This document shows, in pieces, positions 1 to 64,000 of a DNA stretch of 64,000 bases (within the stretch, counting starts at the first letter, position 1; each line of letters begins with the position of its first letter). The DNA is taken from contig QYPX01000081.1 of the NCBI GenBank assembly GCA_007280205.1, positions 1 through 64,000 on the forward strand, given 5' to 3'. The position numbers were made by a program, and so were the translations under genes. Source of the DNA: Comamonadaceae bacterium. GTDB lineage: Bacteria; Pseudomonadota; Gammaproteobacteria; Burkholderiales; Burkholderiaceae_C. The notes beneath the pieces are model-generated. The model was not told the origin of the DNA. It saw only the letters and a program-made list of their open reading frames with translations, and made no database searches.

Positions 1-188
1 CACCATCTTCCCAAAAACACAAACTTACGGATTCCAAAAATTTCAACCGGCTCATGCGCCTGGTGAGTGATTCCATGCTCATCTACCGAGCCAGACTTGC
101 GTGTGACCCGCACTAAAACTGTTTTTACACGGCCTGGACCAGGAGCGGTAGTAGGTCAATGTCTGTTTTGGAATGGTTGGGATTTTTT

Positions 189-217
189 GACGTCAGCGAC
201 GTACGGTTGCTGACGTC
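189..217. repeat. Perfect inverted repeat GACGTCAGC-N11-GCTGACGTC upstream of gabT
   Basis: Read directly: 9-bp arms at 189-197 and 209-217, no T-run in terminator orientation. Confidence 0.7.
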
Positions 218-497
218 CTGTGCGGTGTTGGCAAGATTTTAGGGAAATCCCCCATGTTCAATGCGCGCAGGCACAAATAGTTGTACACCGGCGAACAAAC
301 CGCAATCTCCGCAACTCGGAGAATCCTAGTGCACAGTGTTTAGGTTAGGTTGATGGAAGATGCTGAGGCGAACTTGACGCCAATCTCGACGAGACTTGAC
401 CAATTTACGCGCTCGATGGGAACACCATGGCCACCGCCTTGGCTTGCATTTAAAGCTGTGTATGTTCAAAAAATTCTTGATTTGATATTGGAGTGAT

Positions 498-1796
498 ATG
501 CACCGCGAACCGCAACTCAACAATGCCGCCCTGATGGCGCGCCGCCAGACCGCCATCCCCCGCGGCGTGGGCCAAAGCCACGAAGTCTTCATCGCCCGCG
601 GAGAGAACGCTGAGGTTTGGGATGTCGAGGGCAAGCGCTACATCGATTTTGCCGGCGGCATCGCCGTGCTAAATACCGGGCACCGCCATCCGGCCATCAT
701 TGCCGCCGTCAAGTCACAGCTCGACCTCTACACGCACACCTGCTTCCAGGTGCTGGCCTACGAGCCCTACGTTGAACTGGCCGAGCGCATCAACGCGCTG
801 GCACCGGGTAACTTTGCCAAGAAAACCATGTTCCTGAGCACCGGCGCCGAAGCGGTGGAGAACGCCGTCAAGATTGCGCGCTCCTACACCAAGCGCAGCG
901 CCGTCATCGCTTTCACCAGCGGCTACCACGGGCGCACCCTGCTGACGCTGGGCCTGACCGGCAAGGTCGCGCCCTACAAGACCGGCTTTGGCCCGTTCCC
1001 GGGCGAGATCTTCCACGCGCGCTTCCCCGATGCGCTGCACGGCGTGAGCGTCGATGATTCGATCGCCTCGGTCGAGTCGCTGTTCAAGAATGACGTCGAA
1101 GCCAGTCGTGTCGCGGCCATCATCGTTGAGCCGGTGCAGGGCGAAGGCGGCTTCAACGTCGCGCCACCCCAGTTCCTGCAGCGCCTGCGCGCGCTGTGCG
1201 ACCAGCACGGCATCGTCATGATCGCCGACGAAATCCAGACCGGCGCCGGACGCACTGGCAGCTGGTTTGCGATTGAGCAAAGCGGCATCGCACCCGACCT
1301 GATCACCATGGCCAAATCGATGGCCGGCGGTTTCCCGATCTCGGCTGTCGTCGGGCGCGCCGAAGTTATGGATGCACCGGCGGCGGGCGGACTCGGTGGC
1401 ACCTACGCCGGCAGCCCGATGTCGTGCGCAGCGGGTCTGGCCGTGCTCGACATCTTCGAGAAAGAAAACCTGCTTGAGCGCAGCCGGAAGTTGGGCGTGC
1501 GCCTGATGGCCAGCCTCAAAGCCATGGCGACGAAGAACCGCTGCATCGTCGATGTGCGTGGACTCGGTGCCATGGTGGCGATTGAGCTGTGCAAGAACGG
1601 CGACCTGCAGCAACCCGATGCCGACACGACCAAGCGCCTGTGCGCCGAAGCCACGAAGCGCGGTCTGATCCTGCTGTCCTGCGGCACCTACGGCAACGTC
1701 ATCCGTATTTTGGTGCCACTGACCGCCAGCGACGCTATCGTCGATGAAGGCCTGGCCATCATCGATGCGGCGCTCGGCGCGATACAGGAAAACTGA
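498..1796 (+). CDS. gabT: 4-aminobutyrate aminotransferase-type class III PLP aminotransferase
   Basis: 432 aa ORF; motifs FLSTGAEAVENAVKIAR, YHGRT, ADEIQTGAGRTG typical of GabT. Confidence 0.9.
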   Translation: MHREPQLNNAALMARRQTAIPRGVGQSHEVFIARGENAEVWDVEGKRYIDFAGGIAVLNTGHRHPAIIAAVKSQLDLYTHTCFQVLAYEPYVELAERINALAPGNFAKKTMFLSTGAEAVENAVKIARSYTKRSAVIAFTSGYHGRTLLTLGLTGKVAPYKTGFGPFPGEIFHARFPDALHGVSVDDSIASVESLFKNDVEASRVAAIIVEPVQGEGGFNVAPPQFLQRLRALCDQHGIVMIADEIQTGAGRTGSWFAIEQSGIAPDLITMAKSMAGGFPISAVVGRAEVMDAPAAGGLGGTYAGSPMSCAAGLAVLDIFEKENLLERSRKLGVRLMASLKAMATKNRCIVDVRGLGAMVAIELCKNGDLQQPDADTTKRLCAEATKRGLILLSCGTYGNVIRILVPLTASDAIVDEGLAIIDAALGAIQEN

Positions 1797-1797
1797 T

Positions 1798-2091
1798 ATG
1801 ACTACCAGCGATCGCCCGCAGGCTGTCCCGACGCAGCAATTGTCGAATGAGCACTTTATCGTCACCGAATGGCGCTTTGCGCCTGGCGCCGAAACCGGCT
1901 GGCACACGCATGGACACAACTATGTCGTCGTCCCGCAAACCAACGGTGAACTGCTGTTGGAAACACCCGACGGACATATCACAGCGCCGCTTGTCGCCGG
2001 GCAGTCGTATGCCCGCACCATTGGTGTGCGGCACAACGTCATCAACCCGAGCAGTCAGGAGGTGGTGTTCATCGAGATTGAAGCGCGCTAA
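1798..2091 (+). CDS. Small cupin-domain protein
   Basis: ORF frame 1744..2091, ATG at 1798 directly after gabT stop; GWHTHGHNYVVV and GVRHNVIN cupin motifs. Confidence 0.8.
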   Translation: MTTSDRPQAVPTQQLSNEHFIVTEWRFAPGAETGWHTHGHNYVVVPQTNGELLLETPDGHITAPLVAGQSYARTIGVRHNVINPSSQEVVFIEIEAR

Positions 2092-2250
2092 GGTCCGCGC
2101 GCCAGGCTGGCCATTGCGCTGGCACAGCAGGCGACGGTAATTAATAGGCGATCGGCTAGGGAAAACCCGCTGCCTCGGGCATGATTTTTGCTGCATGATG
2201 GGCGGCCCCGAGTCAACCCATTTTTTTGCACCAATTAAAACCAACTAGCG

Positions 2251-3198
2251 ATGTTCAAGCACTACCAAACAACAGAAGTGCCGCAACACCATGAATATGG
2301 CTTCTGGCGGGAAGTGATCGCCAAGAATTACTTCAACCTGCAACTCGATTTTCGGAACAACCAACTTTTCAAAGGCTCGCTTTCGGCTTGGGAACTGGGC
2401 ATGGTCTCGCTCTCCAAACTTGAGTGCAGCGCCTTGCGCTACCAGCGCCTGCGCCAGCATTGTCAGGCTGATGCACCTCAGATTCTTGTGACCGTTCCGC
2501 TGCACAGCGAGGTTGAGTTCTCGCAACTCGGGCGCACCACACGTTGCGCACCGGGTCAGTTCATTCTGGAACACAGTGACGAACCCTATGAATTCAGTCA
2601 CGGCGCCGAAAACGACATGTGGGTCATCAAGGTGCCTGAGAGTGCACTCAAAGCGCGCGTTGGCAACACCAGTCGCTTCTGTGCGCAACACTTCGATACC
2701 ACCCAGGGCATGGGGCTTCTTTTTAGCGACTACCTGCAGCTGATCTCGCGTCACTGCGACAAGCAGCCCAGCGAAGCCGCGCTGGCGCTGATGGGTGTCC
2801 AATTGATCGAACTGCTCGGAACCACTCTGAGGGAAGATTCTTCGGTGCTGCAGTCCTCTGTTTCCGTCGTGCGCAGCGCCCACCTGGCGCGAATTGATGC
2901 CTATGTGCGCGAGAACCTGAGCGATCCGGATCTGACACCTGAACTGCTGGCCGCGCGCCATGGCATATCGGTGCGCTACCTGCATACGTTGTTCACGGAA
3001 ACCGGGCAATCAGTTGCCCAGTGGATTCGTGATCTGCGCCTGCAGCGCGCGCATGAAAAGTTGGTGACAGCGCTGCCTGGCACGTCCATTTCGCAGATCG
3101 CCTATGCCTGTGGCTTCAACGACCAAAGCCAATTCAATCACGCTTTCAAACGCCGTTTCGAGCACTCGCCCGGCGAGCTGCTCAAGCCCCGGCACTAG
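2251..3198 (+). CDS. AraC-family transcriptional regulator (FeaR-like architecture)
   Basis: 315 aa; C-terminal double HTH ending ISQIAYACGFNDQSQFNHAFKRRFEHSPGEL. Confidence 0.9.
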   Translation: MFKHYQTTEVPQHHEYGFWREVIAKNYFNLQLDFRNNQLFKGSLSAWELGMVSLSKLECSALRYQRLRQHCQADAPQILVTVPLHSEVEFSQLGRTTRCAPGQFILEHSDEPYEFSHGAENDMWVIKVPESALKARVGNTSRFCAQHFDTTQGMGLLFSDYLQLISRHCDKQPSEAALALMGVQLIELLGTTLREDSSVLQSSVSVVRSAHLARIDAYVRENLSDPDLTPELLAARHGISVRYLHTLFTETGQSVAQWIRDLRLQRAHEKLVTALPGTSISQIAYACGFNDQSQFNHAFKRRFEHSPGELLKPRH

Positions 3199-3391
3199 CC
3201 CGACGACTCCGGTCGCGATCAGGGTAATCCCCGGTCTGCGGTGCACGCAGACGCAATAAATTGAGCATCCTGGGACAAAGCAAAAAGTCCCTCAAGCCCC
3301 AGAATTTCTCCTGTACAGAGCTTCGTTTCAATTGACTGAAACGACCCATGGATGGCACGCTGTTGGCTCGCGGCGCGCCGAGGAGAAACTG

Positions 3392-5140
3392 ATGGCGAAC
3401 CTGAAAAAAGTCGACCCGATCACGCTGGCTGTGGTGCGCGGTGCGCTGGAAACGACGCAACGCGAAATGACGCTAACGCTGGAGAAGACGGCGCGCTCCA
3501 GCGTCTTCAATGTCGCCCATGACTACAGCAATGCGCTGTTCAATCACCGCGCCGAAATGATTCTGCAGGGGCAGGATATTCCGATCCACCTGGGCAGCCT
3601 GATGCCCGCCATGAAGGCTGTGGCCAACTACTTTGGCGACGACATCGAAGACGGCGATGTGATCTACCACAACGACCCCGTCATGATGGGCAGCCACATT
3701 CTGGACTGCTGCATGTACAAGCCGGTGTTCTATCAGGGCAAACTGGTGTTCTGGAGCGTCTGCAAGGGCCATGTCTCCGACATCGGTGGGCCGGTGCCGG
3801 CCGGCTACAACCCGGACGCAAAAGAGATTTACGCCGAAGGCCTGCGCATACCGCCGGTCAAACTCTGGGCCGCTGGCAAACCGCGCAATGACGTGATCAA
3901 CTTCCTGATGTCCAACGTGCGCTCACGGCGCGACTGGGAAGGCGACCTGCGCGCGCAATACGGTGCCGTGTCGATTGGTGAACGCAATCTGATCGCCCTG
4001 CTCGACAAGTATGGCGTGGAGGAAGTGCAGGCCTGCATTGATGAGCTCCTGAACATGGCAGACCGCACCATGCGCGGCCTCTTCAGCAGCGTTAAGGACG
4101 GCACCTACGAGGCCAGCGCGGTTCTCGAAGACGCTGGCCACGGCCTGGGCGAACTCACCATCACGGCCACTGTCACGGTGCAGGGCGACAACTGCCACAT
4201 CAAGATTCAAAGCCCACCGCAGGTGCCTTACTTCATCAATTCCTACGAGGGCAATTCCTATTCTGGCGTTTACCTCGGCTTGATGATGTTTGCCCGCGTT
4301 GCGCCACCCTACAACGAAGGCCTGTACCGCTGCGTCAGCCTGGACCTCGGACCCAAGGGCACGTTGTGCAACGCAGCCGAACCTGCGCCGCACGTGAACT
4401 GCACCACAACGCCGATGGAGACACTGGCCGACGCCGTGCGTCTGGCGTTGGAGAAGGCTGCCCCGGAGCGTGCTGTAGGTTCCTGGTGTCACTCCAGCGG
4501 CATCAACATTGCCGGGCGCGACACGCGCAACAACGAAGAATACGTGACCATGATTCTGGCCTCGCTGATTGGCGGCGCCGGTGCCACACCGCACCTCGAT
4601 GGCTGGAACGCAGTCGGACCGCAATGCTGCTTTGGCGCTTTAAGCTCGGGCGACATCGAGATCATGGAGTACTCGTACCCGATCCAGATCCACCGCTACG
4701 GCCTGGTGCAAGACAGCGGCGGCGCCGGCTATCACCGCGGCGGTTGCGCCACGGTCTGGGAGGTTGAGCCGCTGGCACACGAGATGACCGCTATCACTTT
4801 CGGCGAAGGTCGCCACTACGGCGCCCTGGGTGCCAATGGCGCCGACAGTGCCCGTCCCGATCTGAAACTGGGCCGCATCGAACGCAAGCACGGCGCTGAG
4901 GTGGTCGATGTGATGCGCAGCAACGCGATTCTGACGATCAAGCCGGGTGACCGGGTCGCCACCACCAACCCTGGAGGCGGCGGCTGGGGCAAACCGCTGG
5001 CGCGCGAAATCGAACGCGTGGTTGATGACGTGCGCAACGGCTACGTTTCGCAGCAGGCAGCAGCCGACGAATACGGTGTGGCAGTGGACGCCAACACCTG
5101 GACCGGAACGCCCTGCGGGCCACGCCTGACCTCCGTCTGA
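3392..5140 (+). CDS. Hydantoinase B / oxoprolinase-type subunit
   Basis: ORF 3332..5140, likely ATG at 3392; DPITLAVVRGALE, GDVIYHNDP, NPGGGGWG motifs of the HyuB family. Confidence 0.92.
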   Translation: MANLKKVDPITLAVVRGALETTQREMTLTLEKTARSSVFNVAHDYSNALFNHRAEMILQGQDIPIHLGSLMPAMKAVANYFGDDIEDGDVIYHNDPVMMGSHILDCCMYKPVFYQGKLVFWSVCKGHVSDIGGPVPAGYNPDAKEIYAEGLRIPPVKLWAAGKPRNDVINFLMSNVRSRRDWEGDLRAQYGAVSIGERNLIALLDKYGVEEVQACIDELLNMADRTMRGLFSSVKDGTYEASAVLEDAGHGLGELTITATVTVQGDNCHIKIQSPPQVPYFINSYEGNSYSGVYLGLMMFARVAPPYNEGLYRCVSLDLGPKGTLCNAAEPAPHVNCTTTPMETLADAVRLALEKAAPERAVGSWCHSSGINIAGRDTRNNEEYVTMILASLIGGAGATPHLDGWNAVGPQCCFGALSSGDIEIMEYSYPIQIHRYGLVQDSGGAGYHRGGCATVWEVEPLAHEMTAITFGEGRHYGALGANGADSARPDLKLGRIERKHGAEVVDVMRSNAILTIKPGDRVATTNPGGGGWGKPLAREIERVVDDVRNGYVSQQAAADEYGVAVDANTWTGTPCGPRLTSV

Positions 5141-5186
5141 ATTGCGCAAGCTCCCAGCCCTCACATTTTTGAAAGAGAAACTCATC

Positions 5187-7259
5187 ATGACTTACCGATT
5201 GGGCGTAGATGCCGGTGGCACTTTTACCGACTTTGTGCTGGCCGATGACAAGGGCAATGTGCACTTGTTCAAATCGACATCAACACCGGAAGACGGCACG
5301 CTGGCCATTGCCGACGGTTTTGCCCAGATTGCAGAGAAACTGGGCCGTCCGATGACCGACATCCTGGCGGAAACCGAACTCTGCGTGAACGGCACTACCG
5401 TGGGCCTGAACGCCTTGATCCAGCACAAGGGCGTCAAGACGGGCCTGATCTGCACTGAAGGCCATGAGGACTCGCTTGAAATACGCCTGGGCCACAAGGA
5501 AGAAGGCTACCGCTACGACGCAGAATACCCACCAGCCAAGATACTGGTCGACCGCCACCTGCGTGTGCCGGTGCGCGAGCGCGTACTGGCCGACGGCAGT
5601 ATCCGCACACCGATGCACGAAGAGGATGTGCGCGCTGCCTGCGAGTTGTTCAAGCGCGAAGGTGTGAAGGCTGTCGCCATCTCCTTCCTGTGGTCGGTGG
5701 CCAACGAGGCGCACGAGCGCCGCGCCGCTGAAATCGTGCGCCAGATGATGCCTGATGTCTACGTCTCGGTCGGCATTGAAGTCTTTCCGCAAATGCGCGA
5801 GTACACACGCACCTCGACCGCTGTCGTCAACGCCTATCTGGGCCCGGTCCTGCAGGCCTACGTTGACCGCATCGACCAGTTTTTCCGTGACAACGGCATC
5901 AAGGTTCCGGTGCGTTACTTTCAGTCCAACGGCGGCATGGCCGCACGCGCGGTGATGATCTCGCGCGCGGTCAACGCTATCAACTCGGGGCCGGCCTCGG
6001 CACCGATGGCCGGCGCGTATGTGACGCAGCCACTGGGTCTGAAGAACTTCATCACCATCGACATGGGCGGCACGTCCTTCGACATCACGCTCACGCACGA
6101 CGGCAAAACCAACATTAACAAGGACATTGATTTCCTGCGCTATCGCGTCGGCACACCGATGATCCAGGTCGAGACCCTCGGTGCGGGCGGTGGCTCGATC
6201 GCCTGGATCGACCAGATGGGTGTTCTCAACATGGGGCCGCAGTCGGCCGGCGCCACCCCCGGTCCGGCCTGTTACCTGCGCGGGGGCACGCTGCCCACCG
6301 TGACCGACGCCAATGTGGCGCTGGGCTACCTCAATCCGGAGTACCTGCTCGGCGGGCGCTTGCCGATCAATGCCGCGGCCTCGCGCCAGGCGATTACCAG
6401 CCACATTGCCGAACCGCTGGGCATCGGCGTGGCCAAGGCCGCTTACGGCATGTTTCAGATCGTCAACAACAACATGGTCAATGGCATCCGGCGCGTCTCG
6501 ATCGAGCGTGGCTACGACCCGCGTGACTTTGCCCTGATTGGCGCCGGCGGTGCCACCGGGCTGCACATCACGGCGCTGGCGCAGGAGATTGGCTGTCGCA
6601 CTGTGCTCGTGCCCAAGCTGGCATCCGGACTGTGCGCATTCGGCCAGATCCTGTCGGACGTGAAATACAACTACATGGCGGCCACGCCAACGCGGTTGGA
6701 CGAGCGCGCCAATCTGGACAAACTCGAAGAGCGCTTCAAAACGCTGGAGAACGAGGCCGTCACGGCCCTACTCGCAGAAGGCATCACACGCGACCTGATC
6801 GCATTCAAGCGCAGCTTGGACATGCGTTACGTGGGACAGGTCCACGAGTGCACGGTCGATATCGGCGACACCGTGGCCAATAGCGCCAACTTGCCGACGA
6901 TCAAACAGAAGTTTCATGACCTGCACAAGCAATTGTTCACGTACAACGAACCTGACAGCCTGGTTGAAATCGTCAACATTGAATCCACCGTTTATGGCAA
7001 GACAGCCTTGTTGCCGCCGCAACTACTGGCCAAGGGTGGCAAGCCCGAGGCAGCCATCAAAGCGCGCCGCGCGATGATATTCAGTGCCGATGGCGGGCCC
7101 ACCGACACGCCAGTCTATGACGGCGAAGCGCTCGGCGCCGGCGATCAGGTGCAGGGGCCAGCGGTAATTGAAGAGCCGACCACCACCATCGTCGTCAACC
7201 CGGGCTGGACTGCGCGCTTGGATGAGAGCGGCAGCTACGTCATCACGTGCGCAGCCTGA
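5187..7259 (+). CDS. Hydantoinase A / oxoprolinase-type ATPase subunit
   Basis: ORF 5142..7259, likely ATG at 5187; RLGVDAGGTFTDFV, DMGGTSFDITL, GAGGGSIAWID. Confidence 0.93.
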   Translation: MTYRLGVDAGGTFTDFVLADDKGNVHLFKSTSTPEDGTLAIADGFAQIAEKLGRPMTDILAETELCVNGTTVGLNALIQHKGVKTGLICTEGHEDSLEIRLGHKEEGYRYDAEYPPAKILVDRHLRVPVRERVLADGSIRTPMHEEDVRAACELFKREGVKAVAISFLWSVANEAHERRAAEIVRQMMPDVYVSVGIEVFPQMREYTRTSTAVVNAYLGPVLQAYVDRIDQFFRDNGIKVPVRYFQSNGGMAARAVMISRAVNAINSGPASAPMAGAYVTQPLGLKNFITIDMGGTSFDITLTHDGKTNINKDIDFLRYRVGTPMIQVETLGAGGGSIAWIDQMGVLNMGPQSAGATPGPACYLRGGTLPTVTDANVALGYLNPEYLLGGRLPINAAASRQAITSHIAEPLGIGVAKAAYGMFQIVNNNMVNGIRRVSIERGYDPRDFALIGAGGATGLHITALAQEIGCRTVLVPKLASGLCAFGQILSDVKYNYMAATPTRLDERANLDKLEERFKTLENEAVTALLAEGITRDLIAFKRSLDMRYVGQVHECTVDIGDTVANSANLPTIKQKFHDLHKQLFTYNEPDSLVEIVNIESTVYGKTALLPPQLLAKGGKPEAAIKARRAMIFSADGGPTDTPVYDGEALGAGDQVQGPAVIEEPTTTIVVNPGWTARLDESGSYVITCAA

Positions 7260-7276
7260 AGCGGGACCTTTAAAGC

Positions 7277-8050
7277 ATGTCTACCAGCCCGGTCGCCAAC
7301 TGCCTGCAGGCCGACGACGTGTCGGTCACCTTTGCCGGGCTGCGCGCGCTCAAGCACGTCAGCCTGCGCCTGGAGCGCGGGCAGATCGTGGGGCTGATCG
7401 GACCCAATGGTGCCGGCAAGACAACCCTGGTCAACGTGCTCACTGGATTCAACGCATTGAACACGGGGCGTGTCCTGCTTGATACAACCGTGCTGCATGG
7501 ACTCACTGCCGACGCCTTTCGGCGCCAGGGTGTGGCACGGACCTTTCAGGGTGGTCGACTGTTTCGCAACCTGAGCGTTCAGGACAACCTGGAGGTCACG
7601 GCAGTCGGCCTAGGCATGTCACGGCGCGCCGCCACGGCAGAGGCGCAGCGCGTTCTGCAGTGGATGGATCTGACGCATCTGGCGGATCGGTTGGCCGGGG
7701 TTCTGCCCTATACGGACGAGCGGCGCGTCGGCATTGCGCGCGCCATCATCGGGCGTCCGGCCTTCCTGCTGCTCGACGAACCGGCCGCCGGCATGAGCGA
7801 GCACGAGGCGGCTGATTTGCGCGCCATCATTGCCCGCATTGCGCAGGAGATTGGCTGCGGCGTTCTGTTGATCGAACACAACGTACGCCTCGTGCTGAGC
7901 ATTTGCAGCTACATCGTGGTGCTCGACACCGGCGAGGTAATCGAGCAGGGGGACCCGGACCGCATTCGCCAAAGCGAGCGCGTGCGTCACGCCTACATGG
8001 GAACGGCAGCCGAAACGGTCGCCGATCCACTGGCGGCGGAGGACGCATGA
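7277..8050 (+). CDS. livG: Branched-chain amino acid-type ABC transporter ATP-binding protein
   Basis: Walker A GPNGAGKTT; LivG-like sequence; next gene overlaps by ATGA. Confidence 0.88.
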   Translation: MSTSPVANCLQADDVSVTFAGLRALKHVSLRLERGQIVGLIGPNGAGKTTLVNVLTGFNALNTGRVLLDTTVLHGLTADAFRRQGVARTFQGGRLFRNLSVQDNLEVTAVGLGMSRRAATAEAQRVLQWMDLTHLADRLAGVLPYTDERRVGIARAIIGRPAFLLLDEPAAGMSEHEAADLRAIIARIAQEIGCGVLLIEHNVRLVLSICSYIVVLDTGEVIEQGDPDRIRQSERVRHAYMGTAAETVADPLAAEDA

Positions 8051-8787
8051 ATCTGCTCGAAATCCATGACCTGAACGTGCGCTATGGCGGCATCACCGCA
8101 CTGCACAAGCTCAGTCTCACGATCAAGGCCGGCGAGACGGTAATGGTCACCGGTCCGAACGGGGCCGGCAAGTCAACGCTGCTCAAGACCATTGCCGGGC
8201 TGGTAAAACCGCAACATGGCAGCGTGGTTTTTGATGGACAACTCATCACCGGTTGCGCGCCGGAAACCATTGCCGCTGCCGGTTTTTCAATGGTGCCCGA
8301 AGGGCGCCAGGTGTTCAACTCGCTAACCGTGCTGGAAAACCTGCGTGTTGGCACCGGTATGCGGCGCAACAAGCTCGCCGTCGCAGCCGATCTCGATTAC
8401 GTGATGGACGTCTTTCCCGTGTTGGGTGAACGCGCCCTGTCGCAGGCCGGCATGCTCTCGGGCGGCCAGCAGCAGATGCTGGTCATTGGCCGCGGCCTGA
8501 TGACAGCGCCCAGGCTGTTGGTCATCGACGAGCCCTCGCTGGGTCTGGCCCCGCTGGTCACCGATCAGGTCTATGAAGCGCTAATGCGCCTGCGTGTCGA
8601 GCGCGATCTGACGCTGCTGATCGTCGAGCAAAGCGCCAGCCGCGCCGTCATGACGGGCGGGCGCATGGTGATGTTGCGCGAGGGCCGCATCGTGCTCGAA
8701 GGCGATCCGCGCGAACTCACTGCGCACCAGATGCAACAGGCCTATTTTGGCTACGAAGATGAACCCGCTACTGAGAGCACGCCATGA
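8047..8787 (+). CDS. livF: Branched-chain amino acid-type ABC transporter ATP-binding protein
   Basis: ORF frame 7903..8787, ATG at 8047; GPNGAGKST, LSGGQQQM signature. Confidence 0.9.
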   Translation: MNLLEIHDLNVRYGGITALHKLSLTIKAGETVMVTGPNGAGKSTLLKTIAGLVKPQHGSVVFDGQLITGCAPETIAAAGFSMVPEGRQVFNSLTVLENLRVGTGMRRNKLAVAADLDYVMDVFPVLGERALSQAGMLSGGQQQMLVIGRGLMTAPRLLVIDEPSLGLAPLVTDQVYEALMRLRVERDLTLLIVEQSASRAVMTGGRMVMLREGRIVLEGDPRELTAHQMQQAYFGYEDEPATESTP

Positions 8788-9698
8788 CCGCCACGCTGCA
8801 ATACCTGTTTGATGCGCTGAGCCTTGGCAGTCTGTACGCCCTGGGCGCGCTGGGCATCGCGCTGATCTTCGGCGTCATGCGGTTGGTCAACTTCGCGCAT
8901 GGCGACGTCATGACCTTCGCCATCTTCATCCTGATCGCGCCCACCACCGAAGCCGTGGCGCCGCTGTGGGTCGGCGCTTGGTCGACACCACTGCTGGTGC
9001 TCACCGTGCTGGTCGCCGGCGCCGCGCTGTCAATCGTCTCTGAGTGGCTGGTATTTCGGCACCTGCGTCATGCCACACCAGCCACCACCATGATGGCGTC
9101 CTTCGCACTTGGCTTTGTGTTGCAAAACACATTGCTGGTACTGCACAGCAGCAGGCCCAAGGCCGTCAATCTGTGGCCGACGCTGAGCATGCCGATGAAC
9201 CTGTGGGGTGCACGCGTGCCGGGGCTGCAGATGCTGATGATCAGCATCACCATGTTGCTGCTGATCGGCCTGGCCTGGATGCTCAAGCGCAGTCGGGTCG
9301 GACTCGAAATGCGGGTCGCTGCCGAGAATTTCGACATGGCGCGCATGCTCGGCGTCAAGGCCAACCGCGTGATCCTAGTGGCGTTCGGTCTGAGCGGGAC
9401 GCTGGCCGCCTTGATCGGCCTACTGATGGTGAGTCAGACCGGCTTAGTCGACATTCGCATGGGCGGGCCGATGATGCTGGTGGCCTTCGTCGCCACTGTG
9501 ATTGGCGGCCTGGGCAGCCTCGGCGGTGCGGTGCTGGGCGGCTTTCTGATTGGCGCCGTCAGCACGGCGCTGCAGGCCTGGCTGCCGCTTGATGCGCGGG
9601 CCTTTCGCGATGCTTTCGTCTATCTGGCGGTGATTTTGCTGTTGCTGTGGCGCCCCGACGGCCTGTTCGTGACCAGTGCAGTCCGGCAACGCGTCTGA
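8784..9698 (+). CDS. livH: Branched-chain amino acid-type ABC transporter permease
   Basis: LivH motif GALGIALIFGVMRLVNFAHGD; ATGA overlap with livF. Confidence 0.9.
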   Translation: MTATLQYLFDALSLGSLYALGALGIALIFGVMRLVNFAHGDVMTFAIFILIAPTTEAVAPLWVGAWSTPLLVLTVLVAGAALSIVSEWLVFRHLRHATPATTMMASFALGFVLQNTLLVLHSSRPKAVNLWPTLSMPMNLWGARVPGLQMLMISITMLLLIGLAWMLKRSRVGLEMRVAAENFDMARMLGVKANRVILVAFGLSGTLAALIGLLMVSQTGLVDIRMGGPMMLVAFVATVIGGLGSLGGAVLGGFLIGAVSTALQAWLPLDARAFRDAFVYLAVILLLLWRPDGLFVTSAVRQRV

Positions 9699-9715
9699 AC
9701 CCGGGTATCAAGGCC

Positions 9716-10768
9716 ATGAACTCATTTTTCCAACGCCATCGCTTGGCCACGCCTCTGGTTCTGTGCCTTGCCCTGCTACTGCTGACAGCGTTGTCGTTCA
9801 CCGGCTCCGCGGGCCTGCAACGAACCGTCACCGAAATGCTGATCCGAATGGTCATGGTGGTGGGGCTGTTCATCTTCGTCGGGCACTCGGGTGTCATGAG
9901 CTTTGGCCACATGGCCTTTGTCGGCATCGGCGCGTATGGCGTAGCTTGGACCACGATGGAGCCGTCCATGAAGCTGATGATGCTGCCGGGCCTGCCTACT
10001 CTGCTGCAGCAGGCCGATCTGCCCTGGGTTGTCGCCACGCTGCTGGGTGCCCTGCTGGCCGCGTTCGTTGCCCTGCTCGCCGGCCATGTGATCCTGCGCT
10101 TGAGTGGCATTGCCGCGTCGATTGCGACTTTCTCGCTGCTGGCCATATTTAACGTCGTCTATTCCAATTGGGACAGTGTTACCGCGGGCGCGAGCTCGAT
10201 TGTTGGCATTCCAACCCCGGTGGAGGGTTGGCAGGCGCTGGCCTTTGCGGTTGTGGCCATCGTGCTGGCGCACCTGCACAGCATTTCGCGCTACGGCCTG
10301 GGTCTGCGTTCGGTGCGAGAGGAACCGATCGCAGCCCTGAGTTGCGGCATCAATGCCTGGCGCCAGTTGCTGGTGGCGTTCGTGCTGAGCGCCTTTGTCT
10401 GCGGCTTGGGCGGCGGACTTGATGCGCAGTTTCTGGGCGTCGTCAACCCGGACGCCTATTACCTCAGCCGCACCTTTACTTGCCTGACCATGCTCGTGAT
10501 TGGCGGTAGCGCCAGCCTCAGCGGTGCAGTGACCGGCGTGATCGTGCTGTCAGCGCTGATCGAATTGCTGGTGCGCTTTGAAGCCGGCGTCACTTTCGGT
10601 GGCATCACGCTGCAACTGCCCACCGGCAGCCAGGAAATTGTGGTCGGTGTTGTCATGGTGCTGATGCTTATTCGTCGCCCGACCGGTTTGATGCGGGGGC
10701 GCGACTGGTTTTGGCCCGCACCCAACGCGAAAGCAAAGGCAAGCCTGAAGGCCCCAAGCAAAAACTGA
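9716..10768 (+). CDS. livM: Branched-chain amino acid-type ABC transporter permease
   Basis: ORF 9647..10768, likely ATG 9716; multi-TM LivM-like, SGVMSFGHMAFVGIGAY. Confidence 0.88.
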   Translation: MNSFFQRHRLATPLVLCLALLLLTALSFTGSAGLQRTVTEMLIRMVMVVGLFIFVGHSGVMSFGHMAFVGIGAYGVAWTTMEPSMKLMMLPGLPTLLQQADLPWVVATLLGALLAAFVALLAGHVILRLSGIAASIATFSLLAIFNVVYSNWDSVTAGASSIVGIPTPVEGWQALAFAVVAIVLAHLHSISRYGLGLRSVREEPIAALSCGINAWRQLLVAFVLSAFVCGLGGGLDAQFLGVVNPDAYYLSRTFTCLTMLVIGGSASLSGAVTGVIVLSALIELLVRFEAGVTFGGITLQLPTGSQEIVVGVVMVLMLIRRPTGLMRGRDWFWPAPNAKAKASLKAPSKN

Positions 10769-10836
10769 ATCCCCCCATCGATCCTGAAGGAATTCGGGAT
10801 CGGCTTTTCCTCAACCGTGACCCAGGAGTCTCCATC

Positions 10837-12045
10837 ATGCTCTCGCCCCGCCTCTTTCGCACCGCAGTGGTGCTAACAACTTTTTTCACTGGCGCAGTGG
10901 CCAGTTCCGTTGCTCTGGCGCAAGCCGGCAAAGATCTCGTCATCGGCTTTGCCAATGCCAAGTCGGGCTGGGTTGAAGCCTACGACACACCTGCGCGCCG
11001 AGCGGCGCTTATCCGCATCGATGAAATCAACGCCTCTGGCGGTCTGCTGGGACGACATCTCAAGGTGATCGAGACCGATACCAAATCGGACCGAGCACAA
11101 AGCGCAAAAGCGGGTCTGGAAGCGTTGGACCAAGGTGCCGAGTTGCTCGTTGTGAGCTGCGACTATGATTTCGGTAGCCCCGCCGCCCTGCAGGCACAGA
11201 AAAAAGGGAAACTCTCGTTCTTCCTGTGTGCCGAGGACGTCAAGGCTGGCATTCAGGGCGTCGGAAAGTATTCGTTTAGTTCTTCCGTGCTGGCCGCGGT
11301 CCAGGGCGCAACCATGGCGGAATGGGCCTATCAAAAACGCAACGTCCGTCAGGCTTATGTTCTGCTTGATACCACCATCGAATATGACAAAGGCATTTGC
11401 ACGGGATTCGACTGGATGGCAGAGCAACACAAGGGTCTGTCGATAGTGGGTCGCGACACTTTCAAGAATGGGGATGCCTCTATTGCTGCGCAGATTTCGC
11501 GGATCAAAGCATTGCCAAAGGAACCGGATGCGATCATGCTCTGTTCATATATTCCTGGGGCTGCCAGCGCGGTGCGCCAACTCCGTGCGGCTGGCGTTAA
11601 CTCACTTATTTTGAATGGTGCAGCGGTAGACGGTAACTACTGGCTCGATTCTGTCCCCGGCCTGTCGAACTTTGTAGTGCCAGTGCAAGGCTCAATTTAC
11701 GGTGATGACCCCAATCCAAAAGTCGAGGAATTCAACAAGACATTTACAGCACGTTATGGCGCCCGCCCATCCAGCACCTATGTCTACCCTGGCTATGTCC
11801 TGATTGATGTATGGGCTAAGGCAGTGGAACGCGCAAAGACTACCGACGCTGACAAGGTAACTGCAGAACTAGAAAAGATGCGCAACGAGCCAACGCTATT
11901 TGGGCCGCGGACCTTTACAAAGGACATTCATCACCAAAACCAAGCGCGGCTACTAATTTCCGAAATCAAGGGTGGAAAACCTGGCATCGTAGATGAATGG
12001 ACCATCAGTAAACCAGTTCCGCTTGAAGTATTGCTGAAGAAATAG
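10837..12045 (+). CDS. ABC transporter substrate-binding protein (LivK-like / peripla_BP)
   Basis: ORF 10711..12045, likely ATG 10837 with signal peptide; GGLLGRHLKVIETDTKSD. Confidence 0.88.
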   Translation: MLSPRLFRTAVVLTTFFTGAVASSVALAQAGKDLVIGFANAKSGWVEAYDTPARRAALIRIDEINASGGLLGRHLKVIETDTKSDRAQSAKAGLEALDQGAELLVVSCDYDFGSPAALQAQKKGKLSFFLCAEDVKAGIQGVGKYSFSSSVLAAVQGATMAEWAYQKRNVRQAYVLLDTTIEYDKGICTGFDWMAEQHKGLSIVGRDTFKNGDASIAAQISRIKALPKEPDAIMLCSYIPGAASAVRQLRAAGVNSLILNGAAVDGNYWLDSVPGLSNFVVPVQGSIYGDDPNPKVEEFNKTFTARYGARPSSTYVYPGYVLIDVWAKAVERAKTTDADKVTAELEKMRNEPTLFGPRTFTKDIHHQNQARLLISEIKGGKPGIVDEWTISKPVPLEVLLKK

Positions 12046-12318
12046 AAACCGAAGCCAGCGTGCAGCGATCCGCATCAAATCTCTGACGGCGGAAACGACC
12101 AGCGTGAGGGTGTCTGTTCAGCGAGTGCTCAGCCGTTGAACAAGAGTCGCTTGGGGCATATGAAATTGAGATAGGACTACAGGCAACGCTCGTTCTCTTT
12201 GCCAAGATCGCCTTGCTGTGGGGGTCAAAGTCGACGAGGCACCCCACGGGCGGCCTAGTGATGGCACCGCACTCGCTGCGACAAGTGGTATGAGGCGGTC
12301 AAAACCCGAAAGAAACGG

Positions 12319-12759
12319 ATGAAGATAGACATTGCATACCTCGACGCCACTGACAAAACACAATGGTTTTCGCTCGCCCGCGGATATAAGGAGTTCTACA
12401 TGACGCCCACTTCCGACGTTGAGTATGAAGACGCGTGGGATCGCTTGTTAAACCGGGACCACGTATTTGGAATTGGTGCCAAACTTGACGGTGAACTTGT
12501 TGGATTTGCACATTACCTCTTCCACACAAGCGCATGGACACCTACTGTCTGCTATTTGCAGGATCTATTCACCGCTCCAGAGATGCGAGGAAAGGGCATT
12601 GCTCGTTCTCTGATAGAGAAGGTGGCTGAGAAGTCGACGAAACGTGGTGCGTCCCGCTTCTACTGGCTCACACAAGAAAGCAATGTTGTTGCACGTGGGT
12701 TGTATGAAAAGCTGGCTAAGCACAATGGCTTTATCCGTTATGACTACTCTCGTGCGTGA
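12319..12759 (+). CDS. GNAT family N-acetyltransferase
   Basis: 146 aa; LQDLFTAPEMRGKGIARSLIEKV acetyl-CoA binding motif. Confidence 0.88.
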   Translation: MKIDIAYLDATDKTQWFSLARGYKEFYMTPTSDVEYEDAWDRLLNRDHVFGIGAKLDGELVGFAHYLFHTSAWTPTVCYLQDLFTAPEMRGKGIARSLIEKVAEKSTKRGASRFYWLTQESNVVARGLYEKLAKHNGFIRYDYSRA

Positions 12760-12965
12760 TCTGAATCATTTTTGATAATGGTGATTCCGAATGGCGCTGC
12801 AGGGTGCTGCTTGAACAGATGTATTAGCGAGTGGAGTGCTTTGCTGCGATGTGGTGTGCCATCGTTTGACAAATCAAGCGGCAAATGCGTGGGGTTCAGA
12901 TAGCGTCCCACGATCTCTGTTCGCTTTTTCATGTAATTGAGTATTCGAATCGAAAGTAGAAGACT

Positions 12966-14408
12966 ATGGTGAATAGAAAGTATGACAACCTGATCAGCGG
13001 GCAATGGGTTGCAGGCGTCAAATATGCGCCCAACATTAATCCATCGAATATCAACGACGTAATAGGTGACTATGCTCAAGCTGATGCGGTGCAACTTGAT
13101 TTGGCAGTCCAGGCCGCGCAGGCGGCTTTTCCTGCCTGGTCAACCGGCAACATTCAGGCACGCGCCGATGCGCTGGACAAGATTGGCACCGAGATCCTGT
13201 CCCGACGTGAAGAACTGGGGACCTTGCTGGCACGCGAGGAAGGCAAGACCCGGCCTGAGGGCATAGGCGAAGCGACCCGCTCCGGCAACATCTTCAAGTT
13301 CTTCGCTGGTGAATGCCTGCGCCTGACCGGTGAAATTGTGCCTTCGGTCCGCTCTGGTGTCAGCGTCGAGATCACCCGCGAACCCGTAGGAGTAGTTGGT
13401 CTGATCACCCCGTGGAACTTTCCTATCGCCATTCCGGCCTGGAAGATCGCTCCTGCGCTGGCCTACGGCAACTGCGTGGTACTCAAGCCAGCAGACTTGG
13501 TGCCCGGTTGCGCCTGGGCTCTGGCTGAAATCATCGCTCGCTCCGGTATTCCGGCAGGAGTCTTCAACTTGGTCATGGGCCGCGGCAGTGTCATTGGTGA
13601 TCCACTGGTCAATCATCCTGGTGTCAACGCCATCAGTTTCACAGGCTCCCAAAGCGTGGGTGGTCGAATTGCCCAGCAATGTGTGCTCAACCTCAAGAAA
13701 GTACAGCTAGAGATGGGGGGCAAAAACCCCCAGGTCATACTCGATGATGCAAATTTGACGCAGGCGGTGGAATTATGCGTGCAAAGCGCCTTTTTTTCCA
13801 GCGGCCAGCGCTGCACGGCATCGAGCCGATTGATTGTTACCGACGGTATCTACGCCAAATTCATCGAAGGCGTCACCGCACGCATGGCCGGCATCAAGGT
13901 CGGTGATGCGCTTGAAGCGGGCATCGACATCGGTCCAGTGTCCTCTCTGTCGCAGTTGGAGCAAGACCTAAGCTATGTGGACATCGGTCAGGCCGAAGGG
14001 GCCATTCTAGTGACTGGCGGCGAGCGCCTGATGCGGGCGACGGATGGGTTCTATATGGCGCCGGCGCTGCTGACCGATACTACGGCTGACATGCGGATTA
14101 ACCGTGAAGAAGTGTTCGGCCCTGTGGCCAGCATCATCCGGGTCAAAGACTATGAAGCCGCTTTGGCCGAGGCTAACAACACGCCGTTTGGTCTTTCAGC
14201 CGGCATTGCCACCACATCACTTAAGCACGCCACGCACTTCAAACGCCACAGTCAAGCCGGCATGGTAATGGTGAACCTTCCGACGGCTGGTGTCGACTAC
14301 CACGTACCGTTTGGCGGGCGAAAGGGATCGAGCTACGGCTCGCGTGAGCAGGGGCGCTATGCGCAGGAGTTCTTCACGACAGTGAAAACAACCTATATCG
14401 CCAGTTGA
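12966..14408 (+). CDS. NAD(P)-dependent aldehyde dehydrogenase (semialdehyde dehydrogenase type)
   Basis: 480 aa; GLITPWNFP, LEMGGKNP, FFSSGQRCTASSR, EEVFGPVA. Confidence 0.92.
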   Translation: MVNRKYDNLISGQWVAGVKYAPNINPSNINDVIGDYAQADAVQLDLAVQAAQAAFPAWSTGNIQARADALDKIGTEILSRREELGTLLAREEGKTRPEGIGEATRSGNIFKFFAGECLRLTGEIVPSVRSGVSVEITREPVGVVGLITPWNFPIAIPAWKIAPALAYGNCVVLKPADLVPGCAWALAEIIARSGIPAGVFNLVMGRGSVIGDPLVNHPGVNAISFTGSQSVGGRIAQQCVLNLKKVQLEMGGKNPQVILDDANLTQAVELCVQSAFFSSGQRCTASSRLIVTDGIYAKFIEGVTARMAGIKVGDALEAGIDIGPVSSLSQLEQDLSYVDIGQAEGAILVTGGERLMRATDGFYMAPALLTDTTADMRINREEVFGPVASIIRVKDYEAALAEANNTPFGLSAGIATTSLKHATHFKRHSQAGMVMVNLPTAGVDYHVPFGGRKGSSYGSREQGRYAQEFFTTVKTTYIAS

Positions 14409-14828
14409 GTTCTCGGAGTCAGCGCCCGAGGAGCAATTGCGCATTTCCAAAATTGACGATAAGCATGGTAGTTAACTGTCCGGCAGTGGAGGACCAACTT
14501 CGCTGGATGTTCCTGAAAGTCGGCTTGTCGGGACATTGCTGACGTTCTGGCGGGAACCTGTGCAGCAGCATTGTGGAATGCGAAGGCATCGTCCGAGCCA
14601 TCCTTCCGTGGACATTGAAGGGAGTGGTCAATGTCGGGTATCGGGCGGGCAGACAAGGAAAGCCATCGTCGGGAATGGGCACTTTGCGGGTCGCCACGAA
14701 CTGCCTGTTTACGGCGTTGAACTGGAGCGCCGGAAAGCCGACTGTGGTGAAGACCCGCAATTTGTCTTTAGGCGCCACTGAGTGCCATGTCGGCCTGCGG
14801 ATCCCACGAAGTATGTTGTATCCGCCAC

Positions 14829-14963
14829 TGGATCCCGGGTCAAGCCCGGGATGACAAACTGTAGGCCGGGATGACAAACTGTAGGCCCGGGATGACAAAC
14901 TACTGGCCCTGGATGACAAACTACTGGCCCTGGGGGACAAACTGCTGGCCCGGGATAACAATT
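14829..14963. repeat. Palindrome GGATCCCGGGTCAAGCCCGGGATGAC followed by iterated (C)CGGGATGACAAACT.. tail
   Basis: GATGAC-like cores at 14851, 14871, 14892, 14913, 14934(degenerate), 14955(degenerate); spacing 20,21,21,21,21. Confidence 0.9.
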
Positions 14964-15002
14964 GTTGTTGGGAGGCCGTCATGACGGCCATGGGCGCTAG
15001 CG

Positions 15003-15926
15003 CTAGCTTTTCTTCAGACTCAGCGCCAGTTCATACAAAGTGTTGCGCGCTTCGCCAGTGATTTCGGCGCAGAGTTTGACGGCAGTTTTCAGGGGCAGTT
15101 CGGCCAGCAGCAGCTTCAGGACGCGGTCGTCGGGCCCTGTGACTGCCTGATCCCGGATCGGGTGCAGCACCAGAACAAATTCGCCGCGCACACGGTTGGC
15201 ATCTGCCTGCAACCAGGCCGGCAGATCCTCTGCGCTGACGCTGGCAATTTCTTCAAACTGCTTGGTCAACTCGCGCCCGACGGTGACCGTGCGTGACCCC
15301 AAAGCAGCCAGCGCCCCGGCCAATGCTTCAATGCGGTGCGGTGCTTCGAGCAGCACCACGCTGCGCGTCTCCAGGCGCAGCGCCTCGACGGCCGTGGCAC
15401 GCTCGCTGCTCTTGCTCGGCAGGAAGCCGATGAAAACAAAGCTGCCCTCCTGCGCGCCATCGCCCGCAATGCCGGCCACACTGAGCGCGGTGGTCACACT
15501 GCTGGCGCCGGGCAACGGAATCACGGGCAAGCCGGCCACTCGCACGGCGGCCACGAGTCGCGCACCGGGGTCGCTGATGGCAGGCGTGCCGGCGTCGCTG
15601 GCGTAGGCAACGCGTTGCCCCTGGCGCAGTCGGTCGATGACGGTTTGCGCGGCTTCGGATTCATTGTGCTGATGCACGGCCAGCAGTTGCGCAGCCGGCT
15701 TGTCAATGCCATAGGCGCGCAGCAAAGTCTGGCTGTGGCGCGTGTCTTCGCAGGCCACGGTGTCGGCAATTTGCAGCAGGTGCAGCGCGCGCAAGGTGAT
15801 GTCGGCCAGATTGCCTATCGGTGTTGCCACCACATAGAGCGCGCCGGGCGGATAATTCTGGCCAGCTACCGCCTCGGACGCGGCGCGCAGGGCCAGGGCA
15901 TAAGCAACAGCATGAGCGGAATTCAA
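15003..15926 (-). CDS. rsmI: 16S rRNA (cytidine(1402)-2'-O)-methyltransferase RsmI
   Basis: 307 aa; GALYVVATPIGNLADITLRA, SDAGTPAISDPGARLV; apparent TTG start. Confidence 0.95.
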   Translation of the reverse strand: MNSAHAVAYALALRAASEAVAGQNYPPGALYVVATPIGNLADITLRALHLLQIADTVACEDTRHSQTLLRAYGIDKPAAQLLAVHQHNESEAAQTVIDRLRQGQRVAYASDAGTPAISDPGARLVAAVRVAGLPVIPLPGASSVTTALSVAGIAGDGAQEGSFVFIGFLPSKSSERATAVEALRLETRSVVLLEAPHRIEALAGALAALGSRTVTVGRELTKQFEEIASVSAEDLPAWLQADANRVRGEFVLVLHPIRDQAVTGPDDRVLKLLLAELPLKTAVKLCAEITGEARNTLYELALSLKKS

Positions 15927-16312
15927 TGGTTCTTCCTCAGATCAAGACCGACACGGGTACCACCAAGCAGCTCGGCGACGCGGCAGAAGACGCTGCGCTG
16001 GCGCACTTGGGTGAGCGCGGCTTGCGCCTGCTTCAGCGCAATTATCGGACGCCGGGGCGTGGTGGCGGCGAAATTGACCTGATCATGCGCGCGAGCGATG
16101 GCACGGTGGTGTTTGTTGAGGTGCGCCGGCGCAGCGGCGCCAGCCATGGTGGCGCTGCGGCCAGCGTCAGTGCCTTGAAGCAGCGGCGCATTGTTTTTGC
16201 GGCGCGCCACTACTTGATGCCACTGCGTGAACCGCCACCCTGCCGCTTTGACGTGGTGACCGTGGAGCCTTCGGGCATCGAGTGGCTGCAGGCGGCGTTT
16301 GATGCGACTTGA
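15926..16312 (+). CDS. yraN: YraN/UPF0102 family protein (predicted endonuclease-like)
   Basis: ORF frame 15821..16312, ATG 15926; GDAAEDAALAHL.. FVEVRRR.. typical of UPF0102; adjacent to rsmI. Confidence 0.9.
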   Translation: MVLPQIKTDTGTTKQLGDAAEDAALAHLGERGLRLLQRNYRTPGRGGGEIDLIMRASDGTVVFVEVRRRSGASHGGAAASVSALKQRRIVFAARHYLMPLREPPPCRFDVVTVEPSGIEWLQAAFDAT

Positions 16313-16345
16313 AAAGCAGTTGACCGGAAATACGGAGAAGCAGTC

Positions 16346-18136
16346 ATGAAGATGAAAATGGTTTTGGGTCCCTGGCGCTTGCTATGGCCTACCGGCTTGC
16401 TGGCCCTGTTGACGCTGCTGGGCGCTTGTGCGACCCAGACGCCTCAGGCTCAGCAGGCCGAAAAATCCGCCTGGGCGCCGCGTCCGATTGTCAGCGTGCC
16501 GGCTCAACAGGCGGCAGTGACGGCGCATCCGCTGGCGACCCAGGCTGCTTTGACGATGCTGGAGCAGGGCGGCGGCCCGATTGACGCCGCCATTGCAGCC
16601 CAGATGGTGCTGGGTCTGGTTGAGCCCCAATCTTCCGGCATCGGCGGCGGCGCCCTCATCATGCATTGGGATGCAGCCAGCGCCAAACTGACCAGCTATG
16701 ACGGCCTGGCCGCTGCGCCAGCCCGTGTCACCGCGGCTCTGAACATCGATCTGGATGGCACGGTGCTGAAGAACGACGACGTGCAGCGCGGCGGGCGCAC
16801 GGTTGGGGTGCCCGGAACCTTGGCGGTGCTGAAGCAGGTGCACGAGCGCTATGGCAAGCTGCCCTGGGCCGCGCTATTCGCTCCGGCCATCGAACTGGCC
16901 GAAGGGGGTTTTGCCATGCCGGCTTACCTGCACACTGTGTTGTCCTCGGCCAGCGCAGCCAAAGACCATCCTGACATGGTGCCGCTGTACTTCGGTGTCG
17001 ACGGCAAGCTGCGACCCGTTGGCGCCATGTTGACCCATACCGCCTATGCCCGGACGCTGCGCCGCGTTGCACAGCACGGCCCGGCTGCCTTGTGGCAAGA
17101 CGGCGCGGGCAGTGCCCTGGTGGGCTCCGCGCAGCGCGGCTTTCGTCCAACGTTGATGACTGAGGCCGATCTGGCAGCCTACCGCAGCGAGCCGCGCGAT
17201 CCACTGTGCGTGCCCTTCCTGGTGTATTCGGTCTGTGCCATGGGTCCCTCCTCCTTTGGTGGCGTGGTGGTGCTGCAAATGCTGCAGATGCTTGAGTCGC
17301 GCCCACTGGCGGGCGGGGAGGGCCCGAGGTTCAGCTTTGACGATCCGGAGTTTGTTCACTTTTACGCAGAGGCAGGCCGGCTGGCGCAGGCCGATCGCCA
17401 GCAGTACATCGGAGACCCCGGCTTTGTGCGCGTACCCACTGCCGCCCTGCTGGCGCCGGCCTATGTGCGCCAGCGTTCCCAACTGATCCATCCACAGCGC
17501 ATGACCAAGGACGTGAATGCCGGTGTCGTGGGTGGGGCGACGGCTGTTTCGGAACTGATGGCTGCGCCGACATCCGAGGCGGCGGACGCGACCAGCCAGC
17601 TCGCCATCGTGGACGCTGCCGGCAACGCACTGAGCATGACGACCACCACCAACCTCAATTTTGGCTCGCGCCTGATGGTCGGGGGCTTCGTGCTGAACAA
17701 CGCCCTGACCAACTTTTCCACAGCGCCGCGTGCTGGTCAGACTGCGCCCAACCGGATGCAGGCCGGCAAGCGGCCCGTGACATCGATGGCGCCGACCATC
17801 GTCTTCGACCGCAGTGGCAAGCCGGTCGTCTTAGGTGGCTCGGCTGGCGGCGGGCAGATCGTTGACTACATCACAGCGAGTCTGATCGAGATGCTGGCGA
17901 ACCAGCGCAGCCCGGCCGAGGCGCTCGCGCGCGGCCATGTCTCTACCGCGGTACGCGGCAGGCTGCAACTGGAAAAAGGCAGCAGCGCAGCGTCGCAGGC
18001 TGGCGCCCTGGCTGCCAAGGGCCACGAGCTTGACATCGTTCCCATGACCAGCGGCCTGGGCTTCCTGATGCGCCGCGAGGGGGGTTGGCTCGGTGCCGCC
18101 GATCCACGGCGCGACGGGGTGGCGCTGGGGCGGTAG
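16346..18136 (+). CDS. ggt: Gamma-glutamyltransferase family protein, predicted lipoprotein
   Basis: Lipobox LLGAC; GGGPIDAAIAAQMVLGLVEPQSSGIGGGA; SMAPTIVFDRSGKPVVLGGSAGG. Confidence 0.9.
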   Translation: MKMKMVLGPWRLLWPTGLLALLTLLGACATQTPQAQQAEKSAWAPRPIVSVPAQQAAVTAHPLATQAALTMLEQGGGPIDAAIAAQMVLGLVEPQSSGIGGGALIMHWDAASAKLTSYDGLAAAPARVTAALNIDLDGTVLKNDDVQRGGRTVGVPGTLAVLKQVHERYGKLPWAALFAPAIELAEGGFAMPAYLHTVLSSASAAKDHPDMVPLYFGVDGKLRPVGAMLTHTAYARTLRRVAQHGPAALWQDGAGSALVGSAQRGFRPTLMTEADLAAYRSEPRDPLCVPFLVYSVCAMGPSSFGGVVVLQMLQMLESRPLAGGEGPRFSFDDPEFVHFYAEAGRLAQADRQQYIGDPGFVRVPTAALLAPAYVRQRSQLIHPQRMTKDVNAGVVGGATAVSELMAAPTSEAADATSQLAIVDAAGNALSMTTTTNLNFGSRLMVGGFVLNNALTNFSTAPRAGQTAPNRMQAGKRPVTSMAPTIVFDRSGKPVVLGGSAGGGQIVDYITASLIEMLANQRSPAEALARGHVSTAVRGRLQLEKGSSAASQAGALAAKGHELDIVPMTSGLGFLMRREGGWLGAADPRRDGVALGR

Positions 18137-19360
18137 CTAGTTTTTGGTACTGCCTACGACACCCTTGTCGTGCAGGCGTCCGAACTCGGCCGAGTCCATC
18201 CTCAGCAGCTCGTGGAGCACCTGTTCAGTGTGTTCACCCAGACGGGGCGCTGCGCCGGCGGGCATGCGGGCGACGGCCGAGAAGTCTAACGGGATAGCGG
18301 GTGCGAGGTACGGTCCGACGCCGGGCTGCTCAATCGTGTTGAACATCGGGTTGGCTGGCGAGCACGACGGATCCTTGTGCACCAGTTGGCCCACAGATTG
18401 GTAGCGGCCCCAGCAGACGCCGTGTCGGTCCAGTATGGTCGCCAACAGCGCCATGGTCTTGCTTCCGACCCATTGTTGGACCGCCGCCGCAATCTCGTGG
18501 CGGGCGCGAAAGCGGCTCCCTTCCAGGCCTAGGTCCAGTGCAAGACGCTGGCCCAGTTGCGCCATCTGTGCGTGCAGGTCCATCGCATCGCAAAGTGACC
18601 GCCATTGTTTGCCCGTCAGTCCAACCAGCATGATGCGTTCGCCATCGGCAGACACAAAATCGCGTCCGAAGGCGCCGAACAGGTAATTGCCATAACGTCC
18701 GCGCTGCTGGCCGAGTTGCGCTTCGGCGATGAAGCCAAGATGCCCCATCACTGCCAGCGCGACGTCTTCCAGCGCCAGCCGGACATGCTGACCCTCACCC
18801 CTGCGGCGACGGTGGCGTTCAGCGGCAAGCAGGCCCACGGCAGCCATCTGTCCGGTTATCAGGTCCCAGGCCGGCAGCACGTGGTTGACCATTTCTTCGC
18901 CGTCCTCCCGCCCCGTGAGGAACGGCAGACCGACCCGCGAATTCACTGTGTAATCAACCGCAGAGCCGCCATGGCGATCACCCTGAACGGTTAGCTGGAT
19001 CAGATCACTGCGCTGCTCGCGCAGTTTCTCGAAGGAAAGCCAGCCTCGTGGTGGAAAGTTCGTCAGCAGCATGCCGGCATCGTCGCCCGGAGCGCAGATC
19101 AAAGCCATCGCCAGTTCGCGACCCTCAGCCGATGCGATATCCAGTGCGACTGATCGCTTGGACTTGTTGAGTCCACACCAGAACAGGCTGACGTTGTCTG
19201 GCGTCACCGGCCAGCGCCGGTAATCCAGGCCGCCACCAAGTGCATCGATCCGGATCACATCGGCACCCAATTGGGCCAGTGTCATGCCGCCCAGCGGGGC
19301 GGCAACAAAGGCTGCGGCTTCGACGACGCGCAGTCCGGAAAGGATGTTGTCGTGGGACAT
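18137..19360 (-). CDS. Family III CoA transferase (CaiB/BaiF)
   Basis: ORF 18137..19711, likely ATG at 19360 (MSHDNILSGLRVVEAAAFVAAPLGGMTLAQLGADVIRID). Confidence 0.9.
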   Translation of the reverse strand: MSHDNILSGLRVVEAAAFVAAPLGGMTLAQLGADVIRIDALGGGLDYRRWPVTPDNVSLFWCGLNKSKRSVALDIASAEGRELAMALICAPGDDAGMLLTNFPPRGWLSFEKLREQRSDLIQLTVQGDRHGGSAVDYTVNSRVGLPFLTGREDGEEMVNHVLPAWDLITGQMAAVGLLAAERHRRRRGEGQHVRLALEDVALAVMGHLGFIAEAQLGQQRGRYGNYLFGAFGRDFVSADGERIMLVGLTGKQWRSLCDAMDLHAQMAQLGQRLALDLGLEGSRFRARHEIAAAVQQWVGSKTMALLATILDRHGVCWGRYQSVGQLVHKDPSCSPANPMFNTIEQPGVGPYLAPAIPLDFSAVARMPAGAAPRLGEHTEQVLHELLRMDSAEFGRLHDKGVVGSTKN

Positions 19361-19362
19361 GT

Positions 19363-21057
19363 CTATCTCCTGTCGGTTGAGCTTGCACGGGTCTGCAGTG
19401 CGCTCTCGAGCAGGCTGCGCGCGATGACTTTGAGCGCCAGAGTCTCTTCCGCACCCTCGAAGATCGAAAGCACGCGCGCGTCGACGAAGTAGCGGCTTAC
19501 CGGCATCTCTTCGGCATAACCCATGCCGCCGTGGATTTGCAGTGCTTCGCGGGTGATCCACTCGGCCGAACGGCATGCCAGCAGCTTGACAAGACTGGCT
19601 TCGATGCGGCCACCACCTTGGTCCATCATGCGGCTGACTTTGTATGCAAGCTGCCGACAGGCGGCGAAACGGGCTGCCATCTTCCCCAGTTTCGCCTGCG
19701 TCAGCTGGCAATCGATCAAGGGCGCACCAAAAACCTTGCGATCAGTCGCATACTGCAGTGACGCGCGCAGTGCTGCACGCATCACACCGCAGGCACGCGC
19801 GGCAGTCTGCATGCGTCCGCCGACCATGCCGGCCATGGTGAAATAGAAGCCCTGTCCGAGTCCGTCTTCGCCGCCAATCACGTTGGCCTCAGGCACGAAG
19901 TAATCATCAAAGGCCAGATCAAACGAGTGCATGCCGCGGTAGCCGATCGTTGGAATCGCCTTGCCGACCAGACGACCACCGCCATTCTGCCGAAAGTCAA
20001 ATGCATGGCCGTCATACGCAGGCTTTTCCACGAGGAGCAAACTGAGTCCCTTGTGACCGAGCGACCGGTCGGGATTGGTGCGCACCACCACCATCAGCAG
20101 TTCCGCCCTGCCAGCGAATGTGCACCATGACTTGGCGCCGTTAAGCAGCCAGCCACCGTCGGTGGGGATGCCTCTAAGGGACAGGCTGGCCACGTCCGAT
20201 CCGAAATCGGGCTCGGTGATCGCTATGGCGCACAAGGTCTGCCCGGTTGCGATTTTGGGTAACCAGAGTGCCTTCTGCGCCTCAGTGCCGCCGGCCATCA
20301 GCGCACGGCTCAGAATCTCCGGGCGTGTGATCAGGCTGCCTGCGCCCGCCAAAGAAGCCTCTGATAGCGCTTCCGTGACAGCCACCATCGTCACTGTGTC
20401 GTCGTGGTCGTTGGGCGCGCTGCCGCCATATTGCTCGGGGATCGACAGGCCGAACACCCCCATGTCACGCAGTGACTGCAGCAGTGGTTCAGGAATCGTC
20501 ATGTCTTGGCGGTGAATAGCCTCGGCCTGTGGTGCGACGACCTCCTCCGCAAAACGGCGAAACGCCGCCTGCACTATCGCAAGCGGCTCGTCCAGCGCAA
20601 TGCAGCCGATCTCGCCGGCGGCCGACGACAGCGCATGGCCCGCACCTGCCAGAGCCCTGGCGCCGCCCGCCGATCGGCGCAGATTTGCCCAGCCGGACTC
20701 GGCCGCCAGCGCCTGCAGCGGGGCAAGATCGAGGTCAAGTTCAATGTAGAGCATCTCCATCCTCGCGAGCACCGATGCAATCGCTTCCACGGCGAAGATC
20801 AGCGCAAGTCCGCCGTCCATGGCGCTGCTGTGCGTGTCGAGCCCGGCCAGCACGGTGTCGGCCGCGAGCAGGTCTGCGCTTGCCCATGCCATCTCGAACA
20901 AGACCACCTGGTGCTCATCGAGCCGATCCGATCGTAGTCTGCCATCCTGCGCGCAGGATGCCGCCAGGGTGGCCGCGCCGATCTCAAACAGGTGGCGCAA
21001 GCGCCCGAGCAGTTCCTGCGCGTTAGCGGTGTCGCGTTGCTGCGGGTTGTCCATCAC
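19363..21057 (-). CDS. Acyl-CoA dehydrogenase
   Basis: 564 aa; MRDMGVFGLSIPEQYGG-like, AITEPDFGSDVASL, QIHGGMGYAEEMPVSRYFVDARV. Confidence 0.92.
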   Translation of the reverse strand: MMDNPQQRDTANAQELLGRLRHLFEIGAATLAASCAQDGRLRSDRLDEHQVVLFEMAWASADLLAADTVLAGLDTHSSAMDGGLALIFAVEAIASVLARMEMLYIELDLDLAPLQALAAESGWANLRRSAGGARALAGAGHALSSAAGEIGCIALDEPLAIVQAAFRRFAEEVVAPQAEAIHRQDMTIPEPLLQSLRDMGVFGLSIPEQYGGSAPNDHDDTVTMVAVTEALSEASLAGAGSLITRPEILSRALMAGGTEAQKALWLPKIATGQTLCAIAITEPDFGSDVASLSLRGIPTDGGWLLNGAKSWCTFAGRAELLMVVVRTNPDRSLGHKGLSLLLVEKPAYDGHAFDFRQNGGGRLVGKAIPTIGYRGMHSFDLAFDDYFVPEANVIGGEDGLGQGFYFTMAGMVGGRMQTAARACGVMRAALRASLQYATDRKVFGAPLIDCQLTQAKLGKMAARFAACRQLAYKVSRMMDQGGGRIEASLVKLLACRSAEWITREALQIHGGMGYAEEMPVSRYFVDARVLSIFEGAEETLALKVIARSLLESALQTRASSTDRR

Positions 21058-21085
21058 TCTTCCTTCAGGTGTTCAGCGCCTGGCA

Positions 21086-22075
21086 TCAGGTCTCAAAAAG
21101 ACGCGTCAAGTCCGCTGGTGACGTTGTGCCGTGCTGCAGGGCCAGCATCAGCAGAATTCTGGCCTTCCAGGCCGACAAATCGGAGCTCAGAACCGCACCG
21201 GCCTGCACCAACTGCTGCGATGACCCGGCAAATCCGTAGCCAAGCCGGGTGCCGCCTCTGGGAATCCGGGTAGCGACAACGACCGGCACACCCTGCTGAA
21301 TGACTTTCACAATGGCGTCGAACATGGCAGCATTGACGTGGCCCGAAGCAACCGCCTGCACCACCAGTCCGTGCGCGCCATTGTCCGCAGCAGCCCTGAC
21401 CAACCCACCGCTGGCGCCCGCATACATGGAAACAATTTCCACCGACGGCAGGGTTGCTGCGCGCAGCGGCAAATGAAGCCGTCGCGTCGGCTTGCGATGA
21501 AAAACCACTCGCTCTTTCACCAGTGCGCCCAGATAACCCCACTCGCCGGACTGGAAGGTCTCGACATCGAGCGTGTGGGTCTTGGTCGCTTCCCGGGCCG
21601 CGTTGATGTGGTCGTTCAGCGCCACCAGAACACCCATGCCGCGCGCCGCGTCGCAGCGGCAGATGCGCAAGGCATTGAGCAGATTGCGCGGCCCGTCGAA
21701 ATCCATCTCCGAGGCATTGCGCTGTGCGCCGGTGATGACCACCGGCTTGTCGGTACGCAGCGTCAGGTCCAGAAACCAGGCCGTTTCCTCCAGCGTCGCG
21801 GTGCCATGCGTCAGCACCACGCCGGCGATGTCGTCGCGCTCAACCAGCGTCTGTATCAGGGCTTGCAGCCCGACCCAGTGGCTGGGTTCGATCTGCGGTG
21901 AGGCCAGCCGCACAAAATCGTGCACCTCGATGGCGGCAGCGTCGATGACACCCGGCAACAGCGCCAGCAGTGCATCACCGGACAACACCGGCATGGCCAG
22001 TCCGGTGGTGGCGTCGATCTGCGAAACAATGGTTCCGCCGGTGGTGATCAGCGCGCAGCGCGCCATCGTGCTCAC
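21086..22075 (-). CDS. L-asparaginase (type I/II asparaginase/glutaminase family)
   Basis: ITTGGTIVSQID and VVLTHGTATLEETAWFLDLT active-site motifs. Confidence 0.92.
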   Translation of the reverse strand: MSTMARCALITTGGTIVSQIDATTGLAMPVLSGDALLALLPGVIDAAAIEVHDFVRLASPQIEPSHWVGLQALIQTLVERDDIAGVVLTHGTATLEETAWFLDLTLRTDKPVVITGAQRNASEMDFDGPRNLLNALRICRCDAARGMGVLVALNDHINAAREATKTHTLDVETFQSGEWGYLGALVKERVVFHRKPTRRLHLPLRAATLPSVEIVSMYAGASGGLVRAAADNGAHGLVVQAVASGHVNAAMFDAIVKVIQQGVPVVVATRIPRGGTRLGYGFAGSSQQLVQAGAVLSSDLSAWKARILLMLALQHGTTSPADLTRLFET

Positions 22076-22076
22076 T

Positions 22077-23066
22077 TCACTCGACGGCGATGTTGGATTT
22101 TTGAATTACCTCGCGCCATTTCTGGATCTCGGCCTGCACGTAATCGGCGAACTGCTTGGGTGTACCACCCACGGCTTCGGCACCCAGTGTCTGCAGGCGT
22201 TTCTGTACATCGGGCATGGCCAGAATCTTGTTGATTTCCTGGTTGAGCCGGTTGATGATGGGCTGGGGCGTGCCGGCTGGCGCTGCCAACCCGTTCCAGG
22301 AACTCACTTCAAAATCGGGCAGGCCGGCTTCCGCCATTGTCGGCACGTTGGGCAGCTCTGGCAAACGCTTGGAGTAGGCCACGGCCAGCGGGCGCAACTG
22401 GCCGCTCTGCATCTGGCTTAGGGCACCCAGGGACGTCATGAACCCCATCGAAACATTACCCGACATGACGTCCATCATGGCCGGCGTGGCGCCCTTGTAG
22501 GGAACGTGCAGCATCTCGATACCTGCACGCAGTTTGAGAAGCTCGCCCGCCAGATGCGGTGAACCGCCTGTTCCGGATGAAGCAAAGGACAATTTGTCCG
22601 GCTGTGCTTTGGCCAGCGCAATCAGCGAACGCAAGTCCTTGACCGGCAAGGACGGACTCACCACCAGGACACTGGGCGAGGACATGAACTGGATGATCGG
22701 GCTCAGGTCGCGCACCGTGTCGTACTTGAGATTCTTGTAGACCGACATGTTGGTGGCGTTGGCGATGGTTTCCACCAGCAAGGTATAACCATCCGGCTTC
22801 GCACGAACCACCTGCTCGGAGCCGATGTTGGAGCCGGCTCCGGCCTTGTTCTCGACGATCACCGGTTTGCCAAGCGCCAAGGCGAGTTTGGTGGCCACGA
22901 GTCGCGCCATGATGTCGGTGGCGCCGCCCGGCACAAAGCCGACCACGATGGTGATTGGGCGCGACGGGTAGTTGTCGACCTCGTCCGCGGCAAATGCAGC
23001 CGAGGCTGTGGTCAGCAGGGACGCGCTGGCGAGCGCGCTGGCAAGCGTTCTTTTCAACAGATTCAT
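22077..23066 (-). CDS. Bug/TctC-family periplasmic substrate-binding protein
   Basis: NYPSRPITIVVGFVPGGATDIMARLVATKL hallmark motif; signal peptide. Confidence 0.93.
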   Translation of the reverse strand: MNLLKRTLASALASASLLTTASAAFAADEVDNYPSRPITIVVGFVPGGATDIMARLVATKLALALGKPVIVENKAGAGSNIGSEQVVRAKPDGYTLLVETIANATNMSVYKNLKYDTVRDLSPIIQFMSSPSVLVVSPSLPVKDLRSLIALAKAQPDKLSFASSGTGGSPHLAGELLKLRAGIEMLHVPYKGATPAMMDVMSGNVSMGFMTSLGALSQMQSGQLRPLAVAYSKRLPELPNVPTMAEAGLPDFEVSSWNGLAAPAGTPQPIINRLNQEINKILAMPDVQKRLQTLGAEAVGGTPKQFADYVQAEIQKWREVIQKSNIAVE

Positions 23067-23306
23067 GGTGTCTCCGGGTGTGGCCTGTTCGTCGTAGACG
23101 GTGGCAGGCGCTTTTCTCTGCCCATGGCTGCAAGCCCTGGGCCCTTGCCATCAAATGGCTGACAGGAAATTTTAGTCAGATCAGGAAGCCAAGGGAGCGT
23201 AGTTTTCATTCTGCATTACCTAAGAAAAACTGATCAAGCGGCGCCTCTTGCGCGTGCCGTGCCCTTGTCGCAAACGATACTGGCCCAGTTCGCTTCACAA
23301 GGCGGC

Positions 23307-24218
23307 TCACACGGGCGTCAGCCAGTGGTGGCGGTCCGGCACCAGCTCGCGCACGGTCTCGAAATAGCTCTTTTGCAGCATGCGTGTGATCGGACCCACC
23401 GCGCCGTCGCCGACCGGCAGGCGGTCGATGCTGATGACGGGGATGATCTCCTGTCCGGTGCCGCAGAGGAAAGCCTCTTGAGCGAAATAGAGTTCGCTGC
23501 GGTCCACGTCGCGCTGAAGAACGGCCTTGCCAGTAGCCTCTTCGTAGAGAGTGATGATGGTATCGCGCGTGACGCTCTCCAGAATGCTGCTGCCCAGACC
23601 CGGCGTGATAAGACAGCCGTCGCGCACCATGAAGAAGCAGGCGATGGGTGCTTCCGAGACCTTGCCGGCGCTGGTGAGCATCAGGGCGCCGTCATAGCCG
23701 TCAGCCTTGGCTTGCAACTGGGTCAGGCGGGCGTTGTGGTAATTGGCCGTGGCCTTGATGCGCGGCGGGCTGGCGTTGTCCGACAAGCGGCTCCAGGAGC
23801 TCACGCCCAGGCTCATGCCGGTTTCTGCGAGCTTGGGGCGTTCGCGTGGCGACGCTGCCGCCGTGAAGCCGACCGGGCCGGTGGTAGCCATCAGTCCAAT
23901 GGCCTCGATGTAGACCAGCAGGCGTACGTAGACATCGTCGTCGGGCTCGTTGGCGCGGATCAAGCGCGTCAGATACTCCCGCACTTCCTCCAACTCGAAC
24001 TTACGGTCAAAGCGCATCACCTTCATGCCGGTCTGCATGCGCTGAACATGTGCGGCCAGACGAAATATCTTGAAAGCACCGGTCTGCGGGTTGCGGTAGG
24101 CTCGAATGCCCTCGAATACCGTGGTTGCGTAGGCCATGGCCAGTGACAGTGGATGGACACGGGCATTGGCGAACGGCATCAACTCGCCGTTTTGCATGAT
24201 CACAAGTGGTTGCCACAT
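23307..24218 (-). CDS. ilvE: Branched-chain amino acid aminotransferase-type class IV PLP aminotransferase
   Basis: ATTVFEGIRAYRNP, KATANYHNARLTQLQAKADGYDGALML, EAFLCGTGQEIIPV. Confidence 0.88.
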   Translation of the reverse strand: MWQPLVIMQNGELMPFANARVHPLSLAMAYATTVFEGIRAYRNPQTGAFKIFRLAAHVQRMQTGMKVMRFDRKFELEEVREYLTRLIRANEPDDDVYVRLLVYIEAIGLMATTGPVGFTAAASPRERPKLAETGMSLGVSSWSRLSDNASPPRIKATANYHNARLTQLQAKADGYDGALMLTSAGKVSEAPIACFFMVRDGCLITPGLGSSILESVTRDTIITLYEEATGKAVLQRDVDRSELYFAQEAFLCGTGQEIIPVISIDRLPVGDGAVGPITRMLQKSYFETVRELVPDRHHWLTPV

Positions 24219-24224
24219 GTCGAT

Positions 24225-25196
24225 TCACTCCTTTTTCATTCCGAGCTCGGGCACCAGTCGGCCCATCTGACGATAGACGCCAACGACTGAGGCGCTGAAA
24301 TCGGTCGGACCCATGTAGGCCGGTGTACCTTTGAGCTTGGCCACCAGATCGACAAAGGCGGGTGAACGCGTCATGTCGCTGGCGGCCTGCTCCCACTGGC
24401 GGACCACGTCAGGTGGCATGGCAGCCGGGCCTGCGATGCCGTAGAAGATCGGCACCGAAACCGGGAAACCGAGCTCTTTGTAGGTCGGTACGCGCGGGTA
24501 CTCGGGGATCTTGTCGGGACCACTTTCGGCGAGCAGGCGGATCGTTCCGGCCGCGGCGAAGGGCGGGAACTCGGCGGCAACCAGCGCCTGGATTTGACCT
24601 CCGAGCAGTGCGTTCATCGCGTCGGCGCCACCTTTGTAAGGGACATAGGTTGCCTCGATGCCGGCCGCCCGAAAAGCAGCCAGGGTCGAGATATGGGTAC
24701 CACCATTGGTAGCTGCTGTGGACCAGAACAAGCTGTTCGGCTTTGCCTGGGCCGCGGCCATGAATTCCTGAATTGTCTTGAACGGCGAATCCGACTTGAC
24801 GAACAGCGGTTGCGCGCTGACCAGGAACTGGAACAGATAGGTGAAGTCTTTGGCGGGATCGTAGGCGACTGTCTGAAAGTAGGGCGCGACCGTGAACGGA
24901 CTGGTTGTTGCCAGAGCCACCGTGTAGCCATCGGGCTTGGCGCGTGCCAATTGGGCGGCTGCGATGGTGGCACCAGCGCCCGGTTTGTTGTCCACCACTA
25001 CCGTCACCTTCCAGCGCTCACGCAGATAATCGGCGATCCAGCGCGCTGACATGTCGCCTGCGCCGCCAGCGGCGAAGCCGACGATGATGGTGACCGGTCG
25101 CGAGGGGAATTTCTCTGCCGGTTGAGCCATTGCTGTCGTTGCCATTGCCAGCGACGTGCAGATCAGTCCGGTTGCTCTTGTCCACAGTTTCAACAT
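24225..25196 (-). CDS. Bug/TctC-family periplasmic substrate-binding protein
   Basis: KFPSRPVTIIVGFAAGGAGDMSARWIA; signal peptide. Confidence 0.93.
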   Translation of the reverse strand: MLKLWTRATGLICTSLAMATTAMAQPAEKFPSRPVTIIVGFAAGGAGDMSARWIADYLRERWKVTVVVDNKPGAGATIAAAQLARAKPDGYTVALATTSPFTVAPYFQTVAYDPAKDFTYLFQFLVSAQPLFVKSDSPFKTIQEFMAAAQAKPNSLFWSTAATNGGTHISTLAAFRAAGIEATYVPYKGGADAMNALLGGQIQALVAAEFPPFAAAGTIRLLAESGPDKIPEYPRVPTYKELGFPVSVPIFYGIAGPAAMPPDVVRQWEQAASDMTRSPAFVDLVAKLKGTPAYMGPTDFSASVVGVYRQMGRLVPELGMKKE

Positions 25197-25208
25197 GAAA
25201 TAGTCTCC

Positions 25209-25883
25209 TCAATAGTTAATGATGCCCGCGCGTTGCATGCTTTCTTCAAGCCACGCGGGAGACAAAACACCAGCGCGGATCGCAGCCATGCGTTGCGCTT
25301 CCTTCTCCAGCTTTTGGATAACCTGCAATGCGATCACTTCGGCGCGCGCGATTGGGATAACCACGACACCATCGTCATCACCCAGCAGAATATCGCCGGG
25401 ACTTACGAGGACGCCAGCGCAGCTCATGGGCAGCTTGAGCCACGCCGGGCCGTCCTTGCGGCATTGCTGCGCGAAGGCGCCTGTCGCAAAGATCGGCCAG
25501 CTCGATGCGCGCAACTTGTCGATGTCGCGCACCACCCCGTTCAGTACGATGCCAGCAAGTCCTTTGTGTTGCGCCGCCAGGGCCATGATTTCGCCCACAG
25601 GGGCACCCAGAGCGGCGCCCTCCTGATCGGCCAGGATCACATCACCGGGTTCGGCATCCTTTACAGCAGCATGCATGCCAAGGTTGTCGGTCGCTGGCAG
25701 CTTGAGTGTGTAAGCCGCGCCGAGCAGGCGCATGCCAGGGCGCAGCGGCTTGATGCAAGCGCTGAGCACATGGCCCGGGCCGAGCACGTCGCTCACGGTG
25801 GCGACCGGCAGCTCACGGTACAGCGCCAGCAGGGCGGCCTCAGGGCGTTTGAAGGCAGGTCCGAAAGACAGCATGGTTCTCAC
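25209..25883 (-). CDS. RraA-like / 4-hydroxy-4-methyl-2-oxoglutarate aldolase family protein
   Basis: GDVILADQEGAALGAPVGEIMALAAQHKGLAGIVLNGVVRD RraA-fold motif. Confidence 0.85.
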   Translation of the reverse strand: MRTMLSFGPAFKRPEAALLALYRELPVATVSDVLGPGHVLSACIKPLRPGMRLLGAAYTLKLPATDNLGMHAAVKDAEPGDVILADQEGAALGAPVGEIMALAAQHKGLAGIVLNGVVRDIDKLRASSWPIFATGAFAQQCRKDGPAWLKLPMSCAGVLVSPGDILLGDDDGVVVIPIARAEVIALQVIQKLEKEAQRMAAIRAGVLSPAWLEESMQRAGIINY

Positions 25884-27526
25884 CCTCGCATGGCCTTGAG
25901 TTGTTGTGGATAGCCGCTCGGATCAACCAGCACGTCGATCAGACACGGCAGCTGCGCGTCGAGCGCGCTTTCGAGCGCGCTCACGAACTCCGTTTCGTTG
26001 CTTGCCTGCAGACCCAGGCCGCCCAGCGCCTGCATGGTTGCGGCGAAATTGTGTTGTTGCCAGCGTACGCCGCGGGTTGGCAGATGACGGCTTTGCTGCT
26101 TGACGTCAATCAGTGACAAAGCGCTGTCGTTAAACACGATGACCACGATGCGTGCTCCGGTCTGCACTGCCGTGCTGAGCTCACCCAGGCACATCATCAG
26201 CCCGCCGTCGCCGGTGAAGCAAAAGACCGGCTGCGTTGGGTCATCAAGGCTGGCAGCGATCGCTGCTGGCAGTGCGAAGGCCATGGTCGCCAGTCCGTTA
26301 GAGATGAGTGTGTCGCCTGGCTCGGCGCTTGGGAAGAAGGCGGTCGCGGAGAACATGTGGGCACCCGCGTCGACCGACATTCGCGCGGAAATGCCGCGCT
26401 TCGCGCAGGCGGCGGCGGCAAGCTGGGCGACGCGGTCGGGTGCAACGCCGCACGTCACTGGGTGGTAGGCGAGCCTTTGTCGCACGTTGCTGCGCAGAGT
26501 CGCCATATCTTCTGGCCTCCAGTCACTGCGGTGTTGGCGCAGCCCTTCTTCGAGCGTGCTCAACATGGCGCCGAGCGGCCCGACGACAGCAACTTCCGGC
26601 CTGACGTAATGCACCGGGTGATGTGCAGCGCCGATGGCCACGGCCGGCCTTGCGTAACGCCAGGGTTGCAGGATCATCTCTACCGGATCCAGCCCCACCA
26701 GCACCAGCAGGTCGGCCTGCGCGATGCACTCTGCTTCCTGCAGACCACCGGTAAACAGGCACACTACCTGCGGGTCGGCGTCGGGTACCACGCCCTTGGC
26801 CTTGTAGGTCGGCAGCACCGGGCAGCCCAGCGTGGCAACCAGGCGGCGCACGGCCGTCGCATGCCGGCGTGCCTCCAGCCCCAGCAGCAGCACTGGGCGT
26901 CGTGCGGCGGCCATGCGCTGGCGGACTTTTTCCAGTTGCACGAGGTCCACGGCGTGCCGGTCCGGCGATGGCTGCGCCAGTGCTGCGACCAAAGCCGTCT
27001 GGGTTGGCGCGCCGGCAATCAGTCGCCGCGCGGCCTCGCTGGTGAGTTCAATATGCACCGGCCCGAATGGCGGCGTGCAAGCGAGCGCCAGCAGGCGCCT
27101 GATCTCCTCGTAGACATCGGCTCCATCAAGCCGGCTATGTCCCTTGACCAAGGGTGTCAGCAAGGCCTTCTGGTCGAATACCTGGTGCGTGATGTAGCCC
27201 AATTGCGTGGGGGTGAATCCGTCTGATACAACCAGCACCGGCGCGCGATCGAGCGCTGCGTAGGCCACGCCGTTGGTGCCGTTGGCCAGGCCGGGGCCCT
27301 TGGTCATGAGGGCGACGCCCGGTATGCCGGAGGTCTCAGCCAGGGCCCCCGCCATCATCACGGCGGCGTTTTCGGTCCGGGTCAGCACGAAGTCGATGCC
27401 CAGGGCGCCAGCGGCTTCGATCAGGTCAAGCGAAGACCCGCCGCCTGGCACACCGAATATGCGGCGTACGCCGACCTGGCTGAGTTCCCGGGCCAATGCC
27501 TGGGCGACGGTGATAGCTTCTGTCAT
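25880..27526 (-). CDS. Thiamine-pyrophosphate enzyme (acetolactate synthase / 2-oxoacid decarboxylase-like)
   Basis: ORF 25880..27670, likely ATG at 27526; GVRRIFGVPGGGS, TRTENAAVMMAGA, FTGDGGLMMCLGELSTA..NDS TPP motif. Confidence 0.9.
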   Translation of the reverse strand: MTEAITVAQALARELSQVGVRRIFGVPGGGSSLDLIEAAGALGIDFVLTRTENAAVMMAGALAETSGIPGVALMTKGPGLANGTNGVAYAALDRAPVLVVSDGFTPTQLGYITHQVFDQKALLTPLVKGHSRLDGADVYEEIRRLLALACTPPFGPVHIELTSEAARRLIAGAPTQTALVAALAQPSPDRHAVDLVQLEKVRQRMAAARRPVLLLGLEARRHATAVRRLVATLGCPVLPTYKAKGVVPDADPQVVCLFTGGLQEAECIAQADLLVLVGLDPVEMILQPWRYARPAVAIGAAHHPVHYVRPEVAVVGPLGAMLSTLEEGLRQHRSDWRPEDMATLRSNVRQRLAYHPVTCGVAPDRVAQLAAAACAKRGISARMSVDAGAHMFSATAFFPSAEPGDTLISNGLATMAFALPAAIAASLDDPTQPVFCFTGDGGLMMCLGELSTAVQTGARIVVIVFNDSALSLIDVKQQSRHLPTRGVRWQQHNFAATMQALGGLGLQASNETEFVSALESALDAQLPCLIDVLVDPSGYPQQLKAMRG

Positions 27527-27542
27527 GTCGGCTTTCCGTGGC

Positions 27543-29021
27543 CTAGCGGCGGATATAAGGGTTGCTGACCGGGTCGCCGGTATAGAACCACACGCTCTTG
27601 GTCTGCAGGTATTCGCGAATAGCGTCGATGCCGTTTTCCCGGCCCAGGCCAGAAGCCTTGTAGCCGCCAAAGGGCGTGGTGTAGCTGGTGGAGCGGTAGG
27701 TGTTCACCCACACGGTGCCGGCTGCCAGCCGGTTCGACATGTCCACGGCGCGGCGCAGGCTCTCGGTCCAGACGCCGGCGGCCAGACCGTAGCGGGTGCC
27801 GTTCGCAATGCGGATCGCGTCCTCGTCGTCCTTGAACCGGATGACACACAGTACCGGGCCGAATACTTCCTCCTGCGCAATCCGCATGTGGGGCTGCACA
27901 TCGGTGAAGATGGTGGGTTGCACGAAGCAGCCGCCGGCACCGGCAGGCTTCTCGGCCGCCGCGCCGCCCAGAACGCAGCGCGCGCCTTCTTTCTTCGCGA
28001 TCTCAATGTAGTCGAGTACCTTGCGGTACTGGAGCTCGGTGGTGATCGGGCCAATCTGCGTCTCGGGTGACATCGGATCGCCGATGCGGGCGCTGCGTGC
28101 CAGGGTCACGAGCCGCTCTACGAACTGATCATGAATGGATTCGTGCACCAGCAGGCGCGAGCCAGCGATACAGGTCTGGCCGCTGGCGGCAAAGATGCCG
28201 GAGATGGCGCCGGAGACGGCGTCGTCCATTCGCGCGTCCTGGAACACGATGTTGGCAGACTTGCCGCCGAGTTCCAGTGTGACGTGCTTGAAGTCCGCAG
28301 CCGCTGCAATGTTGACGTGCCGGCCGCCACTTTCTCCGCCGGTAAAAGCCACCTTGCGCACCAGCGGGTGCGAGACGAGCGGTTCACCGACTTCGCTACC
28401 GTATCCGGTGACCACGTTGATCAGGCCAGGTGGCAGGCCGGCTTCCAGCGTCAGCGCGGCAAATTCAAGCGTGGAAGCCGAGCTGAACTCCGAGGGCTTG
28501 ATTACCACGGCGTTGCCGGCAGCCAGTGCCGGTGCAACCTTCCACGCCATCAGTAGCAGCGGTGAATTCCAGGGCGTGATGCAGGCCGTGACGCCAATCG
28601 GCTCAAAACGGGTGAAGTTGAGCACGTCGGGCTTGTCGATCGGCGGTACCGTGCCTTGTACCTTGTCGGCCAGGCCGCCGTAGTAATGGAACCATTCCAC
28701 CAGGTAACGACACTGGTTGCTCATCTCGGCGTACAGCTTGCCGTTGTCGCGTACTTCGATGGCGGCCAGACGTTCGGCATGCCGGGCCAGCACGTCGGCG
28801 AAGCGCCGCAGCGCATGACCGCGTTGCGTCGGGTTCAGGCGCGACCACTCGCCATGGTGCATGGCGTGTTCGGCGGCCTGTACAGCGCGCGCTACATCGT
28901 CCTGGTTGCCGCGTGCGATGCGTGCCCAGGGCTGGCCGGTATAGGGGTTGACGCTGTCGAACCACTGGCCTGAGGCCGGGTCGACCCACGCACCATCGAT
29001 GAACAACTGGTAGTTTTGCAT
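27543..29021 (-). CDS. Aldehyde dehydrogenase (betaine-aldehyde/amino-aldehyde type)
   Basis: 492 aa; TPWNSPLLLMAWKVAPALAAGN, LELGGKSANIVF, FAASGQTCIAGSR. Confidence 0.92.
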   Translation of the reverse strand: MQNYQLFIDGAWVDPASGQWFDSVNPYTGQPWARIARGNQDDVARAVQAAEHAMHHGEWSRLNPTQRGHALRRFADVLARHAERLAAIEVRDNGKLYAEMSNQCRYLVEWFHYYGGLADKVQGTVPPIDKPDVLNFTRFEPIGVTACITPWNSPLLLMAWKVAPALAAGNAVVIKPSEFSSASTLEFAALTLEAGLPPGLINVVTGYGSEVGEPLVSHPLVRKVAFTGGESGGRHVNIAAAADFKHVTLELGGKSANIVFQDARMDDAVSGAISGIFAASGQTCIAGSRLLVHESIHDQFVERLVTLARSARIGDPMSPETQIGPITTELQYRKVLDYIEIAKKEGARCVLGGAAAEKPAGAGGCFVQPTIFTDVQPHMRIAQEEVFGPVLCVIRFKDDEDAIRIANGTRYGLAAGVWTESLRRAVDMSNRLAAGTVWVNTYRSTSYTTPFGGYKASGLGRENGIDAIREYLQTKSVWFYTGDPVSNPYIRR

Positions 29022-29031
29022 GGGATTGTCT

Positions 29032-31164
29032 TCAGTAGGCCTTGACCGGCAGTTCGATCAACAGGTTGCGATAGGCGTCGACGGTGACGGTGGCCCCGTC
29101 CGGTACCACCACCGTCGATTCGCGCTCTTCGATGATGGCCGGGCCGTCGAGCCGGTCGCCCGGGGCCAGGCGGTAGCGGTCGTAGATCGGTGTAGCGGCG
29201 AAGTCGCCCTGTGCCACGCTGTAAACGCGGCGCTGGCCTTTCAGGGCGCCGGCGGCGTGCGCCAGCGAATCGGCAGAGGGGGCGTGCGCACTGGGGAGCG
29301 CGGGTGTCAGGTTCGGTGTCGGTCCCGACACCACGACGCGCCAGGAGACGATCTCGGCTGGCGTGTCCTTTTCGATGCGGCCATACAGGGCGATGTAGCA
29401 ACGATCGAATTCGGCGGCCAGGCGCTGGGGAAGGTCGCTGACCCCGTCCATCTGCGCGACGGGGACTTCGACCTCGTAGCCTTGTCCGATGTAGCGCATC
29501 GCCGCGCTGATTCGTACACGGCAATCGGCATCGGCGAGCCCCGAACTGACCAGCATCTGTCGGCCCTTGCGCTCCAGGCTCTGGATGAGTTGCTGCACGC
29601 CAGCGAGGTCGAGTTCGGCCAGCGTGGACATGGACGCCTGCACAAACTGGAAGGACATCGGCGAAGCCAGGAAGCCGAAGGCCGAGGCGACGCCCGCGCC
29701 TTGCGGGATGATGACGCGGCGCATGCCGAGCTTTTGCGCCACGTGGCAGGCGTGAACCGGACCGGCCCCGCCGATCGCCACCATCGCGTAGTCGGAGGCC
29801 TTCTTGCCTTTTTCCAGGGCGTAGATGCTGGCGGCCTGGGCCATGGTCTCGTTGACCGTCTCGTGAACGCCGAAAGCGGCCTCGGTCACGCTCAGGCCGA
29901 GCGCAGTGGCGATGCGTTCCTGCAGCACTTTTTGCGCAGCATGCTGGTCGAGCAACATGTCGCCGCCCAGGAAGTTGCTGGCGTCCAGATAGCCCAGAAT
30001 CAGGTCGGCGTCGGTCACGGTCGGGTCGGCACCACCCTGGCCATAGCAGGCCGGTCCGGGCACGGCGCTGGAACTGTCCGGACCGACCTGGATCAGTCCC
30101 ATCTGGTTGACGCGCGCGATGCTGCCGCCGCCCGAGCCGATCTCGATCATGTCTAGCGCGGGCACCTTGAGCGGGATGCCGCTGCCCTTCTTGAAGCGGC
30201 GCAGGCGTGCGACTTCGAAGTCGGTCGTGATGGTTGGTTCGCCCTGATCGATCAGGCAGGCCTTGGCGGTCGTGCCGCCCATGTCGAAGCACAGGACATC
30301 TTTCGCATCGGCCAGCCGGCCGATCAGCGAGGTGGCCTGAACGCCACCGGCCGGGCCGGACTGCACCAGGCGAATCGGGTATTCGAGGGCGGTGCTGTAG
30401 TGGGCCGTGCCACCGTCGGATTGCATCAGGTACAGGTCCTTGCTGATGCCCATGCGCTTGAGCCCGTCAATCAAGCCGGTGGTGTACTTGCGGAACAAGG
30501 GCTGCACGTAGGCATTGCAGACCGTCGTGGCGGTGCGCTCGTACTCACCAATCTCGGGCATGACCTCGCTGGAGACGCACACCGTGACGTGCGGCAGGCG
30601 CGCCCGCAGGATTCGCTTGGCTTGCAGTTCGTGTTCAGCGTACTTGAAGGAATGAAGAAAGCACACCGCCACCGCCTCGACGCCGCTGTGTCCGATCTGC
30701 AGTGCCACTTTCTCCAGGGCGTCGGTGTCAAGCGGTTCGATCACACCGCCGTCATGGCCGACGCGCTCCCTGACCTCGAAGCGCAGCCAGCGCGGCACCA
30801 GCGGCTCCACGGGCGTGAGGAACAGATCGTAGATGTCGTAGCGCCATTCGCGTGCAATTTCAAGCACGTCGCGAAAGCCCTCGGTGGTGAGCAGGGCGGT
30901 TGCGACACCCTTGCGTTCGATCAGCGCATTGGCCACCAGCGTGGTGCCGTGGATCACGTTGCTGACTTGCGCTGGTGCTACGCCGTTGTTTTTGAGGATC
31001 AACTCGATGCCCGTCAGCACGCCCTGCGAGGGGTCGTTGGGGGTGGTCAGCACCTTCTCGTTGAAGATCCGGCCGGTGGCGCTGTGCGCCATCACCAGAT
31101 CGGTGAAAGTGCCGCCGATGTCGACACCGATGCGATAGCCGCTGTTGCTGTTGCCCGCGCTCAT
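29032..31164 (-). CDS. Hydantoinase A / oxoprolinase-type subunit (second copy)
   Basis: RIGVDIGGTFTDLV, DMGGTTAKACLI, GSGGGSIARVNQ; ATGA overlap with upstream HyuB. Confidence 0.93.
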   Translation of the reverse strand: MSAGNSNSGYRIGVDIGGTFTDLVMAHSATGRIFNEKVLTTPNDPSQGVLTGIELILKNNGVAPAQVSNVIHGTTLVANALIERKGVATALLTTEGFRDVLEIAREWRYDIYDLFLTPVEPLVPRWLRFEVRERVGHDGGVIEPLDTDALEKVALQIGHSGVEAVAVCFLHSFKYAEHELQAKRILRARLPHVTVCVSSEVMPEIGEYERTATTVCNAYVQPLFRKYTTGLIDGLKRMGISKDLYLMQSDGGTAHYSTALEYPIRLVQSGPAGGVQATSLIGRLADAKDVLCFDMGGTTAKACLIDQGEPTITTDFEVARLRRFKKGSGIPLKVPALDMIEIGSGGGSIARVNQMGLIQVGPDSSSAVPGPACYGQGGADPTVTDADLILGYLDASNFLGGDMLLDQHAAQKVLQERIATALGLSVTEAAFGVHETVNETMAQAASIYALEKGKKASDYAMVAIGGAGPVHACHVAQKLGMRRVIIPQGAGVASAFGFLASPMSFQFVQASMSTLAELDLAGVQQLIQSLERKGRQMLVSSGLADADCRVRISAAMRYIGQGYEVEVPVAQMDGVSDLPQRLAAEFDRCYIALYGRIEKDTPAEIVSWRVVVSGPTPNLTPALPSAHAPSADSLAHAAGALKGQRRVYSVAQGDFAATPIYDRYRLAPGDRLDGPAIIEERESTVVVPDGATVTVDAYRNLLIELPVKAY

Positions 31165-32837
31165 TTCGTGGCCCTCCCGGCGGCCACGGCCGCTGTTGCC
31201 TGCGCCGCGCTGAGGCCGTAGTCACGCTGCGCTGCGCTGGCTGAAACGATCTCATCACGCAGGTCGCGCTGCAGCGCGGCGGGCTCGCGCTCGGCGGGCG
31301 TGTACATGCCGCCACCGCCCGGGGTGTCGAAGCTCAGCAGCTGTCCCTGGCGCAGCGTCATGACGGTCTTGCCTGGGATGCGCTCGCCGTCGACCCGGTC
31401 GACGCCAGGCGCGCCGGGCAGGCCCCCGAGGAAGCCACGCGGCGCATGTTGCACGCGCTCGTGGCGAATCATGAAGGTCAACGGGTCGGGCGAGAGCGAG
31501 CGAAACGACAGACGCTGTCCGAGTCCGCCGCGCAAACGCCCGGCGCCACCGCTGTCGGTGAGCAGACGCTTTTCAGTGACCAGCATCGGCGCCTGGTTCT
31601 CAAACTGCTCGATCGGGCTGTTGGCCACGTTGGTGGGAAAACTCAGACACGACGGACCGTCGCTTTTGCTGCGCGCGCCATAACCGCCACTCATAAAAAA
31701 CATCTTCACGAACTTGCGCCGCAGCCGGTCGGTACCCTTGAAGTAGACGTTCCATATCGGTGAGCCGCTGTCGGCGACGATACGTTCTGGGATGATTTTG
31801 GACAAAGCGCCGAAGATGGCGAACGGCAAATAGTGGCCCGAGAGGTGGCGGCCCCAGACCGGTGCCGGTCGCGTCGGATTGACCAGGCAGCCCTCGGGCG
31901 CCAGGATGGTCACCGGGCGCAGGCCGCCGTCGTTGTTCGGGGCACTGGGGTCGAAGGCGCACTTGATCGCGTAGGCACTGTAGGAAAAGGTGAAGTTCAT
32001 CACCGAGTTGATCGGCTTGTCCACTTGCGCATCGGTGCCGGCATAGTCCACCGTGATCTCTGAGCCGTGCTTGCGGATAGTGCAGCAGATGGTGAGCGGG
32101 TGGTCAAAGCCGTCGGCGATCACCTCGTCGCTGAATTCACCGTCAGGCACGGCCTCGAGCTTGGTGCGCATGCTGCGCTCGGAGCGTGCCAGGATCTGGT
32201 CGGTCACCAACTTGAGGTCGTCAATGCCTTCGTCCTGCAGCATGCCCAGCAACTTGCCCTGCGCCAGGTCGTAGGCGGCGAACTGGGCGCGTATGTCGCC
32301 CAGGGTTTCCTGGGGTTCGCGCAGGTTCTCTGCCAGAAAGGCAACGATATCGGCGTTCTCCTCACCACGGCGCACGATCTTCAGCGCCGGGATGCACAGG
32401 CCTTCCTCAAAGGAATCCTTGGCAAAAGGCGAGGGCGCGCCACCGATGTCCACGGTATGAAAAGTCGAGCCGACAAAGGCCACCAGCTCGGAGCCCCGGA
32501 AGATCGGGCGCACCATGGTGATGTCGTTCAGGTGCCCGGTGCCCATCCAGGGGTCGTTGGAGATCAGCACATCCCCCGGCTCCAGGCTGGACTTTGGATG
32601 GCGCTGCAGCATGGCGGCCAATGTGCGTGGCATGGTGCCAAGAAAGGATGGAATAGAACGCGATGACTGCGCGAAGACACGGCCCTCGGCGTCCATCAGT
32701 GAACAGGCCAGATCCCAGTTTTCGCGCACGACCACCGAGAAAGAAGTGCGCACGAAGGTCTGCGCCACCTCGTCCATCAGGCCGGTGAGCCGTTGCCAGA
32801 CGATGCCAAGCTGGATGGCGCTGATGCTTTTACTCAT
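31161..32837 (-). CDS. Hydantoinase B / oxoprolinase-type subunit (second copy)
   Basis: ORF 31161..32903, likely ATG 32837; SLEPGDVLISNDPWMGTGHLNDI, FDTPGGGGMY. Confidence 0.92.
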   Translation of the reverse strand: MSKSISAIQLGIVWQRLTGLMDEVAQTFVRTSFSVVVRENWDLACSLMDAEGRVFAQSSRSIPSFLGTMPRTLAAMLQRHPKSSLEPGDVLISNDPWMGTGHLNDITMVRPIFRGSELVAFVGSTFHTVDIGGAPSPFAKDSFEEGLCIPALKIVRRGEENADIVAFLAENLREPQETLGDIRAQFAAYDLAQGKLLGMLQDEGIDDLKLVTDQILARSERSMRTKLEAVPDGEFSDEVIADGFDHPLTICCTIRKHGSEITVDYAGTDAQVDKPINSVMNFTFSYSAYAIKCAFDPSAPNNDGGLRPVTILAPEGCLVNPTRPAPVWGRHLSGHYLPFAIFGALSKIIPERIVADSGSPIWNVYFKGTDRLRRKFVKMFFMSGGYGARSKSDGPSCLSFPTNVANSPIEQFENQAPMLVTEKRLLTDSGGAGRLRGGLGQRLSFRSLSPDPLTFMIRHERVQHAPRGFLGGLPGAPGVDRVDGERIPGKTVMTLRQGQLLSFDTPGGGGMYTPAEREPAALQRDLRDEIVSASAAQRDYGLSAAQATAAVAAGRATK

Positions 32838-32995
32838 GGTTTCACTTCGCTGCGGTTTGACTGTCAGAGTGTGCGCCCGCATTCGCTTTACTGCAATTTG
32901 CATTTGTCAAAGAGCATGTTAGGAGGTGGCTAACGCGCCGCGCGCCAAGGGTTGCGGCGCCCGCCGACAGGGCGTGCAGCGATGCACTATTAGGT

Positions 32996-33898
32996 CTACT
33001 TCTGCTGCGTCGCGGCGTCGACCAGATGACGGATCAGCGCCTCGCCGAACTGTGGCAGCAGTCGCTGGCGCTGGCGCACCAGGCTGATCGTACGTCGCGC
33101 CCAGCTGTCCTGCAGGGGGAGCAGGCGCAGATTGGCGCTGCGCGCGTAGCTTCTGGCGCAGGCTCCAGGGACGATAGCCACCCCTGCTCCGGCCTCGACC
33201 ATGCGGCAGACGGCGTCAAAACTTCCGACCTGGATGCGCAGGTTGACCCGCTTGCCCATGCCGTGCGCAATTCTGTCCAGGAAGGACTGAATTGAATTGA
33301 ACTGATTTAGGCCCACAAAGCGGCAGTCGTCCAGCATGTCTGCCAGACGCAGTGACATGAAGCGTGTGATCGGGTCGTTCGGGTGTGCGATCACGATCAG
33401 TTCGTCCGCGTACAGTGGCAGCACGTCGAGCTCTTCGGCCAGTACGCTGCCAGCCACGATGCCCAGATCGACGCTCCCCTTGGCCACTGAGGCAACGATG
33501 TCCTGCGAGGGATGTTCTTCGAGTTCGATGTCGATGTCTGTGTTGTCGTTGAGAAAGGCTGACAGCGCTTCAGCCAGGAAGGTGTTGGTGGCGGTGCTGT
33601 TGGCCTGAAGCCGGATGCGTCCCTTGATACCCTTCGCATAGGGTCGAAGGTCAGCGTGCAGGACCTCGAGTTGCTGCAGCACGATACGTGCGTGTTTTAA
33701 CAATACCTCTCCCGCCTGCGTGAGTTGCAGGCCTTTGGCCTGACGCAGCAGCAGGGGCGTCTGGAGGCTTTCTTCGAGCTGCTTGATGCGCAAGCTGGCC
33801 GAGGGGGCTGATAAGAAACATTTTTCCGCAGCGCGCGTGAGGTTCAGGGCCTCTCCCACATTAAGGAACAGGCGCAGATCAGTCAGGTCGTAATGCAT
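32996..33898 (-). CDS. LysR-family transcriptional regulator
   Basis: N-terminal HTH TDLRLFLNVGEALNLTRAAEKCFLSAPSASLRIKQLEESL. Confidence 0.92.
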   Translation of the reverse strand: MHYDLTDLRLFLNVGEALNLTRAAEKCFLSAPSASLRIKQLEESLQTPLLLRQAKGLQLTQAGEVLLKHARIVLQQLEVLHADLRPYAKGIKGRIRLQANSTATNTFLAEALSAFLNDNTDIDIELEEHPSQDIVASVAKGSVDLGIVAGSVLAEELDVLPLYADELIVIAHPNDPITRFMSLRLADMLDDCRFVGLNQFNSIQSFLDRIAHGMGKRVNLRIQVGSFDAVCRMVEAGAGVAIVPGACARSYARSANLRLLPLQDSWARRTISLVRQRQRLLPQFGEALIRHLVDAATQQK

Positions 33899-33931
33899 GC
33901 TTCGCTTCTCGCAAGTGTCGTTGGGTGTGGC

Positions 33932-34819
33932 TTATGCACGCTCTGCGCCGGCATGGGCCGGCACGCTGTCGATGGCTTCGCGCAAGGCGATCAGTTTGCG
34001 TCCGTTGGCGTCGGCTTTACGCGCCACCAATGATATCTGTGTGAATGGTGCATGCGGTCCCAGCGGCAACGTGCGCACCGGGTAGGCCAGGCAGATCCGC
34101 CGGTCCGGCACCATGACCACGGACACCCCAAGGCCGGTGCTGACCATTGCCACCAGTGCCTGCACCGACTGCAGTTCGAGCGTGCCACGGGCCTGTGGCG
34201 CGTTTTTTTGCACGTAGCGCGCGGCTAAGCGCCCGGACTGCGTTTCGGGATCGAAACGGATCCAGTCGTAACGCGCGAACAGGGCGCGCAGATTGCTCTG
34301 CGTTGAATCGGGTGGCGCCACAAGCACCAGTTCGTTGCGCACCAGGGGCTGCCAGCTCAAGCGCTGGGAGCCCCCGGTGTCGGGCTGTACCACCACCGCC
34401 GCGTCGATGCTTCCAGCTTTCACGGCATTGACCAGTTCCACACTGCGACCGCGCACCGGGCGCAACTGCAGCAAGGGGTGGCGCTCGCGCAGGAACAGCA
34501 TGACACCGGGCAACAAGCCCGATTGCATGGTCTCGATCACACCGAGCCGGACGGTTCCTTCCAGCGCGAGGGAGCTACGCTGGCGCAGCGCCTCGAGTTG
34601 CTGCATTGGCTGACGTGCGACCTCGGCGATTTCGCGCGCCAGCGGCGTCGCCCGGACCCTCAGACCGGAACGGTCGAACAGGGGTTGGCCAAAGTAAAGC
34701 TCAAGCTGCTTCATCTGCATGCTGACCGCACTGGCTGTGACGTTCATCTCGACAGCAGCTTTGGCCAGGCTGCCTGTGCGAAGCACTGCATCGAGTGTGT
34801 CCAAGAAATGCAGCTTCAT
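33932..34819 (-). CDS. LysR-family transcriptional regulator
   Basis: HTH LHFLDTLDAVLRTGSLAKAAVEMNVTASAVSMQMKQLELYFGQPLFDR. Confidence 0.9.
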   Translation of the reverse strand: MKLHFLDTLDAVLRTGSLAKAAVEMNVTASAVSMQMKQLELYFGQPLFDRSGLRVRATPLAREIAEVARQPMQQLEALRQRSSLALEGTVRLGVIETMQSGLLPGVMLFLRERHPLLQLRPVRGRSVELVNAVKAGSIDAAVVVQPDTGGSQRLSWQPLVRNELVLVAPPDSTQSNLRALFARYDWIRFDPETQSGRLAARYVQKNAPQARGTLELQSVQALVAMVSTGLGVSVVMVPDRRICLAYPVRTLPLGPHAPFTQISLVARKADANGRKLIALREAIDSVPAHAGAERA

Positions 34820-34953
34820 CAGATTTCCTTAGGTGGCGTGCAACAAAATATCGCCTTTGCCTGATTATCGCGGCCGCTAGAATTTCCTCGCTTGCGTCAG
34901 GTACTGTGGACAGTGCCTCAAAGAAGATGCGGGGTCTTTGCGGAACACTCACT

Positions 34954-37044
34954 ATGAAACTTGCCGATGCCTTGTTCGCACCACGTGCGGTAGCCCTTAT
35001 TGGCGCGTCTGCTGATCCCGGGAAGAACACGGCCCGGCCGCAGCGCTTCATGCGCAAGCACGGTTACGACGGGCGCATCGTACCGATCAACCCGGCGCGC
35101 ACCGAAGTGCTGGGCGAGCGCGCCTACCCCAGCCTGCTGGAGGCGCCAGGCGACATCGACCACGCGTTCATCATGGTGCCGGCAGCTCAGGTCGGCGCGG
35201 CGCTGGAGCAATGCGCGGCGCGCGGTGTGCCCGTGGCCACCGTCTACAGCGATGGCTTCGCCGAGATGGGGCCCGAGGGGGCGCAGCGCGAACGCCTGCT
35301 GGTGGCGCGCGCCCGCGAGTTGGGGGTGCGGCTGCTTGGACCGAACAGCATCGGCCTGGTTAATGTCGCCAATGGCGCCGCACTGACGGTCAACGCTGTA
35401 CTCGAGATGGACGCGTTGCCTCGAGGCGGCGCCAGTGTGGTATCGCAGAGCGGCACCATCATTGGCACACTGCTGTCGCGCGGCGCGGCGCGGGGCCTGG
35501 GTTTTGCCAAACTGGTGTCGGTCGGCAACGAAGCGGACATTGGCGTGGGCGAACTGGTGGACATGCTAGTGGCTGATGACGACACGCGCGTGATCCTGCT
35601 GTTTCTCGAGACCATTCGCGACGCCGGTGCCCTCGCGCGAGCGGCAGCACGCGCGCATGCGGCGGGCAAACCCATCGTCGCCTACAAGCTCGGTCGCTCA
35701 GCGCTGGGCCAAGCCCTGGCCCACTCGCACACCGGCGCGCTCGCTGGCAGTGATGCCGCTGTCGATGCTTACCTCCGACGCGCCGGGATCATGCGGGTAG
35801 AAATGTTGGAAACCCTGATCGAAATCGCGCCGCTGGTGGCTGGCCGCAAGCCGCCGGCGGCGCTCGGGCGCCCACCCCGGGTTGCCGTGGTCACCACCAC
35901 CGGCGGCGGTGCTGCCAGTGTGGTTGATCGACTCGGAACGCTTGGCATAGAGACGCTCACGCCCGATCCGGCCTTCATCGCTGCGATGAAGGCGCAGGGC
36001 ATCCCGGTGAAATCGGCACCCATCATCGATCTCACGCTTGCCGCCACCGCCGACAAATACCGCGCAGTGCTTGAGGCGCTGCTGGCGCATCCGGATTGCG
36101 ATGCGGTGCTGGCGGTGGTTGGCTCCTCAGCCCAGTTTCACCCCGAGCTGGCGGTCAAACCCATCGTCGGAATTGCGAAAAGCGCCAAGCCCTTGGCGGT
36201 CTTTCTTGCACCACACGCCGAGGCTTCACTGAAGTTGCTGGCGCAGGCTGGCGTTCCCGCATTCCGCACCCCTGAAGCCTGTGCCGATGCGCTCAGCACC
36301 TACCTTGGCTGGCGCGCCCCGCGTCCCTGCGATGCGTCGGCGGCGATTGCGCTGTCCGATCTGATTCCGGCCGGGGCACTGGCCAACGGTGGCGCGCTCG
36401 ACGAGGCACAGGCACTGACGCTGTTTGCTGCGCTCGGCGTACCCACGGTGGCCTGGAGCATTGCGCAGGCGCCGACGTACAGCCACGCCATCGCCTATCC
36501 GGTTGCCGCCAAGGTGCTGTCCTGCGATATTGCGCACAAGACCGAGGTCGGTGGTGTGACGCTCAATCTGGGGGATGGGCGCGCGTTCGACGCCAGCGTG
36601 CCGACGGTGCTGGCGGCGGTGCACCGCGCTGCGCCCGAGGCCAGGATCGAAGGTGTTCTGGTGCAGTCGATGGCACACGGACTGGCCGAGGTGATCGTCG
36701 GTTACCGCCATGACGCACTGGTCGGACCAGTCGTGATGGTGGGCATGGGCGGTCGACTCGCCGAGATCTACAAGGACATCTCGCTGCGCTGCGCGCCGGT
36801 GGATGAAGCGCAGGCGCTGGAAATGATCGCTGCGGTCAAGGGCCTGGCGCTGATTCGCGGCTACCGCGGACTGCCACGTGGCGATACGGCCGCGCTGGTG
36901 CGCGCCATTGCGGCCCTGTCGCGCCTGGCCCTTGTCGAAGGACAACCGGTCCTCGAAGCCGAGATCAATCCGCTCCTGGTGCGTGCCGAAGGCGTGCTGG
37001 CGCTGGACGCCCTGGTGCTGCTCAGGCTGGCGCCGCAGCAATGA
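34954..37044 (+). CDS. ADP-forming acetate/acyl-CoA ligase family protein
   Basis: ORF 34795..37044, likely ATG 34954; LFAPRAVALIGASADPGKN, SHTGALAGSD, ATP-grasp C-terminal half. Confidence 0.9.
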   Translation: MKLADALFAPRAVALIGASADPGKNTARPQRFMRKHGYDGRIVPINPARTEVLGERAYPSLLEAPGDIDHAFIMVPAAQVGAALEQCAARGVPVATVYSDGFAEMGPEGAQRERLLVARARELGVRLLGPNSIGLVNVANGAALTVNAVLEMDALPRGGASVVSQSGTIIGTLLSRGAARGLGFAKLVSVGNEADIGVGELVDMLVADDDTRVILLFLETIRDAGALARAAARAHAAGKPIVAYKLGRSALGQALAHSHTGALAGSDAAVDAYLRRAGIMRVEMLETLIEIAPLVAGRKPPAALGRPPRVAVVTTTGGGAASVVDRLGTLGIETLTPDPAFIAAMKAQGIPVKSAPIIDLTLAATADKYRAVLEALLAHPDCDAVLAVVGSSAQFHPELAVKPIVGIAKSAKPLAVFLAPHAEASLKLLAQAGVPAFRTPEACADALSTYLGWRAPRPCDASAAIALSDLIPAGALANGGALDEAQALTLFAALGVPTVAWSIAQAPTYSHAIAYPVAAKVLSCDIAHKTEVGGVTLNLGDGRAFDASVPTVLAAVHRAAPEARIEGVLVQSMAHGLAEVIVGYRHDALVGPVVMVGMGGRLAEIYKDISLRCAPVDEAQALEMIAAVKGLALIRGYRGLPRGDTAALVRAIAALSRLALVEGQPVLEAEINPLLVRAEGVLALDALVLLRLAPQQ

Positions 37045-37072
37045 CATTTCAACTTGACAAAAGGGAATCGAC

Positions 37073-38221
37073 ATGAATTTTCAATTCACGCCTGAGCAGG
37101 AAGAGTTCCGGGTGGCAGTGCGCCGCTTTGCCGAGCGCCATCTGAAGGCCGGCGCACGCGAGCGTGCCCATAGCCGCGACTATCCGTGGGATGTGGCCAG
37201 GTTGATGGCGGGGCAGGGGCTGCTGGGCATCACCATGCCCGAGGCCGTCGGCGGCCAGGGCGGCACGCTGATGGATGCGGTGATCGCCATCGAGACCATC
37301 GCCTCGGTCTGCCCGCGCAGCGCGGACGTGGTGCAGGCCGGCAATTTCGGGCCGGTGCGCGTGCTCGCCGAGTACGGCAGCCCGCTGCAACAAGAGCGTT
37401 ACCTGAAGCGGATACTGTCTGGCGAAGGCGTGATTTCGGTCGGCATGACCGAGCCCGAGGCCGGCTCGGCGGTGACCGACCTGACGACTACCGCTACCCC
37501 CGATGGCGCAGGATTTCTCATCAATGGCAGCAAGGTGTTCACTTCCCACGCGCCCTACGCTGACGTGATCCTGGCCTATGTGCGCTTTGGGCCCGGCGTG
37601 GGCGGCATCGGCTCGGTGCTGATTGACACCAAGGCCGAAGGCCTGCGTCTGGGCCAACCCTCGACGTTCATGTCGGGTGAAGAATGGGCACAGTTGTATT
37701 TCGACAATGTGTATGTGGCGCCGGACATGGTGGTCCTCAAGGAAGGCGGTTTCAAGAAACAGATTGCCGGCTTCAACGTCGAGCGCATCGGCAACACCGC
37801 TCGCTCGCTCGCGCTCGGTCGCTACGCCTTCGAGCAGGCGCGTGAGTGGGCGCTGCAGCGCAAGCAGTTCGGGCGTCTGCTGTGCGAGTTCCAGGGCCTG
37901 CAGTGGAAATTTGCCGACATGAAAATCAAACTCGATGCGGGGCAGCTCCTGCTCTACCGTGCGGCCGCCAATGCGGACCGCGGTTTTCCTTCGGCCGAAG
38001 AGACCGCCATTGCCAAGGCCTTTTGCAACCAGGCCGGTTTTGACCTCGCCAACGAAGCCTTGCAGGTCATGGGTGGCATGGGCTACAGCCAGGAGGCGCT
38101 GGTTGAATACTGCCTGCGCCGCTGCCGCGGCTGGATGATAGCGGGCGGCTCGATTGAAATTCTGAAGAACCGGATTGCCGAGACGGTGTTTGAGCGCAGC
38201 TTCTCGCAGCGCCCTTCCTGA
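37073..38221 (+). CDS. Acyl-CoA dehydrogenase
   Basis: 382 aa; MNFQFTPEQEEFRVAVRRFAERHL, MTEPEAGSAVTDL, ALQVMGGMGYSQE. Confidence 0.93.
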   Translation: MNFQFTPEQEEFRVAVRRFAERHLKAGARERAHSRDYPWDVARLMAGQGLLGITMPEAVGGQGGTLMDAVIAIETIASVCPRSADVVQAGNFGPVRVLAEYGSPLQQERYLKRILSGEGVISVGMTEPEAGSAVTDLTTTATPDGAGFLINGSKVFTSHAPYADVILAYVRFGPGVGGIGSVLIDTKAEGLRLGQPSTFMSGEEWAQLYFDNVYVAPDMVVLKEGGFKKQIAGFNVERIGNTARSLALGRYAFEQAREWALQRKQFGRLLCEFQGLQWKFADMKIKLDAGQLLLYRAAANADRGFPSAEETAIAKAFCNQAGFDLANEALQVMGGMGYSQEALVEYCLRRCRGWMIAGGSIEILKNRIAETVFERSFSQRPS

Positions 38222-38285
38222 AACGTGTGGCAAGCTGGTGCCAACAAGATGTTCACAATCAATTCAAACGGGGTAGGAGATCGCA

Positions 38286-39209
38286 ATGAATGACAACAAG
38301 GGTATGGTCGAAGGGCAGGTGGTCGTGGTGACCGGCGCAGGTGGCGGCATTGGCCGCGACATCGCGCTGGCGATGGCACGCGAGGGCGCCAGGGTGGTGG
38401 TCAACGACATCGGTGCCTCGCTTGCTGGCGAAGGCAATGACGCCGGACCGGCGCAGGCTGTGGTCAACGAAATCAAGGCCTTCGGCGGCGAGGCTGTGGC
38501 CAATACCGACAGTGTCTCGGAGGCGCCGAGCGCCGCGCGCATCGTTCAGACCGCGATTGACAGCTTCGGCCGCATCGACGTGGTGGTGAACAACGCCGGC
38601 ATTCTGCGCGACCGCTTCTTCCACAAGATGAGCCTGGACGAGTGGGACGCGGTGATCAAGGTCCACCTGTACGGCGCGTTCTACATCAGTCGCGCGGCCG
38701 CACCGCATTTCAAGGAGCAGGCCTCGGGCAACTACATCCACATGACGTCGACCTCGGGCCTGATCGGCAACTTCGGTCAGGCCAACTATTCAGCCGCCAA
38801 GCTGGGCGTGGCCGCGCTGTCCAAATCGATTGCGCTGGACATGCAGAAGTTCAACGTGCGATCCAACTGCATCGCCCCTTTTGCCTGGAGTCGCATGATC
38901 AGTTCCATCCCGACCGACACGCCCGAGGAGCAGGCGCGAGTCAACCGTATCAAGCAGATGACACCGGCCAAGATTGCGCCCCTGGTGGTCTGTCTGGCCA
39001 GTGACCAGGCGGGCGACGCCAATGGACAGATTTTTGCCGTACGCAACAACGAGATCTTCCTGATCAGCCAGCCGCGACCGGTGCGCTCGGTGCAGCGCAG
39101 CGAAGGCTGGACACCCCAGAGCGTTGCCAGCCATGCCTTGCCGGCACTCAAGGCCAGCTACTTTGACCTCGATCGCTCGGCCGACGTGTTCTGCTGGGAT
39201 CCGATTTGA
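38286..39209 (+). CDS. Short-chain dehydrogenase/reductase (3-hydroxyacyl-CoA dehydrogenase, MFE-2-like)
   Basis: VVTGAGGGIGRDIAL, NNAGILRDRFFHKM, NYSAAKLG. Confidence 0.9.
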   Translation: MNDNKGMVEGQVVVVTGAGGGIGRDIALAMAREGARVVVNDIGASLAGEGNDAGPAQAVVNEIKAFGGEAVANTDSVSEAPSAARIVQTAIDSFGRIDVVVNNAGILRDRFFHKMSLDEWDAVIKVHLYGAFYISRAAAPHFKEQASGNYIHMTSTSGLIGNFGQANYSAAKLGVAALSKSIALDMQKFNVRSNCIAPFAWSRMISSIPTDTPEEQARVNRIKQMTPAKIAPLVVCLASDQAGDANGQIFAVRNNEIFLISQPRPVRSVQRSEGWTPQSVASHALPALKASYFDLDRSADVFCWDPI

Positions 39210-39284
39210 TCTGCCGGGTTGCCTGCTTGGAACGGCGTCACCGCTTGCTTCATGGACAGAGCAGCGCCCGGGTATCATCCGCCC

Positions 39285-39884
39285 ATGCTTGAGCAACGAA
39301 TAGAACAACACTTTATCGACAGCGCCGACCTGAAGTACCAGGCTGCCCAGCTGCTGAGCAAACCGATTGCGGCTGCCGTGCAGGCGATGCTGAGTTGTGT
39401 CACCAGCGGCAACAAGGTGCTGGCCTGCGGCAATGGCGGCTCCGCTGCCGATGCGCAACATTTTTCAGCCGAATTTGTCGGTCGCTACGAGCGCGAGCGG
39501 CCCGAACTGGCGGCCATTGCGCTGACCACCGACAGCTCCATCATCACGGCGATTGCGAACGACTACGACTTCGATGTCATTTTTTCGCGTCAGGTGCGTG
39601 CCTTGGGCCAGCCTGGCGACGTGCTGCTGGCGATCTCGACCAGTGGCAATTCAGCCAATGTGCTGGCCGCCATCGAGGCCGCGCATGAGCGTGAAATGGT
39701 AGTGGTCGGTTTGAGCGGACGCGGCGGTGGCAAGATGAGCCACGCGCTGCGCGACACCGACGTTCACATCTGCGTGCCCCATGAACGCACGGCGCGCATT
39801 CAGGAAGTTCATATTCTGGCGCTGCACTGCATCTGTGATGCGGTGGATGCCCAGTTACTCGGAGATCAGGAAAGTCAACCATGA
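39285..39884 (+). CDS. diaA/gmhA: SIS-domain phosphoheptose isomerase / DnaA initiator-associating protein
   Basis: ORF 39219..39884, ATG 39285; [26 protein letters not shown]. Confidence 0.92.
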
Positions 39885-40519
39885 AAATTGCAAATCAAAA
39901 ACTGCTTGGCACCGTCCTGCTGACCGCCTGTCTGGGCGGCGCACTCAGTGCCTGTGCCCCCATGATGGTGGGCGGCGCTGTGATGGGCACGCTGATGGCT
40001 ACCGACCGCCGTACCTCGGGCATGCAGGTGGAAGATGAAGGCATTGAACTCAAGGGCGCCAGCCGCATCCGGGAGAACCTGGGCGAGCGTGGCCATGTCA
40101 ACGTCAGCAGTTACAACCGGCAGGTGCTGCTGACCGGCGAAGTGCCCAGCGCGCAGGACAAGCAGCTGGTGGAGCAGATCCTGTCCAAAGTCGAGAACGT
40201 GCGCAGTGTGGTCAACGAGCTAGGCGTCCTGGAGAACAGCACACTATCGCAGCGCTCCTCCGATGCGCTGGTGACCGGCAAGGTCAAGGCCAGCATGGTC
40301 GATGCGCAGGACCTCTTTGCCAATTCCTTCAAGGTCGTAACCGAGCGCGGCACCACCTATTTGATGGGACGGGTCACCCAGCGCGAAGCGAACCGGGCCA
40401 CGGACCTGGTGCGCAGCATTGACGGTGTGAAGAAAGTGGTTCGCGTGGTCGAACTCATCAGCGAAGAAGAGTTGCAGCGCCTGCAACCCAAGCCAGCGAC
40501 CACGGAACCGAAGAAGTAA
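39881..40519 (+). CDS. dolP: BON-domain lipoprotein (DolP/YraP-like)
   Basis: Lipobox-like LSAC; two BON-like segments; directly downstream of diaA with ATGA overlap. Confidence 0.9.
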
Positions 40520-40530
40520 GCCCCTGGTTT

Positions 40531-40648
40531 GTCATTGCGTCCCCGGATCAGGTCCGGGGTTTCAGCACCCGCAATCCAGTACGTGCGTGGCACTGGATCC
40601 CGGATCAAGTCCGGGATGACAGCCAAGCGAGTCCGGGATGACGAATCC
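40531..40648. repeat. Bipartite palindromic repeat element with two GGGATGAC cores
   Basis: GTCATTGCGTCCCCGGATCAGGTCCGGGG ... TGGATCCCGGATCAAGTCCGGGATGAC, second GGGATGAC 22 bp on. Confidence 0.9.
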
Positions 40649-40652
40649 GTTG

Positions 40653-41575
40653 CTAGCGCAGTCTTTTTATCAGGCTGGAAGTATCCCAGCGCTGGCCACC
40701 CATGTGCTGCACATCCGCGTAGAACTGGTCCACCAGCGCGGTTACCGGTAGCCGCGCGCCGTTGCGTTTGGCTTCATCGAGCACCAGCCCCAGGTCCTTG
40801 CGCATCCAGTCCACGGCAAAGCCAAAATCAAATTTGTCGGCAACCATGGTCTTGCCGCGGTTGTCGAGCTGCCAGCTCTGCGCCGCGCCCTTGCCAATGA
40901 CATCAAGCACCTGCGGCATGTCCAGGCCAGCGAGCTGACCAAAGGCAATCGCTTCACTCAGGCCCTGCACCAGGCCGGCAATGCAGATCTGGTTCACCAT
41001 TTTCGCCAGCTGCCCCGCGCCACTGTGTCCGAGCAGCGTGACGGCTTTGGAGAAGGCCATGGCCACGGGTTGGGCCAGTTCAAATGCTGGCGCGTCGCCG
41101 CCGCACATCACCGTCAGCAGGCCGTTTTGCGCACCGGCCTGACCGCCAGAGACGGGCGCATCGATGAAGGCCAGACCCAGCTTGGCCGCAGCGCCGTACA
41201 GCTCACGTGCCACGCTGGCCGAGGCAGTCGTGTGATCCACAAACACCGCGCCGGGTTTCATGCCGGCAAACGCGCCGTCAGCGCCGAGCGTCACGCTGCG
41301 CAGATCGTCGTCGTTGCCAACGCAGCAGAAAACAATGTCGGCCTGCTGCACAGCGAGCCTGGGCATGGGGGCGCTACGGTGAGCCTGGGTCGGCTGACTC
41401 GCATCGGCAAATTCAGCGCACCAGGCGCTGGCTTTGGCAGCGCTGCGGTTGTAGACCGTGACCGAGTGACCGGCACGAGCCAGGTGACCGGCCATGGGGT
41501 AGCCCATGACACCCAGACCCAGGAAGGCGACTTGACGTGCGGGAGTGGCTTGGTAGCTTTTGGCGTTGATGTTGT

Positions 41576-41579
<4 letters not shown>
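40653..41579 (-). CDS. NAD(P)-dependent 3-hydroxyisobutyrate dehydrogenase-family oxidoreductase
   Basis: VAFLGLGVMGYPMAGHLARAGHSVTVYNRS; DAPVSGGQAGAQNG. Confidence 0.92.
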
Positions 41580-42712
<1,133 letters not shown>

Positions 42713-42733
42713 GGCTTGCAGTGCTCCCCCGGG

Positions 42734-43360
42734 TCATTTCTTTTCGCTAAGGCGGGCGCTGACCACACGAAGCCGCATCGAAAGCCTGCGCGCCAGTATC
42801 GTGACCAGACTGGCGGTCAGCGCTGGATCAAAGGCCAGCATCTGATCCATGGCGTCGGCGCTCACGACGGCAATCTCGCAATCGGTCAGTGTGGTACACA
42901 CAGAAAACCTCGCCCCTCCGTCGAGCAGCGACATCTCGCCCAGCATCTCTCCCGGTACTGCTTCGGTCAGGTGCATCCGCTCGCCCCAGGGTTGCAGACG
43001 GTCCACCGCGATGCTGCCGGTGAGCAGAACGACCATGAAGTTGCCCTGCTCGTCCTGACGTATCAGCTCGCGTCCCGCAGCGACGCTGGCGTAATCAATG
43101 AAGGGCTCCATGCGGCTGACCGCATCCAGATCAAGCCGGGACATGTGTTTGTCTTTGGCCCAAAGTGCCTGCAGCAAGCGGGTGCCGCGTTCCGCATTCA
43201 AGCGCGTCGCACCGACCTCAACCGCGCGCGCCTCCCACGGCACCAGCAGACTGTTCTCGCCACCGCCGAGAAAGGTCGTGGTAAACAGCTTGGAGTCCAG
43301 ATGGCCTTCCACCGGATCGGTTTGAGTTTTTTGCTGGAGAAGTCCGAGGATTCCCTTCAT
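42734..43360 (-). CDS. Cyclic nucleotide-binding domain protein without recognisable HTH
   Basis: ORF 42734..43645, likely ATG 43360 (MKGILGLLQQK); GEMLGEMSLLDGGARFS phosphate-binding-cassette-like motif. Confidence 0.85.
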   Translation of the reverse strand: MKGILGLLQQKTQTDPVEGHLDSKLFTTTFLGGGENSLLVPWEARAVEVGATRLNAERGTRLLQALWAKDKHMSRLDLDAVSRMEPFIDYASVAAGRELIRQDEQGNFMVVLLTGSIAVDRLQPWGERMHLTEAVPGEMLGEMSLLDGGARFSVCTTLTDCEIAVVSADAMDQMLAFDPALTASLVTILARRLSMRLRVVSARLSEKK

Positions 43361-43404
43361 GGTGTGGTGTGCTCCGAAGCGTGTTTGTGGTGGCTGGACT
43401 GCGA

Positions 43405-44448
43405 TCAACCCGGGAAGTTCTCGGGGATCTTGGCTTTGGAGCGCGCCTCGGCCGGACTGATGATGTTGCGCTTGACCAGATCGGTCAGGTTCTGATCGAG
43501 TGTCTGCATGCCCACGCTGTTGCCGGTCTGGATGCTTGAATACATTTGTGCCACCTTGGCCTCGCGGATCAGGTTGCGGATAGCGCTGGTGCCCAGCATG
43601 ATTTCGTGCGCCGCCACGCGGCTCTGGCCGTCCTTGGTCTTGCACAGGGTCTGCGAAATCACGGCCTGCAGCGTCTCGGACAACATGGCGCGGATCATTT
43701 CCTTTTCTTCGCCCGGAAACACGTCAATGATCCGGTCAATCGTCTTGGCGGCGCTCGAAGTGTGCAGCGTCCCAAACACCAGGTGCCCGGTTTCTGCCGC
43801 AGTCATGGCGAGGCGGATCGTCTCGAGATCGCGCATTTCGCCCACCAGAATGGCGTCCGGGTCTTCGCGCAGCGCCGAGCGCAGGGCGGCCGAGAAGCTG
43901 AGCGTGTGGGGTCCGACTTCGCGCTGGTTGACCAGGCACTTCTTTGACTCATGGACAAACTCGATCGGGTCTTCAACCGTCAGAATGTGGCCAAACTCGG
44001 TCTCGTTGAGGTAGTTCACCATGGCGGCCAGCGTGGTCGATTTGCCCGAACCCGTGGGGCCGGTGACCAGCACCATGCCACGCGGCTTCAAGGCCAGCTC
44101 AGAAAAAATCTTGGGTGCGTTCAATTGCTCCAGCGTCAGGATCTTGCTGGGGATGGTACGGAACACGGCGCCGGCACCGCGTTGCTGGTTGTAAGCGTTG
44201 ACCCGAAAGCGCGCGAGCCCTTCGATCTCGAACGAAAAGTCGATTTCCAGGAACTCTTCATAGTTCTTGCGCTGGGTATCGTTCATGATGTCGTACACCA
44301 TGGCGTGCACCTGCTTGTGGTCCAGTGCCTCGACGTTGATGCGCCGCACATCGCCGTGGACACGGATCATCGGCGGCAGCCCGGCCGAGAGGTGCAGGTC
44401 GGACGCTTTGTTCTTGACGCTGAAGGCCAGTAGTTGGGTGATGTCCAC
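43405..44448 (-). CDS. pilT: Type IV pilus twitching motility ATPase PilT
   Basis: MDITQLLAFSVKNKASDLHLSAGLPPMIRVHGDVRRI; GPTGSGKSTTLAAM; GEMRDLETIRLAMTAAETGHL. Confidence 0.96.
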   Translation of the reverse strand: MDITQLLAFSVKNKASDLHLSAGLPPMIRVHGDVRRINVEALDHKQVHAMVYDIMNDTQRKNYEEFLEIDFSFEIEGLARFRVNAYNQQRGAGAVFRTIPSKILTLEQLNAPKIFSELALKPRGMVLVTGPTGSGKSTTLAAMVNYLNETEFGHILTVEDPIEFVHESKKCLVNQREVGPHTLSFSAALRSALREDPDAILVGEMRDLETIRLAMTAAETGHLVFGTLHTSSAAKTIDRIIDVFPGEEKEMIRAMLSETLQAVISQTLCKTKDGQSRVAAHEIMLGTSAIRNLIREAKVAQMYSSIQTGNSVGMQTLDQNLTDLVKRNIISPAEARSKAKIPENFPG

Positions 44449-44484
44449 GGAGTTCTCTTGTGCTTTGTTACGCTTGGGCCAATT

Positions 44485-45177
44485 ATGACCATGATTGAGA
44501 AAAATTTACAAACCGTTCAGAGCCGCCTGGCTGCCGCCTGTCGCGAGGCCGGGCGAGCCGGCAGCGAAGTGGCCTTGCTGGCAGTTTCCAAGACCTTTGG
44601 CGCTGACGCGGTGACGCAAGCCCATGCTGCCGGCCAGAGTGCCTTTGGCGAGAACTACATCCAGGAAGCAGTGCAGAAAATCACCGCGCTGCGCCACCTG
44701 GGCCTGCAGTGGCACTGCATTGGCCCGATCCAGAGCAACAAGACCCGATTGGTGGCCGAGTACTTTGACTGGGTGCAAACCGTGGATCGCCTGAAAATTG
44801 CGCAGCGCCTGAGCGAGCAACGCCCCGGTCACTTGCCACCTTTGCAGGTTTGCATTCAGGTCAACGCCGATGGCGGCGCCACCAAGTCTGGCGTGCTGCC
44901 GCAGGAGGCGCTGGCGCTGGCTCAGCAAGTGGCAGCGCTGCCGAAGCTGCGCCTGCGCGGCATCATGAGCATCCCGGAGCCGGAACCGGACTTTGCCGCT
45001 GCCTGCGCCGTCTTTGCCAGCATCAAGGCGGTCTTCGACAGCCTGAACGCCGCAGGGTTGGCGCTCGATACCCTGTCGATGGGCATGAGCGCGGATCTGG
45101 AAGCGGCCATCCACTGCGGCAGCACCATGGTGCGGGTTGGGACGGCTATTTTTGGGGGGCGGGTGAAGATCCCGTAG
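44485..45177 (+). CDS. yggS: YggS-family PLP homeostasis protein
   Basis: ORF 44434..45177, ATG 44485; LLAVSKTFGADAV, FGENYIQEA, LSMGMSADLEAAI..GSTMVRVGTAIFG. Confidence 0.94.
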   Translation: MTMIEKNLQTVQSRLAAACREAGRAGSEVALLAVSKTFGADAVTQAHAAGQSAFGENYIQEAVQKITALRHLGLQWHCIGPIQSNKTRLVAEYFDWVQTVDRLKIAQRLSEQRPGHLPPLQVCIQVNADGGATKSGVLPQEALALAQQVAALPKLRLRGIMSIPEPEPDFAAACAVFASIKAVFDSLNAAGLALDTLSMGMSADLEAAIHCGSTMVRVGTAIFGGRVKIP

Positions 45178-46330
45178 AGCACGGCAGCATCGACCAAAGT
45201 GGTACAGCCTCTATCCCGTCGGCAAGTCTGAAGCGGTGCAGACCCGGGTAAACAACATACAGTGTGTCGAGCTTCAGGTCATTCATGGCAATGCGCATGC
45301 TGGCGGTCACACGCGGTACGTCGGCGCGCTTGAATTCGACACCTACGCGCTGGTTACCCTTGAACATCAGAAGATCGAGTTCGGCCCCCTGGTGCGTTGC
45401 CCAGAACCAGGCCTGATCGGGCTGGGCGATACGCAGCACTTGCTCCAGCGCAAAGCCCTCCCAGCTGGCGCCGCTGTGTGGATGGGCGAACAGTTCCGTC
45501 GCGGTCTTGATGCCCATCAGCGCATGCAGCAGTCCGGTATCCCGAAAATAGATCTTGGGTGCCTTGACCTGACGCTTGCCCAGATTTTCATGCCAGGGCT
45601 GCAACTGACGGATCATCAGTGTCTGCGTCAAGGTATCGAGGTAGCGGCGAATGGTGGGTTCGGAGACGCCCATCGATTGCGCAGATGGCGCGGCCGACCA
45701 GACTTGTCCGTGGTAGTGCGCAAGCATGGTCCAGAAGCGCAGCATCGCGGGTGCGGCGATGTTGATGCCAAACTGGGGCATGTCCACACGCACATGGTCC
45801 GCCACGGCATGGGCGCGCCAGACCATGCTGTCCTCATCCGAGGCTGCCAGATAGGATCGGGGAAAGCCGCCGCGCAACCACAGGCGTGTGCTTGCGTCTT
45901 CGTTGTAGCTGCCTTCATGGGAGATGACCTCTTCCAGGTCGAAGCCGCCTACTTCAACGGTCTCGACGCGACCCAGCAAGGACTCACCGGCCTGGCGCAG
46001 CAAGGCGGGTGAGGCGCTGCCAAGCAGCAGGTACTGGCCTGGTGCATCGGAGCGGTCCATCAACACCCGCAACAAGGGGAACAATTGAGGCTGAAGTTGC
46101 ACTTCATCAATGACGACCAGTCCCTTGAGTGACTCCAGCGTTTGCGCGGGCTGCTCGAAGCGCTGCGCATGCGGTGGGTATTCCAGATCGAAGTAGTTGG
46201 GCGACTGGCGGCTCAGAAACCTCTGGGCCATCGTGCTTTTTCCAGACTGCCGGGGACCGCTGAGCACGACGCCACGAGAGCGGCCAAGGGCTTTGTGGAT
46301 GGCGAGTTCAAGGGCGGTACGGTCCAGCAT
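45146..46330 (-). CDS. AAA ATPase with DUF4143-type C-terminal domain
   Basis: ORF 45146..46372, likely ATG 46330; GPRQSGKST Walker A, LVVIDEVQLQPQLFPLLRVLMD. Confidence 0.9.
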   Translation of the reverse strand: MLDRTALELAIHKALGRSRGVVLSGPRQSGKSTMAQRFLSRQSPNYFDLEYPPHAQRFEQPAQTLESLKGLVVIDEVQLQPQLFPLLRVLMDRSDAPGQYLLLGSASPALLRQAGESLLGRVETVEVGGFDLEEVISHEGSYNEDASTRLWLRGGFPRSYLAASDEDSMVWRAHAVADHVRVDMPQFGINIAAPAMLRFWTMLAHYHGQVWSAAPSAQSMGVSEPTIRRYLDTLTQTLMIRQLQPWHENLGKRQVKAPKIYFRDTGLLHALMGIKTATELFAHPHSGASWEGFALEQVLRIAQPDQAWFWATHQGAELDLLMFKGNQRVGVEFKRADVPRVTASMRIAMNDLKLDTLYVVYPGLHRFRLADGIEAVPLWSMLPCSTGSSPAPQK

Positions 46331-46423
46331 GACCGAATGGTAGCACCAAACCATGAAAATCCAACATGCCATGTTCGAATTTCATGGTCGTTTGCCCGGC
46401 GTACCTCAGCTATAGTGACTCCC

Positions 46424-47359
46424 GTGCCCACCCAAAAACCCAAATCCGTCAGCCTGATCGGCGTCCCCACCGACGTTGGCGCCGGCACGCTGGGTGCCCG
46501 TATGGGGCCCGAAGCCTTGCGGGTGGCGGGTATTGCGCAGGCAATTGCGCGCTTGGGCCTGGATGTCAGGGATTGCGGCAACCTGGTGGGTCCGGCCAAT
46601 CCCTGGCAGGAAGCGGTCAATGGCTTTCGGCACCTGAGCGAGGTGGTGCAGTGGAGTCAGTTGTTGCACGACGCCACTTACGCCGAACTGCAGCAAGGGC
46701 GACTGCCCATCATGCTTGGCGGCGACCACAGTCTGGCCATCGGTTCCATCAGTGCGGTGGCACGCCATTGCCGCGACGTGGGCAAAAAGCTGCGTGTGTT
46801 GTGGTTTGACGCGCATGCTGACTTCAATACCGCCACACTCACGCCCAGCGGCAACCTCCATGGCATGCCGGTGGCCTGTTTGCTGGGCATCGGTCCGCAG
46901 CAACTGATTGAAATCGGCGGTCAGGTGCCAGCGCTGCGCCCGAAAGAGCTTCGCCAGATTGGCATCCGCAGTGTGGATGCCGGCGAAAAGCGTCTGGTGC
47001 ACGACATCGGCATCGAGGTCTTCGACATGCGTTACATCGACGAGATGGGCATGCGCAATGCGATGGAGCTGGCCTTGGCACTGGTGGACGCCAACACCCA
47101 TTTGCACGTGAGTCTGGATGTGGATTTTCTGGACCCCGATATTGCACCCGGCGTCGGTACCACGGTGCGCGGCGGCCCGACCTACCGCGAGGCGCAGCTG
47201 TGCATGGAGATGATTGCCGACACCGGTCATCTGGCGTCACTTGACGTGGTCGAACTGAACCCTGCGCTGGACCTGCGCAACCGCACTGCCGAGTTGGCGG
47301 TGGACCTGATCGAGAGCCTGTTTGGCAAGAGTACGTTGATGCGTCACGCTGGGGGCTAG
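46424..47359 (+). CDS. rocF: Arginase
   Basis: ORF 46142..47359; GTG start near 46415/46424; GGDHSLAIGSIS, WFDAHADFNT, SLDVDFLDPDIAPGVGTTV. Confidence 0.93.
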   Translation: MPTQKPKSVSLIGVPTDVGAGTLGARMGPEALRVAGIAQAIARLGLDVRDCGNLVGPANPWQEAVNGFRHLSEVVQWSQLLHDATYAELQQGRLPIMLGGDHSLAIGSISAVARHCRDVGKKLRVLWFDAHADFNTATLTPSGNLHGMPVACLLGIGPQQLIEIGGQVPALRPKELRQIGIRSVDAGEKRLVHDIGIEVFDMRYIDEMGMRNAMELALALVDANTHLHVSLDVDFLDPDIAPGVGTTVRGGPTYREAQLCMEMIADTGHLASLDVVELNPALDLRNRTAELAVDLIESLFGKSTLMRHAGG

Positions 47360-47362
47360 GGC

Positions 47363-48277
47363 TTGGCAACACGCCCTGAAACTTTGGCTGGGGCAGACTC
47401 GCATCGGCAGGGGCTGCTGGCACTGCTGCTGGTGACGCTGGTCTGGGGTACCACCTTCCCGGCCATGAAGCAGATCAGCGCGGATCTGGGCGCGCTGGAG
47501 ATCATTCTGCTGCGCTACCTGATTTCGAGCGTGGTTCTGCTGCCCTTGCTGCGCGGCCTGAGCTGGTCCGAACTGCGTTGGGGTGCGGCCATTGGCAGCG
47601 TTCTTTTCTGCGCCTTCTTCCTGCAGGTGGCCGGACTGGCGCTGACCAGCAGCAACCGCAATGCCTTTGTCACCGGCCTGAATGTGCTGTTTGTGCCGAT
47701 GCTGGCCTATTTTTTGGGTCAGCGCATGCGTTGGCCGGTGCTGCTGGGCGCGGCGCTGGCGGTGCTTGGGCTGGGCGGCATGTTTTATGAACAGACGCCC
47801 TGGTCCAACGGCGATACCCTGACCCTGGTCAGCGCCTTGGTTTACGCGGTTTACGTGCTGCTCTTTGAGTTCAGCGCCAAAGCCGCAACCAGACCGCGTC
47901 CGGAGCGACTGGCAGTGATGCAATCGCTCACCATGCTGGCACTTTCCGCGTTCGGATTCGTGTTGCTGGAACCGGCATCGCTGGGCAGTTTGTGGTCCCG
48001 CGCGCAGCTCCACAGCGCTTCCCTGATTTATCTGGGGCTGTTCGCCAGTGCCCTGATGGTCTGGCTGCAGGCCTGGGGACAGCACCGGGTGCGCGCCGTC
48101 GAAGCGGCTATCGTCTACGGCCTGGAGCCGGTGTTTGCTGCGATCGCCGCCGTCTGGTGGATTGGCGAAGTGCTGCAGGGTCGCGCGCTGCTCGGCGGTG
48201 CGCTGATTGTGCTGGGCGTGCTGATCTCGCAAATCGATCCGCGGTGGCGCCCCGGTGCAAAGTCGGCCAAAGAATAA
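47363..48277 (+). CDS. EamA/DMT-family transporter
   Basis: 304 aa, ~10 TM, TLVWGTTFPAMKQISADL; TTG start. Confidence 0.88.
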   Translation: MATRPETLAGADSHRQGLLALLLVTLVWGTTFPAMKQISADLGALEIILLRYLISSVVLLPLLRGLSWSELRWGAAIGSVLFCAFFLQVAGLALTSSNRNAFVTGLNVLFVPMLAYFLGQRMRWPVLLGAALAVLGLGGMFYEQTPWSNGDTLTLVSALVYAVYVLLFEFSAKAATRPRPERLAVMQSLTMLALSAFGFVLLEPASLGSLWSRAQLHSASLIYLGLFASALMVWLQAWGQHRVRAVEAAIVYGLEPVFAAIAAVWWIGEVLQGRALLGGALIVLGVLISQIDPRWRPGAKSAKE

Positions 48278-48364
48278 AACACCAGACAATGGCGAAATTT
48301 GGTGAAACATTCGCCAATCAAAGCCTGATGATTGCCAGTATTGTGAAATGTTTGGGAGATTGCC

Positions 48365-51300
48365 GTGCACTTGCCTGTTCCTTATCGCGTTGAGGCCGAC
48401 ATCGTTTCGGCTCAGCTGTTGCGCCTGGCGGGCGCGCTGGATTGGGCCGCGGTGGCCCGTGCTGCCACACCCTGGGTGCAGGCAGTGCGCAGCAACCCGC
48501 CGCCGTTCTGGGCGCTCGAGAGCCTGCTGCAGGAGTACCCGATTTCCAGCGCCGAAGGGCTGGCCCTGATGCGTCTGGCCGAAGCGCTGCTGCGCGTGCC
48601 CGACGCCGAGACCGCGATTGCGTTGACCGCCGATCAGCTGGGGCGTGCCGACTTTGACGGCGCTGGTGACAAGACGCTGGCACGACTGTCGAGTACCGCC
48701 ATTGCCATGAGCAAGAAATTTCTGCCCGACAGCGAAGCGCCGAGCGGCATGTTTGCCAAGCTCGGTGCACGTTCGGTGGTGGCTGCCACCCTGCGGGCCG
48801 TGCAGTTGCTGGGCCGCCAGTTTGTGCTCGGGCAGACCATCAACGAGGCGATGGCTGAAGCCGCATCGGCCAGGCGCAAGATGAAGAACTTGCGCTACAG
48901 CTATGACATGCTGGGCGAAGGCGCGCGCACCGATGTCGATGCGCTGGCGTATTTGGCCAGCTACCAGCACGCCATTAAGGCGATCGCCGCCAACAGTGAT
49001 AAGGCCGGTGCCTGCGAACCCAACGACGGCATTTCGATCAAGCTTAGCGCCTTGCATCCGCGCTTTGAGGAGGCGCAGAAAGAGCGTGTGCTGGCCGAAC
49101 TGGTGCCACGTGTCTGGAGTCTGTGCGAGCAGGCGGCACGCGCCAACATCAACCTGACGATGGACTCCGAAGAGGTGGACCGGCTGGAACTTTCGCTGGA
49201 TGTATTCGAGGCGCTCGTCAGTCAGGTGGCGCAGCATTTCCCGCAGTGGGGCGGCTTTGGCCTGGCGCTGCAGACCTACCAGACACGTTCGCTGGAACTG
49301 GTCGAGCACGTGATCGCAGTGGCGCGGCGCTACCAGGTGCGCCTGATGTGTCGGCTGGTCAAGGGCGCTTACTGGGACGCCGAGATCAAACGTGCGCAGG
49401 AACTGGGCCTGCCCGCCTATCCGGTGTTCACCCACAAGCAGCATACCGATGTGTCTTACCTGGCCTGCGCCCGCACCCTGCTTGATGCGCCGGATGCGGT
49501 CTACCCGCAATTTGCCACGCACAACGCCGGCACCATTGCTGCCATCCTGCAGATGGCGAGCATGGCCCCCACGCTTGCCGCTTCGCCTGCTGCGCTGCCC
49601 CCCGAGGGGGCCTTCGCGCCTTGGGGCGGCCCGGCGGCGCTCAAACGTGGCCCCCAATTCGAGTTGCAGCGCCTGCATGGCATGGCTGAAGGCGTTTACC
49701 GCGAGGTGCTGAAGAACCCCTTGGTCGCCTGCCGCATTTATGCTCCGGTCGGTGCGCACAAGGACCTGCTGGCCTACCTGGTGCGCCGCCTGCTGGAAAA
49801 CGGCGCCAATTCGTCCTTTGTGCACCAGCTGGCAGATGAGAGAGTCGCTCTGCCCGACCTGCTGATCTCGCCGCTGCGCCTGGAGCCACAGGCGTCGCTG
49901 CCGCTGCCGCCTGAACTGTTCGGTGCTGCGCGCAAGAACAGCGCTGGCCTGGATTTGACGGTCGAGGCCATGCGGGAACCACTGTTCAGCGCGTACCGGG
50001 AAGTGACGGTTCCGCTGGTGCCGCTGTTCGATCTCCGCCTGCTCGGTGCTGCGATGGAAAAAAGCGGTGCGAGTTTCAGGAAGTGGAGCAAGACCGATCC
50101 TGCCCTGCGCTGTGCGGCTCTGCGTCGTGCAGCGGACGCGCTGGAACAACAACTGCCGAAATTTTGCGCGTTGCTGGTGAAGGAAGCTTTCAAGACCTGG
50201 GGCGATGCGGTCAGCGAAGTGCGCGAAGCTGTGGATTTCCTGCGTTACTACGCCGTTGAGGCTGATCGCATCATGGCGCCGATCGCCATGCCCGGTCCCA
50301 CCGGAGAATCCAACGAACTGCGCCTCATCGCGCGCGGACCCTGGGTTTGCATCAGCCCGTGGAACTTTCCACTGGCCATTTTCATGGGCCAGGTGGCAGC
50401 AGCATTGGCCACCGGCAACACGGTGCTGGCCAAACCGGCCGAGCAGACGCCGGGTGTGGCGCTGGAAGCGGTCAAGCTGCTGCACGCCGCGGGTGTACCT
50501 GAGGCTGCGCTGCAACTGTTGCACGGCCCCGGCGAAACCGTGGGCGCTGCGCTGGTGGCGGCGCCGGGTGTGGCGGGCGTCGTGTTTACCGGTTCCACTT
50601 CGGTTGCCAAAATCATTCATCGGGCGCTGGCCGCCAAGGACGGACCCATCGTTCCCCTGATTGCGGAGACCGGTGGCATCAACGCCATGCTGGTGGACAG
50701 CACGGCGCTGCCCGAGCAGGTCAGCGACGCCGTCATGCAGTCGGCCTTTCGCAGCGCCGGCCAGCGCTGCTCGGCGCTGCGCCTGCTGTGCGTGCACGCC
50801 GAGATTGCCGACCATGTGATCGAAATGATTCAGGGGGCGGCGAAGGAACTGGTGATCGGTGACCCGGCTGATCTGGCGACGGACTTGGGGCCGGTCATAG
50901 ACAAGGAGGCTTTTGACAATATTCAGAAGCACCTTCAAAGATTGCGCGCCACAGCCAGGTGTTGTCATGCCGTCCCCGGATCAGGTCCGGGGTTACAACA
51001 TCCGGCATCCATGCAATTGAGCAAACCCTGGATCCCGGCTCAAGGCCGGGATGACAAATATCGGGACCGGGATGACCAATATCGGGACCGGGATGACCAA
51101 TATCGGGGCCGGGATGGCATGTATTTCGTCTCGCCGCAAGCTTTCGAACTCAACTCCATCGCCGAGTTGCAGCAGGAAATCTTCGGGCCGGTGCTGCACA
51201 TCGTGCGCTGGAGTGGCGACCCGCTGGCCTTGATCGACCAGATCAACGCCTTGGGCTTCGGTCTGACACTGGGCATCCAGACCCGCATCGACAGCCGGGC

Positions 51301-51517
51301 ACAAGCGATGGCGCGACGCGCCCACATCGGCAATGTTTACATCAACCGCAACCAGATTGGCGCGGTCGTTGGCGTTCAGCCCTTTGGTGGCGAGGGCCTC
51401 TCGGGCACCGGCCCGAAAGCCGGTGGCCCGCATTACCTGTACCGCTTTTGCGCGGAGCAGACCATCACCGTCAACACCACCGCAGCAGGTGGCAATGCCG
51501 CCCTGCTGGCGGGCTGA
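48365..51517 (+). CDS. putA: Bifunctional proline dehydrogenase / L-glutamate gamma-semialdehyde dehydrogenase PutA with two apparent in-frame insertions
   Basis: 1050 aa; PRODH (RLVKGAYWDAEIKRAQ) and P5CDH (SPWNFPLAIFMGQVAAALATGN, GQRCSALR, QPFGGEGLSGTGPKAGGPHYLYRF) domains; no N-terminal RHH domain. Confidence 0.95.
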   Translation: MHLPVPYRVEADIVSAQLLRLAGALDWAAVARAATPWVQAVRSNPPPFWALESLLQEYPISSAEGLALMRLAEALLRVPDAETAIALTADQLGRADFDGAGDKTLARLSSTAIAMSKKFLPDSEAPSGMFAKLGARSVVAATLRAVQLLGRQFVLGQTINEAMAEAASARRKMKNLRYSYDMLGEGARTDVDALAYLASYQHAIKAIAANSDKAGACEPNDGISIKLSALHPRFEEAQKERVLAELVPRVWSLCEQAARANINLTMDSEEVDRLELSLDVFEALVSQVAQHFPQWGGFGLALQTYQTRSLELVEHVIAVARRYQVRLMCRLVKGAYWDAEIKRAQELGLPAYPVFTHKQHTDVSYLACARTLLDAPDAVYPQFATHNAGTIAAILQMASMAPTLAASPAALPPEGAFAPWGGPAALKRGPQFELQRLHGMAEGVYREVLKNPLVACRIYAPVGAHKDLLAYLVRRLLENGANSSFVHQLADERVALPDLLISPLRLEPQASLPLPPELFGAARKNSAGLDLTVEAMREPLFSAYREVTVPLVPLFDLRLLGAAMEKSGASFRKWSKTDPALRCAALRRAADALEQQLPKFCALLVKEAFKTWGDAVSEVREAVDFLRYYAVEADRIMAPIAMPGPTGESNELRLIARGPWVCISPWNFPLAIFMGQVAAALATGNTVLAKPAEQTPGVALEAVKLLHAAGVPEAALQLLHGPGETVGAALVAAPGVAGVVFTGSTSVAKIIHRALAAKDGPIVPLIAETGGINAMLVDSTALPEQVSDAVMQSAFRSAGQRCSALRLLCVHAEIADHVIEMIQGAAKELVIGDPADLATDLGPVIDKEAFDNIQKHLQRLRATARCCHAVPGSGPGLQHPASMQLSKPWIPAQGRDDKYRDRDDQYRDRDDQYRGRDGMYFVSPQAFELNSIAELQQEIFGPVLHIVRWSGDPLALIDQINALGFGLTLGIQTRIDSRAQAMARRAHIGNVYINRNQIGAVVGVQPFGGEGLSGTGPKAGGPHYLYRFCAEQTITVNTTAAGGNAALLAG
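49556..49658. repeat. Intragenic CTGCCCCCCGAGGGGGCC..CCTTGGGGCGGCCCGGCGGCGC repeat-like insertion in putA
   Basis: Encodes SMAPTLAASPAALPPEGAFAPWGGPAALKRGPQ, not expected in PutA between AAILQMA and FELQRLHGM; GCCCCC-CGAG-GGGGCC palindrome. Confidence 0.65.
50963..51120. repeat. Intragenic bipartite palindromic element plus 21-bp tandem tail in putA
   Basis: GTCATGCCGTCCCCGGATCAGGTCCGGGG ... TGGATCCCGGCTCAAGGCCGGGATGAC, then 21-bp units at 51047-51067, 51068-51088, 51089-51109 and a partial unit. Confidence 0.93.
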
Positions 51518-51519
51518 AC

Positions 51520-51552
51520 AAAAAAGAGCGCCCTGTCATCCGACAGGGCGCT
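51520..51552 (-). terminator. Intrinsic terminator of the minus-strand gene 51573..51947
   Basis: AGCGCCCTGTC-ATCC-GACAGGGCGCT 11-bp perfect stem (51527-51552), followed on the minus strand by T-run (A-run at about 51520-51525). Confidence 0.85.
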
Positions 51553-51572
51553 GTGCGTTGGGGCTTGAGTGA

Positions 51573-51947
51573 TCAGGCAGCGTAGGCCGGGGTGGCTCTC
51601 ATGAGCGCCGGAACTTCAATCTTCGCCACGGTGGCGGTCAGGGCTTCAACCGCGGTCCAGAGCAGCATGGCGATCCCGACGAAGGGGAAAGTCACCGCAT
51701 AGACCAGACCGATGAAGGGAGCAGCAACCAGCAGGGCCACATTCTTCACGAGGCGTCCTGCATAAGCCAGCGCCCCAGCGGCGACGAGCGCCTTGGTACC
51801 AGTTACCAGCAGCATGGCCATACCGACGAAGGGCAGCAAGACGGCGTAGACCAGACCGATGAAAGGAGCTGCCAGGAAGAGCGCGACGTTCTTTGCTGTG
51901 TTTTCGTTGGCAACTGCTTCTGTGCGGGTGATGTTGGCGTTTGTCAT
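51573..51947 (-). CDS. Small membrane protein with internally duplicated hydrophobic hairpin
   Basis: 124 aa; KNVALFLAAPFIGLVYAVLLPFVGMAMLLVTGTKAL repeated 49 residues on as KNVALLVAAPFIGLVYAVTFPFVGIAMLLWTAVEAL; own terminator. Confidence 0.8.
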   Translation of the reverse strand: MTNANITRTEAVANENTAKNVALFLAAPFIGLVYAVLLPFVGMAMLLVTGTKALVAAGALAYAGRLVKNVALLVAAPFIGLVYAVTFPFVGIAMLLWTAVEALTATVAKIEVPALMRATPAYAA

Positions 51948-52355
51948 GATTTTCTCCAGTTGGATTTGCGATTCAGATGTCTTTAGCTACGCATAGCGCG
52001 TGCCAGGTTCTGACAAATCAGAAAAGTTGTTTGTAATCAACAGCTTGGAGAAACAGACGGTCCGGCGAGCGGGTTTTCCAGCGAGCCGATCAGCAGCCAA
52101 AGTACATGGGTTTTGTGCGCTTATTCGATGAATTTTAAAAACATCAACAAAATCAATGAGTTACGAATATTTATGGAAATAAGTTTTATATACATTCGTC
52201 CTCACCTTGATTGCTTTGGAAACGGCGGGGGATCTACACCTCGACCCTTTGGTCAAGGGTAAACACCTAATATTTCCCTCGAAATCCGTCTTTGTTTAAT
52301 TATTATTTATAACCATAATTCAGCAAAATACAAATGGTTTACAACAGGAGACAAC

Positions 52356-53495
52356 ATGAAATTGAAGAAGCTCGCGCTGGCGCAAGCCCTTGCATTGGTT
52401 TTGGCGACGGGGTCGGCTCTGGCCGATGTCACCATCGGCGTCATCGTTTCGGCCACCGGGCCGGCGGCCTCTCTGGGTATTCCGGAAAAGCAGACTTTTG
52501 CCCTGCTGCCGGCCACCCTGGGCGGCGAGAAGGTCAAGTACATCGTGCTGGACGACGCCACCGATCCGAGCACGGCCGTCAAGAACGCCCGCAAACTGAC
52601 TTCCGAAGACAAGGTGGACGCCATCATCGGCGCCACCGCCACGCCGACTTCAGCCGCCATTCTGGAAGTGGCATTTGAGAGCAAGACGCCGCAAATTGCC
52701 ATGGCGCCGACGGCACCCGCACCCGACAAGGCGCCCTGGGTCTTTATCACGCCGCAAAACTTCAAGCAGATGGCCATTGCGATTGTGGCGCACATGGCTG
52801 CCAACAATATCAAGACCGTCGGCTTCATTGGCTACGCCGACGCCTACGGCGAGCTCTGGCTCAAGGCCATGCAGGAAGCGGCTGCCGCCAAGGGCATCAC
52901 CTTGAGTGCAGTTGAGCGTTACCAGCGCAATGACACCAGCGTTGCCGGTCAGGCACTCAAGCTGCTGGCGGCCAAACCGGATGCGATTCTGGTTGCTGGA
53001 TCCGGTACGCCCGCCGTATTGCCGCAAGCCACGCTGATCGAGCGCGGCTACAAGGGCAAGTTCTACCAGACGCACGGCATTGCAAACCGCGACTTCCTGC
53101 GGGTTGGCGGCAAGAACGTCGAGGGCACGATATTTCCGGTGGGACCGATGTTGCTGGCAGAACAACTTCCCGACAGTCATCCTTCCAAAAAGCCGGCGCT
53201 GGAGTACGTCAAGTTGTTCGAGGCGACTAACGGCGCCCACAGTCGCTCCACTTTTGGTGGCCACGGCTGGGACGCTTACCTGCTGCTCAATCGGGCGGTC
53301 CCGGAAGCGATGAAGAAAGCCAAGCCCGGCACGGCCGAGTTTCGCGTTGCCTTGCGCGATGCGCTTGAGAACGTGAAGGAACTGCCCGCGGTGCATGGCG
53401 TGTTCAATATGTCGGCCACGGACCACAACGGCTTGGATGGCCGCGCGGCCATCATGGCCACTGTGGAAAACGGCGACTGGAAACTCGCCAGGTAA
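52356..53495 (+). CDS. ABC transporter substrate-binding protein (LivK-like)
   Basis: 379 aa; signal peptide ..LVLATGSALA; TIGVIVSATGPAASLGIPEKQ. Confidence 0.9.
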   Translation: MKLKKLALAQALALVLATGSALADVTIGVIVSATGPAASLGIPEKQTFALLPATLGGEKVKYIVLDDATDPSTAVKNARKLTSEDKVDAIIGATATPTSAAILEVAFESKTPQIAMAPTAPAPDKAPWVFITPQNFKQMAIAIVAHMAANNIKTVGFIGYADAYGELWLKAMQEAAAAKGITLSAVERYQRNDTSVAGQALKLLAAKPDAILVAGSGTPAVLPQATLIERGYKGKFYQTHGIANRDFLRVGGKNVEGTIFPVGPMLLAEQLPDSHPSKKPALEYVKLFEATNGAHSRSTFGGHGWDAYLLLNRAVPEAMKKAKPGTAEFRVALRDALENVKELPAVHGVFNMSATDHNGLDGRAAIMATVENGDWKLAR

Positions 53496-53507
53496 GCAGC
53501 CCCTGAA

Positions 53508-54332
53508 TCAGGGCTTGAAGTACTCCTGCACCGTCTCCCAGGCGCTGCTCTGGAGGTGCTTGGCTGTCGCCTCATCGAGCCCGGCCGTGTAGCTCAAGCC
53601 GACCGGGGATTTTTTGAACAGCGACGCATAGACGGTGCAGGCAGCCAGATAAGTTCCGGCGACGCTGGGATGGCGCTTGTCTGGTACATAAAGATTGAGA
53701 TCGGGACGCTTGGCGATGGAACGCGCAAAAGCCAGCCCGGCCGGAATCACAAAAGCGTCGTTGTCGTTCGCCGCCTGGGTGTAGGCATCGGCCAGTTGCG
53801 CTGTCATTTCCGGCACATCGGAATAGGCCCAGGACATGAAGAACACCGGCTTGGTGCCATGCTTGCGCACCGTGTCGCTGTTCTTTTTTGCGTAATCGCG
53901 AAACACCGACTTGAGCTGCGGGTGAATCGGGCACTGGCTGCAGTCCATCATGATGGCGACGTCAAACAGGCGATCTACCTTGTTGAAGACGATATTGTTC
54001 CGGGAGTCGAATGAGTAGGCACTCACGGCGTTGGGCCGAAAGTAGGAATCGACGTCATGCCAGTCAAAGCCCGAGCCACTGATGGTGACCGAGACGCTGC
54101 GCAGGCGCTCCTTGCTGTCTGCCGCTCTGCGCAACTGACCGACATGATTGTGCAGACTGTTGTTGTAGTAAAAAAAGCTGTTGCCAACGTAGAGGATGGA
54201 CGCCGGGTTTTCCATGCCGAGCTCCAGTACCTTGGGCCTGGTTTGCGCAAGCAAGTCGCCCGACCACAGGAAGGCCAGCAGCAGTGAAAACAGCAGACTG
54301 GCGAGTCGGCCATTGCGGTGGTGTTTCAGCAT
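53508..54332 (-). CDS. Exported SGNH/GDSL-type hydrolase (DUF4886-like)
   Basis: Signal peptide; ILYVGNSFFYYNNSL block I and PDKRHPSVAGTYLAA block V. Confidence 0.75.
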   Translation of the reverse strand: MLKHHRNGRLASLLFSLLLAFLWSGDLLAQTRPKVLELGMENPASILYVGNSFFYYNNSLHNHVGQLRRAADSKERLRSVSVTISGSGFDWHDVDSYFRPNAVSAYSFDSRNNIVFNKVDRLFDVAIMMDCSQCPIHPQLKSVFRDYAKKNSDTVRKHGTKPVFFMSWAYSDVPEMTAQLADAYTQAANDNDAFVIPAGLAFARSIAKRPDLNLYVPDKRHPSVAGTYLAACTVYASLFKKSPVGLSYTAGLDEATAKHLQSSAWETVQEYFKP

Positions 54333-54376
54333 CGAGATACTCCTTTACTGTGTTTGCGTATCGGTCAGAACAGGGT

Positions 54377-55963
54377 TCATTGTCCAAGATACTTGAAAAA
54401 TGCGCTGTTGAGTTTGGCTTCGGCGTCGATCAGGCTGACGTTGCGAGCGGCCAGCCAGGCCTTGTCTCGGTTAACAGAGTCGCGCGCCAGGCCGAGCATG
54501 CGTTTGACTTCAGCCGGTTGCGGGCCGCCAATACCGACCCGGCTGCGCACCATGTCGTCGGGTGACAGCGTCGCGCGGAACACCTGCTCGCTCAAAGGAA
54601 ATTTGCCGTCGGTCAAACCGTCCTGCTTGATCGCTTCGGCGTACAGCTCAACTGCCCTGGCATAGGGAAACTGGCTCGGGCGCAGGTCCTTCTTGCGGGC
54701 ATCGGTCACGACCAGACTGGCAAAGTGATGGCCAATGCGAAACGGTACCTGGTGCAGACGTTGCAGTGTCTCGGCCAACTCCATGGAGGTGGTCCAGTCG
54801 CTGTTGAGTTCATCCAGCGAACGCTTCGGGTCCACCCGCAGCGCCTTGAGCACAGTGACGAACTGACTGAGCATCTCTACGGCCGAAACATAGGTGCCGG
54901 GTACCAGTTCCTTGTAGTCGGTCATGCCCGGCGTCACATTGTGCGCGTGCAAGGTCGCCCATTGCGCCAGCGCCACCACATCCGTCGCCTTGGTGCGGGC
55001 GCCCATGATGAGCCCAGGATTCTGCTTTTGCGGCATTGCGCTGCTGGTGTAGGTCTGGCTGGTGTCAAGCAGGATCCATGGCTTGCTTTGGTGGTACTGC
55101 GTATGCAGGTCCTGCATCATCGCGCCGACCCGGATCGCGGTGGAACTGACGATGCTGGCAGCTTCAATCGGCACATCGTAGGAGATGACCTGGCCGGAGT
55201 CGTAGGAGTTGAGCACCAGGCCGTCAAAGCCGAGCAGCTCAGCGAGCCGGTTGCGGTTCAGCGGCCAGCTTGAATTGGCCAGCACGGCCGTGCCCATCGG
55301 GCTCAGGTTCAGCCGCGCGTACAGCTCCTTGAGGCGCTGGCTGTCACGCGCAAACGAATCGGCAAAGGCCAGCAGGTAATGTGCGTAGCTCACTGGCTGC
55401 GCTTGTACGCCATTGGTATAGGCCGGCACAAAAGTTTCGGTGTTCTTGTCGGCAAAATCGATCAAGGCCGAGCGCGCAAGCAACAGTGCGTCCGCCGTGT
55501 CAAGCACTGCTGTGCGCAACTGGGCTACCCGGAAGGTAGCCAGCATGTCTTGCCGGCTGCGTCCGGAATGGATCAGCGTGGCCTCGGGACCGGCTTTTTC
55601 GGAAATGATTTTCTCGATCTGCAGCACGTCCTTGGGGCGCTTGCCCTTGGGCTCATCCGCCTGACGGATCGAATAGATCACGCCTTCGGCAATCGGCCTG
55701 GCCAGCTTGGCAGGAATGATGCCCTCTTCAAGCAGCATCGCGGTCGAAGCCATGTTGATCCGGCCCAGCCAGTAAAACTGATCCTGCGCCTTGGCCCGTG
55801 CGCTGGTTGCATCCTTGGTCACGGTGCCGCGCAGACGGTCGGCTTCGGCCTGGCATTCTGCCGTGGTCTTGCACGCGGTATCCCGAATATCGGCTGCGTG
55901 GCTGAAGCCAGACGCCAGAGCCATTGCCAGCAGCGCCAGCGGTTTCAGGGCGAAAGCTTTCAT
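54377..55963 (-). CDS. Exported argininosuccinate lyase-like (fumarase/aspartase superfamily) protein
   Basis: Signal peptide MKAFALKPLALLAMALASGFSHA-AD; HSGRSRQDM, SSAMPQKQNPG superfamily motifs. Confidence 0.88.
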   Translation of the reverse strand: MKAFALKPLALLAMALASGFSHAADIRDTACKTTAECQAEADRLRGTVTKDATSARAKAQDQFYWLGRINMASTAMLLEEGIIPAKLARPIAEGVIYSIRQADEPKGKRPKDVLQIEKIISEKAGPEATLIHSGRSRQDMLATFRVAQLRTAVLDTADALLLARSALIDFADKNTETFVPAYTNGVQAQPVSYAHYLLAFADSFARDSQRLKELYARLNLSPMGTAVLANSSWPLNRNRLAELLGFDGLVLNSYDSGQVISYDVPIEAASIVSSTAIRVGAMMQDLHTQYHQSKPWILLDTSQTYTSSAMPQKQNPGLIMGARTKATDVVALAQWATLHAHNVTPGMTDYKELVPGTYVSAVEMLSQFVTVLKALRVDPKRSLDELNSDWTTSMELAETLQRLHQVPFRIGHHFASLVVTDARKKDLRPSQFPYARAVELYAEAIKQDGLTDGKFPLSEQVFRATLSPDDMVRSRVGIGGPQPAEVKRMLGLARDSVNRDKAWLAARNVSLIDAEAKLNSAFFKYLGQ

Positions 55964-56005
55964 ATCGATCTACTCCTTGAAAAGAATTGTTATGACGTGG
56001 CAAGC

Positions 56006-58261
56006 TTACAGCTTGAGCTCCAGCCGCAACTGCAGACTGCGCCAGGACGGTGACGTGTTGGTGACGCTCTCGCGCAGCGCCTGAGCGGAGGCGTTGCTCG
56101 AATCCAGCGTGTTGCTCGTTACATAATCGCGCGCTGCCAGATTGCCCAGCGAGAAGCGCAACTGGCTGGTCGGATTCAGCACCCAGAGCACGAAGGCGTC
56201 GAGTACCAGTTTGGCGCTTTGCACCACGCGCTGGTCGTCACTCAGGCGCGTGGTGTAGCCCGGCGTCCAGTTGAGGTTGCCACCAAAGCTCAGTGGCATG
56301 TCGCGCAGCCGGTAATCGGCGCCCAGGTTGGCCGTGCCATTGGGCTGCTGCGAGAGTCGGTTGTCGGGCGCCGGCACGCCTTGCACGCGCGAAGTGAACA
56401 GGCTGATGTTGCTGCGCACGTCAACGCGTGGTGCCTCTGGCCACAGGTCGCTGGCGCGGAACTTGGCTTCCAGTTCCAGACCCTGGGTAATGGCATCACC
56501 GATGTTTTGCAGTCGTGCCACCCAGCGCGGCGAATCGGCCCAGGAGACCGTCTCCAGCGTTGTCTGGCTGCGCATCAGGTTGCTGATGTGGCGGTAGAAC
56601 AGGTTGGCGCTGAGCATGCCGCTGCCGGGCAGGAAGCGCTCCATTGCAATGTCCAGACCGCTGGCCAGTTCCGGCTTGAGCTCCGGATTGCCGCCACGAT
56701 CCGGGTGCAATTCGTCATTGGGGCCGCGTCCGGGGAACATGCCGGAGATGCGTGGCCGCGCAATCAGGTCCTGCAAACCGGGTGAGCGGTAGCTGCGCGT
56801 CAGGCTGGCGCGCAACTGGTCCCGGTAGGGCGAATCGAACTTCCAGACCGCATGCAAGAGCGGTGTCCAGACACTGCTCTGGTTGCGTGCTTCGGGCATA
56901 CCCGTGGCAGTGCTGCCCTGGGTGCTGATGCCTTCCCAGCGCAAGCCGGCGTGCGCAGCCAGCTGGCGTGTCACCGACCATTCGTCCTGCGCGTAGAGGG
57001 CTGCACGCAGACTCGACGCCGTGAGATTGCCATCGAACTCCGTCAGGGGCGACTCACCATCCTGCAAGGTCGTCGCAACTTCGCGGCGGCGGTTGCTTTG
57101 CAACTCGGCGCCGGTTACCAGGTTGTGGTCGTTGGCCAGCGTCTTGGTCAGTTTGGCACTGGCGCTGAAGTTGAGGTCATGCTGCTCGGAGCGGTTGTCC
57201 GATTGGCCGACGGTAGGACTGGAGCCAAAGTACTGACGCAGCGAAGCATTGTCCCAATCGCTTTGTCCCAGCGTGGCGCGCAGTTGCCAGTTGCCGCCGT
57301 CCGGTAGCCGGTGCATCCATTGGGCACCCAGGCGCAGGCTGCTGAAGCGGTTGGCGCCGGAGCCGCTGGCGCTGTCAAAGGGTGCCGTACCACCGATTTG
57401 CGTCAGGCTGCTGCTGCTCAGGCTGGAACTCTGTGATTGCACCAGCATGGGCGTCAGCACCAGGGTGTCGCCCTGTTCACCGCGCCACTGCAGGCGGCCA
57501 TTGGCCTGGATGGCGTCGCGCTGGCTGGATGACTGTGTGCGTTCAAGCCGGTCAATCAGCTCGCCGCTGTCCAGGTTTTCTATGGTGGTGTGGCTGCTGC
57601 TGTCGTTGCTGCGCTCGCCGTGCTGGGCCGACAGCGAGACGTTGTAGATCCAGTTGCCTGCCACTTCGTTGTGGATCCAGGAGACGCCGGGCTGCTGGTT
57701 GCCGTTCTCCAGGCCCAGCCCCAGGCGCAGATCATTGAGCCGCTTGCTGTAGCCGCCGCGCGTCACGATGTTGATGGTGCCGCCGATGGCGCGGGCACCG
57801 GTTTCGGCCGTGGGTGCGCGCAGGATTTCGATGCGCTCAATCTGCTCGGGCGAGAGTTCGTCGAGCGAGAAGCCACGCGGCGCCGGCTCGCCGTCAATCA
57901 GGATCTGGGTGTAGCCGCCGCCCAGCCCACGCATGCGGGGTGCGCCGCCGCGCCCAGGCCTGCCGGGCATGGTGACGCCCGGCAGGCGTTTGAGCAACTC
58001 CCCCACGGTGCTGTCGCCAAAGCGTTCGATTTCGTCACGCCCGACAATGATCTTGCTGGCGGTGGACTGACGTCGCGCTTCGGTGTCGTCGATTGCTGCG
58101 CCGACGATGGTGACTGGTTTGAGTTCGCCGGTACTGCGTTGGGGCGACGCGGGGCGGCCTGATTCCATCAGAGCAGGGGCAGAGTCCGGCGTCTGGGCCT
58201 GCGCCGACAGGGTTGCGGCGAGTATCAACGGGCCGAGCCAGCGCTTGACTGCACTCATCAT
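56006..58261 (-). CDS. TonB-dependent outer-membrane receptor
   Basis: 751 aa; plug domain GDSTVGELLKRLPGVTMPGRPGRGGAPRMRGLGGGYTQILIDGEP; beta-barrel C-terminus ending LRLELKL. Confidence 0.92.
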   Translation of the reverse strand: MMSAVKRWLGPLILAATLSAQAQTPDSAPALMESGRPASPQRSTGELKPVTIVGAAIDDTEARRQSTASKIIVGRDEIERFGDSTVGELLKRLPGVTMPGRPGRGGAPRMRGLGGGYTQILIDGEPAPRGFSLDELSPEQIERIEILRAPTAETGARAIGGTINIVTRGGYSKRLNDLRLGLGLENGNQQPGVSWIHNEVAGNWIYNVSLSAQHGERSNDSSSHTTIENLDSGELIDRLERTQSSSQRDAIQANGRLQWRGEQGDTLVLTPMLVQSQSSSLSSSSLTQIGGTAPFDSASGSGANRFSSLRLGAQWMHRLPDGGNWQLRATLGQSDWDNASLRQYFGSSPTVGQSDNRSEQHDLNFSASAKLTKTLANDHNLVTGAELQSNRRREVATTLQDGESPLTEFDGNLTASSLRAALYAQDEWSVTRQLAAHAGLRWEGISTQGSTATGMPEARNQSSVWTPLLHAVWKFDSPYRDQLRASLTRSYRSPGLQDLIARPRISGMFPGRGPNDELHPDRGGNPELKPELASGLDIAMERFLPGSGMLSANLFYRHISNLMRSQTTLETVSWADSPRWVARLQNIGDAITQGLELEAKFRASDLWPEAPRVDVRSNISLFTSRVQGVPAPDNRLSQQPNGTANLGADYRLRDMPLSFGGNLNWTPGYTTRLSDDQRVVQSAKLVLDAFVLWVLNPTSQLRFSLGNLAARDYVTSNTLDSSNASAQALRESVTNTSPSWRSLQLRLELKL

Positions 58262-58512
58262 GGTTCAGACCTGGCTTTTTCGATGATGAATCAGGAACGG
58301 GGGTTGAATTGCCGGATTATCGATGCAATGACGACGGCTTGCGCTGAGGTGGGTATTGCAAGGTCCGCCGCGCTTGGACGCCAGACAAGAGCCGTTTTCA
58401 TTTGACTTGGATCAACAACTGCCAAACCTGCAGTCCATCTAGGTAGTTACCACATTGTTAAGCATTTGCTTCTTCGGTAGTCTGACGTCACATATTTTTC
58501 AGGAGTTGTGCG

Positions 58513-59496
58513 ATGAAACGTTTATTGGTTCTGGCCGCCGCCGTAACGGCGTTGTTTGCGAATGCACAGAGTTTTCCGGGCAGCAAGCCGATCACCTTCG
58601 TGGTTCCGTTTGCTGCCGGGGGTCCCACCGACCGGGTCGCACGTGACTTGGCGGAAGCCATGCGCAAGACCCTGCCCGGCGGCAATTTTGTGGTGGAAAA
58701 TGTCAATGGTGCAGGGGGCACGATCGGGTCAACCAAAGTCGCCAAAGCCAGCCCCGATGGGCATACCCTGCTGTTGTGGCATATCGGCATGGCTGCCACA
58801 GCGGGCTTGTACCGCAAGCTGCAATACAAGCCGCTGGAAGACTTTGAATACCTTGGTATGGTCAACGATGTGCCCATGACCCTGATTGGCAAGCCTCAAT
58901 TGCCAGCCAACACTTACCGTGATTTTGAGAACTACATCAAGGCCAATAGCGGCAAGCTCAACATTGCGCACGCCGGTCTGGGTTCGGCCTCCCACCTGTG
59001 CGGCCTGATGTGGCAGTCGGCAGTCAACGCCAAAGAGGCGATGACGACCATTCCTTACGGTGGAACAGCGCCCGCCATGACGGCCTTGATGGGTGGCCAG
59101 GTGGACGTGATGTGCGATCAGACCACCAACACGGTGACGCAGATTGAGGCGGGGCGGGTCAAGGCCTTTGCCGTGACGACCCCAACGCGCCTGTCATCGC
59201 ACAAAGTCCTCAAGGACTACCCGACACTCGACGAGATGGGGATGCGGGGCTTCAATCTGACGATCTGGCATGGACTGTACGCGCCCAAGGGTACACCGGC
59301 GCCGATACTCAAACAGCTCAATGACGCCATGAAGCTGGCGCTCAAAGACCCGGACTTCATCAAGAAACAAGAAGGTCTTGGTGCGGTTGTGGTGACCGAC
59401 GCTCGCATGGAGCCAGCGGGTCACAAAGCCTTTGTCGCCGCTGAAATCGCGAAACTCAAACCCGCCATTGAAGCTGCAGGAAAGTTTGCCGACTAA
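58513..59496 (+). CDS. Bug/TctC-family periplasmic substrate-binding protein
   Basis: FPGSKPITFVVPFAAGGPTDRVARDLAEAM; signal peptide. Confidence 0.93.
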   Translation: MKRLLVLAAAVTALFANAQSFPGSKPITFVVPFAAGGPTDRVARDLAEAMRKTLPGGNFVVENVNGAGGTIGSTKVAKASPDGHTLLLWHIGMAATAGLYRKLQYKPLEDFEYLGMVNDVPMTLIGKPQLPANTYRDFENYIKANSGKLNIAHAGLGSASHLCGLMWQSAVNAKEAMTTIPYGGTAPAMTALMGGQVDVMCDQTTNTVTQIEAGRVKAFAVTTPTRLSSHKVLKDYPTLDEMGMRGFNLTIWHGLYAPKGTPAPILKQLNDAMKLALKDPDFIKKQEGLGAVVVTDARMEPAGHKAFVAAEIAKLKPAIEAAGKFAD

Positions 59497-59518
59497 GGCT
59501 TGTCTGCGCGTCCCGAGA

Positions 59519-59549
59519 AGGCCTGAGCTGCGGCTCAGGCCTTTTTTTG
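59519..59549 (+). terminator. Intrinsic terminator after Bug gene
   Basis: AGGCCTGAGC-TGCG-GCTCAGGCCT perfect 10-bp stem followed by T-run. Confidence 0.93.
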
Positions 59550-60545
59550 TAGCTTGAATACCGGCAGCCGTTCCCCGACCGGCAAGCCGCGCACGTTGAG
59601 GATGGTCTGCGCCCGCCAGGGCTTGAGTTCCTCGCGCTGCGCGTCGTCGAGCCAGCCCAGTTGCTCCAGCACTTCGACACTGGCGGCGAACAGCGCGTCC
59701 TTGTTGGCATCGATGATCTTGATGGTAAAGGCTTCGCCCCGGCTCTTGCTGCCCAGCACCTGCACGCCGTCAGCGCCGACCTTGCTGACCCAGTCGCCGC
59801 GTCCGGCACGCATGAAAGCCAGGTCGTTGCGGCCAGTACCCGAGACCAGATCCGGGTGCGCTGTCATGGCTTCACTGAGCGCCGTGAAGCTCTCGCCAAA
59901 TTCACTGTCTCGTGGCCCGCTGGCCAGCCGCGCATAACCGTAAGCCAACCTTGAGAGCGGCATGGCGTAGTTGGGTGCAGAACAGCCATCGATGCCCATC
60001 TTGAAGTCGTTGGCGTCCATGCCGACCGCGCGTGCCACGTCACGTCGTATCGCCTGCTGCACCGGGTGCTGCGGGTCCGTGTAGTCGTCCAGGCTCAGTC
60101 CGTGCTGCACGCAGTAGGCCAAAAAACCGGCGTGCTTGCCGCTGCAGTTGTTGTGCCGGTCATCAAACACGGCGTCGGCCGGCGGTGTTTGCCCGAACAG
60201 GCTGTAAAAACGTGGCACGTGGCAGCCGCAGCGCAGCGCCTTGTAAGTCAGACCCGCCTGATCCAGCATGCCCTGCACCTGGGTGATGTGTGCTTCCTCG
60301 CCGTTGTGACTGGCGCACATCAGGGCAATCTGCTCTGGCGAAAAACCAAACTGCTTGGGGCCCTGCGCCTGCATGAAGGGCAGCGCCTGCAAGGCCTTCA
60401 GGGTTGAGCGAGAAAAGGTCAGCCAATGCGGGTCGCCGCTGTGCGCCAGCAGTTTGCCCTGGGCGTTGACAACGGCCACGGCGCCGAAGTGCAGGCACTC
60501 CAAAGTGCCGCCGCGATTGAGTTGGATCAGAGGTGCAAGGTTCAT
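59535..60545 (-). CDS. Asparaginase (asparaginase II / PF06089-like)
   Basis: ORF 59535..60587, likely ATG 60545; LIQLNRGGTLECLHFGAVAVVNAQGKLLAHSGDP, NNCSGKHAGFLA. Confidence 0.9.
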   Translation of the reverse strand: MNLAPLIQLNRGGTLECLHFGAVAVVNAQGKLLAHSGDPHWLTFSRSTLKALQALPFMQAQGPKQFGFSPEQIALMCASHNGEEAHITQVQGMLDQAGLTYKALRCGCHVPRFYSLFGQTPPADAVFDDRHNNCSGKHAGFLAYCVQHGLSLDDYTDPQHPVQQAIRRDVARAVGMDANDFKMGIDGCSAPNYAMPLSRLAYGYARLASGPRDSEFGESFTALSEAMTAHPDLVSGTGRNDLAFMRAGRGDWVSKVGADGVQVLGSKSRGEAFTIKIIDANKDALFAASVEVLEQLGWLDDAQREELKPWRAQTILNVRGLPVGERLPVFKLQKKA

Positions 60546-60585
60546 GCGGCTATTGTGCCGCAGGCTTTTGTCGCAAAATCCGGCC

Positions 60586-62418
60586 ATGATTGAAATCCGC
60601 TCACCCCTGCAAGCCCAGATCGTTGCCTGGCATGTTCACACCGGTGCTGATGTCAAGGCGGGCGACCTGCTGCTCGTTCTGGAAGCCATGAAAATGGAGC
60701 ACGAAGTGCGGGCCGAACACGACGGTCGGCTCGCCGAATTTTTCCTGGAAGCGGGCGCGCTGGTGGCGGAAGGCGAGGTCCTGGCTACGCTGCAGCGAAT
60801 GGCGCCGGGTGCTCTGTCGGACTCGACGCCAGCGAGCGACGCCATCAGACCGGCGGCCAGCGCAGCAACCGTGCGCGCGGACCTGCAGCGTGTGCTGGAC
60901 CGTCATGCGCCCACGCTCGACGCCAACCGGGTAGAGGCGGTGAGCAAGCGCCACGCTCTGGGTCAGCGCACGGCACGCGAGAACATCGCCGACCTGTGCG
61001 ATGCCGGTTCCTTCATGGAATACGGCGCGCTCGCCGTGGCAGCGCAGCGCACTCGGCGCTCCGAAGAAGACCTGATCAAGAACACGCCGGCTGACGGCAT
61101 GGTGACCGGCATTGGCAGCATCAACCAGGGCTTGTTTGCAGCGGAGCGCAGTCGCGCGGTCGTCATGGCTTACGACGCGACCGTGCTGGCCGGAACGCAG
61201 GGCATGCGCAACCACCAGAAGACGGACCGGCTGCTGGGCATCGCCTTGCAGCAGAAACTGCCTGTCGTGCTGTTTGCCGAAGGCGGCGGTGGTCGTCCGG
61301 GTGATGTGGACATGCCCATCGTGGCTGGCCTGCATGTTTCAAGCTTTGCCAGCTTTGCGCGCCTCAATGGCCAGGTGCCGGTGCTCGGCATCGTCGCCGG
61401 GCGCTGTTTTGCCGGCAATGCGGCCTTGCTGGGTTGCTGCGACGTCATCATCGCAACAAAGAACAGCAACATCGGTATGGGCGGCCCGGCGATGGTGGAG
61501 GGCGGCGGACTCGGCGTTTACAAGCCGGAACAAATTGGTCCGAGCGACGTACAACATGGCAACGGCGTGATCGATATTCTGGTGGCTGATGAGGCTGCAG
61601 CGGTAGCTGCAGCAAGGCACTACCTTTCGTTCTTTCAGGGAAGTGTCAAGGACTGGCAGGCGCCCGATGCCCTGGCCTTGCGTGACCTGGTGCCGGAAAA
61701 CCGCCTGCGCGTTTACGACACGCGCGCCGTCATGGCCGGACTTGCCGATCAGGGCAGCCTGCTGGAACTGCGCAGCGGTTTTGGCAAAGGCATCCACACG
61801 GCTTTGGCGCGCATCGAAGGTCGCCCGGTGGGCTTGCTCGCCAACAACCCGCTGCACCTGGGCGGCGCGATTGACGCCGACGCCGCTGACAAGGCGGCGC
61901 GTTTCATGCAGTTGTGCAACGCGCACGGGTTGCCGCTGGTGAGCCTGGTAGACACACCCGGCTTCATGGTCGGCCCGGAGATCGAAACCCAGGCTCAGGT
62001 GCGCCATGTGAGCCGCATGTTCCTGGCGGCGGCGCACCTGCGCGTGCCGTTCTTTAGCGTAGTGCTGCGCAAGGGCTACGGACTGGGTGCCATGGCCATG
62101 ACGGCGGGCGGTTTTCACTCGCCGCTGTTCACCGTGGCCTGGCCGAGCGGCGAGTTTGGCGCCATGGGGCTGGAAGGCGCGGTGCGCCTGGGTTACCGCA
62201 AGGAACTCGAAGCCCTGCCCGAGGGACCGCAGCGCGATGCCCTGTTCGAAAGCCTGGTCGCCACCGCCTACGAAAAGGGCAGTGCCCTCAACATGGCGGC
62301 CACGCTGGAGATCGACGCCGTCATCGATCCGGCCCAAACCCGTGACTGGTTGGTGCGCGGCTTGCAGACGCAGCGCGAGCTGCCGGGGGCTGGTGGTCTG
62401 GCGATTGACGCCTGGTAG
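60586..62418 (+). CDS. Biotinyl-domain / carboxyltransferase fusion (acyl-CoA carboxylase-type)
   Basis: ORF 60355..62418, likely ATG 60586; VLEAMKMEHEV biotinylation site followed by carboxyltransferase domain. Confidence 0.9.
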   Translation: MIEIRSPLQAQIVAWHVHTGADVKAGDLLLVLEAMKMEHEVRAEHDGRLAEFFLEAGALVAEGEVLATLQRMAPGALSDSTPASDAIRPAASAATVRADLQRVLDRHAPTLDANRVEAVSKRHALGQRTARENIADLCDAGSFMEYGALAVAAQRTRRSEEDLIKNTPADGMVTGIGSINQGLFAAERSRAVVMAYDATVLAGTQGMRNHQKTDRLLGIALQQKLPVVLFAEGGGGRPGDVDMPIVAGLHVSSFASFARLNGQVPVLGIVAGRCFAGNAALLGCCDVIIATKNSNIGMGGPAMVEGGGLGVYKPEQIGPSDVQHGNGVIDILVADEAAAVAAARHYLSFFQGSVKDWQAPDALALRDLVPENRLRVYDTRAVMAGLADQGSLLELRSGFGKGIHTALARIEGRPVGLLANNPLHLGGAIDADAADKAARFMQLCNAHGLPLVSLVDTPGFMVGPEIETQAQVRHVSRMFLAAAHLRVPFFSVVLRKGYGLGAMAMTAGGFHSPLFTVAWPSGEFGAMGLEGAVRLGYRKELEALPEGPQRDALFESLVATAYEKGSALNMAATLEIDAVIDPAQTRDWLVRGLQTQRELPGAGGLAIDAW

Positions 62419-62437
62419 GTCGATCGTCACACAAGTC

Positions 62438-62464
62438 GTCATCCCGGCGCAGGCCGGGATCCAT
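62438..62464. repeat. Single half-element GTCATCCCGGCGCAGGCCGGGATCCAT
   Basis: Same GTCATCCCGG/CCGGGATCC arms as other elements in window. Confidence 0.8.
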
Positions 62465-62566
62465 GTCTCCTTGCCAAATACGTTCTGGGCAGAGCCGCGG
62501 TACCTGACCATTAATGCATTACGGTCATAATCATCCGCAAACCATCTCAGGGACGGGATAACAACA

Positions 62567-64000
62567 ATGGCAACCCTCATTCCGGCGCTTGGCGCCTGCG
62601 TGTCGCGCATGACGGCGGGCGAGCGACGGCTGGCTGAGCGGCTGGAACAGAAGCTCGACGCCGACTACCTGCTTTGGTACGACGTGCCGATCGGCCCCAA
62701 GCAAACGCCCCCCGACTTTGTCGTGATGCACCCTCGGCGCGGCCTGCTGATTCTGGAAACCAAAGACTGGAAGCTCGAAACCATCCAGCGTGCCACGCGG
62801 CAGGTTTGGGACATCGCCCCTGACGGACAACCCAAGGTCGTGATCAACCCGCTGGCGCAGGCGCGGCATTGCGCCATTCAGGTGGTCAACGCGCTGGAAC
62901 GTGACCCGCAACTGGTGCAAGCTGCTGGCGCGCACCAGGGCAAGCTTGCGTTTCCGTGGGGTCACGGTGTGGTCTTTACCCGCATCACCCGCAAGCAGTT
63001 TGACGCAGCAGGATTGGGTGATGCCATCGAGTCGCACTACGTGATCTGCTCGGATGAAATGGAGAAGTCTGGGGACGCAGAAGAATTTCAGCAACGCTTG
63101 TGGAACATGTTTCCCCATGCGTTTGGCGGCGTCATGTCGCTACCGCAGCTGGACCGCGTGCGCTGGATCATGTTCCCCGAGGTGCGCGTGCAAACGCAGG
63201 GTTCCTTGTTTGACGACAGTGATGCCGAGGCGCAATTGCCCAGCATCATGCGCGTGATGGACTTGCAGCAGGAGCAACTGGCTCGGTCTTTGGGCGACGG
63301 CCACCGTGTGATTCATGGCGTGGCCGGTTCCGGCAAAACCATGATCCTGGGCTACCGCGCCGAGTACCTGGCCAAGGCCAGTACGGCCACAAGCAAACCC
63401 ATCCTCATCCTGTGCTTTAACGAACCGCTTGGCGTCAAGTTGCACAGTGTGATGGATGCCAAGGGCTTGAGCGACAAGGTGCATGTGCGGCACTTTCATA
63501 AGTGGTGCCGCCAGCAACTGGTCACCTTCGGTCAGAGCGTTCCGCAGCAAGGCCCGCACCTGTTTGACAAGATGGTGGACGGCGTCATCCGCGGCGTGGA
63601 GCGCCAGCAAATCCCCAGCGGCCAGTATCAGGCCGTTCTGATCGACGAGGGTCATGACTTTGCGCCCGAGTGGCTCCGACTGGTCACGCAAATGGTGGAC
63701 CCCCGCACCAACTGCCTCTTGTTGTTGTACGACGACGCGCAAAGCATTTACGAGCGAAGCCGAAGCAAACAGTTCAGCTTCAAGAGCGTGGGCGTGCAGG
63801 CGCAAGGTCGTACCACGATTCTCAAAATCAACTACCGCAACACACGGCAGATCCTGCAAACCGCCAGCCTGATTGCCGCAGACTTGTTGACGGCCGATGA
63901 GCAGGACGATGATGGCATCCCGTTACTCAAGCCGATCAGTGGCGGACGTGATGGTGAGCCACCTGTCATCATCAAACTGCCCAGCCTGCGCGAAGAGGCG
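62567..64000 (+). CDS. NERD-domain / UvrD-like superfamily I helicase, truncated by window end
   Basis: Manual translation from ATG 62567 (absent from ORF track because no stop in window): PDFVVMHPRRGLLILETKDWK nuclease motif, GVAGSGKT Walker A, VLIDEGHDFAPEW Walker B. Confidence 0.88.
   Translation, partial: MATLIPALGACVSRMTAGERRLAERLEQKLDADYLLWYDVPIGPKQTPPDFVVMHPRRGLLILETKDWKLETIQRATRQVWDIAPDGQPKVVINPLAQARHCAIQVVNALERDPQLVQAAGAHQGKLAFPWGHGVVFTRITRKQFDAAGLGDAIESHYVICSDEMEKSGDAEEFQQRLWNMFPHAFGGVMSLPQLDRVRWIMFPEVRVQTQGSLFDDSDAEAQLPSIMRVMDLQQEQLARSLGDGHRVIHGVAGSGKTMILGYRAEYLAKASTATSKPILILCFNEPLGVKLHSVMDAKGLSDKVHVRHFHKWCRQQLVTFGQSVPQQGPHLFDKMVDGVIRGVERQQIPSGQYQAVLIDEGHDFAPEWLRLVTQMVDPRTNCLLLLYDDAQSIYERSRSKQFSFKSVGVQAQGRTTILKINYRNTRQILQTASLIAADLLTADEQDDDGIPLLKPISGGRDGEPPVIIKLPSLREEA

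Follow-up and report, generated by a model that had tools for sequence, protein, structure and literature searches.

An in-frame CGTC-tagged REP heterodimer in PutA of a Comamonadaceae bacterium, and palindromic repeats in other enzyme loops

Closest described systems and the class of the putA element

The CGTC-tagged REPs were defined by Di Nocera, De Gregorio & Rocco (2013; PMC3733652) as a superfamily that includes RPE-4 and RPE-6 of Rickettsia. That study also reported intragenic CGTC-REP units from many species, described REPs at about the same recB site in Xanthomonas campestris and X. oryzae, proposed that REP inserts are possibly neutral because they are located in loops, and put forward roles for REPs in mRNA stability, translation pausing or supercoiling (PMC3733652). 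In-frame palindromes outside Rickettsia have thus been in print since 2013 and are not new in themselves. Here we describe such an element in the putA gene of a Comamonadaceae bacterium, on a window of 64,000 nucleotides (the whole stretch of DNA that was analysed). The host genome is a metagenome-assembled draft, 84% complete, in 276 contigs. A first-pass annotation had likened the insert to the Rickettsia RPEs, and the likeness is apt, since RPE-4 and RPE-6 were placed in the same CGTC-REP superfamily (PMC3733652).

On the criteria tested, the insert belongs to the CGTC-tagged REP superfamily and is closest to the CGTC-2 layout (8-bp stem, 5-nt loop). Its half-units carry an unpaired end tag, TGTC or CGTC in most cases (CGTC, TGTC or CCTC in the superfamily); the stem (8 bp here, 8–9 bp in the superfamily) opens with AT, the loop is 5 nt (4–5 nt in the superfamily) and a CCA tail is present, the AT opening and the tail not being independent criteria because both were built into the search pattern. 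The units are scattered through the genome, for the most part as inverted pairs that are often heterodimers, and some lie in coding regions (PutA, LipB, YgiQ, FdhA and the C-terminus of GlpB). The CGTC/TGTC tag, AT-opening stem, 5-nt loop, CCA tail, inverted heterodimers, conserved spacer, want of a transposase gene and occasional in-frame units are all common to the published CGTC-REPs (PMC3733652); peculiar here are the betaproteobacterial (Comamonadaceae) host, the nested hairpins, the 21-nt arrays with locus-specific spacers and the several palindrome families per loop. No transposase gene was found beside the repeats: the 84% complete genome has two Y1_Tnp genes, and no CGTC hairpin occurs in the 3.2–3.3 kb loci around them. 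A GTAG-REP/RAYT system was rejected, as the tag is TGTC/CGTC and the Y1_Tnp genes are without a flanking repeat. No Rfam family matches the insert.

With the Rickettsia RPEs the element shares in-frame palindromes in conserved protein genes, a likeness in behaviour rather than a claim of RPE membership; the open ORF and the low flanking dN/dS indicate that the interrupted gene is probably functional. It differs in having a free-living host, mostly intergenic copies and no one conserved peptide. Like the Xanthomonas recB REPs (PMC3733652), different repeats occupy about the same site of a gene, but in the present case this extends to several enzymes and, in a single genus, to three or more unrelated families. 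ERIC, RU and other MITE insertions with ORFs (PMC10969869) are likewise small and non-autonomous and can undergo translation within genes; their terminal inverted repeats, however, are longer and IS-derived, and none of that kind was recognised here. In the open-access literature we found no earlier report of a Rhodoferax/Comamonadaceae case or of 21-bp REP arrays. As far as that literature shows, what is new is the host group, the use of the same enzyme loops by multiple families, and the 21-nt terminal arrays; RPE-like protein decoration is documented in a free-living freshwater betaproteobacterium.

Anatomy, history and constraint of the putA insert

The host ORF was identified as full-length PutA by both Pfam and NCBIfam; the insert divides the ALDH match in two. 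The first-pass annotation had described a bipartite inverted element lying in frame in putA with the ORF left open, a match to an intergenic copy in the window, and three additional 21-bp units; the analysis confirmed all of this (Table 1). The encoded peptide, CHAVPGSGPGLQHPASMQLSKPWIPAQGRDDKYRDRDDQYRDRDDQYRGRDG, lies within the P5CDH domain. It had been taken to start at PGSG, which is four residues too late, since the CHAV codons are already part of the left half. Tandem Repeats Finder reports the putA units with period 21, 3.4 copies and 96% match. Folded as single-stranded DNA, the putA dimer gives -22.8 kcal/mol (z = -3.4).

Table 1. Features of the putA locus, further repeat copies in the window, and other genes with repeat-encoded segments. 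Positions are in the window or, where a locus is named, in that locus (genome and contig in parentheses; G000 is the host genome).
Feature	Position	Strand	Description
putA, host gene of the insert	48365..51517	+	open ORF; bifunctional proline dehydrogenase / glutamate-semialdehyde dehydrogenase, 1050 aa
Whole in-frame insert	50963..51118	+	156 nt = 52 codons, residues 867-918, CHAVPGSG...YRGRDG; counts tag base T at 50963 (TGTC)
Left CGTC-REP half GTCATGCCG...CGGCATCCA	50964..51011	+	48-nt form with nested hairpin
Nested hairpin CCCCGGATCAGGTCCGGGG	50974..50992	+	missing from orthologue L033, whose left half is 21 nt shorter
Linker between halves	51012..51028	+	17 nt; 15 nt in most copies
Right CGTC-REP half TGGATCCCGGCTCAAGGCCGGGATGAC	51029..51055	+	27 nt; CCA tail, 8-bp stem, 5-nt loop, TGTC-type tag read on - strand
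Three 21-nt terminal tandem units	51056..51118	+	each = locus-specific 11-nt spacer + 10-nt copy of element end
Intergenic copy of putA dimer	40531..40620	+	48 + 15 + 27 nt
Third right-half copy in window	14829..14855	+	degenerate left side; terminal array
LipB (octanoyltransferase)	L198:2523-3362 (G000:C91)		in-frame repeat in loop; also in G042, G001
Formate dehydrogenase alpha (FdhA)	L195:1500-4724 (G000:C200)	-	repeat + about ten 7-residue units between 2Fe-2S and 4Fe-4S domains; also in G042
YgiQ-family radical SAM protein	L193:2432-5104 (G000:C34)	-	in-frame repeat dimers split N-terminal domain match; also in G042
GlpB	L196:2424-4076 (G000:C72)		C-terminal extension encoded by repeat, several 7-residue units (DDSSQVR)

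Orthologous putA inserts were found in three further species: L033 (the Erken lake bin, G042), L015/L034 (G018) and L007 (G001). These come from independent assemblies of different samples, and each insert carries its own substitutions. The left half has been lost in L007, the number of tandem units differs between species, and length shifts in 21-nt steps; the right-half peptide PWIPxQGRDD is kept across the inserts of at least four species. With the window, the insert is thus shared by four congeneric species; in the alignment of relatives the loop measures 59 aa in the window versus 16–22 aa in most other Comamonadaceae. An exact empty putA site was not found in a close repeat-free relative, and relatives lacking an insert have diverged too far in their flanks to give the clean, base-resolved empty site that the target-duplication test for MITEs uses.

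Comparison of the window with L033, L015 and L007 gave dN/dS values of 0.04–0.18 either side of the insert, and noisy values of 0.17–1.16 inside it, on 21–37 codons only. This shows flanks that appear to be under strong purifying selection and an insert whose constraint appears relaxed. No residue of the ALDH signature varies, and this includes the catalytic Cys and Glu; we infer that the enzyme with its insert is probably still active.

An AlphaFold2 model of PutA, built on a shallow alignment of 32 sequences, had a mean pLDDT of 73 and a poor C-terminus; its best structural matches were Bradyrhizobium PutA structures. The insert (model residues 323–374) fell mostly below a pLDDT of 50, with better modelled flanks, a helix on one side and a strand on the other. 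The model supports a predicted disordered insert in a surface loop between a helix and a beta strand of the P5CDH domain; given its moderate quality and poor C-terminus, it backs the disorder rather than proving it.

The dispersed family and its 21-nt terminal arrays

The right half occurs at three places in the window, versus 0.01 expected by chance. In a census of listed matches and fetched stretches rather than a full annotation, it was found at 106 places in the host genome with up to three mismatches, and at none in a reversed control; BLAST found 49 similar places there. A looser half-unit pattern matched 213 places in the host genome, 290 in G007 and 104 in G001, with none in 16 relatives from other genera and none for the reversed-pattern control. 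Genome-wide, left halves measure 27–28 or 47–51 nt (both 27- and 48-nt forms occur), right halves 27 nt, and the linker is 15 nt in 49 of 66 measured copies, many dimers being 69 or 90–93 nt long. Inverted pairs join unlike stems, i.e. they are heterodimers. The tag is TGTC in 117 and CGTC in 11 of 132 half-units, the 5-nt loop is mostly TCAAG, TCGAG or TCAGG, and pairing of the 8-bp stem is kept by compensatory changes at three pairs other than the AT opening among the half-units of the family. Some copies are only a few dozen bases away from the end of a contig (host contigs C105, C190 and C269, and others), suggesting that these elements break assemblies in this genus.

After 48 of 62 intact right halves in the host genome there is a tandem array of a spacer plus the 10-nt element end. 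Of the 48 array-bearing copies, which have 47 different spacers (e.g. L120, L137, L142, L143, L161 and L170), 39 show a 21-nt period; a second count found 21-nt spacing in 79 of 88 array intervals. Arrays also occur in G001 and in G042, where the period is 21 nt in 8 of 17 and 18 nt in 4 of 17. Samples of 19 half-units from G013 and three from the Ramlibacter genome G041 contained no 21-nt array; the terminal arrays are specific to this lineage, not superfamily-wide.

The first-pass annotation had stressed that 21 nt equals seven codons. Changes in unit number do keep the frame, but the emphasis on coding is misplaced: the period belongs to the repeat family itself, whatever site a copy occupies, and the seven-codon fit is a helpful coincidence rather than a coding adaptation. 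Nearly all of the host-genome arrays sit outside recognised genes, and production of the units by coding selection was rejected because non-genic copies have the same period. Nor is the repeat specially coding-ready; this too was rejected, since 0.375 of the frames of intergenic dimers lack a stop, as against 0.416 for dinucleotide shuffles, so that coding pre-adaptation is unnecessary.

Two turns of B-DNA span 21 nt. The constant period at dozens of loci with differing spacers points to a ruler in the multiplication of REP ends. Tentatively, a dedicated or physically constrained process may repeatedly copy the last 10 nt of the CGTC-REP 21 nt onward with a locus-specific spacer, its by-product being frame-neutral steps of seven residues that would turn loops into disordered linkers of tunable length; we regard this proposal as possible and somewhat doubtful.

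Enzyme loops as permissive sites

Four of the host-genome copies examined interrupt a recognised gene in frame, namely those for PutA, LipB, YgiQ and formate dehydrogenase alpha. Their orientation and reading frame vary with the host gene, so the encoded peptide is not one and the same. G018, G001 and G007 lack the FdhA insert, and G007 also lacks the one in YgiQ. Many long ORFs through other copies (L194, L205, L207) were rejected as antisense or spurious, having no Pfam match. In a further case, the apparent start of an OHCU decarboxylase/M20 peptidase fusion ORF (L201:3399, contig C68) is an ATG within the terminal ATGAC of the repeat.

The same loops hold unrelated palindromes in relatives. 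The PutA loop of L008 (G015) contains a different in-frame hairpin, GTCATTGCGAGCGCAGCGCGGCAATCCA, which is dispersed, with six copies in G015 and 20 in the host genome. That of the Ramlibacter locus L043 has a 27-nt half element, of which there are 19 such copies in its genome, and those of G010 and G024 contain a translated third family (AAAAATCAGCCTCTAGCC..., with 14 and 40 BLAST matches there, respectively); FdhA of G010 seems, by resemblance only, to carry this family too. A fourth, AATTGGGGTCAGA, is found in LipB and YgiQ loops of several relatives, at 11–20 places per genome and none in controls; palindromes of this type occupy the LipB loop of G018, G012 and G005. These comparisons show a few enzyme loops, in the host genome and its relatives, that appear to have been colonised repeatedly by several unrelated palindromes. 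Such reuse is expected of permissive sites and not of one domesticated peptide, and in effect maps, in vivo, where PutA, LipB and YgiQ are permissive.

Very probably, then, the insert descends from one insertion of a CGTC-REP heterodimer into a length-variable surface loop of the P5CDH domain, in an ancestor of at least four congeneric species, which was tolerated and later changed in 21-nt steps, with the same process at work in LipB, YgiQ and FdhA. A heterodimer with terminal 21-nt units would have entered the loop once, in the common ancestor. We assume that insertion is roughly random; copies that shifted the frame or struck structured regions would have been purged. The putA copy would have survived because its length keeps the frame, it offers a stop-free frame, and the loop tolerates a disordered excursion. 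The nested hairpin and terminal units would then have been gained and lost in 21-nt steps, leaving the gene open. The same process may have filled the LipB, YgiQ and formate dehydrogenase loops, and unrelated families may have done likewise in relatives.

That the insert is shared by four species, changes length in 21-nt steps, sits in a variable loop modelled as disordered and has purified flanks suggests that a selfish or neutral insertion has been tolerated and not domesticated. Domestication, which the first-pass annotation had proposed, would have the RD-rich peptide recruited as a tether, an interaction surface or a regulator of proline catabolism and kept by selection. Retention over at least four species and the conserved PWIPxQGRDD speak for recruitment, but the letters conserved are those that any repeat copy encodes, the lengths differ among species with half of the element deleted in L007, unrelated palindromes replace it in the same loop elsewhere, and the insert is predicted to be disordered with a higher, if noisy, dN/dS. 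The proposal is unsupported, and we consider it very unlikely.

A role at the DNA or RNA level, in which the hairpin in the putA message alters mRNA stability, translation pausing or local supercoiling, would draw on the strong folding, the compensatory changes in the stems and the REP roles already proposed (PMC3733652). However, L007 retains one hairpin, without the left half, and other relatives have none or other palindromes; the chance of such a role is just as slim. Disruption of P5CDH, with putA turning into a pseudogene or becoming monofunctional, might be read from 52 residues in a catalytic domain and a split ALDH match, but both domains are intact and purifying selection has persisted since the insertion in the species compared, which makes damage less probable still. 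An artefact of a repeat-rich, metagenome-assembled genome, to which the 276 contigs and the copies near contig ends might lend themselves, is scarcely credible against orthologous inserts with their own substitutions in independent assemblies.

In several enzymes the orthologues form a natural set, from empty through half to full and with differing unit numbers, so whether the inserts are neutral is directly testable. Elsewhere in PutA, and with no connection to the palindromic repeat seen, about 27 residues (at about 400–426) separate the PRODH core from the segment that follows and are additional relative to Bradyrhizobium PutA and several congeners.

Follow-up and report, generated by a model that had tools for sequence, protein, structure and literature searches.

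What does a bacterium do with a protein that has the fold of argininosuccinate lyase (ASL), a signal peptide and an altered active site? The question is raised by a gene on the minus strand (54377..55963) of the 64,000-nucleotide stretch of Comamonadaceae DNA analysed here, which we call the window. We somewhat favor the view that its product is an active extracytoplasmic lyase, which frees fumarate for uptake from a succino-adduct that is neither argininosuccinate nor EDDS.

The lyase gene and its product

The coding sequence, which was assigned from the open reading frame, Pfam, structure searches and an AlphaFold2 model, specifies a protein of 528 aa. The reading frame, its strand and coordinates, the signal peptide and the motifs are all as a preliminary description of this DNA had given them. 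A Shine-Dalgarno sequence, AAGGAG (55973..55978, minus strand), lies 9 nt ahead of the ATG that opens a predicted Sec-type signal peptide (residues 1-23, MKAFALKPLALLAMALASGFSHA then AD; 55895..55963, minus strand). The signal peptide was recognized by our own hydropathy and start-site analysis and has equivalents across the exported clade described below, in agreement with the export signal claimed earlier. Tat export was considered and rejected: a twin arginine is found in the n-region of only 11 of the 111 exported family members and is absent from the window lyase, and Sec is therefore favored over Tat. The only two cysteines of the window lyase, Cys31-x5-Cys37 (55853..55873, minus strand), likely form a disulfide, judging from the sequence, and C-x5-C is present in 53 of the 111 exported non-redundant members.

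The protein matched Lyase_1 in Pfam (E 9e-22). Its best curated family model was argH (TIGR00838), with 198 bits against a cut-off of 279.5 bits, and a PHROGs search with it gave no match. A second ASL homologue in the genome of the window (G000:C102), with the motif HTGRSRND, was taken as the true ArgH, which bears out the earlier claim that the exported protein is not an arginine-synthesis enzyme. TSSAMPQKQNP, HSGRSRQD and YTNGVQAQP are kept across 160 related loci and are therefore not chance, and dN/dS values of 0.13 and 0.06 against the lyases of loci L004 and L003, respectively, indicate that the gene is under purifying selection.

Relationship to EDDS lyase and composition of the active site

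A sequence search of solved structures returned EDDS lyase of Chelativorans sp. BNC1 (6g3d-6g3i) as the nearest relative (6g3d, E 8e-45), well above Escherichia coli ArgH. The AlphaFold2 model, built from 43 family members, had a mean pLDDT of 88 and is a monomer, whereas the active site spans several subunits. Its best structural match was again EDDS lyase (Foldseek TM 0.80/0.85; Z 38 over 472 residues). Together with the Lyase_1 match and an invariant loop with its serine, these results place the window lyase in the ASL/aspartase/fumarase superfamily, and both the fold and the kinship to EDDS lyase proposed in the preliminary description stand.

Alignment with EDDS lyase located the motifs, all on the minus strand. 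HSGRSRQD (residues 132-139, 55547..55570) is the counterpart of HIGRSRND, with Asn113 replaced by Gln138. YTNGVQAQP (residues 182-190, 55394..55420) retains Thr183 and has Asn184 in place of the catalytic His. SSAMPQKQNP (residues 307-316, 55016..55045) retains Ser307, Ser308, Lys313 and Asn315 and is followed by Gly317 at the position of Asp290. HNVTPGMTDYK (residues 341-351, 54911..54943) is a family signature in which Met347 replaces Tyr320. Ser307 corresponds to Ser280 of EDDS lyase, which we take to be the catalytic base. The two enzymes share this serine, the Thr, Lys and Asn, and HxGRSR, and neither has the His of ASL. They are about 25-27% identical and differ in that the signal peptide, Gln138, Asn184, Gly317 and Met347 belong to the window lyase; we know of no export signal in EDDS lyase. 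ArgH and the delta crystallins share with it the fold and the GRSR(N/Q)D and SSxMPQKxNP loops, but ArgH is cytosolic, keeps Thr-His and an Asp behind NP, and has no HNxxxGMxDYK segment.

In EDDS numbering, Ser280, Ser281, Lys286, Asn288 and Thr158 are kept across the family, as is Arg112 (Arg137 in the window lyase) except in one subclade, which has Ser. The SSxMPQKxNP loop and its base serine are invariant among the 43 diverse members, and the flexible-loop serine is retained, as the preliminary description had said. The substitutions relative to EDDS lyase are Asn113 to Gln, Gln159 (His in ASL) to Asn, Asp290 to Gly and Tyr320 to Met; elsewhere in the family the Asp290 position is taken by Tyr, Val, Thr or Ala. 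R112, N113, Q159, N288, D290 and Y320 are given as substrate-adjacent residues of EDDS lyase (PMC12363623). Therefore, the loop and the fumarate side appear intact and the amine side remodelled, and we interpret the protein as a lyase that is probably active on a new substrate. With Gly and Met at two of the substrate-adjacent positions, the amine part may be of lower polarity or of another shape. A Met was also engineered at position 320 of EDDS lyase, in the variant D290M/Y320M (6rx8), of which the natural Met347 is reminiscent.

An exported clade within a sparse family

Databases label the family members as ordinary argininosuccinate lyase. We assembled 80 loci from a scan of named genomes and added further loci from genome searches, which gave 160 loci (131 non-redundant) of broadly proteobacterial distribution. 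The family is sparse in genome samples (5/398 at the level of the phylum, 30/400 of the family and 33/300 of the order, the window's own genome being counted in each).

In a tree with ArgH and EDDS lyase as outgroups, the basal clade has 13 members, which keep the His (YTHGVQAQP) and lack a signal peptide. This cytosolic sister clade (for example L118, L119 and L182-L191) belongs to the same family by the tree (SH-aLRT 100), shares Gln138 and Met347 and has GMFDYR, but differs from the window lyase in the absence of a signal peptide, the retained His, a larger number of cysteines and a TctC gene adjoining in 9 of 13 cases. The other clade (SH-aLRT 96) comprises 117 rows, every one with Asn at the His position and 110 of them exported. 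Counted as non-redundant members, this clade has 118, all without the catalytic His (L158, missed by the motif pattern, reads YTNGI), of which 111 look exported and 7 cytosolic according to our own hydropathy and start-codon script, which stood in place of SignalP, and by eye for L117 and L178-L180, which have long open frames. The 7 cytosolic members form one family-level group (f20: L117, L173, L175, L176, L178-L180) nested within the exported clade and therefore look re-internalised. The median peak hydropathy was 2.30 in exported and 0.88-0.95 in cytosolic members. The cysteines point the same way: the mature parts of nearly all exported members contain 0-2 of them (mean 1.24), whereas the two cytosolic groups average 5.3 and 3.6 and each ArgH has 3-7.

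By tree placement, export appears to have had a single origin, on the branch that also saw His change to Asn. The two substitutions singled out in the preliminary description are both present, but neither is peculiar to this protein: every member of the exported clade has Asn instead of His, and the residue of EDDS lyase at this position is Gln; RSRQD, with Gln for Asn, is common to the whole family, the His-keeping cytosolic clade included.

We found no description of an exported ASL-fold family in the open-access literature, to which the search was confined; within its known superfamily, the clade appears to be an exported subfamily that has so far gone undescribed. An indirect sign of a periplasmic location comes from Achromobacter xylosoxidans, where the periplasmic fraction contained three "argininosuccinate lyases" for which Tat signals were predicted and which the authors took as enzymes of arginine synthesis (PMC11533796). 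That fraction was not pure, since a succinate dehydrogenase subunit was listed in it too (PMC11533796). A related Achromobacter (L055) carries a single exported family member together with a single ArgH-like gene and is linked to those proteins through the genus.

Carboxylate carriers and porins beside the lyase genes

We counted genes within 400 bp of the lyase on each side and compared them with the zone 3-9 kb away. For exported members, SDF carriers were counted on 8/216 adjacent sides and in 1/949 kb of the distant zone, kilobases standing in for genes; the corresponding counts were 13/216 and 19/949 for TctC, 6/216 and 0/949 for porins, and 4/216 and 1/949 for OprD. Lyases with an SDF carrier alongside belong to three separate lineages of the tree (Stutzerimonas; Herbaspirillum/Polaromonas/Pseudomonas gingeri; L144). 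In the cytosolic Asn group, DcuC was found on 7/14 sides (0/77 at distance) and beside the lyase in 7/7 members; in the His clade, TctC was found on 13/26 sides (8/133). TctC proteins are common in Burkholderiales. Since the sides are not phylogenetically independent and 92 of the 111 exported members have no listed carboxylate carrier adjoining, we take this enrichment as a hint rather than as proof. Although the three carrier types import different compounds, as families they are tied mainly to di- and tricarboxylates, which fits fumarate (or a carboxylate substrate) as the common theme.

The gene order in Stutzerimonas is OprD porin, lyase, a convergent DctA-type SDF symporter and LysR. In Herbaspirillum, Polaromonas and P. 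gingeri it is TpsB, TpsA, lyase, an HMW1C-like gene (not in all), SDF and LysR. Beside plasmid copies of the lyase we found no constant partner, and the surroundings varied.

Several other arrangements were observed. Some genomes that have a cytosolic Asn member with adjoining DcuC also keep an exported copy. At L062-L078 and L155 (Herbaspirillum, Polaromonas and some Pseudomonas), the lyase lies in an adhesin-like locus, flanked by a two-partner-secretion exoprotein (TpsA, accompanied by TpsB) and, at many of these loci, by an HMW1C-like glycosyltransferase on the other side. At L158, inspection by eye showed a protein with a Tat-like leader (7765-8922) that resembles a TRAP (DctP) binding protein and is divergent from the exported lyase.

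Proposed reaction and the case for another chemistry

In the mechanism that we propose, the lyase would pass through Sec into the periplasm, where its substrate would be a succino-adduct, with an N-substituted aspartate as the likeliest candidate. The flexible-loop residue Ser307 would take the C-beta proton, Thr183, Ser308, Lys313 and Asn315 would hold the succinyl carboxylates, and the C-N bond would be broken to give fumarate and an amine. Carriers for C4-dicarboxylates or of the tricarboxylate type (DctA/SDF, TctC systems) would then bring the fumarate into the cell, to be oxidized in the tricarboxylic acid (TCA) cycle. The outer membrane may be crossed through a porin in several lineages and, in the lineage of the window, perhaps through a TonB receptor. 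We infer the activity, the fumarate product, the cleavage of a C-N rather than another bond and the catabolic direction. The broader proposal, that widespread, undescribed extracytoplasmic lyases release fumarate, that export arose once together with His to Asn, and that C4-dicarboxylate carriers import the fumarate half, we regard as evenly poised.

A protein of the same place and fold could carry out another chemistry, either cleavage of C-S or C-O succino-adducts (S-(2-succino) thiols, mercaptosuccinate) or an isomerase or decarboxylase reaction like those of CMLE and trans-aconitate decarboxylase. Superfamily members of this kind, cycloisomerases and the trans-aconitate decarboxylase Tad1, do match the model (Z 27-28), and the amine-side residues are unlike those of both known N-lyases. 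An Advenella "putative argininosuccinate lyase", MIM_c16970, which is tied to the family by annotation only, was induced 6.4-fold on mercaptosuccinate (PMC5373536), in keeping with such a chemistry. The window lyase is closer in sequence and fold to EDDS lyase and ASL than to CMLE or Tad1, however, and we consider this alternative unlikely.

The TonB receptor operon and the metallophore reading

The window lyase is flanked on the same strand by a TonB-dependent receptor gene 42 bp upstream (56006..58261, minus strand) and, 44 bp downstream, by a gene for an exported DUF4886 protein, SGNH-hydrolase-like by motif (53508..54332, minus strand). A gene for a TctC-type solute-binding protein (58513..59496, plus strand) is divergent from the receptor gene, and its tie to the lyase is uncertain. 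DUF4886 relatives lie 52 bp after the distant exported lyase in L158 and upstream of the cytosolic lyase in L117, so this protein may be a real, occasional partner.

This arrangement invites the suggestion, made in the preliminary description, that the lyase opens an aminopolycarboxylate metallophore imported by the receptor. The pairing is kept in L003 (from another collection) and L004/L111, EDDS lyase is the nearest solved relative, and within the genus the receptor occurs in 8/9 lyase-bearing genomes and 7/51 others (p 2e-5), a co-occurrence that is confounded by relatedness, nearest relatives driving part of it. However, receptor orthologues (59-93%) occur in 15 of 60 congeneric genomes and adjoin the lyase in just two of these, the window genome and G039, and across the family the pair is seen in the window and at L003 and L004/L111 only. 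The receptor gene of G018 (L128) is directly followed by DUF4886 and SBP6 without a lyase, apparently the unoccupied state of the operon; the lyase is therefore probably a later arrival at this site, and the linkage looks recent. No Fur-, Zur- or NikR-like site stands out upstream of the receptor gene (the best Fur match, 12/19, is equalled by 7% of random window stretches). The family-wide neighbors are carboxylate carriers and porins, and the window lyase has Gly and Met in place of Asp290 and Tyr320. The metallophore reading is accordingly possible but not favored, and we hold it to be quite improbable. The congeneric genomes that have the receptor, most of them without a lyase beside it, also led us to reject it as an obligate partner. 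Solved relatives of the receptor gave matches to the plug domain only and were uninformative as to its substrate.

Elsewhere in the window, a 21-bp tandem repeat of 3.4 copies (51046-51116) lies in frame within a PutA-like open reading frame (48365..51517, plus strand) and contributes WIPAQGRDDKYRDRDDQYRDRDDQYRGRD to its product. The repeat is similar to dispersed "WIPAFAGMT" elements, of which one copy lies near 62438-62462. At 51573-51947 (minus strand), a 124-aa protein with an internally duplicated hydrophobic repeat (APFIGLVYAV..PFVGxAMLL) had no Pfam match.

Probable catalysis without the histidine

The loss of the His had also prompted the idea that the protein uses the ASL fold for binding and not for catalysis, as a binding protein or pseudoenzyme. 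His to Asn is the same change as in the inactive delta-2 crystallin mutant H162N (1dcn, among the structural matches of the model), and solute-binding-protein genes are nearby. The loss does not imply inactivity, because EDDS lyase works with Gln at this position. A binding protein would have no need of the base serine and SSxMPQKxNP loop that are invariant in the 43 members, and the fumarate-side residues are likewise invariant; we therefore judge this idea very unlikely. A periplasmic scavenger of argininosuccinate itself would share the ASL fold but can be practically dismissed, given the score under the argH cut-off, the change of the His, Asn113 and Asp290 equivalents and the separate ArgH in the genome.

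Implications

Under the label "argininosuccinate lyase", exported members are taken as arginine-synthesis enzymes even when they are found in the periplasm, and the mislabelling of the family thus causes arginine pathways and proteomes to be misread. If the extracytoplasmic, fumarate-releasing lyase that we favor is active, the family would extend beyond the cytoplasm a superfamily whose other members are regarded as cytosolic, and would offer a natural test of ASL-fold catalysis without the His; its exported members might be useful as biocatalysts for C-N bond formation.
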